38,395 nt of DNA, taken from Fibrobacter sp. (GTDB lineage: Bacteria > Fibrobacterota > Fibrobacteria > Fibrobacterales > Fibrobacteraceae). A program made the translations under genes and the position numbers. Shown here in pieces: positions 1 to 38,395 of this stretch. Numbering within the stretch: position 1 is the stretch's first letter; every line of letters starts with the position of its first letter. The DNA lies in contig JAKSIF010000025.1 in assembly GCA_024398965.1 (NCBI GenBank), positions 1-38,395 of the forward strand. The letters are read 5' to 3'. The notes under the pieces are model-generated. The model saw nothing but the letters and a program-made list of their open reading frames with translations. It ran no database searches and had not been told where the DNA came from.

Positions 1-106
1 CTAACCGATCTTCTTTCATTGTCAACGCAGACTTTGGACAGGCGTTAACGCATGCCTGACAACCAGTACACAAATCTTTTGCAGCTAAACACGGCATATA
101 AGTCAT
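1..106 (-). CDS. 4Fe-4S ferredoxin-type protein, N-terminal part only
   Basis: This gene runs off the left edge, so only about 35 codons are visible. Translation from the ATG at 106 gives MTYMPCLAAKDLCTGCQACV, followed by NACPKSAL. The spacing CxxCxxCxxxCP is a 4Fe-4S cluster signature. The start overlaps the stop of the glycosyltransferase upstream by ATGA, so the two are translationally coupled; a second in-frame ATG lies at 97. In surface-polysaccharide loci an N-terminal ferredoxin domain of this kind usually begins a coenzyme F420 hydrogenase/dehydrogenase beta-subunit-like protein, and a full member of that family lies at 11245-13059. That the missing part is an FrhB-like domain is inference. 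Confidence 0.7.
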   Translation of the reverse strand, partial: MTYMPCLAAKDLCTGCQACVNACPKSALTMKEDRL

Positions 107-951
107 TTCCCATCAAATGGAACTTTGAAAAAGAACCCTTCTAATTTACCTTTAAACATAAAAAAAGATTTCTTACTACCAAAAAAATCACCTTTCAAAA
201 AATGAACAAACATTCCCGCAAAAGGACGTCCATACTGTCGCAATTTATAACTTAGAGGAAACTGATGCTTCTGCATTAAAAAACCTCCACCGCGAGAATA
301 GCTATAAAATTTTTTTAGAAGATATGGTTTATCATAAACGTCCGTCTGTGTAGGATGATGAACTATCAATTCTGGCTTATACAAAACCCTAAATTTAAAT
401 TGTTCCATCAAAGTAAGCATATAATCAGTTTCTTCACCAGCACCTAAATTATAAGGCGAACCAATCCCCATACATTCATCAAAGGTTACACTTTTTTCAT
501 ATTTGTAAAACATCGTATAGGAAATAGCAGCACAGCGTTTTACAGCAGTGATTTCAGCTTCCTTAGATGGAAATACAGAAGTTAGAACACCTTGTTCATT
601 CATTCCTTTTCCAGAAACAGCTTGATATACCCCCTCCTGCAGAACTGCCAAAGCTTTTTTTAATGTATCTGGTTCATACCAGCAATCATCATCTGGAAAA
701 CAAACAAATTTTCCTTCAACCAAAGACAAACCTAAATTGCGCGCATGGGATAAGGAACAATGTTCCGTTTTTACATAAGTGAATTTAATTAGAGGATTAA
801 GATTATCGAAAGCAGACTTATTATCTTCTTGATCAATAAAAATTAACTGCAGTTGGCTAAAATCAACACCTTGTTGCAAATTCAGGGAATTGACAAACCG
901 AACTAGTTCGTCCTTTCGGTTCTGAGAAGTCTGAATTAAAGATAGTAGCAT
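103..951 (-). CDS. Family 2 glycosyltransferase
   Basis: A 282-residue GT-A fold glycosyltransferase, expected to transfer a sugar from a nucleotide-sugar donor to the lipid-linked repeat unit on the cytoplasmic side of the inner membrane. The N-terminus has the GT2 beginning (LLSLIQTSQNR), the acidic metal/nucleotide site is FPDDDC at residues 85-90, and an acidic GAGEETDY segment around 170-177 matches the region that usually carries the catalytic base. No membrane segment is evident. It lies 8 bp downstream of the DXD glycosyltransferase and overlaps the next gene by ATGA, so it belongs to the same operon. Donor and acceptor cannot be read from the sequence. Confidence 0.85.
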   Translation of the reverse strand: MLLSLIQTSQNRKDELVRFVNSLNLQQGVDFSQLQLIFIDQEDNKSAFDNLNPLIKFTYVKTEHCSLSHARNLGLSLVEGKFVCFPDDDCWYEPDTLKKALAVLQEGVYQAVSGKGMNEQGVLTSVFPSKEAEITAVKRCAAISYTMFYKYEKSVTFDECMGIGSPYNLGAGEETDYMLTLMEQFKFRVLYKPELIVHHPTQTDVYDKPYLLKKFYSYSRGGGFLMQKHQFPLSYKLRQYGRPFAGMFVHFLKGDFFGSKKSFFMFKGKLEGFFFKVPFDGK

Positions 952-959
952 AAAAGTCC

Positions 960-1715
960 TTACTTTGCAAAATGTCTATGCAGAAAATCTCTATAAGTAA
1001 TCCCAAGCATTGCACAAACCTTTTTTTCGAGTCTACAATACCAAGGCAACCAGGTTCCTGCAAAATGGTGAATAGAATAAGTTCTATCTGTTTTTTCAAT
1101 TTTCCCAGTAGCGTAGGACTTCGGACTAAAGAAGTCAAACGGAAAAACAGGAAGATTATTTTCCATCGCCAACTTAGCTTCTTCCACGGTTTCTACCGAT
1201 TTTAAAGAAAAATTGTTTTCTATTAAACAATCCCTAATTACCGCCGGCAACACACGTGTATTGAAAGAGCCGTCTTCATTCACAAAATGTTTATTTTCAT
1301 AATGGTCTAGGCAAGCTTTTACCCAGCAACTTTCTTTTTCAGCCCCAAATGCAGCTACTTCCAGGCGTCCATCCTTGGAATTTTCATAGCAGAGCATAGT
1401 ATTAAGGGACTCAAACTCATTAAATGACTTGAGAACTTCAACATCCATATCCAAATAAACGCCACCACAAGTGTACAAAGCGTACAACCTAATATAATCC
1501 GCTGCAAAGGCAAACTTTCGATTATCAAAAGCTTCATCAACCCAAGCAGATTTGCCCCTTGGGAAACGCTCAAAATTCCAAAGAATTACATCATAATCAG
1601 GTAGATGTTTTTTCCAGGATTCCATGCATTTTTGTAAATCTGCCGGAATGGGATCGTTGCTAAGCCAACAATAATGGATAATTTTAGGAATCATTTCAGT
1701 TCTCTTACAAATCAT
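960..1715 (-). CDS. DXD-motif glycosyltransferase (GT32-like capsular type)
   Basis: A 251-residue protein of the sugar-binding DXD family (Gly_transf_sug; GT32 / capsular polysaccharide synthesis type). The diagnostic start IPKIIHYCWL is at residues 9-18, and the metal-binding DXD is in GGVYLDMDVEV (D89 and D91), preceded by AADYIRLYAL. The reported start at 1715 overlaps the preceding gene by ATGA. A second ATG at 1694 would start directly at MIPKIIHY, which is where family members usually begin; no strong Shine-Dalgarno decides between them. It probably adds one sugar to the repeat unit assembled by this operon. Confidence 0.85.
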   Translation of the reverse strand: MICKRTEMIPKIIHYCWLSNDPIPADLQKCMESWKKHLPDYDVILWNFERFPRGKSAWVDEAFDNRKFAFAADYIRLYALYTCGGVYLDMDVEVLKSFNEFESLNTMLCYENSKDGRLEVAAFGAEKESCWVKACLDHYENKHFVNEDGSFNTRVLPAVIRDCLIENNFSLKSVETVEEAKLAMENNLPVFPFDFFSPKSYATGKIEKTDRTYSIHHFAGTWLPWYCRLEKKVCAMLGITYRDFLHRHFAK

Positions 1716-2920
1716 TCATGTTTACATTTTTTTGGACGATATACAAACAACAACAAAATAAAAATTGCAAAATACGACTCTCTTGTCGTTATGCTGTTAA
1801 ATGTCATTATTATAGATAGGAAGCAACCTCCATACAACAGTTTTTGTCTTAGCGGATAAAATTCCATACAACATTGAACCATTTTTTGTGCAAAATACAC
1901 TAGCGGAATCAAAAATAGAAGACCAAATCGGAACATAAAAATCAAAAGAATGTTTTCATTTATCAATGCTGAAAAACCAGATCTGGACATAACTTTTTGA
2001 ACAGAGCCAGCATCAATCCCCAAAAGGAAATCCGAAAAATCATAATATTTAAAGATATCGAAAATCTTTGTTCTCGCACCGGCACTATTTTCATCAAACA
2101 GCCCCATTTCCAGTAATCGGCTTCCAAAACCAAACTTACTCATAGCTAAATATCCAATGAATACTCCCAAAAGGGCTAATATAAGTAAAAAAATACGTTT
2201 TGATGCCCCTATTTGTTTTAATGAAAAAATATGGCTCAAAAGAAAAATTGCATAGATAGCACCACATAAAACTATATCAAACCTACTGTTAAAACATAAA
2301 ATAGCCAAAAAGCCTAAAATAAAGAGAGCATTTTTTTTAAACAAAGACAAAGATTCATCATACAAAAAAAACATCATTAACATTGTTGTTACAAAAGCAC
2401 CGGCCAACCCATGCCCCCATAATGCAGAACTCCTAAAAATAATTTTTTCTCCTACGTACTCAATGGTAGATTTTACATAAAATGGAATTATATTGTACAT
2501 AAAAATTCGTTCAAGCAAAGCCCACAAAGAATTTATAATAAAAAAAGACACTAATGTTTTTTTCGCTGTTTCCACAAAACAAACATCTGAAAAAAAAGAT
2601 TCATCATTGCATATTACTGCTACTATTACAGGAAACATTAAGCTATTAACCAACATTAACATATCAACTTCTCGATTTGTTAGTTTATTGAAAACAGCTA
2701 AAAATATTAGGAACAAAGCATAATTCAATATATGTCTATTCGTCTTCTTTAACATTTTCTTTATATATGAAAATTTAATGAAGATAAACAAAAAAAGATA
2801 AAAAGCCCACGATACATGAGTTACCAAAGTATCGCCAGGTATAAAAAAGCACAAAGAATTGTAACTAACAAAAAAAAGAAGAACTACAGAAAAAATGAAC
2901 AGTTTTTTTTTATATTCCAT
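1712..2920 (-). CDS. Polytopic membrane protein, probable O-antigen/capsule polymerase (Wzy-like)
   Basis: A 402-residue, very hydrophobic protein with roughly ten predicted membrane segments and a longer soluble loop around residues 265-310 (with GFGSRLLEMGLFDENSAGAR). That layout, and its place between glycosyltransferases in an operon that also has a flippase, is typical of Wzy polymerases, which polymerise lipid-linked repeat units on the periplasmic face. Wzy proteins share little sequence, so the call rests on topology and context rather than a motif. The 98 bp gap to the upstream GT2 gene is the largest inside the operon and is AT-rich with no obvious terminator. Confidence 0.6.
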   Translation of the reverse strand: MEYKKKLFIFSVVLLFFVSYNSLCFFIPGDTLVTHVSWAFYLFLFIFIKFSYIKKMLKKTNRHILNYALFLIFLAVFNKLTNREVDMLMLVNSLMFPVIVAVICNDESFFSDVCFVETAKKTLVSFFIINSLWALLERIFMYNIIPFYVKSTIEYVGEKIIFRSSALWGHGLAGAFVTTMLMMFFLYDESLSLFKKNALFILGFLAILCFNSRFDIVLCGAIYAIFLLSHIFSLKQIGASKRIFLLILALLGVFIGYLAMSKFGFGSRLLEMGLFDENSAGARTKIFDIFKYYDFSDFLLGIDAGSVQKVMSRSGFSALINENILLIFMFRFGLLFLIPLVYFAQKMVQCCMEFYPLRQKLLYGGCFLSIIMTFNSITTRESYFAIFILLLFVYRPKKCKHE

Positions 2921-3018
2921 ATAAGATTCCTACCATTTCTTATATCAGCAATAAAACAATTGACAACATTTGTTCCAAATGTAGAACTATCAAAAAAAAC
3001 ATCTATTATCGCGATTAT

Positions 3019-3969
3019 TCACCTATCAAATACCCTTTTGATTTTCACTAAAAAAGGAAATCTATATTTTCTGCGCCATTTGACAAATTCATTTTTTTTC
3101 TTTTCAAAAAGATCAGCATAATCCTGATATAACGCACCCGATAGATAGAAAGAATCAAACAAAGCTATCACATCTTTTGAAGGATAAAGCAATGACCGGA
3201 ACATCCAAATAACAACATCGAGCTTCTGCAATCGAAATAAATCATTCAAACGTTCATTAGAATCGTTAAAGATTTGCTGCAATTTTTGAATGAACAAAAA
3301 ACGATTTTCAAAAGTTTTTTTCGACATCGTATTAGTAATAGACCCTCTATTCATTATATAATGATAGCAAGATTTATGTATATACGAAATTTTTGGTTCC
3401 TTATTTTTCAAAATCTTACACAACAAAAGTAAATCTTCACAGAAAAAAACATCTAAATCAAATTGTACGTCCCTGTACAAATCCTTCTTTATCAATTTAT
3501 TCCAAAGAGCCCCCATCGATTTATTTTCTAACAAGGAATGCAACAATTCATTTGACGTTTCACATTCGGGCTGAATACATTCGCTTACATTGCCATTTAA
3601 CTCTTTCTTGAAATCAGCAATCACCAAGTCTGCAGCATTCATCGTTGCACTTTGATATAAAATTTCAAGCATATCTTTTTCTACCCAATCGTCAGAATCA
3701 GCATGAATCACATACAAGCCTAGAGCAGCATTCACACCAATTTGACGTGCAGAAGAAACTCCACCATTCTTTTTATGTATTACTCGAACTCGGGAGTCCA
3801 TTCCTGAATAAAAATCACAGATAGTACCAGACGAGTCCGCACTACCATCATCAATCAGCAATACTTCAAAGTTTTTAAAAGTTTGCTCAAGCAAACTATC
3901 AACACACCGATGTAATGTTTTTTCGGCATTATACACAGGAACGATAACTGAAATTAGGGGGCTATTCAT
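3019..3969 (-). CDS. Family 2 glycosyltransferase
   Basis: A 316-residue glycosyltransferase with a textbook GT2 N-terminus: SPLISVIVPVYNAEKTL, then LLIDDGSAD around residues 38-46 (nucleotide binding) and ADSDDW at 90-95 (the metal-binding DXD equivalent). The C-terminal third is basic and lacks an obvious membrane anchor, so it is probably a peripheral inner-membrane enzyme. Its ATG follows the stop of the pyruvyl transferase gene with no intervening base. Expected role: adding one sugar of the repeat unit; the sugar is not predictable. Confidence 0.9.
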   Translation of the reverse strand: MNSPLISVIVPVYNAEKTLHRCVDSLLEQTFKNFEVLLIDDGSADSSGTICDFYSGMDSRVRVIHKKNGGVSSARQIGVNAALGLYVIHADSDDWVEKDMLEILYQSATMNAADLVIADFKKELNGNVSECIQPECETSNELLHSLLENKSMGALWNKLIKKDLYRDVQFDLDVFFCEDLLLLCKILKNKEPKISYIHKSCYHYIMNRGSITNTMSKKTFENRFLFIQKLQQIFNDSNERLNDLFRLQKLDVVIWMFRSLLYPSKDVIALFDSFYLSGALYQDYADLFEKKKNEFVKWRRKYRFPFLVKIKRVFDR

Positions 3970-5097
3970 TTAAGACAATTCATTTTTTAAAAAAGATAAC
4001 GACTTTTTTTTCATAGAATCCAAAACATCATTATTGGATTCTATGTTTTTTTTCATCATCTCCAAGTCCAACAATTTTAACTGAGCTATATCGGTAACCA
4101 TGTTTTTTTCAAGTCCAAAAGTTTTTAAAAGAGACTCAAATCGAGACAAGCCCCTATCTTTATTTCCAATAACAATAAAAGGCTTATTGAAAATAATACT
4201 AAAAACACAAGCATGAAAAGAATCTGTCACGACCATTTTGGCATCATAAAAGCCCTGAAGCCAAGATTCCACAGATGGAAGAATTCGCTTTTTTACAGGA
4301 GCACTTTTTTTCACCAATTCATTGTTAACAGCAAACGGACGCAAGCCCGTTTTTTTTACACAAAAGTTAAGGATTTGTTCTTTTTCAAAAGATCTGTCCA
4401 ATATATAAGTTAAAAGAGAGTCCTCATTCTTATTAATATTTTTCTTTTTAAATAGAGAAATATAATCATTCTCATCAAGCAACATTGTTGGATCAAGGAC
4501 TTGATCTGAGTCTACATATAAATGCTTCTTCAACAATTCAACGCCCGACGTTTCCCGTACAGAAATAGCATCAAACATAGGAATGCATTGAGAAACTGCT
4601 TTAGTTTCTTCATCCGTCATCTCCCAAGAATCAACACCCAAAGAAGCTGCATATGCGATTTTTTTTATTCTCATCTCTTTAGAAAAAGCCAGAAATGCAT
4701 TCTCAAATTTTGTATTCCACATGCTTTTAAAATACATTGGACGCCACACTTGATCACTGCCAACAACTATAGCATCCAAATTCATCGTTATAATATCATC
4801 AAAATTATCAATTAAGACTTCATGCAAATAATTTTTACGAAATTTCCATACATGTTCATTAATAACAGGAGCTTCTTTTTTTTGCCTAATCTCTTTAAAA
4901 ACAACGACATCTCTTCCTAAAATTTTTTTTACAATCCTTTTGGGTAACTGTTTCCATTTTGTGTTAGGGTATTGTTCTAAAGCATTAAAAATAACTACAT
5001 CATGTCCCAAGCGTTCCAAAACCGTCTGCAAAGCATAAGCCTGCAATATACCACCATAATTAGTGTGAAGAGGAAGAGTCAGAATACCGATTTTCAT
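3970..5097 (-). CDS. Polysaccharide pyruvyl transferase family protein
   Basis: A 375-residue protein of the polysaccharide pyruvyl transferase family (PF04230). The N-terminal MKIGILTLPLHTNYGGILQA is the hallmark of the family; further family features are VVGSDQVWRP (around residues 131-140), IAYAASLG, and the C-terminal VVTDSFHACVFSIIFNKPF. Characterised members move pyruvate from phosphoenolpyruvate onto a sugar, forming a ketal that gives the polymer a negative charge. Homologues often sit beside F420-dehydrogenase-like ferredoxin proteins in capsule loci, as here. The operon position makes glycan decoration the likely role; pyruvate as the substrate is family knowledge, not demonstrated. 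Confidence 0.85.
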   Translation of the reverse strand: MKIGILTLPLHTNYGGILQAYALQTVLERLGHDVVIFNALEQYPNTKWKQLPKRIVKKILGRDVVVFKEIRQKKEAPVINEHVWKFRKNYLHEVLIDNFDDIITMNLDAIVVGSDQVWRPMYFKSMWNTKFENAFLAFSKEMRIKKIAYAASLGVDSWEMTDEETKAVSQCIPMFDAISVRETSGVELLKKHLYVDSDQVLDPTMLLDENDYISLFKKKNINKNEDSLLTYILDRSFEKEQILNFCVKKTGLRPFAVNNELVKKSAPVKKRILPSVESWLQGFYDAKMVVTDSFHACVFSIIFNKPFIVIGNKDRGLSRFESLLKTFGLEKNMVTDIAQLKLLDLEMMKKNIESNNDVLDSMKKKSLSFLKNELS

Positions 5098-5101
5098 GCG
5101 A

Positions 5102-6589
5102 TTACCTCATACTTCCATTTTTCATAAAGTTTCTGTGAAAATCAAAAGCATGTTCCAAGTCAACCGGAATATGCAATCCCTTCGCAGACATTTTACCATA
5201 CTTTAAGGCTTCTCTTAGCAATTCCTTATAATCCGGATGGGCACAATTCTCAATGATTTGAACAGCCCTTTGTTCTGCGGAAAGTCCTCGCAAATCAGCA
5301 ATTCCCTGTTCCGTTACAAAGATCATTGTATCATGTTCAGTATGATCAACATGGCTTACCAAGGGAACTATGGAACTAATAGCACCATTCTTGGCTGTCG
5401 ATGGAGTCATAAAAAAGCCTAACCGAGCGTTACGAGCAAAATCTGCCGCACCACCAATACCATTCATAATAGCGGATCCACAAACATGTGAGCTATTTAC
5501 ATTTCCAAAGATGTCGCATTCCAATGCCGTATTCATAGAAACTACACCAACTCTACGAATAACTTCGGCGCTATTAGAAATTTCTTGCTGACGCAAAACG
5601 AAATGTTTTTTCCAGTTGTCAATATTCTTCAAAAACAAATCCTGAGCAGATGCGGACAAAGTCAAGGCCGTTCCAGAAGCCACGCCAAGTTTATCATTTT
5701 GCAACAGAGGAATGCATGCTTCTTGAATCACTTCTGTAAATAAATTCACCTTCCCTTGATTTGGATTATTGGCCATTGCACAAAGTACAGCATTTGCAAC
5801 ATTACCCACGCCACTTTGATAAGCTAAACCTTTAGGAAGCCTTCCCTTTTTTTCTTCACTTGCAAGAAATTCTAGAATATAACCTGCAATTGTTTCCGAT
5901 ACAGAATCCGGCTGAACAAAAGGTTTTACTTCATCATAACAATCAGATTCCACAATGGCAACAATCTTATTCGAATCTAACTGAATGGAATCTCCAGCAA
6001 CTCGATCAGAAACCTTTCGTATAGGAATCGGAGCTGATCCGGGAGTCAAATCGGGAACAAAAACGTCATGCAATCCAGCAAATTTTTCACCATACCGTGA
6101 ATTCACTTCAAGAATAATTCTTTCAGCCTTTTCTAAAAAGGAAACTGTATTGCCTCCAGAAGTAGAAAGAATTACACGCCCATCATCATAGACATGGGCA
6201 ACTTCAAGAATCAATGTTGTTGGAGCGGGTAAATAACCTTCTCGTACACGAGTCCCCATCAAGCCCAAGTGGATATCTAAATAATTCAGAATTCCCTTAT
6301 TAGCACTTGAACGAATAGCAGCATTTGACTGATATGGAGCTCTAACAGCAATCGCATTAGCATTAATCAAAGCGCCATCACAAGATTCTCCAGTAGAAGC
6401 TCCTGAAAACAACGTTATGGAAAAAGGTTTTCCTTCTTCATGAAGTCGTTCAGCACGCTTTGCCAAAGCCAACGGAACAAGTTTTGGGTACCCTGAAATA
6501 GTAAAGCCGGAAACACCGACAACTTCACCATCGTGAATTAATTCTGCAGCATTTTCCGCTGAGCATATTTTTTCGCTAAGCATTGACAT
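5102..6589 (-). CDS. Acetyl-CoA hydrolase/transferase family CoA-transferase
   Basis: From the ATG at 6589 this is 495 residues, the normal size for the Cat1/AarC-type family of class I CoA-transferases (for example succinyl-CoA:acetate CoA-transferase). I chose this start over the ATG at 6658 because the extra 23 residues (rich in Leu, Cys and Lys) overlap the upstream gene and are unlike the family, and because AAAGAGA precedes 6589. Visible features are the N-terminal glycine-rich GVSGFTISGYPK, the catalytic glutamate context NLFTEVIQ (E286), and the CoA-site GVGNVANAV around 261-269. A metabolic enzyme inside a glycan operon is unusual. It may supply or recycle the acyl-CoA used by the KAS III/ACP module. 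The actual acyl donor is unknown. Confidence 0.85.
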   Translation of the reverse strand: MSMLSEKICSAENAAELIHDGEVVGVSGFTISGYPKLVPLALAKRAERLHEEGKPFSITLFSGASTGESCDGALINANAIAVRAPYQSNAAIRSSANKGILNYLDIHLGLMGTRVREGYLPAPTTLILEVAHVYDDGRVILSTSGGNTVSFLEKAERIILEVNSRYGEKFAGLHDVFVPDLTPGSAPIPIRKVSDRVAGDSIQLDSNKIVAIVESDCYDEVKPFVQPDSVSETIAGYILEFLASEEKKGRLPKGLAYQSGVGNVANAVLCAMANNPNQGKVNLFTEVIQEACIPLLQNDKLGVASGTALTLSASAQDLFLKNIDNWKKHFVLRQQEISNSAEVIRRVGVVSMNTALECDIFGNVNSSHVCGSAIMNGIGGAADFARNARLGFFMTPSTAKNGAISSIVPLVSHVDHTEHDTMIFVTEQGIADLRGLSAEQRAVQIIENCAHPDYKELLREALKYGKMSAKGLHIPVDLEHAFDFHRNFMKNGSMR

Positions 6590-6635
6590 TTTTCTCTTTT
6601 TACATGAATATATCACGAGACATAAGATTAAAAAA

Positions 6636-7766
6636 TCATCGTCCGCAAAGAGTTCCACAAATTTTTGGGGATATTCTTTTTAAGATATAATATACTGAAA
6701 TACTACCAAATGTCGCTATCAATATCTTTAAAAGGAAGAAACATAGCATAAGCATATTATGATTTTGCACATAGTCTAAAGAATAGGTTAAATCTTCATT
6801 CAAAAAAAACGTCAACATTTTTCTTATTCCACGACCGGCGTAGTGCAAAACAAACAGATGAAATGCAAAAATAAAAAAGGTGCTTTCAGACCACTTCAAA
6901 AATAAATTTTTCACACTAGGGAACTTTTGTGACTTTGCAAACACACCCATACAATACATAACAAGAAAAACTCCAGTGCAAACAAAAAATGGATAAACAA
7001 TATTTCCATAAATAGAATTATTACCATCCAATATTACTTCAACAATGAGCAAAATGAAAAACAATAGCAACAAAGAAAAAAAATATTTTTTATTAATTAT
7101 ACAAAAACAAAGCGTTCCCCTTTTTAGGCACAAATACGATCCTATACAAAAAAAATAAATTGAAGTCATACTAAAACCGGGAACAATCAAAGAAGTTTGA
7201 GTAATATAAAGAAAAGTCAAAACAGCAACAAAAATTGGCAATATAAACTTATTCGTCAAAAACACATAAAGCAACGGTGAAAGAACTAAACAAACCATCA
7301 AATTTCTAATAAACCACATTGGAATTAATAAAGGAGCTGTTGCGGTGGCACTATTTCCCCACAAGTCCAAACGACCAATGTTCCAAACCTCGCTGCACCA
7401 GAACATTGAAGGAATCTTCGATGGACATTTCAAAAATATCCAATAAATTAGGATCCATATAACATAAGGAATCAATAAAGAAAGCACCCTTTTCTTCATT
7501 TTTTTCTGCCATATCTGAAAATTCCAATTTTCAAGATTTTGAAAAAAAAGGAAACCGGAAATAACAAAAAAAATAGGAACTGCTAAATGAGAGAGAACGT
7601 GACTAGCAGCTATTTCAAAGTATACGAAAAAATTCGAAAAACTCATGTTAGCTGAAAAATCACAACTATCCCAACCTTCAATAGAGATATAGCAATGAAC
7701 GGCAACAACAAGAATCGCCAAAGGGAATCGTAGATAGCTAATTAACAAGGAATCAACCTTACTCAC
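6636..7766 (-). CDS. Acyltransferase family 3 membrane protein (O-acyltransferase)
   Basis: A 376-residue membrane protein of the acyltransferase-3 family (PF01757), which O-acylates surface sugars using a cytoplasmic acyl donor. It has about ten membrane segments and the family RX10H signature near the N-terminus: R13 and H24 in RFPLAILVVAVHC. The segment LAVPIFFVISGFLFF (around 62-76) is also characteristic. Most members transfer acetyl groups. Because this operon carries its own ACP, KAS III and reductase, it is a candidate for the enzyme that attaches a longer acyl group. It lies 24 bp downstream of the SGNH-like gene, and its 3' end precedes the CoA-transferase start by about 46 bp. Confidence 0.85.
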   Translation of the reverse strand: MSKVDSLLISYLRFPLAILVVAVHCYISIEGWDSCDFSANMSFSNFFVYFEIAASHVLSHLAVPIFFVISGFLFFQNLENWNFQIWQKKMKKRVLSLLIPYVIWILIYWIFLKCPSKIPSMFWCSEVWNIGRLDLWGNSATATAPLLIPMWFIRNLMVCLVLSPLLYVFLTNKFILPIFVAVLTFLYITQTSLIVPGFSMTSIYFFCIGSYLCLKRGTLCFCIINKKYFFSLLLLFFILLIVEVILDGNNSIYGNIVYPFFVCTGVFLVMYCMGVFAKSQKFPSVKNLFLKWSESTFFIFAFHLFVLHYAGRGIRKMLTFFLNEDLTYSLDYVQNHNMLMLCFFLLKILIATFGSISVYYILKRISPKICGTLCGR

Positions 7767-7790
7767 AACAGCACCTCTAAAGCAACCATT

Positions 7791-8852
7791 TTATTGTTTT
7801 ACAGCCAAGCCAAGATCTTCAAAAACTTTTTTTGAAAAAACTTTTCGTCCTTTCAAATTCATAAATAACGAATTAAAGAAGTATTCATTCTTTCTTAGTT
7901 CTGCATTTACACTATAATCCAGGAACAGAACTTCCGGTCTGTTAATTTTAGTGATAAAATCATAGACATAGTATTGTATAGCTTGTTTTGGGATTTTTTG
8001 ATATAATGATTCCGACATCGGAGGGAAAACGAATACAGGACGTAAATTTCTTTCTTGTAGAAAGGCAATTATATTTTGCGCAATAGCAGCCGTTTCTAGC
8101 ATCGCTTTTTTTAGCGGTTCTGTTAATGGCTGTTGTAAAGATCTAATATCAAACTCTTTTTTCCAAGCATCTATAAAAGAGTCTGCACTACATTGCATTT
8201 CTGCCATAGACATAGTTTGGTCCGTAATGTTCAACATTTGATTGGCGGAAACATCTTTAAACAAGTATTTTATGGCTTTTTTGTTAAATAACAACGGATA
8301 CTTATTATACTTGTAAATTTTTTGAGCATTTGGAAGGATCCTAATTTGCCAACTATCCAAGATATTTAAATACTTAACATAATAATCAACAGACCTATAT
8401 CCTGGTTTGGCATTTAAATATTCCGAAACAGAACTAAACAATACTAACGGCAATAAAACAACGCCACCTTCTTTCAAAAAAGAATATCTGTACTTTAGGA
8501 TTTCAAAATCCATATTTAGGCCTTGAGTACCTGAACTCCAGTTTTCACCAAGGACATCACCATAAAAGAAGGCAAATAAAGCCGGATTGCTTCCAACATT
8601 AACTATTTCAAGATTTCTAACCAGATATTTGCGATACCCAGCATTTGAACAGAATTTCTTTGTATAGATAAACTTATTGGTCCACCAATTTGTTCGTTTC
8701 AACATTTTATTACAAAGTAAAAACGCAGTCAAAACAAGTACAATAAACAAACCCAACAAGGTAACACCAAATGCAACTACATGGTTAAAATACAAAGCTG
8801 CAGCAAACATTAACATCCAAAACAAAATAATCAATTTAAGTTTTTTTTTCAT
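7791..8852 (-). CDS. Membrane-anchored SGNH/DltD-like protein, function unknown
   Basis: A 353-residue protein with two hydrophobic segments at residues 5-23 and 25-48 and a large soluble domain. NVGSNPALFAF (85-95) is placed like block I of an SGNH hydrolase, with Ser in a G-S-N context. The C-terminal NSLFMNLKGRKVFSKKV is placed like block V (normally D-x-x-H-L-N-x-x-G) but shows no histidine at the expected position. Such proteins in polysaccharide loci often work with a membrane acyltransferase as DltD works with DltB, so a role in moving or trimming an acyl group is plausible; I cannot assign an activity. It lies directly upstream of the acyltransferase-3 gene, which supports a functional pair. 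Confidence 0.5.
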   Translation of the reverse strand: MKKKLKLIILFWMLMFAAALYFNHVVAFGVTLLGLFIVLVLTAFLLCNKMLKRTNWWTNKFIYTKKFCSNAGYRKYLVRNLEIVNVGSNPALFAFFYGDVLGENWSSGTQGLNMDFEILKYRYSFLKEGGVVLLPLVLFSSVSEYLNAKPGYRSVDYYVKYLNILDSWQIRILPNAQKIYKYNKYPLLFNKKAIKYLFKDVSANQMLNITDQTMSMAEMQCSADSFIDAWKKEFDIRSLQQPLTEPLKKAMLETAAIAQNIIAFLQERNLRPVFVFPPMSESLYQKIPKQAIQYYVYDFITKINRPEVLFLDYSVNAELRKNEYFFNSLFMNLKGRKVFSKKVFEDLGLAVKQ

Positions 8853-8858
8853 AACAAT

Positions 8859-9716
8859 TTAAAACCCTGGGCAATTCATTGATTCTGGATGAAATTTAAA
8901 GTTTTCGTTCAAAGAAGAAATACAATTCATATCTTCATCAGACAATGAGAAATCAAAAACACCAACAGACTCTTTTAAGTGTTTAGGATTATAAGTTCTA
9001 AATACCGGAGCAATTCCCTGTTGGATATGCCAACGCAAAACTATCTGTGGGATCGTCTTTTTATATTTTTCGGACAACCTAATCAATGTTTCGTTTTCTG
9101 TAATTTTAGGAATCATCTGCAACAAAGATGTATATGCTTGCACTGTAATATTTTCATTTTTACAGTAATCCATTAAACTCGGAACCGTTCTAAACGGGTG
9201 ATATTCAAATTGAGCAACATGAGGAACAAATCCATTCTGTTTCATCGTTTTCAAATGGCGTTCCAAGACATTAGCAATGCCAATAGCTCTAACTTTTCCT
9301 GTTTTATAAATTCTTTCAAGAATTCGATAATTTTCAACATACACATCAGGAACAGGCCAATGTAAAAGCATCAGATCTATTTCGTCAACACCAAGAGTCT
9401 TCAAAGAAGCATTCACAGCATCTTCTACCCGACCTGACAATTGTTGTCCATTTCCAATTTTAGTAACAATGAAAATATCTTCACGCTTATATTGTGTTTT
9501 TTGAGTTAACCATTTAATGGACTTGCCTAAAAAAGCCTCACTTTTACCGTAATCATGAGATGTATCAAAAGCACGAATACCGCAATCTAAAGAAAGCTTA
9601 ATAATATCCAAAAAAGACTTGGAACTTCTATTTGCGTAATCGCGCAAAAGAGGAATTCCTTGTATAAGATTAGGCATTTTAACGCCATTAGACAATTCTA
9701 TACGACTATCACTCAT
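8859..9716 (-). CDS. Aldo/keto reductase family oxidoreductase
   Basis: A 285-residue NAD(P)H-dependent aldo/keto reductase. The catalytic tetrad is intact: D51 and Y56 in AFDTSHDYGKSE, K86 in VTKIG and H119 in LLHWP. The barrel order (IDLMLLHWP, GIANV, QFEYHP, QAYTSL) follows the family. The substrate is not predictable. In this operon it could reduce a keto-sugar intermediate or the beta-keto group of an ACP- or CoA-bound acyl chain, but either is inference. It overlaps the flippase stop by ATGA and ends 6 bp before the next gene, so it is clearly part of the operon rather than an insertion. Confidence 0.88.
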   Translation of the reverse strand: MSDSRIELSNGVKMPNLIQGIPLLRDYANRSSKSFLDIIKLSLDCGIRAFDTSHDYGKSEAFLGKSIKWLTQKTQYKREDIFIVTKIGNGQQLSGRVEDAVNASLKTLGVDEIDLMLLHWPVPDVYVENYRILERIYKTGKVRAIGIANVLERHLKTMKQNGFVPHVAQFEYHPFRTVPSLMDYCKNENITVQAYTSLLQMIPKITENETLIRLSEKYKKTIPQIVLRWHIQQGIAPVFRTYNPKHLKESVGVFDFSLSDEDMNCISSLNENFKFHPESMNCPGF

Positions 9717-11245
9717 TTTCTCAACTTATTCCGAATTTTTGAAAAAATACTTTGTCTTATATCAGGGCTTATTCCTAAAAACAAAACCATTATTGCAAGA
9801 ATTGAAACTGTAGAAACAGAAGTCAACACAATTCTAAAAATTGACGATGGAATGTTAGATACAATAACCAATCCAACAAATGCCGGCAATAAAGCCAAAC
9901 ATATACATTTCAGATAAACAACACATGTATATCTAAAAATGCTAAAATCAACATCTCTTTTTAAGGAAAGCAATTCTAGATAATTGCATACTACATAAAC
10001 AAACATCATGACAAAGAACATCACATACGCAGGGCATCCCAACCGAAACAAAATGTACGTTCCAGGAATTTGAACAGCAACACTTGTCGATCCAGAAACA
10101 ACATTCATAAATTTAATTTTCCCTGTTGCATGAACCGCAGTGATTACAGGTCTAGCAAAAGCTCGAATTAACATAGACAGCATAAGCAATCGTAAGAAAA
10201 GTACAGCATTCTCCGGAACTTCAACCAACCATAAGGACAATAATTTCGGAGCTTCTAAAAACACCGGTAAAGTCACCATAAATAAAAGATAAAAGCCAAA
10301 TTTAGACCCTTCAAACACAAGATCCATCATATCATTAATACGGCCTTCCGCATATCTTTTCGTAATTTGGGGATTAACTGCAGTCATAAAATTATTCACA
10401 AATTGCTGAATTATATTTTCTACCTGGTAAGCCAATCCTCTTGCTGCATTAATGGTTACTCCAAAAAACATATTTATTAACAAATTGAGTCCTTGAGAAT
10501 TTCCGGTAGCGCAAAAAGATCCTATTAAATCCCATAACGAAAAAGAAGCTATACTCTTATACAACGATTTATCTTTCACGATAGACAATTTCGCTTCTGC
10601 AAAATTTGTACGGCAGTACATTCTATAAAAAATTTGAAGTCCACAACTCCACGCCATAGTTAAGGCTCCATAAGCAATCAACACATCACTAAAAGGCACA
10701 TACATCAAAATAAACAAAAAACAAATTTTCCAGGCAGCTTCTGCGATTCCAACCCATGCATAAATTTTCATTCGTTCATGAGCTATAATTGACGCACCGT
10801 ATGGCACCTGAGTCATAGAGAGCATACAGCTAACAATGGAAAACTGATAAAGCCAATTCGCAGCAGCCACTCTACCCGCAGGTATATTCATCTTATTGTG
10901 CAGAAACCATAATCCCACAGTTTCTGCAAGAATTAGGACTAAGAATGCAATCGCAACATGCATTAAAAATGCTGCATTAAAAGTCTTTTTGAGATTATCA
11001 GCGTCTCCCTTTCCTAAGGCAAATGTCAAAAAGCGGCTAGTTCCCGAAGAAAGAGTACCGTTGATAATGGTAAACATAACAACAATACTTCCCACAGCAT
11101 TGTACAGGCCGTAATCAGAAACACCAAGTACTTGTAAAACTATTCTAGATGAAAAAAGTCCAACGCCCATTACCAACAACATTCGCAAATAAAGGAATGC
11201 CGTATTTTTTACGATTCGTTTGTTAGACGTTTTTACCGATTCCAT
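9713..11245 (-). CDS. Polysaccharide flippase (Wzx/MOP superfamily)
   Basis: A 510-residue polytopic membrane protein of the MOP flippase superfamily, expected to move the undecaprenyl-linked repeat unit across the inner membrane. The N-terminus (KRIVKNTAFLYLRM, then SSRIVLQVLGVSDYGLY around 33-47) is the typical opening of the family, and about 12-14 membrane segments are evident. It pairs functionally with the Wzy-like polymerase at 1712-2920, which together define a Wzx/Wzy-dependent pathway. Its ATG overlaps the preceding stop codon by one base (TAATG). Confidence 0.9.
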   Translation of the reverse strand: MESVKTSNKRIVKNTAFLYLRMLLVMGVGLFSSRIVLQVLGVSDYGLYNAVGSIVVMFTIINGTLSSGTSRFLTFALGKGDADNLKKTFNAAFLMHVAIAFLVLILAETVGLWFLHNKMNIPAGRVAAANWLYQFSIVSCMLSMTQVPYGASIIAHERMKIYAWVGIAEAAWKICFLFILMYVPFSDVLIAYGALTMAWSCGLQIFYRMYCRTNFAEAKLSIVKDKSLYKSIASFSLWDLIGSFCATGNSQGLNLLINMFFGVTINAARGLAYQVENIIQQFVNNFMTAVNPQITKRYAEGRINDMMDLVFEGSKFGFYLLFMVTLPVFLEAPKLLSLWLVEVPENAVLFLRLLMLSMLIRAFARPVITAVHATGKIKFMNVVSGSTSVAVQIPGTYILFRLGCPAYVMFFVMMFVYVVCNYLELLSLKRDVDFSIFRYTCVVYLKCICLALLPAFVGLVIVSNIPSSIFRIVLTSVSTVSILAIMVLFLGISPDIRQSIFSKIRNKLRK

Positions 11246-13059
11246 TACAGTTTCCAGGCAATGTGTTCTTGAACAATCTTAGCAGGGTTTCCTGCAACTA
11301 GACAATGCGCAGGTACATTCTGATTTACAACAGTATTTGCGGCAATTACTGATCCTGCACGAATTTTTACGCCAGGGCAAACATGGACGTTACTGCACAG
11401 CCATACATGGTTTTCAATAAGAACAGGGCGAAGGATTTTGTATCCATCCATAACAATCATGTGAGCATTGGTATCTCGAATATCAACGTCACGACCTGCA
11501 GAAACATGTCCCTTCAACTCTATTTTCTTTCCACAAACTAGAGTGAAATTGATATTAGTACCCAATTCATCAATAAGTAGTTCTGCATTTGAAAAGACCT
11601 CTACATCGGAACCGTACATAATACGGGCAGCTTCATTTACCACCATCTTAGAATTCGGTTCCAGTAAAAGTCTAGTTTCTAACTTGGACGAAAGAACTTT
11701 CTTTGTTCCTAAATCAAAAGGACCATGTAATTCCAAAAGGGCACCCTTCTGGAACTCTATTACCGTATTTGAATGCGGATACAGCAATCCATTATTCAGC
11801 CAATCTGTTTTTACATTCTTGCAAAAAATGTTGTAATACGCAAATTTAAAAAGGTTAACCTTCTTTTTATATGCTGTTTTAAACGGTTTTAAGTACAACT
11901 TTATTTTTCTTTTTAAACTAATTTTTTGCACCTTACCAAAGAATGCGGAATACTTAGGAACAACATCTTCAATTAGGTTCTTATCCAGGTCTTCAAAGAA
12001 AGCATCCCTATCACACTTAGGCGCACTCTGCTTATGCAACAATGCAGGATTTCCTGGAAGAATGTCCTCTATGCAAGATTCTATCCAATTGATTTTAGAC
12101 TTGATTTTTTCAAAGAATTCTAAGCCTCGGGAATTATTTATAATAACGGCAGATGTTCCTGCATTATCATCGAGAGACTTATACTTAGGATTTTTTTCAC
12201 AGCCCCAAAAATCAGCAATGGTTATGTCGGCCATTCTAGGAAAGCCCTTAAACTGGCAATCATAACAAGAAGGGCGGCTTACAATATTCCCATGGTATGC
12301 AGTGCTATAAAGATCATTATCTTTAGCACGGCAATACAGCGATTTGCCGTTTGCAAAATCAAATCGTTTCACTAGGCTTCGCCAGCCTAATTCTTTATCC
12401 TTAAATTTAAAACTCGAAAGTTTGCTACCAGCTTTTCGTTCCCAATAATCCAAGTATTTGGCAAAGAATTTAGGTGACGTAATGCTTTTGCAAATTAAAT
12501 CTATGATAATAAGATTTTCATAATCCTTGCGGAGAAAACTGCGCAAACCGGCCATCTGGCAAGGTGTTCCACATACAAGGACTTTTTCACCTGCATTCAG
12601 CAACTTTTTTACTTCGGTATAGAAACCTCTAGTATCACTTTGCGAATATTTACTTTGACGCAAGCGTACAAGGTCATCTGGATTGTTACTAATAAAATGT
12701 GCCACAGACCAATCTTCACGGTAAATGGCGCCACCAACATAACCACCATCACGATACATCTGCTCTGCTAGAGCAGAAAAAAGGCCACCAGTGGTGCTGC
12801 CAAAACGCGTTTCAATGTTTTTATGCGTTGCAGCAAAACAAACAGGCTTTTCGAATTCATTCTTTTTGAGTTCTTCTGCGTGCAACTGTGGGCAGACTTT
12901 TTCACAAAGTCCACAATTTATACAAGATTGACTATCAACAACAGGATACCAAAAGCCTTCTACATCAGTATTAAGGCTTATAGCCTTTTTAGGACAAACA
13001 TCATAGCAGGCATTACAGCCACAACAATTCTTCTTTTCAGAAATATTGATCATATACAA
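11245..13059 (-). CDS. Ferredoxin/F420-dehydrogenase (FrhB-like) protein fused to a left-handed beta-helix acyltransferase
   Basis: A 604-residue two-part protein. The N-terminal half is a coenzyme F420 hydrogenase/dehydrogenase beta-subunit-like protein: cysteine sets at 12-22 (CCGCNACYDVCP) and 46-56 (CINCGLCEKVCP) for two 4Fe-4S clusters, then the FrhB N- and C-domains at about 80-340, including LVCGTPCQMAGLRSF (161-175) and IADFWGCEK. After a basic linker near 380-415, residues about 430-604 form a hexapeptide-repeat left-handed beta-helix ending in LVAGNPAKIV, as in NodL/WcaF-type O-acyltransferases. The usual short FrhB-like protein stops near residue 400, so this is a real fusion with no frameshift visible. 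The redox reaction is unknown; the second half probably O-acylates a sugar. Confidence 0.85.
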   Translation of the reverse strand: MYMINISEKKNCCGCNACYDVCPKKAISLNTDVEGFWYPVVDSQSCINCGLCEKVCPQLHAEELKKNEFEKPVCFAATHKNIETRFGSTTGGLFSALAEQMYRDGGYVGGAIYREDWSVAHFISNNPDDLVRLRQSKYSQSDTRGFYTEVKKLLNAGEKVLVCGTPCQMAGLRSFLRKDYENLIIIDLICKSITSPKFFAKYLDYWERKAGSKLSSFKFKDKELGWRSLVKRFDFANGKSLYCRAKDNDLYSTAYHGNIVSRPSCYDCQFKGFPRMADITIADFWGCEKNPKYKSLDDNAGTSAVIINNSRGLEFFEKIKSKINWIESCIEDILPGNPALLHKQSAPKCDRDAFFEDLDKNLIEDVVPKYSAFFGKVQKISLKRKIKLYLKPFKTAYKKKVNLFKFAYYNIFCKNVKTDWLNNGLLYPHSNTVIEFQKGALLELHGPFDLGTKKVLSSKLETRLLLEPNSKMVVNEAARIMYGSDVEVFSNAELLIDELGTNINFTLVCGKKIELKGHVSAGRDVDIRDTNAHMIVMDGYKILRPVLIENHVWLCSNVHVCPGVKIRAGSVIAANTVVNQNVPAHCLVAGNPAKIVQEHIAWKL

Positions 13060-13065
13060 AAAACC

Positions 13066-13827
13066 TTAACGTACTGTAAAGCCACCATCCACAACCAAAT
13101 TATGTCCAGTAACCCAACGACTAGCCCCCGAAAGCAAGTAAATACACGCATTACTGATATCAGAACATTGACCAATACCCAAAAGATGTTTTGCCTCAAA
13201 CTGAGCTCTCAATTCAGGGTCCTTCATATAATTTTGATTAGCATTGATTGGAGTTTCTATAACTCCTGGAGACACACAATTGATTCGAATATTTTTCTTA
13301 GAATACTCTACCGCCAATGATCGCACTCCACTAATTAAGGCCCCCTTCGTTAAGGAATAAGAAGACTTACAACTTTCGCCAACAATCCCCATAACAGAAG
13401 AGAAGAATACAATACTAGCTCCATCTTTGTTATAATTTTTCAGTTTGCAAACTTCTTTTGTCAAAAGAATGGCACCAAAAACATTTGCCTTAAAGAATTC
13501 TTCCAAACGTTCAATGCCAACCAATTTCAAAGGTTCTGTATTGCTTATTCCAGCACAATGCAAAACACCATCTAAAGGTCCGACCGTCCCAACAATATTC
13601 TTCACAACATTTGGTAATGATCCAAAGTCAGTCAAATCCTGAGCAACAACCAAATGTCCATCCCCTTCCATCATGGATAGAGTTTCATCCAGGCGTTCCT
13701 GATTGCGAGCAACAAGAACTACCTTGGCTCCCATTTTAGAACAATCAATGGCGCACTGGCGACCAATGCCGCTAGATGCACCTGTTACCAGAATCACTTT
13801 ATTTTCTAGAGAAAAGGGATTGAACAT
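13066..13827 (-). CDS. Short-chain dehydrogenase/reductase (FabG-like)
   Basis: A 253-residue classical SDR. It has the Rossmann motif TGASSGIG (15-22), the HCAG equivalent of NNAG (90-93), the catalytic Ser near 144 (FFSSVMG) and YxxxK at Y157/K161 (YSLTK), and ends in the VDGGFTVR typical of FabG-like proteins. It lies 13 bp after the KAS III gene and 6 bp before the FrhB fusion. That order (ACP, KAS III, SDR) suggests it reduces the 3-ketoacyl-ACP made by its neighbour to a 3-hydroxyacyl-ACP. A sugar-nucleotide keto reductase is an alternative that the sequence alone cannot exclude. Confidence 0.88.
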   Translation of the reverse strand: MFNPFSLENKVILVTGASSGIGRQCAIDCSKMGAKVVLVARNQERLDETLSMMEGDGHLVVAQDLTDFGSLPNVVKNIVGTVGPLDGVLHCAGISNTEPLKLVGIERLEEFFKANVFGAILLTKEVCKLKNYNKDGASIVFFSSVMGIVGESCKSSYSLTKGALISGVRSLAVEYSKKNIRINCVSPGVIETPINANQNYMKDPELRAQFEAKHLLGIGQCSDISNACIYLLSGASRWVTGHNLVVDGGFTVR

Positions 13828-13840
13828 TTAGCTACCCCAC

Positions 13841-14995
13841 TTAGTCTTCTTTCTGTGGTTTTGTAGAGGATTCTTCAGAAGCACCTTCAATCGGAGTATA
13901 ATCACGACGAAGGCTTTCATCACAAGGCAATCCGTTTTCGACTTCAACGATATCGCTAATCTTGGTGTCAACAAAAGGAACCACACCGGATGCCCAAGTC
14001 ATACCAACACCAAAGGCGCTCATCAACAATGTCTTCTTACCTTCAAGCTTTCCCTTCAATTCACTCACAATTGTAAGCGGAACACTAACACTAGAAGTAT
14101 TGCCGAACTTTTCAATAGTGTGCGGAATCTTATCGACATCAAGCTTCATTTTCTTAGCTATATAAGAATTGATAAAGTTGTTTGCCTGATGGAACACAAT
14201 GTAATCCATCTGATCCGCCGTAAGATTCGAAGCGGCAAGCGTGTTCTTGATATCACGTGGAATTTCGCGAATCACGAAATTAAATACGTCACCGCCCTTC
14301 ATGTACCCCTGCTCATCACTACGCATATTGCCATACTCGTCAATAACGCGTTCTTTCAAAGTTTCAGGAGTTGACATGTGGCGATAACCACCAGCCTTAA
14401 TCATAATCAAGTCAGCTCGAGAGCCATCGGAATTTAGCGATAGATAGGCATCACCAAATTTTTCATTCCGTTCAACTAAGGCTGCAACACCAGCATCGCC
14501 AAAAATAAACGCAGAACGTCTATCACGCGGTCCATACACTTTACTTCTTGTTTCACCATCCAGAATCAAAGCCTTTCTGATGGCTCCGGTCTGCATCATG
14601 CTATACACGACAGACATACCATAAAGGAACGCGGAGCAGCCTAAATTAACATCAAAGGCTATGCAAGAATTTTTCAAGCCAAGGCGATGTTGCAAAGTGA
14701 TTGAAGTCGCAGGCATACGATAATCTGCAGTCTGTGAAATAAAGACCAACAAGTCAATTTCATCTCGATCAATATTATTATCGATAATCAACTTCTGCGC
14801 AGCAGCAAAGCAAAGGTCGCTGGAGCATGTATTTTCATCTGCAAAGCGGCGTTCGTAAATGCCTACTTTTTCCACAACTTCCTTAACCATTTCAGGAGGA
14901 AAGTGTTCTGTATATTTTAGATTTTCAATAACATGCTTAGGCACGGCACCTGCCATAGCAGTGATGCCAATACCATTAAACTTCATAACAGCCAT
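13841..14995 (-). CDS. 3-oxoacyl-ACP synthase III family protein (FabH-like)
   Basis: A 384-residue thiolase-fold condensing enzyme. The Cys-His-Asn triad is intact: C120 in DVNLGCSAFLYG, H269 in VFHQANNF and N299 in EKFGNTSSVSVPL. FabH-type enzymes join an acyl-CoA to malonyl-ACP. The protein carries an acidic C-terminal extension of about 40 residues (ending EESSTKPQKED) beyond the usual FabH end, with no function I can name. It is encoded 5 bp after the ACP gene, so it almost certainly works with that dedicated ACP rather than with general fatty-acid synthesis. Confidence 0.9.
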   Translation of the reverse strand: MAVMKFNGIGITAMAGAVPKHVIENLKYTEHFPPEMVKEVVEKVGIYERRFADENTCSSDLCFAAAQKLIIDNNIDRDEIDLLVFISQTADYRMPATSITLQHRLGLKNSCIAFDVNLGCSAFLYGMSVVYSMMQTGAIRKALILDGETRSKVYGPRDRRSAFIFGDAGVAALVERNEKFGDAYLSLNSDGSRADLIMIKAGGYRHMSTPETLKERVIDEYGNMRSDEQGYMKGGDVFNFVIREIPRDIKNTLAASNLTADQMDYIVFHQANNFINSYIAKKMKLDVDKIPHTIEKFGNTSSVSVPLTIVSELKGKLEGKKTLLMSAFGVGMTWASGVVPFVDTKISDIVEVENGLPCDESLRRDYTPIEGASEESSTKPQKED

Positions 14996-15000
14996 TTTAA

Positions 15001-15225
15001 TTATGCCTTCACAAGGTTATAGAGATCTTGAATAGTCTGGCAAGGTTTAATGTGAACATCACCAACCTGCTTCCCAAATTCATCATCAGCCAGTGCAATG
15101 AATTCCATTACAGAAATGGATGACCATTCATCCAAATCACGGAATTCGGTTTCTGGAGTCAAAGAATCAACATCTTCGATTTCCAACATTTCAGCAAACT
15201 TTTCAATAAATTCTTTGATTTCCAT
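15001..15225 (-). CDS. Acyl carrier protein
   Basis: A 74-residue acidic, helical protein of normal ACP size. The phosphopantetheine attachment site is the serine in DEWSSISVMEF, most likely S36 (the position of DSL in AcpP). The preceding W and DE match specialised ACPs of secondary pathways more than primary AcpP. It is the first gene of the operon and has a good ribosome-binding site (AAGGA about 10 bases before the ATG). It is expected to carry the acyl chain condensed by the KAS III gene next to it. A phosphopantetheinyl transferase is not present in the window. Confidence 0.9.
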   Translation of the reverse strand: MEIKEFIEKFAEMLEIEDVDSLTPETEFRDLDEWSSISVMEFIALADDEFGKQVGDVHIKPCQTIQDLYNLVKA

Positions 15226-15316
15226 GGTTCTTTTTTCCTTTTTTTGGTCATCATTGGACGTCCAGGTCTAGTCCGCGCAAAAGGCATGAGACAAAACCGA
15301 GACTACATATTGTGTA

Positions 15317-15346
15317 AAAAATTAGAAAATTACGGAAATGTTACAA
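15317..15346 (-). promoter_or_regulatory. Candidate promoter of the polysaccharide operon
   Basis: On the minus strand TTGTAA (15346-15341) is followed after 16 bases by TAATTTTT (15324-15317), about 90 bases before the ACP start. The spacing equals that of the better promoter before the tRNA gene, and the second box matches TAnnTTTG at all but the last base. Low-confidence motif call in AT-rich DNA. Confidence 0.35.
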
Positions 15347-15360
15347 GGTTTTTATTTTGG

Positions 15361-15378
15361 ACGAAATGCGAATTTCGT
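15361..15378. promoter_or_regulatory. Perfect 7-bp inverted repeat upstream of the operon promoter
   Basis: ACGAAAT-GCGA-ATTTCGT is an exact dyad lying just upstream of the candidate operon promoter. It has no T-tract on either side, so it is not a terminator. A transcription-factor operator is possible; no regulator gene lies beside it. Confidence 0.35.
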
Positions 15379-15430
15379 ACTTTTACACATTTTAATGCGC
15401 ATCTGTACAGTTTGATTATGCTATTCCCGT

Positions 15431-15459
15431 AAAAAAATCCAACCCCATGCGAGGCTGGA
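15431..15459 (-). terminator. Terminator after Rpn tail cassette 1
   Basis: Minus-strand transcripts form a stem between 15438-15446 and 15451-15459, with one G-U pair and one mismatch, followed by seven U (15437-15431). It closely matches the terminator after the second rpn gene (17650-17678). Confidence 0.75.
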
Positions 15460-15491
15460 CTCATCAATTATGCCATGAAAGTTTGTCGGGC

Positions 15492-15665
15492 TCACTTGCC
15501 GGTGAGAGCGGCCAACTGCGCCTCGAGTTCCGCAATTCTGCGATCTCTTTCAGTCAACGCACGGGCTTGCTCATCGATGATCTTCTGGCTGCGTTCGCGC
15601 TCTTTTTCACGTTCATCTTCCCTAGCGAGCTGGATTTCCTGTTCCCATGTCATGTAGCGCTCCAT
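15492..15665 (-). CDS. Stand-alone Rpn C-terminal tail, cassette 1 (putative RpnS-like antitoxin)
   Basis: Encodes 57 residues beginning MERYMTWEQEIQLARED and ending LEAQLAALTGK. It is a charged coiled-coil tail equal in position to residues 219-292 of the Rpn nuclease at 16566-17444, without any nuclease domain. The coding part is identical by eye to cassette 2 except at the 3' end, where it has the LTGK ending of the second rpn gene (17711-18661). A GGAG sequence six bases before the second Met (in GGAGCGCTACATG) is the same ribosome-binding site found inside the full gene, so translation may start at M5. It could be an expressed antitoxin-like peptide, or a pseudogene fragment; the intact frame, promoter and terminator favour expression. 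Confidence 0.6.
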   Translation of the reverse strand: MERYMTWEQEIQLAREDEREKERERSQKIIDEQARALTERDRRIAELEAQLAALTGK

Positions 15666-15725
15666 AGAGGCTTCGCCTCAATTGTGAGTTATGAATTACG
15701 AGTTACGAGATTTTCTGTCAGGTAA

Positions 15726-15754
15726 AATATATTCCAAAGTCAATTAAACGACAA
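15726..15754 (-). promoter_or_regulatory. Candidate promoter of cassette 1
   Basis: Minus strand TTGTCG (15754-15749), 17-base spacer, TATATT (15731-15726); the box extended to TATATTTT also nearly matches TAnnTTTG. It lies about 60 bases before the cassette start and just after the preceding cassette's terminator. Confidence 0.5.
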
Positions 15755-15805
15755 GAGTCTGGGTTTCACCGTATTTACACTACAGGCAACCCCCTCGGAA
15801 CCGTC

Positions 15806-15827
15806 AAAAAAGGTCCCACAGGGGACC
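15806..15827 (-). terminator. Terminator after Rpn tail cassette 2
   Basis: GGTCCC-ACAG-GGGACC is a perfect six-pair stem with a four-base loop (15812-15827), followed on the minus strand by six U (15811-15806). It begins seven bases after the stop codon of cassette 2. Confidence 0.85.
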
Positions 15828-15833
15828 TCGCTT

Positions 15834-16004
15834 TTATTTCTGCATCTTGGCCAACTGAGCCTCGAGTTCCGCAATTCTGCGATCTCTTTCAGTCAACGCA
15901 CGGGCTTGCTCATCGATGATCTTCTGGCTGCGTTCGCGCTCTTTTTCACGTTCATCTTCCCTAGCGAGCTGGATTTCCTGTTCCCATGTCATGTAGCGCT
16001 CCAT
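15834..16004 (-). CDS. Stand-alone Rpn C-terminal tail, cassette 2 (putative RpnS-like antitoxin)
   Basis: Encodes 56 residues, MERYMTWEQEIQ to LEAQLAKMQK. It shares its central segment (DEREKERERSQKIIDEQA) with cassette 1 and its last residues (KMQK) with the full Rpn at 16566-17444. It is 18 residues shorter than that gene's tail, because one block of the KDRALTEK-type coiled-coil repeats is absent and nearby residues differ. The GGAG ribosome-binding site before the second Met is retained. It has its own promoter-like sequence and terminator. The tail variant it encodes matches neither complete rpn gene in the window, so it may derive from, or act on, another Rpn. Confidence 0.6.
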   Translation of the reverse strand: MERYMTWEQEIQLAREDEREKERERSQKIIDEQARALTERDRRIAELEAQLAKMQK

Positions 16005-16064
16005 AGAGGCTTCGCCTCAATTGTGAGTTATGAATTACGAGTTACGAGATTTTCTGTCAGGTAA

Positions 16065-16093
16065 AATATATTCCAAAGTCAATTAAACGACAA
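16065..16093 (-). promoter_or_regulatory. Candidate promoter of cassette 2
   Basis: Second identical copy of TTGTCG (16093-16088), 17 bases, TATATT (16070-16065) on the minus strand. Confidence 0.5.
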
Positions 16094-16144
16094 GAGTCTG
16101 GGTTTCACCGTATTTACACTACAGGCAACCCCCTCGGAACCGTC

Positions 16145-16166
16145 AAAAAAGGTCCCACAGGGGACC
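16145..16166 (-). terminator. Terminator after Rpn tail cassette 3
   Basis: Identical to the terminator at 15806-15827: stem 16151-16156 with 16161-16166, then six U (16150-16145) on the minus strand. Confidence 0.85.
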
Positions 16167-16172
16167 TCGCTT

Positions 16173-16397
16173 TTATTTCTGCATCTTGGCCAACTGAGCC
16201 TCGAGTTCCGCAATTCTGCGATCCTTTTCAGTTAATGCACGATCCTTCTCGGTTAAAGTCTGGGCCTGTTCGGTCAACGCACGGTCCTTCTCCTCGATGA
16301 TCTTCAGGTTGCGTTCGCGCTCTTTTTCGGTAGCTTTCTCGCGTTCATCTTCCCTGGCGAGCTGGATTTCCTGTTCCCATGTCATGTAGCGCTCCAT
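16173..16397 (-). CDS. Stand-alone Rpn C-terminal tail, cassette 3 (putative RpnS-like antitoxin)
   Basis: Encodes 74 residues, MERYMTWEQEIQ to LEAQLAKMQK. From the second Met onward it is identical to residues 223-292 of the complete Rpn next to it. It therefore reproduces exactly the protein that the internal start of that gene would make, but from a separate transcription unit. The tail is a coiled coil with repeated blocks (EKDRALTEQAQ, EKDRALTEKDR). The junction with non-rpn sequence falls within the bases just before GGAGCGCTACATG, so the ribosome-binding site was kept and the codon before Glu changed from CAG to ATG. Confidence 0.65.
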   Translation of the reverse strand: MERYMTWEQEIQLAREDEREKATEKERERNLKIIEEKDRALTEQAQTLTEKDRALTEKDRRIAELEAQLAKMQK

Positions 16398-16457
16398 AGA
16401 GGCTTCGCCTCAATTGTGAGTTATGAATTACGAGTTACGAGATTTTCTGTCAGGTAA

Positions 16458-16486
16458 AATATATTCCAAAGTCAATTAAACGACAA
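16458..16486 (-). promoter_or_regulatory. Candidate promoter of cassette 3
   Basis: Third identical copy of TTGTCG (16486-16481), 17 bases, TATATT (16463-16458) on the minus strand, just downstream of the terminator of the full rpn gene. Confidence 0.5.
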
Positions 16487-16537
16487 GAGTCTGGGTTTCA
16501 CCGTATTTACACTACAGGCAACCCCCTCGGAACCGTC

Positions 16538-16559
16538 AAAAAAGGTCCCACAGGGGACC
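16538..16559 (-). terminator. Terminator after the first rpn gene
   Basis: Same six-pair GGTCCC/GGGACC hairpin (16544-16559) and U-tract (16543-16538) as in the cassettes; it begins seven bases after the stop codon. Confidence 0.85.
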
Positions 16560-16565
16560 TCGCTT

Positions 16566-16778
16566 TTATTTCTGCATCTTGGCCAACTGAGCCTCGAGTT
16601 CCGCAATTCTGCGATCCTTTTCAGTTAATGCACGATCCTTCTCGGTTAAAGTCTGGGCCTGTTCGGTCAACGCACGGTCCTTCTCCTCGATGATCTTCAG
16701 GTTGCGTTCGCGCTCTTTTTCGGTAGCTTTCTCGCGTTCATCTTCCCTGGCGAGCTGGATTTCCTGTTCCCATGTCAT
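16566..16778 (-). CDS. Internal in-frame gene: C-terminal tail of Rpn from M223 (RpnS-like)
   Basis: A 70-residue product in the same frame as the full nuclease, starting at ATG 16778 after AGGAG (16789-16785) with an ideal six-base spacer. It would consist only of the coiled-coil tail. In E. coli the equivalent small protein, made from an internal start, binds and blocks the full-length nuclease. That this start is used here is inference, supported by the same arrangement in the paralogue and by the stand-alone copies that keep the same site. Confidence 0.6.
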   Translation of the reverse strand: MTWEQEIQLAREDEREKATEKERERNLKIIEEKDRALTEQAQTLTEKDRALTEKDRRIAELEAQLAKMQK

Positions 16779-17444
16779 GTAGCGCTCCTGCGTCTGGTTA
16801 TCGGTCTGGTACCACTTTACCTTGGTGTCTATTTCCTCGGTCTCCGTGGAGTCAGCAGTGTTGGTTGCGAAATACTTCAGGTACGGCTTGAGGGGATGCT
16901 CGTCCGGAAGTTTTTTATACTCGTTAAAGATATAAAAATTCTTGAAGGTGCGGTCGTTCAAAGCGACATCTTTATTCTCCACCGCGAAATTCTGGAAACT
17001 GTAAATAGGCAGGTCCTCCCCAAAGATGTCATCTGGGCAGATGAAAAGCACGTACTGGTCTTTGAGACTCTTGTACATGGTGCCCCTGTGCAGCTCGTGA
17101 GTGTCGCGAATGGACTGGTAGTAGCGGGCGCGCTTGGGAAGTTCCTTTGTGTCCTTCACCTGCATCTCGAGGTCAAAGGAGCTGATGGTCTCGCCGTTCT
17201 CGTCGATCTGCTGGGTGAACACATCGTAGCGGACGCTCTTGCTGAAGATGCTCACCTGTTCCATCTTTTCCTGCTCGGGCTCCTTCAGGTCGTAGATTTT
17301 GATGCCGAGGGCGGCCTCGATGAAGGGCTTGGCGATTTCCTTGTGGCTCATGACCAGCGGGAAAACGAAACTGTTGGTGATGGTGAATTTGGGGAGAACG
17401 ATGGCGTCCGCGCCAAAGTCCTCCGAAGTCTTGCTTTCGTTCAT
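16566..17444 (-). CDS. rpn: Rpn family PD-(D/E)XK nuclease (PDDEXK_2 type), complete
   Basis: A 292-residue Rpn-family protein (long annotated as putative transposase; shown in E. coli to be DNA nucleases linked to recombination and phage defence). The nuclease core is in the first 190 residues: FTITNSFVFPLVMS (20-33), the metal-binding Asp in VRYDVF (D74) and the ExQ variant of the catalytic motif in FDLEMQV (E93, Q95). After a Thr/Glu-rich hinge (196-206) comes a coiled-coil tail (about 224-292) with repeated EKDRALTEK blocks. AGGA lies seven bases before the start ATG. A second strong ribosome-binding site precedes M223 inside the gene. Three extra copies of the tail lie downstream, and a divergent paralogue lies upstream. 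Confidence 0.88.
   Translation of the reverse strand: MNESKTSEDFGADAIVLPKFTITNSFVFPLVMSHKEIAKPFIEAALGIKIYDLKEPEQEKMEQVSIFSKSVRYDVFTQQIDENGETISSFDLEMQVKDTKELPKRARYYQSIRDTHELHRGTMYKSLKDQYVLFICPDDIFGEDLPIYSFQNFAVENKDVALNDRTFKNFYIFNEYKKLPDEHPLKPYLKYFATNTADSTETEEIDTKVKWYQTDNQTQERYMTWEQEIQLAREDEREKATEKERERNLKIIEEKDRALTEQAQTLTEKDRALTEKDRRIAELEAQLAKMQK
16785..16789 (-). promoter_or_regulatory. Internal Shine-Dalgarno (AGGAG) in rpn
   Basis: AGGAG overlaps codons 219-220 (CAG GAG) and is six bases from ATG codon 223. It is at least as strong as the site used for the full-length start. Confidence 0.65.
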
Positions 17445-17482
17445 AGAAAGTTCCTGTACATCCGGCGACGCGGCCGGCTCGC

Positions 17483-17518
17483 AGGTAGAACGGTTCCTAC
17501 CTACTTATATACACGTAG
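17483..17518 (-). promoter_or_regulatory. Candidate promoter and leader hairpin of the first rpn gene
   Basis: The minus strand reads CGTGTATATAAG (within 17501-17516), an AT-rich -10-like element shared with the second rpn gene (CGTGTATATATATGG near 18722-18736). Between it and the start lies a hairpin with a six-pair stem, AGGTAG (17483-17488) with CTACCT (17497-17502). A -35 box is not clear. Confidence 0.3.
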
Positions 17519-17649
17519 AGAACGAGAAAAAAGCGCAACGGAAGTTTGCAAACAATTGTAAACATGAAATGTTTGTGTAATGCTAGATTCCCTGTCTTCC
17601 CCGCCAAGCAAGGATAAGCGCTGGGAATGACAAGTTAAGGGGAGCTTAT

Positions 17650-17678
17650 AAAAAAATCCAACCCCATGCGGGGCTGGA
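17650..17678 (-). terminator. Terminator after the second rpn gene
   Basis: Stem of nine pairs, 17657-17665 with 17670-17678. The only non-Watson-Crick position is G-U on the minus-strand transcript, followed by seven U (17656-17650). The sense of the G-U pair supports function on the minus strand. Confidence 0.8.
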
Positions 17679-17710
17679 CTCATCAATTACGCCATGAAGG
17701 GCTGTCGGGT

Positions 17711-17935
17711 TCACTTGCCGGTGAGGGCTGCAATCTGCGCCTTGAGAGAGGCGATTTCAGCATCCTTGGCGGCAAGGTCAGCGTCCTTGGCAGCAAGATC
17801 TGCGTCCTTGGCAGCGAGATCTGCGTCCTTGGAGGCAATGTCCGCTTCTATTTCGGCGAGTCTCTGCTCTGCAGCCTCCACCCTTTTTCGCTGTACGTCA
17901 GCAATAGTCTCATAGGGCGGCCTAATGAAATCCAT
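17711..17935 (-). CDS. Internal in-frame gene: C-terminal tail of the second Rpn from M243 (RpnS-like)
   Basis: A 74-residue product starting at ATG 17935 in the frame of the full gene, after GAGGAGG (17950-17944) with an eight-base spacer. It would contain MDFIRPPYETIADVQ and then the heptad-repeat tail. The ribosome-binding site is much better than that of the full gene. Use of this start is inference from the sequence and from the known E. coli RpnL/RpnS gene-within-gene arrangement. Confidence 0.6.
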   Translation of the reverse strand: MDFIRPPYETIADVQRKRVEAAEQRLAEIEADIASKDADLAAKDADLAAKDADLAAKDAEIASLKAQIAALTGK

Positions 17936-18661
17936 CTTGAAAACCTCCTCAAAAGTTTTGGAAAGCCAACTTCCCAAATATACATCAATCGACGTCAACA
18001 AGTCAAGAGTCTCCTGACTGTAAGGCTTTTCGCCGAGCCGGTCCAGGGCGTTCTTGAAAATGTCGCTGTGCGCCTCGGGATTGCGGGCATACTTCATCGC
18101 AATGATGAACAGGCAAAGCCGTGGGCTGAACTTGTGGAGGCTCGTTTCGTCTGCAATGTCGTCGACGTCCAGGAAAATGCACTTGAAGGGAAGGACTATG
18201 TCCCGAAGGATTTCTGGAAAACGTTTCAACTCGCTATCCAATGGGTTCCACGTTTCGTTGCCGTTGTAGAGGATGATGGCGACGGAGGGGATTCCCTTGC
18301 TAGCATTGTTCTTGAGCTTTTCCACCATCATGTGGTAGTGATACTTGCGAAGCTGCTCCATTACGTTGTCGTCGCGATAGGACTTGTGCTCCAGCAGGAA
18401 ACCTACGCAAACCTGTACCGGATTACCTTCTTGCAGGTATTCCTTCTTCACGTTGGCCCGGAATGCAAGGTCTGCGTATCCTGTACTTGCGGTGTCGCTA
18501 AAATCCCCAGGAATGCGAACGAGGGTGTCCATGTCCAAAAGGTCGATGATGCCCTTCAGGTACGCATGTATGCTGGCCAGGTAGTCGATAAATTCAAGAA
18601 ATGTGGTGACATCTGCAAGGATATCCCTGCAGAAGGAGTCGTGGGGAATAATTTTATTCAT
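17711..18661 (-). CDS. rpn: Rpn family PD-(D/E)XK nuclease (YhgA-like / transposase_31 type), complete
   Basis: A 316-residue protein of the Rpn/YhgA-like family, divergent from its neighbour. The metal-binding Asp is in GYADLAF (D64) and the catalytic ExK is in LLEHKS (E91, K93), followed by the family's RKYHYHMMVEKL helix. The C-terminal quarter (about 243-316) is a coiled coil with four near-perfect heptads of the type AAKDADL and ends AALTGK. An excellent ribosome-binding site inside the gene precedes M243. The leader has a strong GC-rich hairpin (18681-18701), and the start has only a weak Shine-Dalgarno, so full-length translation may be kept low. Its 3' end is nearly the same as that of cassette 1, a sign of past recombination between paralogues. 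Confidence 0.88.
   Translation of the reverse strand: MNKIIPHDSFCRDILADVTTFLEFIDYLASIHAYLKGIIDLLDMDTLVRIPGDFSDTASTGYADLAFRANVKKEYLQEGNPVQVCVGFLLEHKSYRDDNVMEQLRKYHYHMMVEKLKNNASKGIPSVAIILYNGNETWNPLDSELKRFPEILRDIVLPFKCIFLDVDDIADETSLHKFSPRLCLFIIAMKYARNPEAHSDIFKNALDRLGEKPYSQETLDLLTSIDVYLGSWLSKTFEEVFKMDFIRPPYETIADVQRKRVEAAEQRLAEIEADIASKDADLAAKDADLAAKDADLAAKDAEIASLKAQIAALTGK
17763..17846 (-). repeat. Four 21-bp tandem repeats encoding coiled-coil heptads
   Basis: Units at 17763, 17784, 17805 and 17826, each encoding a heptad like (A)AKDADLA. Seven-codon units preserve the coiled coil and the frame when copies are gained or lost, so tail length may vary between strains. Confidence 0.9.
17944..17950 (-). 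promoter_or_regulatory. Internal Shine-Dalgarno (GAGGAGG) in the second rpn gene
   Basis: GAGGAGG encodes part of Phe-Glu-Glu-Val and lies eight bases before ATG codon 243. It is a near-perfect anti-SD complement in the coding strand. Confidence 0.65.
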
Positions 18662-18680
18662 TCATTTTCTTTGTTCTGTG

Positions 18681-18736
18681 CGCCGGGTTAATTGCCCGGC
18701 GAAATGACGAGAACGTGTCATCCATATATATACACG
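18681..18736 (-). promoter_or_regulatory. Leader of the second rpn gene: hairpin and candidate promoter
   Basis: A promoter-like CGTGTATATATATGG (18736-18722) resembles the one before the first rpn gene. Between it and the ATG at 18661 lies a perfect seven-pair stem CGCCGGG/CCCGGCG (18681-18687 with 18695-18701), with no U-tract after it. It may limit ribosome access to the weak full-length start. Confidence 0.35.
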
Positions 18737-18771
18737 CTTTTTTCACCCGGATTGCACCCCTAAAAATGAAA

Positions 18772-18779
18772 TATTTTTG
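18772..18779 (+). promoter_or_regulatory. TAnnTTTG-type promoter box upstream of the SDR gene
   Basis: TATTTTTG lies about 60 bases before the SDR start at 18838. A clear -33 element is not seen. Confidence 0.3.
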
Positions 18780-18837
18780 TAAAAAAGGCGCACGCATTTA
18801 TCTAGTTATTTCAAGCAAAATAATCTATCATTTCAGT

Positions 18838-19641
18838 ATGGAATACGCAGTTGTTACAGGAGCCAGCTCTGGAATCGGGGCTGATTTGGCAAGGGAACTT
18901 TCTTCCCGTGGGTTCGGGTTGATTCTTGTGGCCCGTCGAAAGGACCGTTTAAAGGCTTTAGCCGCAGAACTTTCCACCCCGTCCGAGGTTTTCGTGGCGG
19001 ATCTTTCCAAGCCCGAGGAATGCAAACGTCTCGACATTTTCCTGAAAAATTTTGACATAAGAATCTTTGTCAACAATGCGGGATTCGGTGACTGCGGAGC
19101 CTTCGTCAGTTCCGACCTCCAGAAGGAACTGCAGATGGTCCAGGTGAACATCACTGCGTTGCATATATTGTCTAAAATGGCCCTCGGTCTTTTGCAGTCC
19201 AAGGCGTGCGACGAACAAGGCGCCCCCAATCAAAAGCAAAGCCGCAACCGTTGTTTCCTGCTGAACGTTGGTTCCAGCGCAGGCCTATTGCCCGCCGGCC
19301 CTTACATGGCCACCTACTACGCCACCAAGGCCTACGTAGTCAGCCTGTCCCAGGCCATCGCGGTAGAGCTCAAGGAAGCCAAGAGCAACGTTTCTGTCAG
19401 TGTTCTTTGCCCAGGCCCTGTAAACACGGAGTTTAACGACGTGGCCAACGTGAACTTCTCCCTGCCGGGAATATCCAGCAAGGCCTGCGCCCGCTACGCC
19501 CTAAGGCAGATGTTCAAGGGGCAGACAGTCATTGTGCCTGGCATGCTGATGAAGATGGCAGGAATCTTCAGCAGGCTCCTCCCCCGCGAGCTTTGCGCAA
19601 GAATCACCGGCCGCCAGCAAAAGAAAAAGCTGGGCAAATAA
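18838..19641 (+). CDS. Short-chain dehydrogenase/reductase
   Basis: A 267-residue SDR from the ATG at 18838, which is where the domain starts (MEYAVVTGASSGIG); the frame stays open upstream to 18715 but that extension is not SDR-like. It has the Rossmann TGASSGIG at 7-14, NNAG, a catalytic Ser in NVGSSAG and YxxxK in YYATKAY. The C-terminus continues past the usual SDR end with a hydrophobic and basic segment ending RQQKKKLGK, as in DltE/YqjQ-like SDRs of the SDR_c family. No ribosome-binding site is visible before the ATG. It stands alone between the rpn genes and the converging OmpA-family gene. Substrate unknown. Confidence 0.85.
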   Translation: MEYAVVTGASSGIGADLARELSSRGFGLILVARRKDRLKALAAELSTPSEVFVADLSKPEECKRLDIFLKNFDIRIFVNNAGFGDCGAFVSSDLQKELQMVQVNITALHILSKMALGLLQSKACDEQGAPNQKQSRNRCFLLNVGSSAGLLPAGPYMATYYATKAYVVSLSQAIAVELKEAKSNVSVSVLCPGPVNTEFNDVANVNFSLPGISSKACARYALRQMFKGQTVIVPGMLMKMAGIFSRLLPRELCARITGRQQKKKLGK

Positions 19642-19666
19642 AGGTGGTTCAGCACCACGCTAAAAA

Positions 19667-20371
19667 TTACTCTTCAGACAATACAACCAGCTCGATGCGG
19701 CGGTTCTGCTTACGGCCGCTTTCGGTGCTGTTGTCAGCCTTGGGCTGGCTGGAACCGTAGCCGGTTGCAGAAAGGCGGCTGTCAGAAATTCCCTGTTCGA
19801 CCATGTAGCGCTTGACGCTATAGGCTCGTTCTGCCGACAGTTGCTGGTTAAAGTCGTCGTCGCCTTCGGAACTGGTGTGGCCCTGGATTTCCACCTTGGC
19901 CTTGGGATTACGCTTGAGCCCCTTGATGGCTTCGTCCAATGTTTTGAGAGAGCTGGGGACAAGTTCGGCACTTCCGGCCTTAAAGGTCACCCCGGTCAAT
20001 TCTGCACGGGTGTCATCGAACACCACGGTAATACCTCCGGTGCTCGCCGTCATAGAAACATAGGGCGTATTGCCGCATTCAAAGGGGCCGGTCAAACTTT
20101 CGCACATAATGGTATAGGTATCTTCACGAGGAATATGGAAGCTTACCTCGCCATACATATCCGTTGTAACCACAATCTTGTTCTTAGGCTTGTTCTGCCC
20201 AATAAAGGTCAGTTTCTTCTTGACCTGGGGCACGTCATCGTAATTGGTATAGGTTACATTCAACACGGCATGGGTCTTGTTGGGTGCCAAGTCACGGGCC
20301 TGGGCACTCACGGCAAGGCCACCAGCCAGAACAACAGACAAAACTGTGGTCAGAAGAGTACGGATTTTCAT
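19667..20371 (-). CDS. OmpA family protein (peptidoglycan-binding C-terminal domain)
   Basis: A 234-residue exported protein from the ATG at 20371 (MKIRTLL); GGAG lies six bases upstream, better than the ATG at 20383. It has a signal peptide ending near AVSAQA, an unrecognised N-terminal beta-rich domain with two Cys (around 90-102), and an OmpA C-terminal domain from about residue 120 (FKAGSAELVPSS, IQGHTSSEG, QLSAERAYSVKRYM, NRRIELVV). The domain binds peptidoglycan and normally anchors the outer membrane to the wall. No lipobox Cys follows the signal peptide, so it is a periplasmic or outer-membrane protein rather than a Pal lipoprotein. It is divergent from the porin gene and shares its promoter gap. 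Confidence 0.88.
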   Translation of the reverse strand: MKIRTLLTTVLSVVLAGGLAVSAQARDLAPNKTHAVLNVTYTNYDDVPQVKKKLTFIGQNKPKNKIVVTTDMYGEVSFHIPREDTYTIMCESLTGPFECGNTPYVSMTASTGGITVVFDDTRAELTGVTFKAGSAELVPSSLKTLDEAIKGLKRNPKAKVEIQGHTSSEGDDDFNQQLSAERAYSVKRYMVEQGISDSRLSATGYGSSQPKADNSTESGRKQNRRIELVVLSEE

Positions 20372-20399
20372 CAAACACTCCATAGCATTTTTTCGTGAC

Positions 20400-20407
20400 C
20401 AAATTTA
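20400..20407 (-). promoter_or_regulatory. TAnnTTTG promoter box for the OmpA-family gene
   Basis: The minus strand reads TAAATTTG, 29 bases before the ATG at 20371. It is the mirror of the box serving the divergent porin gene. Confidence 0.45.
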
Positions 20408-20451
20408 GTTATTTAGCGATAAATAGTCTTTTCAAATTCCCGGGCTTATTC

Positions 20452-20459
20452 TAAATTTG
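20452..20459 (+). promoter_or_regulatory. TAnnTTTG promoter box for the outer-membrane protein gene
   Basis: TAAATTTG lies 28 bases before the ATG at 20488; 19 bases upstream is TTTT, near the TTTG expected for a -33 element. The spacing to the start mirrors that of the divergent gene. Confidence 0.5.
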
Positions 20460-20487
20460 ACGCCGGAAATTTATTCAAGGAGTACAA

Positions 20488-21546
20488 ATGAACCTCTTCA
20501 AATCTGCATTCGTGAAGGCAGCTGTTGTGGCCATGGGCTTTGGCCTTGTCACTTCCGCCTGCGCAGCCGAAGAAATGACCCTCAAGGGCAACGTCCAGAC
20601 TCAGGTCACCAAGTCCATCGCCGACGAAGACAACAACTTCAGCTCCGGCTGGATCCGCGCCAACGTTGGCGGTCAGTACAAGTCCGACAATCTTGACGGT
20701 TTGATTATGCTCCGCATTTTCGCCCCTGAATTCGGCAACAAGATCAAGGACGGCGACGGCAAGACCACCGCTTACGACAAGATTCTCGCCGACCTCTACT
20801 GGGCTAACTACAAGTGGAACCTTGGCTCCAACAACATGCTGAACCTGAAGCTCGGTCGCTGGAAGACCGACTGGTCCCAGTCCACCAACTTCGGTACCTA
20901 TATCGACAAGGACCTTACCAAGCGCGGTCTCTGGATGCGCGACTACAGCCATAACGCTGTGGAACTGGGCTGGAAGAACGGCCTCAACCAGTTGAACGCC
21001 ATGGTCGCCGCAAAGAACGGTACCGCAAACCAGGGCTACGTCCGTGTTGAAGACGACCTGAAGTTCACCTTCCCCCTGGACATGAAGTTCGCCTACCGTG
21101 CAAACCTCATTGACGTCGTGCAGAACACTGCCGCGGTCACCCACCGTGTCGCTGCCTACGCAAGCTACACCTTTATGCCCAACCTCCGTCTCTACGGTGA
21201 ATATGCCTGCATCTACACCGAAGACGAAGACATCAATACCTCTGCCAAGAACTACATCGCTCCGGAATCCAAGTACTTCACCCAGGGCGACTACGTCCAG
21301 CCCTTCTACGTTGGTCTTGAAGTTCCCACCTTCGGCATCCTCAGCAACCTGATGTTCGAAATGGAATACATCAAGGACCGCCAGGACGTAATCCACAAAA
21401 CCCCGAACAACGAAATGGATGACCTCGCCTGGACCGTGGCTCTCGTGAAGTCCGTCGGCAAGTCCAAACTCCAGTTCAGCCTCTACAGCGAAGACGAAAT
21501 GACCGACCTGGGCATGGCATTCCGCCTGACCACCACTTTTAAGTAG
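20488..21546 (+). CDS. Outer-membrane beta-barrel protein, porin-like
   Basis: A 352-residue exported protein with a signal peptide (cleavage probably after SACA, before AEEMTLKG). The mature part is made of alternating amphipathic strands rich in aromatic residues and ends in TTTFK, close to the terminal aromatic signal of outer-membrane barrels. It has an excellent ribosome-binding site (AAGGAG, five bases). The strong codon bias and clean promoter suggest high expression, as for a major porin. I do not recognise a specific family; a phosphate-selective or general diffusion porin are both possible. Confidence 0.7.
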   Translation: MNLFKSAFVKAAVVAMGFGLVTSACAAEEMTLKGNVQTQVTKSIADEDNNFSSGWIRANVGGQYKSDNLDGLIMLRIFAPEFGNKIKDGDGKTTAYDKILADLYWANYKWNLGSNNMLNLKLGRWKTDWSQSTNFGTYIDKDLTKRGLWMRDYSHNAVELGWKNGLNQLNAMVAAKNGTANQGYVRVEDDLKFTFPLDMKFAYRANLIDVVQNTAAVTHRVAAYASYTFMPNLRLYGEYACIYTEDEDINTSAKNYIAPESKYFTQGDYVQPFYVGLEVPTFGILSNLMFEMEYIKDRQDVIHKTPNNEMDDLAWTVALVKSVGKSKLQFSLYSEDEMTDLGMAFRLTTTFK

Positions 21547-21608
21547 GTTAAAGGGTAAAGGATAAAGGTTAAAGGTTTCTTTCTGCTTTAAACTTTAAGC
21601 TATAAACT

Positions 21609-21639
21609 AAAAAGGGTCGGCCTTAGGGTCGGCCTTTTT
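21609..21639 (+). terminator. Terminator after the porin-like gene
   Basis: A 13-pair stem (three G-U) is formed by the two halves of the direct repeat GGGTCGGCC with flanking A and T tracts, loop TTAG, ending in five T. It follows a low-complexity GGTTAAAGG-type stretch at 21546-21590. Confidence 0.75.
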
Positions 21640-21870
21640 GTTTCATTCTGAAACAAGCGTTGGAGCTGCGGCGGTTCATTTTGTTTAAAAAATGAACGTT
21701 TTTCAACCCATAATCCTGGAATTTCCTCTTTTACGCCTCCATTTGAGGGCACCCCAGCCCTTGGCATAAAAATTGCTATTTTAGGGCGAAAATAATTATG
21801 CGTCCAAACGGACCCAGGTTTTAAACAAAAGGGTTTCCCGAACGAGGAACCCGCAACAAAGGAAAGAAAA
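21640..21870 (+). promoter_or_regulatory. groES leader and promoter region
   Basis: This gap carries no gene. There is no CIRCE dyad (TTAGCACTC-N9-GAGTGCTAA), so HrcA control is not supported. TATTTTAG near 21780 is a weak TAnnTTTG match. A hairpin (21831-21838 with 21846-21852, one bulged T) lies just before the Shine-Dalgarno AAAGGAAAG (21858-21866), placed where it could affect translation. Confidence 0.35.
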
Positions 21871-22152
21871 ATGATCAAGCCTTTAGCAGATCGCATCGTT
21901 GTTAAGCCGGCCGAAGCCGAACAGAAGACCTCTTCCGGTCTCTTCATTCCGGATAACGCCAAGGAAAAGCCCATGCAGGGTAAGGTCGTGGCAGTAGGCC
22001 CGGGCCGCAAGACCGAAGCAGGCGAAACTGTAGCCATGGAAGTCAAGGTTGGCGACGTGGTTCTCTACGGCAAGTACAGCGGCACCGAAATCAACGTCGA
22101 TGGCGAAAACTACCTGATCGTTAAGGAATCCGACATCTTCGCTACTCTTTAA
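21871..22152 (+). CDS. groES: Co-chaperonin GroES
   Basis: A 93-residue GroES of normal length: [20 protein letters not shown] at the start, a mobile loop with [17 protein letters not shown] that contacts Gro[16 protein letters not shown] in the core and a final beta strand ESDIFATL. It forms the heptameric lid of the GroEL folding chamber in the cytoplasm. It is the first gene of the groES-groEL operon, 98 bp upstream of groEL. Confidence 0.97.
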
Positions 22153-22235
22153 GATGCAACTCGGCAGCGTCATCCTGGAGGGAGCCTCGCGACCGATAGG
22201 ATCCACGCAATCCAAACACAAAGATTTTTAAATAA

Positions 22236-23885
<1,650 letters not shown>

Positions 23886-23904
23886 TCAAAATTTCTCCTT
23901 ATGG

Positions 23905-23939
23905 AACATCCCGACTCTCAGGAGCCGGGATGTTTTTTT
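23905..23939 (+). terminator. Terminator after groEL
   Basis: ACATCCCGACTC-TCAG-GAGCCGGGATGT is a nearly perfect stem followed by seven T. The terminator after the next gene (27268-27299) has a related stem. Confidence 0.9.
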
Positions 23940-24051
23940 GTTCCAAATTTTTCCACTAAATTATCAAAAATGTTTACAAAGCAACAGCCGATTTCTAAAT
24001 TTACCAAAAACTTACAATAACATTCAAATCTAAATACAAAAGGAAACTTGC

Positions 24052-27000
24052 ATGAAACGTATGGGTAAGAAATTCCTGGGCGTCCTGATGTGCGCAAGCG
24101 CATTGGCCAGCGCCGCAGGGAACTCAGTCGACACTCTATACTGGTCCGATCCGAGCCTGGACTTTGGCACAAATGGCTATTCGGACTCCATTTACTTGCA
24201 CTACAGCATACGGCCCAAATTTACGGCAAGCTTTACAACAGACGATGCTAACGCAAAAGCGAACTTTGTTGAGTCGAGCACCTTCTATCGCGAAGAAGAC
24301 AATGACACAACATGCTATATCACAAATTCTGGTGTTTACAAGGAGGGAGACGTATTTTACTACAACATATACACTCCTCAGCCGTTGAACGCAGATAAAA
24401 CTTTCGACAGCTACGCCATGGGTTCATCCGTCGGTACCTATTCGGAGCGTTTTTACAAGATGTTCCTCATAGCAGCGTCCCCCACAGGAGAAGGCGAAAC
24501 CGACACTGTCTACTCCAAAAACACACTTAGGATCTACAGTTTCGCATACGTAAATTTCGCTTCTGGTGAAGATGGAACTGTTAGTCTGGCTGTTGCAGAC
24601 TCCGCCGTATCGATCGGAAACAAGATCTCATCCAAGGCTACCGCAAATGAAGGTTTTGAATTCGCATGTTGGGCAAATAAAGACAAAATTTGCGTTTCCT
24701 CAAACCCCGAGATTACCGTCCTTGTAAAAAGGGACACTGCTCTGACTGCAGTCTACAGCGAAACCGGTACCGCCATGAAAAAAGTCAACCTGGCTTTGTC
24801 TGGTGATGCCGACAGCTATCTGACCTACACGAACGACGCATATACTTCCATGCCCTGCGATACCAAGACCGAGGGCGGCTGCTCCGTTCAGGTGGGAAGT
24901 ACCGTAACACTTGGCTCCTACGACGGTAATACTATTTCCAATGTATCTGTCAATGACAATACTGTAGAAGTAACAAAGCAGCCCGACGGATCCTACACCT
25001 TCACCATGCCTGCGGACGCAGTAACCCTCTCCGCCAAGGTTGAGCGTATCAAATACAAGATTACCAACACAAACGACAAGGTTGTAGTGTACTCGGCAAC
25101 AGATACCCTGACGCCCATTACAGAAACGATCTTCGGTGATTCCATTATAATCACAACCGCAAATAAAAATTACGGTTTAAAGTCGCTCAACATCACAGAT
25201 GCGGATGGAAACAGGATCTACCCCGATTATTACCATTTCTATTCCGTCGGCATGAGTGGCTATATCATGCCAGCCCAGGAAATCGTCTTGGATGTTGTCG
25301 TTGATACAACCTACCAATTGTCCGTCAAGAACAATTACTCGTATGGCTCCGTTACATATTTCAGCACACTCAACGATGGTTATGGCATCGAAAAAGACAC
25401 CATCCGATTTGGCACCTATCTCCAAAACGGTTATAACAGCATAGACACCATATACTGCGTTGCAGGAACGGACACCTTGTCTGTCTCTCACACAGATGAG
25501 GAGCGTCATTGGTTCGTTATGCCTAACAAGCCTGTAGAATGCGAGGTCATTGCTATTCCTAACGAATACACAGTCTCCTACTCCGTTACCGATAGTGCCG
25601 GAAATGTCAAGGGACCAGAAAAATCCAAATTTGCTTCATCCTTCAATCTTACAGTAACCCCCAAGTTTGGTTATCAAATTCGCAGCGTATCGTACCTCTT
25701 CCCCGCAAGCGGCAATCGATACACCCCAACAATCGTCGATCCGGATAAATTCAACAATCGTATTGGCGCCGAATACATCATTGAACATACTTGGGAAGAC
25801 GAAATAGAAGTCTCCGTTGAATTCGAGAAAATCCCCTACGAATACATCCCCACATTTGATGTAATCGCCCAAAAATTCTTCTCTGGTTACGATTTCATCA
25901 ATACTGAAACCACCATAGAAAATAGCTGCATAGTCACTCAATCCCGTGGATTATCCAAGGCTGACGATATCACTAATTACTACAGAGATACTCTCGTTCT
26001 TGGTGACAAGTACGCCACCTACTACACATTCTCCAATAAGACCACAGCAGAATGCCTCGCAAACGACACTATCAAAGCAATGGTGTATGTAGCAGAAAGG
26101 GCTGCAGCCGGATTGGATTACAAAACGCACTTTACCATCAACGGCAAGGCAGCTCCGGACTCTATCCTGGAAAGCGTTTCCTTCATGGATAACGGTGCTG
26201 CCATTATGCTGGTCAGATTCGAAGTCACCGCAGAAGCAAAGTCTGTAAAGGTCGTTCACAATGTTTTGGAACATGGCAAGATTACTGGTCTTCCTGAACT
26301 CGCCATAGTAGACGAATCCGTCAAGTTCAGCGTTGTTCCTGATAGTGGTTATGTTATCGCAAGGGTTGAATTCACCTCTGATGCAATTGACTCCAACGTG
26401 GTCTTGAAGCCTGCAGACGCATCTAAGTTCGATCCTTCCAAGAGCACCGAATATGTCATCAGCAGCATCCCCGATAGCGAAGTCTCCGTCTGGGTATACT
26501 TCCGCAAGCTATTCACTGGTGAAAGTCCGGCATTTGAATTCACCGTGTCTAATACCGAAGACGGAATGAAGAGTGCTGAATTCGAAATGCTTCCCAAGAA
26601 TTCCTGCCTCGATGTAACCACCTCTAACATCTACAAGGGAACATCCATCAGCTCTGCGAATATACTCAAGGGTTCCGACACCTTTAAGGAAGGCGAAACC
26701 TACACCGCAGCCTACACCTTCAACGCAAATCTTGATGGTGACTGCGGCAAGGACGCAAACCTCACAACCGCAAGAGACATGATCGAAGCAGCATTCTACG
26801 ACCTTGAATTCAAGCCCAGCATGAAAATCACGGTTGACGGAAAGGAAGTCGCATTTGATTCCGTCTGGGACGGCGGCGTCAGCGCAGAAAGCTACGTCAC
26901 CTTCAACTTGAAGTACACCTTCACCGCTACCGAAGCTAAGGAAGCCATCATGGTTATGGCAGCCAAGCCGCAGTTCAATGTGACTACCGCTGGCCGCAAC

Positions 27001-27171
27001 CTCCTGATCAGTGGCGCACGCGCCGGTAGTACCTACGCCGTCATGGACATGCAGGGTCGCGTAATGCAGCGCGGAACCATGAGCACATCCAACTTCGAGA
27101 TGGCCGTGCCCCACGCCGGCAGCTACATGATCCGCATCAACAACCAGATGCAGCGCGTCAACGTGAAGTAA
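24052..27171 (+). CDS. Large secreted surface protein with repeated beta domains and a type IX-like C-terminal sorting segment
   Basis: A 1039-residue exported protein. The signal peptide is MKRMGKKFLGVLMCASALAS with cleavage near SAAG; AAAAGGAAAC precedes the ATG. Three related segments of about 130 residues (approximately 35-170, 601-733 and 828-966) share a pattern ending in an aromatic-rich YxxYTF strand; the last two also share a Cys pair. Between them are InlB-like beta repeats (about 165-230, 243-330 and 735-825, with phrases such as MPADAVTL and GYVIARVEF). The last 55 residues (LLISGARAGSTYAVMDMQG to the terminal RVNVK) resemble the C-terminal beta-sandwich that directs type IX secretion. 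This suggests a cell-surface protein, perhaps an adhesin. No enzyme motif is seen. Confidence 0.7.
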   Translation: MKRMGKKFLGVLMCASALASAAGNSVDTLYWSDPSLDFGTNGYSDSIYLHYSIRPKFTASFTTDDANAKANFVESSTFYREEDNDTTCYITNSGVYKEGDVFYYNIYTPQPLNADKTFDSYAMGSSVGTYSERFYKMFLIAASPTGEGETDTVYSKNTLRIYSFAYVNFASGEDGTVSLAVADSAVSIGNKISSKATANEGFEFACWANKDKICVSSNPEITVLVKRDTALTAVYSETGTAMKKVNLALSGDADSYLTYTNDAYTSMPCDTKTEGGCSVQVGSTVTLGSYDGNTISNVSVNDNTVEVTKQPDGSYTFTMPADAVTLSAKVERIKYKITNTNDKVVVYSATDTLTPITETIFGDSIIITTANKNYGLKSLNITDADGNRIYPDYYHFYSVGMSGYIMPAQEIVLDVVVDTTYQLSVKNNYSYGSVTYFSTLNDGYGIEKDTIRFGTYLQNGYNSIDTIYCVAGTDTLSVSHTDEERHWFVMPNKPVECEVIAIPNEYTVSYSVTDSAGNVKGPEKSKFASSFNLTVTPKFGYQIRSVSYLFPASGNRYTPTIVDPDKFNNRIGAEYIIEHTWEDEIEVSVEFEKIPYEYIPTFDVIAQKFFSGYDFINTETTIENSCIVTQSRGLSKADDITNYYRDTLVLGDKYATYYTFSNKTTAECLANDTIKAMVYVAERAAAGLDYKTHFTINGKAAPDSILESVSFMDNGAAIMLVRFEVTAEAKSVKVVHNVLEHGKITGLPELAIVDESVKFSVVPDSGYVIARVEFTSDAIDSNVVLKPADASKFDPSKSTEYVISSIPDSEVSVWVYFRKLFTGESPAFEFTVSNTEDGMKSAEFEMLPKNSCLDVTTSNIYKGTSISSANILKGSDTFKEGETYTAAYTFNANLDGDCGKDANLTTARDMIEAAFYDLEFKPSMKITVDGKEVAFDSVWDGGVSAESYVTFNLKYTFTATEAKEAIMVMAAKPQFNVTTAGRNLLISGARAGSTYAVMDMQGRVMQRGTMSTSNFEMAVPHAGSYMIRINNQMQRVNVK

Positions 27172-27180
27172 ACAAGGCTT

Positions 27181-27260
27181 GACGTAGGCGCAATACGATA
27201 TAAGCGCGACTTGATATAAACGCGATTTGACGTAAGCGCGGTTTGACATAAGCGCGACAA
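27181..27260. repeat. Five 16-bp tandem repeats
   Basis: Units at 27181, 27197, 27213, 27229 and 27245 follow the consensus GAYRTAAGCGCGRYTT with one to five changes each. They lie between the stop of the large secreted protein and its terminator and are not coding. Confidence 0.85.
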
Positions 27261-27267
27261 GTTGAAG

Positions 27268-27299
27268 ACACCCCGATTCTCTGGAATTGGGATGTTTTT
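27268..27299 (+). terminator. Terminator after the large secreted protein gene
   Basis: Stem of twelve positions, 27268-27279 with 27284-27295 (one G-U, one mismatch), loop TCTG, then T5. Related in sequence to the terminator after groEL. Confidence 0.8.
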
Positions 27300-27340
27300 A
27301 TTTGCCCCCTACCGTCGAACATCTTGCCAGCGCCAGCGAA

Positions 27341-27440
27341 CCTTTGCTAGCTGGGCGCCTTTGCCAACCGAGCCTTTGCAAACCGGGTGCCTTTGCAAAC
27401 CGAGCGCCTTTGCCAACCGAGCGCCTTCGCAAACCGGGCG
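27341..27440. repeat. Six 17-bp tandem repeats (one of 15 bp)
   Basis: Consensus CCTTTGCAAACCGAGCG; units begin at 27341, 27358 (15 bp), 27373, 27390, 27407 and 27424. A period of 17 does not preserve frame, so the open frames across it are not credible as coding. Confidence 0.85.
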
Positions 27441-27451
27441 CCTTAGGACCA

Positions 27452-27637
27452 AAGCGGCTTGAACGAGGAATTAGTCCTAGAAACAACAGCAGAAAATGAT
27501 GGAAAAAGCCGCTTGCGTAGGACTAAACAAGAAACGTCAGGAAATTAGTCCTAGTCCATCCCCCAAAAGGCGCTCTTCGGCTGTGTTTTTCCATAAAAAA
27601 ATAGGACTAAAAAGCGGTGGTTAGCTTTTTAGTCCTA
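27452..27637. repeat. Cluster of alternating inverted 9-mers (TTAGTCCTA / TAGGACTAA)
   Basis: The 9-mer occurs five times in strictly alternating orientation: 27471, 27518 (reverse), 27545, 27602 (reverse) and 27629. AAGCGGCTT (27452) and its complement AAGCCGCTT (27506) bracket the first pair. The last pair forms the terminator of the PBP gene. The non-coding gap 27172-27710 is made largely of this and the two tandem repeats. Confidence 0.8.
27594..27637 (-). terminator. Terminator of the PBP1A gene
   Basis: On the minus strand TAGGACTAAAAAGC pairs perfectly with GCTTTTTAGTCCTA (14 pairs, 8-base loop), followed by a U-rich tract (plus-strand A-tract 27594-27601). It lies about 75 bases after the stop codon. 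Confidence 0.85.
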
Positions 27638-27710
27638 AATTCGGCTTAATTACCACAGCTGCTTTCCGCGCAGCGATGGCTGTTTTCCGCGGCAAGTTCG
27701 CATCAAGTTG

Positions 27711-30011
27711 TTAGAACATCTTGCGGGACTTCTTGGCGCCGCCAGCAGACGGAGCAGGACCGCTTGTAGCGCCCTTATTGCTGAACAAGGTGGCGTCGTC
27801 AGCGGACTTGGTCTTAACTTCGAAGTGGTTACCGTCGCAGGTTTCAGAAGGCGCATAGCCAGCGGAATACAAGCAGTAAGACTTTTCGGAGCAGAACTCA
27901 CCGGCAACCTTGCCAGTATGATTGCAAACGCCCTTGCTTACAACGCCGCTAGGCACCGGGAAAGGCTTGCGGGGCAGATCCTTGTGGAGTTCCTTCATCA
28001 CAGCCATCCAGACCGGAAGCGCATCTTCGGTACCGGTATGGCCTGCGCCCAAGGTTCCCGGACTGTCGGAGCCGACCCAGACGCCCATGGTATACTGCTT
28101 AGTGTAGCCGATGTACCAGCAGTCGGTATAGTCGTTGGTGGTACCTGTCTTACCGCCACTGGGATGGGTAAAGCCGCTAGCCCACACGCGGGCTGCAGTA
28201 CCGCGAACGTTCACATCCTTCATCATGTCCACCATGATGTAGGCGGAAGCCGGGCGCAAGACTTCGTGTTCCACCTTAGAGTTTCGTTCAATCACTTCGC
28301 CGTTACGGTCCACAATGGACTCAATCATGTAAGGTTCAATGCGGTTACCGCCGTTGGGGAACACGGTATAGGCAGAGGTCATTTCCATGAGGGTTGCGCC
28401 AACGGAACCAAGGGCCAGGCTGGGCACCGCCATCAAGGGAGCACGAACGATACCGAACTTGCGGGCGTAGTTCACTACGTTGTTCAGACCATACTTCATG
28501 CCGGTAAGAATTGCTGGCAGGTTCTTGGAGCGGTACAGAGCACGGCGCAAAGTCATCATGCCTTCGAAATCATGCTCAAAGTTTGCCGGACGCCAAACCT
28601 TGTTGGGGTTCTTGTCATCGGGGTCGGGAATGCTCACAGGCTGGTCGTTCACAGAGTCGCAGGGGCTTGCACCATTGTCCATTGCGGTTGCATAGACAAT
28701 AGGCTTAAAGCTGGAACCCGGCTGACGCAGGGACTGAACGGCACGATTCCAACGGGAGGTATTCCAGTCGCTACCGCCCACCATGGCTCGAATAGCGCCA
28801 GTCTCGTTCTCGATCAAGATGGCAGCCACTTCAGCGTGATGGTAACGGATACTGTCAGGGAAACGACGGCGATTCAAATTGGAGTTCGTGTCGGCAGCAA
28901 GATATTCCTTCTTGAATAGCGTGTAGACGCTGTCGAAGTGAGCGACAACGCTATCTTCAGGCATATTGTACTTCTTGGTGAGGGCAAGACGTCGAGTTGC
29001 ACGATACTTCACACGACGGCGAACCTTTTCAACCTGAACGCGGGCAACGCTATCGGCAAAGGCCTGAATTGCCGGGTCGATGGTACTGTTGATTGTTACG
29101 CCGTCTGCATAGAGGGAGTTTTCGCCATACTTCTTTTCCATGTACTTACGGATTTCTTCGTAGAAGTACAGGCCAGCCTCGTTCTTGACTTCCTTCTGGG
29201 CAAGTTCAATCGGCATTTCAATATACTTGTGATAATCATCGTTGTTGATGTAACCTGCATCGCGCATGGCATAAAGCACAGTGTTGCGACGTTCCAGGGA
29301 AGCCTTGGGATGACGGTCCGGGCGATAAGCCTCGGGACGCTGCAACATGCCAGCAAGAACAGCGTACTGAGGAATAGTCAAGCTATCCAGGGGCTTACCG
29401 AAGTAGAACTTACCTGCAGCCTGGAAACCGTAGTTACCACCAGACAGGTAGACTTCGTTCATGTAAAACTCGAGAATTTCTTCCTTGGTGTAGGTCTGCT
29501 CGATACGGATGGCGGTCATCATTTCCTTAATCTTACGGGAAATGGTTCGTTCCGGAGTAAGGAACAGGAGCTTGGTCAGCTGCTGGCTCAAGGTAGAAGC
29601 ACCGCGAAGTTTCTTGCCGCTTGTAGCACTTTCAAGAACCGCAGACGGAATGGCCCACACATTCATGCCCCAGTGGTCAAAGAAGGCTCGGTCTTCTGTA
29701 GCCATCACTGCCTGGATCGCTTCCTTCGGAATAGAATCGAAGGGAGTCCACTCACGGCGTTCCACAAAGTACTCGTGGGCGATTTCGCCGTTCATGTCGT
29801 TAATCTTGGTAACCAGCTTGGGGTTAATCTGTTCCAGCTGGGACAAGGAGGGCAATTCCGGTGCAAAATGATTATACACGACAATCACTGCGGTAAAGGC
29901 GATTACCACAGGAATCATGAAGATGCCCAACCAAAGAAGAACCTTCTTATTGGTAAACCAGCCCTTGAGCATTCTCAGAACCGGCATGAGTATAGATTTG
30001 ACTTTTTCCAT
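27711..30011 (-). CDS. mrcA: Class A penicillin-binding protein (PBP1A-type)
   Basis: A 766-residue bifunctional peptidoglycan synthase from the ATG at 30011. The frame stays open to a GTG at 30083, but the promoter box TATCTTTG at 30043-30050 lies inside that extension, so the shorter start is preferred; its Shine-Dalgarno is weak. It has a cytoplasmic start, one membrane anchor (about 22-46), a GT51 transglycosylase domain (EDRAFF with the catalytic Glu near 106; GASTLSQQLTK) and a transpeptidase domain with SxxK in GSSFKP (Ser near 432), SxN in RSKNLP and KTG in GGKTGTTND (near 620). The C-terminal tail is short, with PAPSAGGAKKSRK. It polymerises and cross-links glycan strands in the periplasm. 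The symbol follows the E. coli PBP1A gene. Confidence 0.93.
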   Translation of the reverse strand: MEKVKSILMPVLRMLKGWFTNKKVLLWLGIFMIPVVIAFTAVIVVYNHFAPELPSLSQLEQINPKLVTKINDMNGEIAHEYFVERREWTPFDSIPKEAIQAVMATEDRAFFDHWGMNVWAIPSAVLESATSGKKLRGASTLSQQLTKLLFLTPERTISRKIKEMMTAIRIEQTYTKEEILEFYMNEVYLSGGNYGFQAAGKFYFGKPLDSLTIPQYAVLAGMLQRPEAYRPDRHPKASLERRNTVLYAMRDAGYINNDDYHKYIEMPIELAQKEVKNEAGLYFYEEIRKYMEKKYGENSLYADGVTINSTIDPAIQAFADSVARVQVEKVRRRVKYRATRRLALTKKYNMPEDSVVAHFDSVYTLFKKEYLAADTNSNLNRRRFPDSIRYHHAEVAAILIENETGAIRAMVGGSDWNTSRWNRAVQSLRQPGSSFKPIVYATAMDNGASPCDSVNDQPVSIPDPDDKNPNKVWRPANFEHDFEGMMTLRRALYRSKNLPAILTGMKYGLNNVVNYARKFGIVRAPLMAVPSLALGSVGATLMEMTSAYTVFPNGGNRIEPYMIESIVDRNGEVIERNSKVEHEVLRPASAYIMVDMMKDVNVRGTAARVWASGFTHPSGGKTGTTNDYTDCWYIGYTKQYTMGVWVGSDSPGTLGAGHTGTEDALPVWMAVMKELHKDLPRKPFPVPSGVVSKGVCNHTGKVAGEFCSEKSYCLYSAGYAPSETCDGNHFEVKTKSADDATLFSNKGATSGPAPSAGGAKKSRKMF

Positions 30012-30042
30012 TTCTATATCACTGGTAAAAATAATTTGGGGG

Positions 30043-30074
30043 CAAAGATAGCTAATCATGGCATTCTTCTCAAA
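30043..30074 (-). promoter_or_regulatory. Promoter of the PBP1A gene, Bacteroidota-type
   Basis: On the minus strand TTTG (30074-30071), a 20-base spacer and TATCTTTG (30050-30043). This is an exact match to the Bacteroidota -33/-7 pattern and leaves a leader of about 25-30 bases to the ATG at 30011. Confidence 0.6.
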
Positions 30075-30165
30075 CCAGTTCACCAGGCAAAGCCACTAAA
30101 ACAGGGTCGAAATAGGGATTCAAAGTCATCCCGCAAAAAATTTCAAAATTTTTATAAAAAATCCC

Positions 30166-30195
30166 TTGACAGATTACACCATTAAGCTATATTTG
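30166..30195 (+). promoter_or_regulatory. Promoter of tRNA-Arg
   Basis: TTGACA (30166-30171), 16 bases, then TATATTTG (30188-30195), about 36 bases before the mature tRNA. It fits both the sigma70 -35/-10 pattern and the TAnnTTTG box. Confidence 0.75.
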
Positions 30196-30230
30196 GGCAC
30201 GTCGAAACGAGAGATCGCAAGACAACATAC

Positions 30231-30304
<74 letters not shown>

Positions 30305-30310
30305 GAAAGA

Positions 30311-30340
30311 GACCTTAGCTAACGCTAAGGTCTTTTTTTT
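30311..30340 (+). terminator. Terminator after tRNA-Arg
   Basis: GACCTTAGC-TAAC-GCTAAGGTC is a perfect nine-pair stem followed by eight T. Confidence 0.95.
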
Positions 30341-30465
30341 ATTCTAGACCAACTTAAAACGATTTCCAAAGAATCATAAGAAAACAGCAAGTTTGTTAAA
30401 AACAATTTTCAAAAACAGCCATTTTTTGCTAACAGTTGTTTGCACAAATTAATGAACTCCATAAG

Positions 30466-30473
30466 TATCTTTG
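30466..30473 (+). promoter_or_regulatory. TAnnTTTG promoter box for the XRE regulator
   Basis: TATCTTTG followed by CG, about 42 bases before the ATG at 30515. A TTTG lies 23 bases upstream (30439-30442), slightly farther than the usual spacing. Its position excludes the longer reading frame that starts at 30440. Confidence 0.5.
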
Positions 30474-30514
30474 CGCCGGTGTTTTGGAATAACGACCAGA
30501 ACAAAGAGGATGGG

Positions 30515-30781
30515 ATGAGATACAAAGAAGAAATTCTTGGTGATGTGATTCGTTATGTATTCATATCTCGTAGGCACGAGCTGGGTTTGACCCAGGAAAA
30601 CCTTTCGCTGATAGCAAATACGACACGCCAATTTATATCGCAGGTTGAAGGAGGCAAAAGACAGCCTTCCCTGTTTTCGTTAAGCCATTTTGCAACAGCA
30701 GTCAACATGACATTGTCGGAATTGTTCCAGGAAATAGACCGCATATATCTTGATTTTACTGACAACGGCGCTGATTTTTAG
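30515..30781 (+). CDS. Small XRE-family (HTH_3) transcriptional regulator
   Basis: An 88-residue protein that is almost only a Cro/C1-type helix-turn-helix: RRHELGLTQENLSLIANTTRQ (19-39) with the recognition helix near RQFISQVEGGKRQPS. The start at 30515 is chosen because AGAGG lies five bases upstream and the promoter box lies between it and the earlier ATG at 30440. It has no effector or peptidase domain. It stands between the tRNA gene and rlmN with no partner toxin visible; small XRE proteins of this type are often autoregulators or antitoxins, but nothing here shows that. Target unknown. Confidence 0.85.
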   Translation: MRYKEEILGDVIRYVFISRRHELGLTQENLSLIANTTRQFISQVEGGKRQPSLFSLSHFATAVNMTLSELFQEIDRIYLDFTDNGADF

Positions 30782-30807
30782 CCCTTAACAAAAAGCTGTT
30801 TTTTTTC

Positions 30808-30815
30808 TATCTTTG
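30808..30815 (+). promoter_or_regulatory. TAnnTTTG promoter box directly before rlmN
   Basis: TATCTTTG ends only seven bases before the ATG of rlmN, so a transcript from here would be almost leaderless. It has the same core (TATCTTTGCG) as the box before the XRE gene. Confidence 0.45.
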
Positions 30816-30822
30816 CGTTCCA

Positions 30823-31944
30823 ATGGAATGGCAGCGCAATATTAAAACCTTGACGGAAGACGAGCTTAAGGCTTGGCTCCGTGACGTGGACGAAAAACCG
30901 TTCCGCGCAGAACAAATCCAGAAATGGCTGTTCTGCCAGCAGGTCAAGACCTTCGACGAGATGGTGAATATTTCACCGGTTCTCCGCGAAAAGCTCGCTA
31001 AGCAGTTTGAGCTTCGCTCCCTCAAGGAAGACCAGCACATGGTTTCCGTCGATGGCACCGTCAAATGGCTTTTCGAGACCTGGGACGGTCATCATATCGA
31101 AACGGTGATGATTCCGGCCAACGGTCGTTTTTCTGTGTGCGTATCCACCCAGGTGGGCTGCGCCATGAACTGCGCATTCTGCCGTACCGCCAAGATGGGC
31201 TTTTTCCGCAACCTTGAAGCCGGCGAAATCCTTGAAGAAATCATCAATGTCAACTGGTATCTTAAAGAAAACAACATCTTTAACGAAGAAGGCAATATTG
31301 CTCAGGTGACAAACATCATCTTCATGGGCATGGGCGAACCCCTGAACAACCTGGAGAACGTGCATCGTGTCTGCTGCACCCTCCACAACCAAAAGCTGTT
31401 CAACATGGGTTCCAAGCGCATGACTGTCAGCACCTCCGGCGTTGTACCCCGCATCAAGGAACTGGTGGACCGCAATACTCCCTGCTGCCTTGCAATCAGC
31501 CTGAACAGCACCAACAACGAGTACCGTTCCTCTGTCATGCCAGTAAACAACATCTGGCCCATCGAAAAGCTTTTGGAAGCGGTTGACGAATACATTCGTA
31601 GAACCGATAACTATGTAACGTTTGAATTCGTGCTTATCCAGGACATTACCTGTACGCCCAAGGCAGCCAAGGAGCTGATTCGCATTTGCGCCCCCCGCCG
31701 CGTAAAGGTAAACGCCATCATCTTGAACGATGGCGACGACCCCAACCTGCACGCCCCCACCACCGAAGAAGTCGACACCTTCCTCGCTGCAGTCCGTGCC
31801 GCACAGATTCAGATTACTATCCGTACAGCCCGTGGCCGTGACATTTTGGCCGCCTGCGGGCAGCTCGCTCACAAGAAGAAGAACGATCAGGGCGTTTTCG
31901 AGAAAGGCTCCAGCCTGCCCGACGCCACTCCTCGATCCAACTAG
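30823..31944 (+). CDS. rlmN: 23S rRNA (adenine(2503)-C(2))-methyltransferase RlmN
   Basis: A 373-residue radical SAM methyltransferase that methylates A2503 of 23S rRNA (and in E. coli A37 of some tRNAs). The cluster-binding CxxxCxxC is at C113, C117 and C120 (CAMNCAFC), preceded by ETVMIP. FMGMGEPLNN carries the GEP motif, and the methyl-carrying cysteine is in ILAACGQLA near the C-terminus. The N-terminal RNA-binding helical domain (FRAEQIQKWL) is present. The last 20 residues are a Ser/Pro-rich extension. No Shine-Dalgarno precedes the ATG. Confidence 0.95.
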   Translation: MEWQRNIKTLTEDELKAWLRDVDEKPFRAEQIQKWLFCQQVKTFDEMVNISPVLREKLAKQFELRSLKEDQHMVSVDGTVKWLFETWDGHHIETVMIPANGRFSVCVSTQVGCAMNCAFCRTAKMGFFRNLEAGEILEEIINVNWYLKENNIFNEEGNIAQVTNIIFMGMGEPLNNLENVHRVCCTLHNQKLFNMGSKRMTVSTSGVVPRIKELVDRNTPCCLAISLNSTNNEYRSSVMPVNNIWPIEKLLEAVDEYIRRTDNYVTFEFVLIQDITCTPKAAKELIRICAPRRVKVNAIILNDGDDPNLHAPTTEEVDTFLAAVRAAQIQITIRTARGRDILAACGQLAHKKKNDQGVFEKGSSLPDATPRSN

Positions 31945-31973
31945 TTTTTGTTCGTTAAAAAGGAAGGTAAATC

Positions 31974-32594
31974 ATGTTAACGCAAAACCTCCCGGAATTC
32001 TGGGACAACCTCTACGCCGAAGGCAAGGACTACTGGAATACCAAGAAGGCAACCCCAGCTCTTCTGGAATTTTTCAAGAACCCCGCCTGCCCCGCCACTG
32101 GTTCCGTTCTGGTCCCTGGAGCTGGTTTCGGTTACGACGCCGAAGCCTGGGCTTTGCGCGGACACGACGTACTGGCTGTAGACTTCGCCCCCACCGCCGT
32201 GGACGAACTGGACCATCTGAGCCGTAAGCACAAGAACCTCCGTTCCCTGGACCTGGACCTTTTCACTCTTTCTCCCAAGGATCAGAAGCGCGGTGGCCAG
32301 CAGTTCGATATCGTTTACGATTACTGCACCTTCTCCGCAATTCATCCGGGCCGTCGCGACGAATATTTCGAAGTCTGCTACAAGATGCTGAAGGATGACG
32401 GTCTCCTGATTTCCCTCATGTATCCCCTGATGAACGGCAAGACCCTCCAGGGGCCTCCCCACTGCACCAGCGAAGGCGAACTGATGGCTCGTCTCGACGG
32501 CGTGTTCGACATTGTAGACCGCATTCCTGCTGTGGGCAGCCTCCCGGGCCGTGAAGGCAAGGAAGAATTCTGGCTTCTCAAGAAGTGCCTGTAA
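31974..32594 (+). CDS. TPMT-like class I SAM-dependent methyltransferase
   Basis: A 206-residue class I methyltransferase resembling the thiopurine S-methyltransferase family. It opens with PEFWDNLYAEGKDYW, as TPMT-type enzymes do. The SAM-binding motif I is VLVPGAGFGYDA (46-57), and the acidic residue after the second strand is D70 in VLAVDF. Bacterial members methylate small S, Se or Te compounds or remain uncharacterised; the substrate here is unknown. It follows rlmN by 29 bp with AAGGAAGG before the ATG, so the two are probably co-transcribed and end at the terminator at 32650-32679. Confidence 0.8.
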   Translation: MLTQNLPEFWDNLYAEGKDYWNTKKATPALLEFFKNPACPATGSVLVPGAGFGYDAEAWALRGHDVLAVDFAPTAVDELDHLSRKHKNLRSLDLDLFTLSPKDQKRGGQQFDIVYDYCTFSAIHPGRRDEYFEVCYKMLKDDGLLISLMYPLMNGKTLQGPPHCTSEGELMARLDGVFDIVDRIPAVGSLPGREGKEEFWLLKKCL

Positions 32595-32649
32595 TGACCG
32601 CTCATGCTAAATTTTGGATAAGTACGTCTCGTTAGCACTCGCTCTCAAA

Positions 32650-32679
32650 AAGACCTTGGTTAAAGCCAAGGTCTTTTTT
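32650..32679 (+). terminator. Terminator after the rlmN-TPMT operon
   Basis: AGACCTTGG (32651-32659) pairs with CCAAGGTCT (32666-32674), loop TTAAAG, followed by a T-tract. Confidence 0.92.
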
Positions 32680-32718
32680 CACATATAGCGTAAAGATTAT
32701 AGGTTAAAGGATAAAGAT

Positions 32719-32748
32719 GCACGGCTACGCCGTGCTCTTTTTCTTTTC
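32719..32748 (+). terminator. Second hairpin with T-rich tail
   Basis: GCACGGC-TAC-GCCGTGC is a perfect seven-pair stem with a three-base loop (32719-32735), followed by TCTTTTTCTTTTC. Probably a backup terminator or a mobile intergenic hairpin. Confidence 0.55.
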
Positions 32749-32821
32749 AAGGGCTTTTTCGCACAGTGGCCACACAGAAACTCAGTTTAAAACGCCGAAA
32801 AATCAGGAAAAAGGGAAAATC

Positions 32822-33038
32822 GGTTACTAAAACGCATATTTCAGACCATCTGGTAACCCAAATTTTAATTTGTTTGCAACAAATTCTAATTTCTTCTTTC
32901 CAATTTTCATCACGAAGGTTACTTAATAGCGAAAAATTTGCCAAATAGTAACCTTCATTTCTTCATTTTTGCACAATTCCACCTACTTTATTCAAAATAA
33001 AGGTTACTAAACAAAAATTTAAACGCCACTTAGTAACC
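32822..33038. repeat. Cluster of alternating inverted GGTTACT(A/T) motifs
   Basis: GGTTACTAA (32822-32830), GGTAACC (32852-32858), then the exact 10-bp pair GAAGGTTACT / AGTAACCTTC (32915-32924 and 32947-32956), and GGTTACTAA / TTAGTAACC (33002-33010 and 33030-33038). AAACGC occurs near the first and last copies. Non-coding; the layout is like the cluster at 27452-27637 but with another core. Confidence 0.75.
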
Positions 33039-33286
33039 CTTTTCCCCTAAAAATTCCTCCTCCCCTCCCCCACTACATTCGCCTTAGTTATCAATGAAAG
33101 ATTAAGATTGTTGATAAAGGCGCTTCGCGCTCAATATAAATACGGCACAGCCGTGATTATAACCACACTTCACTCCTCACTGTTCACTCTTCACTATCAT
33201 ACCCTCATCCTTTAACCTTTCTCCTTTAACCTTTCTCCTTTTTTCTATCTTTTCTCCAAAAACAAAACACTTAATACGAGGTTATT

Positions 33287-33781
33287 ATGGCTGATTTATG
33301 TCCCTGTGGATCCGGTAAGGAATACTGCGAATGCTGCGAACCCATCATCAAGGGTACCGCCCTGGCAGCTTCTCCCGAAGCTTTGATGCGTTCTCGCTAC
33401 ACTGCTTACGCAAAGCACGAAATCAAGTGGCTCAAGGACTCCCTCGAAGCCACCCAGCGTGACGACTTTGACGAACCCAGCGTAGAAGCATGGAGCCGTG
33501 ATTCTGAATGGTTGGGCATTGAAATCAAGCAGACCAAGACCGAAGAAGAAAAGAACATCGGCTGGGTTGAATTCATCGCTCGCTTCAAGCAGGGTAACAT
33601 CACCCGCAACCACCACGAACTTGGCGAATTCCACAAGGTCGGTGGCGCATGGTTCTTCTACGATGGCCGCGCTGTTAAGCAGGAAACCGTTAAGAAGACC
33701 GAACCGGACGTTGGCCGTAACGATCCGTGCCCCTGCGGTTCTGGCAAGAAGTACAAGAAGTGCTGCGGCGCTGGTAAGTAA
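33287..33781 (+). CDS. ychJ: YchJ family protein with two SEC-C zinc motifs
   Basis: A 164-residue YchJ/UPF0225 protein. The N-terminus [14 protein letters not shown] (4-17) and the C-terminus [16 protein letters not shown] (145-160) are SEC-C type zinc-binding motifs, as also found at the end of SecA. The middle is the YchJ domain with [14 protein letters not shown] and the conserved region ending in the WFFYDG strand. Cytoplasmic, function unknown; the family is widespread. GAGG lies five bases before the ATG. It is followed after 18 bp by argC, probably in one transcript. Confidence 0.93.
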
Positions 33782-33799
33782 TTTTCCGAAGGAAAAAAA

Positions 33800-34774
33800 A
33801 TGTTCAAAGTTTTTGTTGATGGTGAAGCTGGTACCACCGGTCTTCAGATCTATGACCGTTTGGCAAAGCGTACCGACATCGAAGTTCTCCGTATCGATCC
33901 GGAACTTCGCAAGGACGTCAATGAACGTCAGAAGCTGATTAACGCTTCCGACGTTACCTTCCTATGTCTGCCTGACGCAGCTGCCGTCGAAAGCGCGGCC
34001 CTCTGCACCAGTCCCGACACTTGCATTATCGACGCCTCCACGGCCCACCGTGTAAATCCCGACTGGACCTACGGGATGCCGGAACTTTCCGCCGAACAGC
34101 GAAAGGCCATCAGCAAAGCTAAGCGCATTGCAAACCCCGGCTGCCATGCCACCGGTTTTATCCTTGGCGTACACCCGCTGATTGCAAGCGGCCTTCTGCC
34201 CAAGTCTGCAAACCTTGCCGCATACAGCCTGACCGGCTACTCCGGCGGTGGCAAGAAGCTCATTGCCGAGTATGAAGAGGAATCTGCCCTCAGCCACAAG
34301 GCCGGTGAATCCCTGGCAATCATGGCTCCCGCACCTTACGCCTTGGCTCTCAGCCACAAGCATCTACCCGAAATGAAGAAGTACTGCGAACTTGAGAACG
34401 CCCCCTTCTTCAACCCGGTGCTTGGCCCCTACTACAAGGGCATGGCTGTAACGGTCGCCATATTTGCAAACCAGCTGACCAAGAAGGTCACCCCGGCTGA
34501 ACTGACCGAGGTTCTGGCAAAGCACTACGAAGGTTCCAACTTCGTAACGGTTATGCCTTACGAAGCACCCCCGGCTGAGTCTCCGGCCCTCTATAACGGT
34601 CGTCTGAACCCCACCATCTGCAACGGAACAAACAACGCTTGCATCCAGGTGTTCGGCAACGACAACGTTATGCAGGTCACCACCATCATCGACAATCTGG
34701 GCAAGGGCGCCAGCGGTGCCGCCATCCAGAACATGAACATCGCTCTGGGTCTCGACGAAACCCTGGGCCTGTAA
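33800..34774 (+). CDS. argC: N-acetyl-gamma-glutamyl-phosphate reductase (type 2 ArgC)
   Basis: A 324-residue enzyme of arginine biosynthesis, reducing N-acetylglutamyl phosphate to the semialdehyde with NADPH. Residues 8-17 ([10 protein letters not shown]) form the nucleotide-binding loop, the catalytic cysteine is C115 in [10 protein letters not shown], and SGGGKKLI follows. The length and lack of the longer inserts mark the shorter type 2 form. GAAGGA lies about eight bases before the ATG. No other arginine gene is in the window, so the pathway is dispersed in this genome. Confidence 0.95.
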
Positions 34775-34922
34775 GAAATGAAAAATGAAGAATGAACAAT
34801 TAACAATGGTAATAATCGCGGCCTCGCCGCATCATATAAAGAGCCGAAGGCTCCATTGTGACCATTGTTCATCGTTAATCGTTAATTGTTAATTGTTAAT
34901 TGTTAATTATAACTGGTAGTCT
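34775..34922. repeat. Intergenic palindromic element with nested hairpins and GTTAATT heptamers
   Basis: AACAATGGT (34802-34810) pairs exactly with ACCATTGTT (34861-34869). Inside are two smaller perfect hairpins, GCGGC-CTC-GCCGC (34818-34830) and GAGCC-GAA-GGCTC (34841-34853). Five heptamers GTTAATT (first GTTAATC) run from 34874 to 34908, next to the obgE start. The spacer of the Rpn cassettes has a similar GAGGC-TTC-GCCTC hairpin next to a run of related short words. Confidence 0.75.
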
Positions 34923-36077
34923 ATGTTTCTTGACGAAAAATCTATTGAAGTACGCTCCGGCAAAGGTGGAGACGGCATCTGCAGTTTCCATCGCGAAAAG
35001 TTTGTACCCCTGGGCGGCCCCGATGGCGGAGACGGCGGCCGTGGCGGTCACGTAATCCTTCAAGTCAACGAACAGTATTCTACCCTGCTGGATATGGGCA
35101 ACACCCGCCTTTACAGGGCCCAGAACGGACAGCCCGGTGGCGCCAAGCGCTGCACCGGACGTTCCGCCGAAGATCTTGTGGTTAGCGTTCCCCGCGGAAC
35201 CATCGTCAAGGATGCTGAAGGCAGAATCCTCGCAGACCTGACCGAAGACGGCCAGCGCTGGATTGCCGCACGTGGCGGAAAGGGCGGTATGGGCAACCAG
35301 CATTTTGCAACACCTTCCAATCAGGCTCCCCGCAAGTGTACTCCCGGCGAAGCTGGCGAAAAGCGCGAGCTCTTCCTGGAACTTAAGCTCATGGCCGACG
35401 TGGGCCTGGTGGGTTTCCCCAACGCAGGCAAGTCCAGCCTGGTGAACAAGATTTCCAGCGGACGCCCCAAGGTTGGCGACTATCCCTTTACCACTCTGGA
35501 ACCGGTGCTGGGCATTGTCCAGATGAACGGTCACAGCTTTGTGGTGGCAGACATTCCGGGTCTTCTGGAAGGCGCCAGCGAAGGCAAGGGCCTGGGCCAC
35601 CAGTTCCTGAAACACATCGAACGCACCCATACTCTTTTGTTCGTAATCGACGGCTTTGCCGAAAACGCCTATGAACAGTTCAGCGTTCTTAAGGACGAAC
35701 TGAAGGCATTCCATCCCAAGCTGGCACAGAAGCCCTACGTTATCGCACTGAACAAGAGCGACCTGGGCATCGACGAAGCCATCAAGCAGTTCAAGGAACA
35801 CAAGGAACCGGTCATTGTAACCTCCGCTATCACTGGCGACGGTTGCATGGATCTGCAGAAGGCCTTGGACGAAGCAGTTCCCCACGTTCAGAAAAAGAAG
35901 GTGGGCTGGGAATCCAAGAAGGTTATCGAAGCCAAGACCATGAAGGCTGCAGACAAGACCCGCGCAAAGGCAGCCCGCAAGACTGCCGCTCCCAAGACCA
36001 CGGCATCCAAGTCTACCGCCAAGAAGTCTACAGCAAAGCCGGCAGCCAAAAAGACTTCCGGTTCCAAGAAGAAATAA
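34923..36077 (+). CDS. obgE: Obg family GTPase (CgtA/ObgE) with a lysine-rich tail
   Basis: A 384-residue essential ribosome-associated GTPase. The glycine-rich Obg domain (1-158, with GKGGDGICSFHREKFVPLGGP) is followed by the G domain: P-loop GFPNAGKSS (164-172), switch II DIPGLLEGASEGKGLG, NKSD and a TSA motif. In place of the OCT or acidic tail of other Obg proteins it ends with about 45 residues of Ala/Lys/Thr repeats (KTAAPKTTASKSTAKK), like a histone H1 tail. That tail is basic and probably disordered and could bind rRNA or DNA. The Shine-Dalgarno is weak. Confidence 0.95.
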   Translation: MFLDEKSIEVRSGKGGDGICSFHREKFVPLGGPDGGDGGRGGHVILQVNEQYSTLLDMGNTRLYRAQNGQPGGAKRCTGRSAEDLVVSVPRGTIVKDAEGRILADLTEDGQRWIAARGGKGGMGNQHFATPSNQAPRKCTPGEAGEKRELFLELKLMADVGLVGFPNAGKSSLVNKISSGRPKVGDYPFTTLEPVLGIVQMNGHSFVVADIPGLLEGASEGKGLGHQFLKHIERTHTLLFVIDGFAENAYEQFSVLKDELKAFHPKLAQKPYVIALNKSDLGIDEAIKQFKEHKEPVIVTSAITGDGCMDLQKALDEAVPHVQKKKVGWESKKVIEAKTMKAADKTRAKAARKTAAPKTTASKSTAKKSTAKPAAKKTSGSKKK

Positions 36078-36101
36078 GGTTGTTGAATCAAGGTAACTTC
36101 A

Positions 36102-36572
36102 ATGGCTAAGAAGGAACAATCCACTCCAGTAATCCAGAACCGAAAGGCAAGTCATCTCTACTTTGTAGATGAATCCTTCGAGGTGGGCGTCATGCTCATC
36201 GGTTCCGAGGTGAAGTCCATTCGCGACGGCAAGTGTACTCTGGGCGAGGCCTGGATCGATCTTGATCCCGACAAGGATGAGCTCTGGCTGATTGGTGCCC
36301 ACATTGACGAATACCTTTTCGCAAACCGTTTCAATCATTTCCCGGCAAGAAAGAGAAAGCTCCTGGCCCACGTTCACGAAATCCAGAAGATGCGCAAGGC
36401 CAAGGAACAGAAGGGTTGCACCCTCATTCCTCTCAAGCTCTATTTCAAGAACCGCAGGGTAAAACTTGAAATGGGCATCTGTCGCGGTAAAGACCAGCAC
36501 GACAAGCGTCAGTCCATTATGGAACGTGATGCCAAGATGGAAATGGCACGAGCAGCAAAGGCGCACAAGTAA
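36102..36572 (+). CDS. smpB: SsrA-binding protein SmpB
   Basis: A 156-residue SmpB of normal size. It has the N-terminal NRKASHLYFVDESFEVGVML, GSEVKSIRDGKC, the central IDEYLFANRFNH, RKRKLLAH, and the basic C-terminal tail ending in AKAHK that enters the ribosomal A site. It brings tmRNA to stalled ribosomes for trans-translation. It lies 24 bp after obgE, and its stop codon overlaps the amidase start by one base (TAATG), so the three genes form an operon. The tmRNA gene is not in the window. Confidence 0.96.
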   Translation: MAKKEQSTPVIQNRKASHLYFVDESFEVGVMLIGSEVKSIRDGKCTLGEAWIDLDPDKDELWLIGAHIDEYLFANRFNHFPARKRKLLAHVHEIQKMRKAKEQKGCTLIPLKLYFKNRRVKLEMGICRGKDQHDKRQSIMERDAKMEMARAAKAHK

Positions 36573-37867
36573 TGTTCAAGAAATTGTTCATCTGCCTTGC
36601 AGTCCTGTTCGTGGTTCTTGCCTCTGCCGCCAATGCAGACAAGCCCGCAGCTTCTAGCGTCAACAAGGCAGCCTCCGTCGGCACAGACAAGGCATCTGTC
36701 TCCCCCGCGGGCAAAGTCGACATCGAGCTTTTTGCAAAAAGCAGGAATGCAAGCTTCCATTGGTTTCCTGTCCAGAAAACATTCAATCTGGTAACCCCTA
36801 AGGATACCGCAAAATTCGCAATAGGCCTTCCCTTTGTAAATATCAAGGGAAACGCCTCCGCACTCAAATCTGCTCCGGAAATCGTCAATGGGCGCATCTG
36901 GGTGGATTCCGCAGATGTAGCAGGTCTATTCCCCTCCGAAGCCGTCAGCAGTTCTGCCAAGCAGGTCACCGCAGTTTCCAGCAGCTCTATCGCCACAGCA
37001 ACAAGCTCAGTCGCCGCCGCACCTGCATCCTCCAGCAGTTCTGTCAAGCAGACCGCCGCAAGCACTCCGGCGGTAGCCCCAGCAGCACAGTCCGCCACAA
37101 AGGCTAAGGAACAGCCCGCCTCCAACAAGAACGAAACCGCCGGCACCCGCGAAGTAAAAACAATCGTCATCGACCCGGGCCATGGCGGCAAGGACTCAGG
37201 CGCCCTGGGCGGCAAGTCCCAGGAAAAGGACATCGTCCTCACCGTAGGCAAGCTCCTCAAGAAAGAGCTTGAAAAAGAAGGTTTCAACGTAAAGATGACC
37301 CGCGACAAGGACGTGTTCATCGAGCTAGGCCAGCGCGCCAATCTAGCGAACCAGTGGGACGGCGATCTGTTCATCAGCCTCCATTGCAACGCCATCGACG
37401 CCACCCCCGAAAAGAAAAAGCAAGTCAAGGGCTATCACGTTTACGTTCTCCGCGCTCCCGAAAGCGAAGAAGACAAGGCAATCGCCCGTCGCGAAAACAA
37501 GGTGGCCACCCTCTACGGCGAAAAGAACGCCAAGGAAGAACTCTCCCCCATCGAATGGTTCAAGCTGGAAGCCCGCCTTGAAAAATACAAACAGAATAGC
37601 TACATGTTCACCGAAGAAATGCTCAAGGCCATGGACGGCGGCAAGATCCGTCGCCAGGCAGGTGGCGTCGGCGGTGCAGGCTTCATGGTTCTTGTGGGCG
37701 CCCTGATGCCCGCCGTTCTTTACGAAATCGGCTTCATCAGCAACCCTGACGACGAAGCCTACATGATGAGCGACGCTGGCCAGAAGGACATTGCAGAACG
37801 CATTTCCAAGGCCGTGGCAAACTACAAGGCCGCAGTCCACAACTACCGCGAAACCCTAGGCAGGTAA
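36572..37867 (+). CDS. N-acetylmuramoyl-L-alanine amidase (Amidase_3)
   Basis: A 431-residue exported peptidoglycan amidase. The signal peptide is MFKKLFICLAVLFVVLASAANA. Residues about 60-121 (with VNGRIWVDSADVAGLF) look like a copper-amine-oxidase-type stalk domain; a Ser/Ala-rich linker (125-185) follows, then the Amidase_3 catalytic domain. The zinc ligands are H204 (DPGHGG), E218 (QEKD) and H271 (SLHCNA), and the catalytic Glu is in LYEIGFISNP (near 391). The region between H271 and that Glu is long and helical, like the autoinhibitory insert of AmiA/B/C-type amidases; inhibition is inference. It cuts the stem peptide from glycan strands in the periplasm, typically at division. Confidence 0.92.
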   Translation: MFKKLFICLAVLFVVLASAANADKPAASSVNKAASVGTDKASVSPAGKVDIELFAKSRNASFHWFPVQKTFNLVTPKDTAKFAIGLPFVNIKGNASALKSAPEIVNGRIWVDSADVAGLFPSEAVSSSAKQVTAVSSSSIATATSSVAAAPASSSSSVKQTAASTPAVAPAAQSATKAKEQPASNKNETAGTREVKTIVIDPGHGGKDSGALGGKSQEKDIVLTVGKLLKKELEKEGFNVKMTRDKDVFIELGQRANLANQWDGDLFISLHCNAIDATPEKKKQVKGYHVYVLRAPESEEDKAIARRENKVATLYGEKNAKEELSPIEWFKLEARLEKYKQNSYMFTEEMLKAMDGGKIRRQAGGVGGAGFMVLVGALMPAVLYEIGFISNPDDEAYMMSDAGQKDIAERISKAVANYKAAVHNYRETLGR

Positions 37868-37898
37868 TCTGCAGATAGAACGAAGGTTAAAAGAGAAG

Positions 37899-37923
37899 GG
37901 CCGCAAGCGCGGTCTTTTTTTTG
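37899..37923 (+). terminator. Terminator after the obgE-smpB-amidase operon
   Basis: GGCCGC-AAGC-GCGGTC (one G-T pair) followed by nine T. Confidence 0.85.
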
Positions 37924-38027
37924 CTAGTGCAGTCCTTTTTTATAATCGTCAGACAGCCCTATTTGAACTCCACGGCTTGGTAGTGTCAAGGGTTTTTCGC
38001 AAAAATAGTTTGTTCCAACATCAGATT

Positions 38028-38395
38028 CTAGGCCAGGTTCTTCCTGGCTTTTTTCAATTCTGTTTCAATTTCCCTTTGATTTTCAAGTTCATAGAGGTGT
38101 TTCATGTTCAGGTATCGCTTGGTGCCCCAGTCCTTTGATGCGACGTATCTTAGCCTTGCACAGACCAACATCAAGGCCGATTCTCCATCCGGGAAGCAGC
38201 CTACTACCCGTGTTCTGCGACGGATTTCGCGGTTGAGACGTTCGAGAATGTTGTTGGTCCTGATGCTTCGCCAATGTTCGTGCGGAAAGTCCAGGTAGGT
38301 CAAGGTTTCCCTGACTCCCTTGGCGTAGAGATCCGCAGCCGATTTCAGCCCCATGTCCCGCAGTTTCTGCTCCACATCGATAACCTTCTTTAGAG
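38028..38395 (-). CDS. IS256-family (mutator) transposase, C-terminal part
   Basis: The frame is open to the right edge; the visible 122 codons are the C-terminal end of an IS256/mutator-type DDE transposase. The family signature is clear: DFPHEHWRSIRTNNILERLN, followed by EIRRRTRVVGCFPDGESALML and then LRYVASKDWGTKRYL. The conserved Glu in NNILERLNREIRRR is probably the third residue of the DDE triad. The stop is at 38028, and the IS end should lie between there and about 37975 (GTGTCAAGGGTTTTTCGCAA at 37983-38002 is a candidate). Whether the element is intact cannot be seen. A GTG at 38375 is not a true start. Confidence 0.88.
   Translation of the reverse strand, partial: LKKVIDVEQKLRDMGLKSAADLYAKGVRETLTYLDFPHEHWRSIRTNNILERLNREIRRRTRVVGCFPDGESALMLVCARLRYVASKDWGTKRYLNMKHLYELENQREIETELKKARKNLA

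Follow-up and report, generated by a model that had tools for sequence, protein, structure and literature searches.

Zhong et al. (2023; PMC10327210) described RpnL as a toxic DNA nuclease that is blocked by RpnS, a product of an internal start in the same gene. E. coli rpn genes have an internal transcription start, stand-alone RpnS copies such as ypaA lie downstream, and repeat number decides which RpnS fits which RpnL (PMC10327210). A C. difficile rpn gene, cloned and tested in E. coli, also yields RpnS (PMC10327210). The internal site of E. coli rpnA reads AAGGAG-AGTTTA-ATG244, and the solved RpnAS chain begins at residue 244. Another intragenic product, the subunit Cas11d, is also made from an internal start (cited in PMC10327210). 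In the main text of PMC10327210 we looked for a synonymous-constraint analysis and found none.

We analysed a 38,395-nt stretch of DNA from Fibrobacter sp. (contig JAKSIF010000025.1; hereafter the window), which carries two rpn genes. As in E. coli RpnA-E and RpnP2, we found a PF04754-type nuclease, an internal Shine-Dalgarno (SD) and ATG at the nuclease/tail boundary, a candidate internal promoter (a promoter-like box), a variable helical tail and predicted stand-alone RpnS copies downstream. Unlike those systems, Fibrobacter belongs to a different phylum, the box is TATATTT and not an E. coli promoter, tails lengthen in heptad-type units and not in four-residue repeats, three downstream cassettes differ in length and carry their own promoter-like sequences, and the genes of a second, PDDEXK_2-like subfamily are laid out in the same way. 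The C. difficile gene shows that RpnS can be translated internally from a gene outside Proteobacteria. Cas10d/Cas11d and other genes with internal starts are alike in making a C-terminal part as a separate protein; Cas11d, however, is a required subunit and not an inhibitor. A reading of the window made from its sequence alone (the sequence-only reading) had extended the gene-within-gene model outside Proteobacteria; such an extension had been made before, with C. difficile. New here are the phylum Fibrobacterota, the heptad rather than tetrad repeats, the cassette array and the comparative evidence for an embedded promoter.

Two rpn genes with predicted internal start sites

The YhgA-like gene (gene 2, RpnL, 316 aa; 17711-18661, minus strand) matched PF04754 (Transposase_31, YhgA-like) in a profile search (E 8e-14) and consists of a PD-(D/E)XK-type nuclease domain of the Rpn/YhgA family and a coiled-coil tail. 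D64...E91-H-K93 is invariant in the YhgA-like alignment and M243 nearly so. The top Foldseek matches included restriction endonucleases, at weak scores (best E 0.009). In the predicted structure the nuclease extends to residue 241, followed by a low-confidence linker (242-252) and a single helix (253-314), which places Met243 at the nuclease/linker boundary. The tail helix contains the heptad AAKDADL, encoded by a 21-bp tandem repeat of 3.6 copies (17757-17832, minus strand; TRF); the four-amino-acid tail repeat was not seen in gene 2, whose unit is 21 bp/7 aa, though the tail is likewise variable and helical. A terminator-like hairpin with a T run lies 3' of the gene (17650-17673, minus strand) and is common to cassette 3, described below.

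Met243 is encoded by an ATG at 17935-17933 (minus strand), in frame with the ORF 18661-17711. It is preceded by the SD GAGGAGG (17944-17950, minus strand) with an 8-nt spacer, TTTTCAAG, and the minus-strand sequence across the whole site reads AAAACTTTTGAGGAGGTTTTCAAGATGGATTTC. Given the results of Zhong et al., the E. coli rpnA start and the gene 2 structure model, we read the site as the start of RpnS. It very likely supplies the ribosome-binding site (RBS) and start codon for a nested gene, the outer frame encoding an RpnL nuclease toxin and the inner one an RpnS tail antitoxin. The full-length protein would be the toxin; the internal ATG would yield a separate 74-residue tail (predicted ORF 17711-17935, minus strand); and this RpnS would pair with the RpnL tail helix and, like its counterpart in E. 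coli RpnA, keep the nuclease from acting. We infer that the embedded signals are transcribed and translated and that the tail acts as an antitoxin. The full-length start of gene 2 is overlapped by an out-of-frame mini-ORF, ATGAATGAATAA (18654-18665), which could lower RpnL translation.

The PDDEXK_2-like gene (gene 1, RpnL, 292 aa; 16566-17444, minus strand) is of the TIGR01784/PF12784-like type, its TIGR01784 match (E 6e-13) falling just below the cut-off. The two nucleases are thus of different subfamilies, as the sequence-only reading had said. At Met223, gene 1 reads CAGGAG-CGCTAC-ATG (internal site 16776-16789, minus strand; AGGAG at 16789-16785, ATG at 16778-16776). Tails after Met223 in its relatives measure 46-80 aa, in steps such as 46/53/60. 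The gene is followed by a terminator, GGTCCCCTGTGGGACCTTTTTT (16538-16559, minus strand).

Strength and codon-level conservation of the internal sites

SD strength was calculated as duplex energy with CACCUCCUU, the standard anti-SD; it was assumed for all energies because the 16S 3' end is absent from the assembly of the window's genome. Energies were -12.4 kcal/mol at Met243 and -6.6 at Met223. In 400 kb of background from 20 stretches of the same genome, -12 kcal/mol or lower was found at 0/2030 internal in-frame ATGs and at 0.4% of predicted starts, and -6.6 was reached by 4.3% of internal ATGs. Taken singly, Met243 is therefore exceptional, unlike Met223. When single genes were shuffled synonymously with the genome's codon usage, P was 0.055 for Met243 and 0.17 for Met223; permuting each gene's own codons instead gave 0.22 and 0.59, respectively. 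As the values for Met243 are marginal, we rejected single-gene shuffling as proof.

At the family level, the internal SD energy averaged -8.61 kcal/mol in 20 YhgA-like clusters (<80% identity; Fibrobacteraceae) vs -4.23 for random synonymous sequences (z = -7.8), and none of 500 randomisations was as low. The corresponding values for 11 PDDEXK_2-like clusters were -6.02 vs -3.06 kcal/mol (z = -5.3; 0/500). Judged by codon choice among relatives, this family-level test is decisive and carries the proof that a single gene cannot give. The sequence-only reading had proposed such a check and had argued that the same arrangement in two genes makes chance less likely; both subfamilies bear this out, with internal SDs far above, and not merely equal to, the shuffled expectation, since SD-ATG is conserved beyond it. 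Glutamate beside the YhgA-like site is written GAG in 20/23 cases, vs 161/556 elsewhere in those genes and 24% of Glu codons genome-wide. In 34/44 clusters the internal SD is stronger than the best candidate full-length start. That the full-length start of gene 2 is weak was confirmed (-0.2 kcal/mol), and it fits the suggested excess of tail over nuclease; RBS strength alone, however, is probably not the basis of such an excess, because a conserved promoter-like box precedes the ATG.

We scanned every alignment column for nucleotide agreement relative to synonymous randomisations; the clusters are related, but the z-scores count them as independent. The YhgA-like set comprised 128 sequences in 44 clusters below 75% identity (343 columns). 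For those columns that align to gene 2, z had a median of 1.1 and a 95th percentile of 6.1. The highest values fell at columns 227 (z 25.5), 228 (22.2), 247 (15.4) and 219 (14.4), followed by 229 (13.6), 239 (12.6), which is the SD, and 226 (11.2); codon 220 had z 6.8. Column 247 was judged an artefact of serine's two unlinked codon sets, as was Ser33 of the PDDEXK_2-like family (z 17). Among the 28 PDDEXK_2-like clusters, SD codon 219 was the most constrained of 280 columns (z 17.5), its Arg, Gln or Lys being written AGG, CAG or AAG in 28/28. One branch of this family builds the SD from CAG GAG (Gln-Glu) and the other from ACR AGG with, in most cases, AAR or ATH as the next codon (Thr-Arg-Lys/Ile); in the latter, Arg at the SD is AGG in 20/20, vs 18% elsewhere. 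Even below 45% identity, the SD was present in 9/10 YhgA-like clades and the box in 7/10. The codon-level evidence indicates that the internal RBS of rpn genes is under selection inside the coding sequence. Such a scan is a simple way to test whether other nuclease genes, too, hide antitoxins.

A promoter-like box inside the YhgA-like genes

The most constrained YhgA-like columns, 227-229, spell a -10-like box, TATATTT, which in gene 2 lies 47 nt before the internal ATG (17976-17982, minus strand). It is present in 39/44 clusters below 75% identity, where about 1 was expected, and in 31/35 below 70% identity, vs ~0.5-1.1 expected from synonymous choice; in 29 of these 31 box-bearing clusters it stands 47 nt before the ATG column. 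Its first codon is Val-GTA, Ile-ATA, Leu-CTA or Leu-TTA, its second Tyr-TAT and its third Leu-TTG/TTA or Phe. Most of these codons are rare, and the nucleotides persist although the residue before Tyr228 varies among V, I and L. Genome-wide, TATATTT is 20-fold more frequent in front of genes (0.48/kb in the preceding 120 nt) than in coding sequence (0.024/kb), and TATATT[TA] is concentrated <=60 nt from gene starts. On its conservation and genome-wide placement, TATATTT inside YhgA-like genes is probably a promoter. A candidate -35, TTGACT (18001-18006, minus strand; codons 219-220, z 14.4 and 6.8), lies upstream of the box, with an 18-nt spacer; we hold it tentative because TTG as a -35 partner of the box was not enriched in genome-wide upstream regions.

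The YhgA-like genes would thus contain a whole embedded expression unit, with the promoter-like TATATTT, a leader of about 35 nt, the SD and the ATG, from which the tail could be made without the nuclease. Comparison among relatives establishes these embedded signals and the selection on them. A literature search for transcription starts mapped in F. succinogenes found no such paper; in a phylum for which we found no transcript start data, codon-level conservation exposes selection on an internal RBS and, very probably, on an internal promoter. In other families of the phylum, most genes examined have SD-ATG at the boundary without the TATATTT box. The PDDEXK_2-like family offers only a weak candidate internal promoter, tentatively TTTTATATCTTTA, ~150 nt before Met223 of gene 1 (16926-16938, minus strand; Tyr171, z 8.5). 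TTTTATATnTTT in this interval is kept in the family, its Tyr being TAT in 26/26, and it is possibly a weaker internal promoter of gene 1.

Stand-alone tails and alternative readings

Several relatives provide natural experiments. L005 and L006/L025 have no Met at the column; their in-frame ATG stands 3-4 codons further upstream, behind an SD of its own, and these shifted starts read AAGGAGGCGATCATG and AGGGAGGCTATCATG; we had considered L005 and L025 as losses of the start and rejected this, as the DNA shows shifted starts. In L034, whose tail is truncated, ATG, SD and box are gone together. At L003/L004/L007/L008 (G000:C5, about 96100-99200), a tandem pair of identical YhgA-like rpn genes is flanked by nuclease-less remnants in the same genome. 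Box, SD and start are all retained in these remnants, although one of them has TATATTG as its box and GTG instead of ATG. Two genomes (G044, G046) have a second tail copy after the full gene, in which the Met223 equivalent is the sole ATG and has the same AGGAG. Stand-alone tails start at the Met223 position.

Such copies near rpn genes were found in G044, G046 and G048, and three lie in the window, as tail ORFs in tandem downstream of gene 1 that the sequence-only reading had overlooked (16397-15492, minus strand; copy number from a 151-contig draft assembly). Cassette 1 (16173-16397, 74 aa) is identical in DNA to the gene 1 tail, cassette 2 (15834-16004, 56 aa) is 18 residues shorter, and cassette 3 (15492-15665) encodes 57 aa. 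A shared intergenic stretch containing the promoter-like TTGTC-N18-TATATTT precedes each of them, and its box begins 66 nt ahead of the first ATG (TTGTC at 16486, 16093 and 15754; TATATTT at 16463-16457, 16070-16064 and 15731-15725, respectively). Every cassette begins ATGGAGCGCTACATG, and therefore either ATG may start translation. The GGTCCC hairpin terminator of gene 1 recurs after cassettes 1 (16166-16145) and 2 (15827-15806). The 3' end of cassette 3 resembles that of gene 2 instead (~90% identity over ~98 nt, terminator included), which points to tail-end exchange between the subfamilies. A related genome of a second species (G048) has the same tail-cassette unit, its contig ending inside a second unit.

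The cassettes may form an archive of antitoxins differing in length specificity that also serve as donors for tail switching, a reading we regard as speculative and somewhat doubtful. They would protect against Rpn nucleases of other tail lengths, whether brought in by gene transfer or created by recombination, and would donate tails to replace that of the full-length gene. The archive reading fits because cassette 1 equals the current tail, the other two cassettes are of different lengths, the 3' end of cassette 3 resembles that of the other nuclease subfamily and G048 has a similar array. The array offers a testable case for the question of what lies behind the great variation in RpnS tail length.

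A separately made tail might support the nuclease, as a structural subunit or helper, instead of inhibiting it; Cas11d offers a precedent for an intragenic subunit. We consider this unlikely: in the only relatives that have been studied, RpnS is an inhibitor (PMC10327210), and separate cassettes with differing tail lengths suit specificity or immunity better than stoichiometry. The SD-like sequence could also be a translational pause that lets the nuclease domain fold, with the ATG incidental. Its position exactly at the domain boundary of the gene 2 model agrees with that, but a pause needs neither an ATG at fixed spacing nor a compensating shifted ATG, nor would it call for the promoter-like box 47 nt ahead of the ATG, and the same position is where stand-alone tails start, all of which makes a pause highly improbable. 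Least credible is that amino-acid constraint on E-E-V-x-x-M and codon bias produced the motif by chance. Gene 2 alone would leave room for this, given its marginal shuffling values, but the family tests refute it in both subfamilies, GAG is strongly over-represented beside the site relative to its genome-wide share, and the SD is maintained across different amino acids.

Two further observations concern the cassettes and the wider distribution of the genes. Before the ATG of each cassette lies a repeat, CTCGTAACTCGTAATTCATAACTCACAATT, followed by a hairpin, GAGGCGAAGCCTC (16398-16441 for cassette 1). In 438 kb of the genome this combination occurs in three copies only, all before cassettes, with partial matches in G000:C1, G046:C16 and G048:C14. 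A contig titled Lachnospiraceae (Horse_feces7 MAG007_43), possibly mis-binned, carries an rpn gene (L197) that shares 58% identity with its Fibrobacter counterpart.
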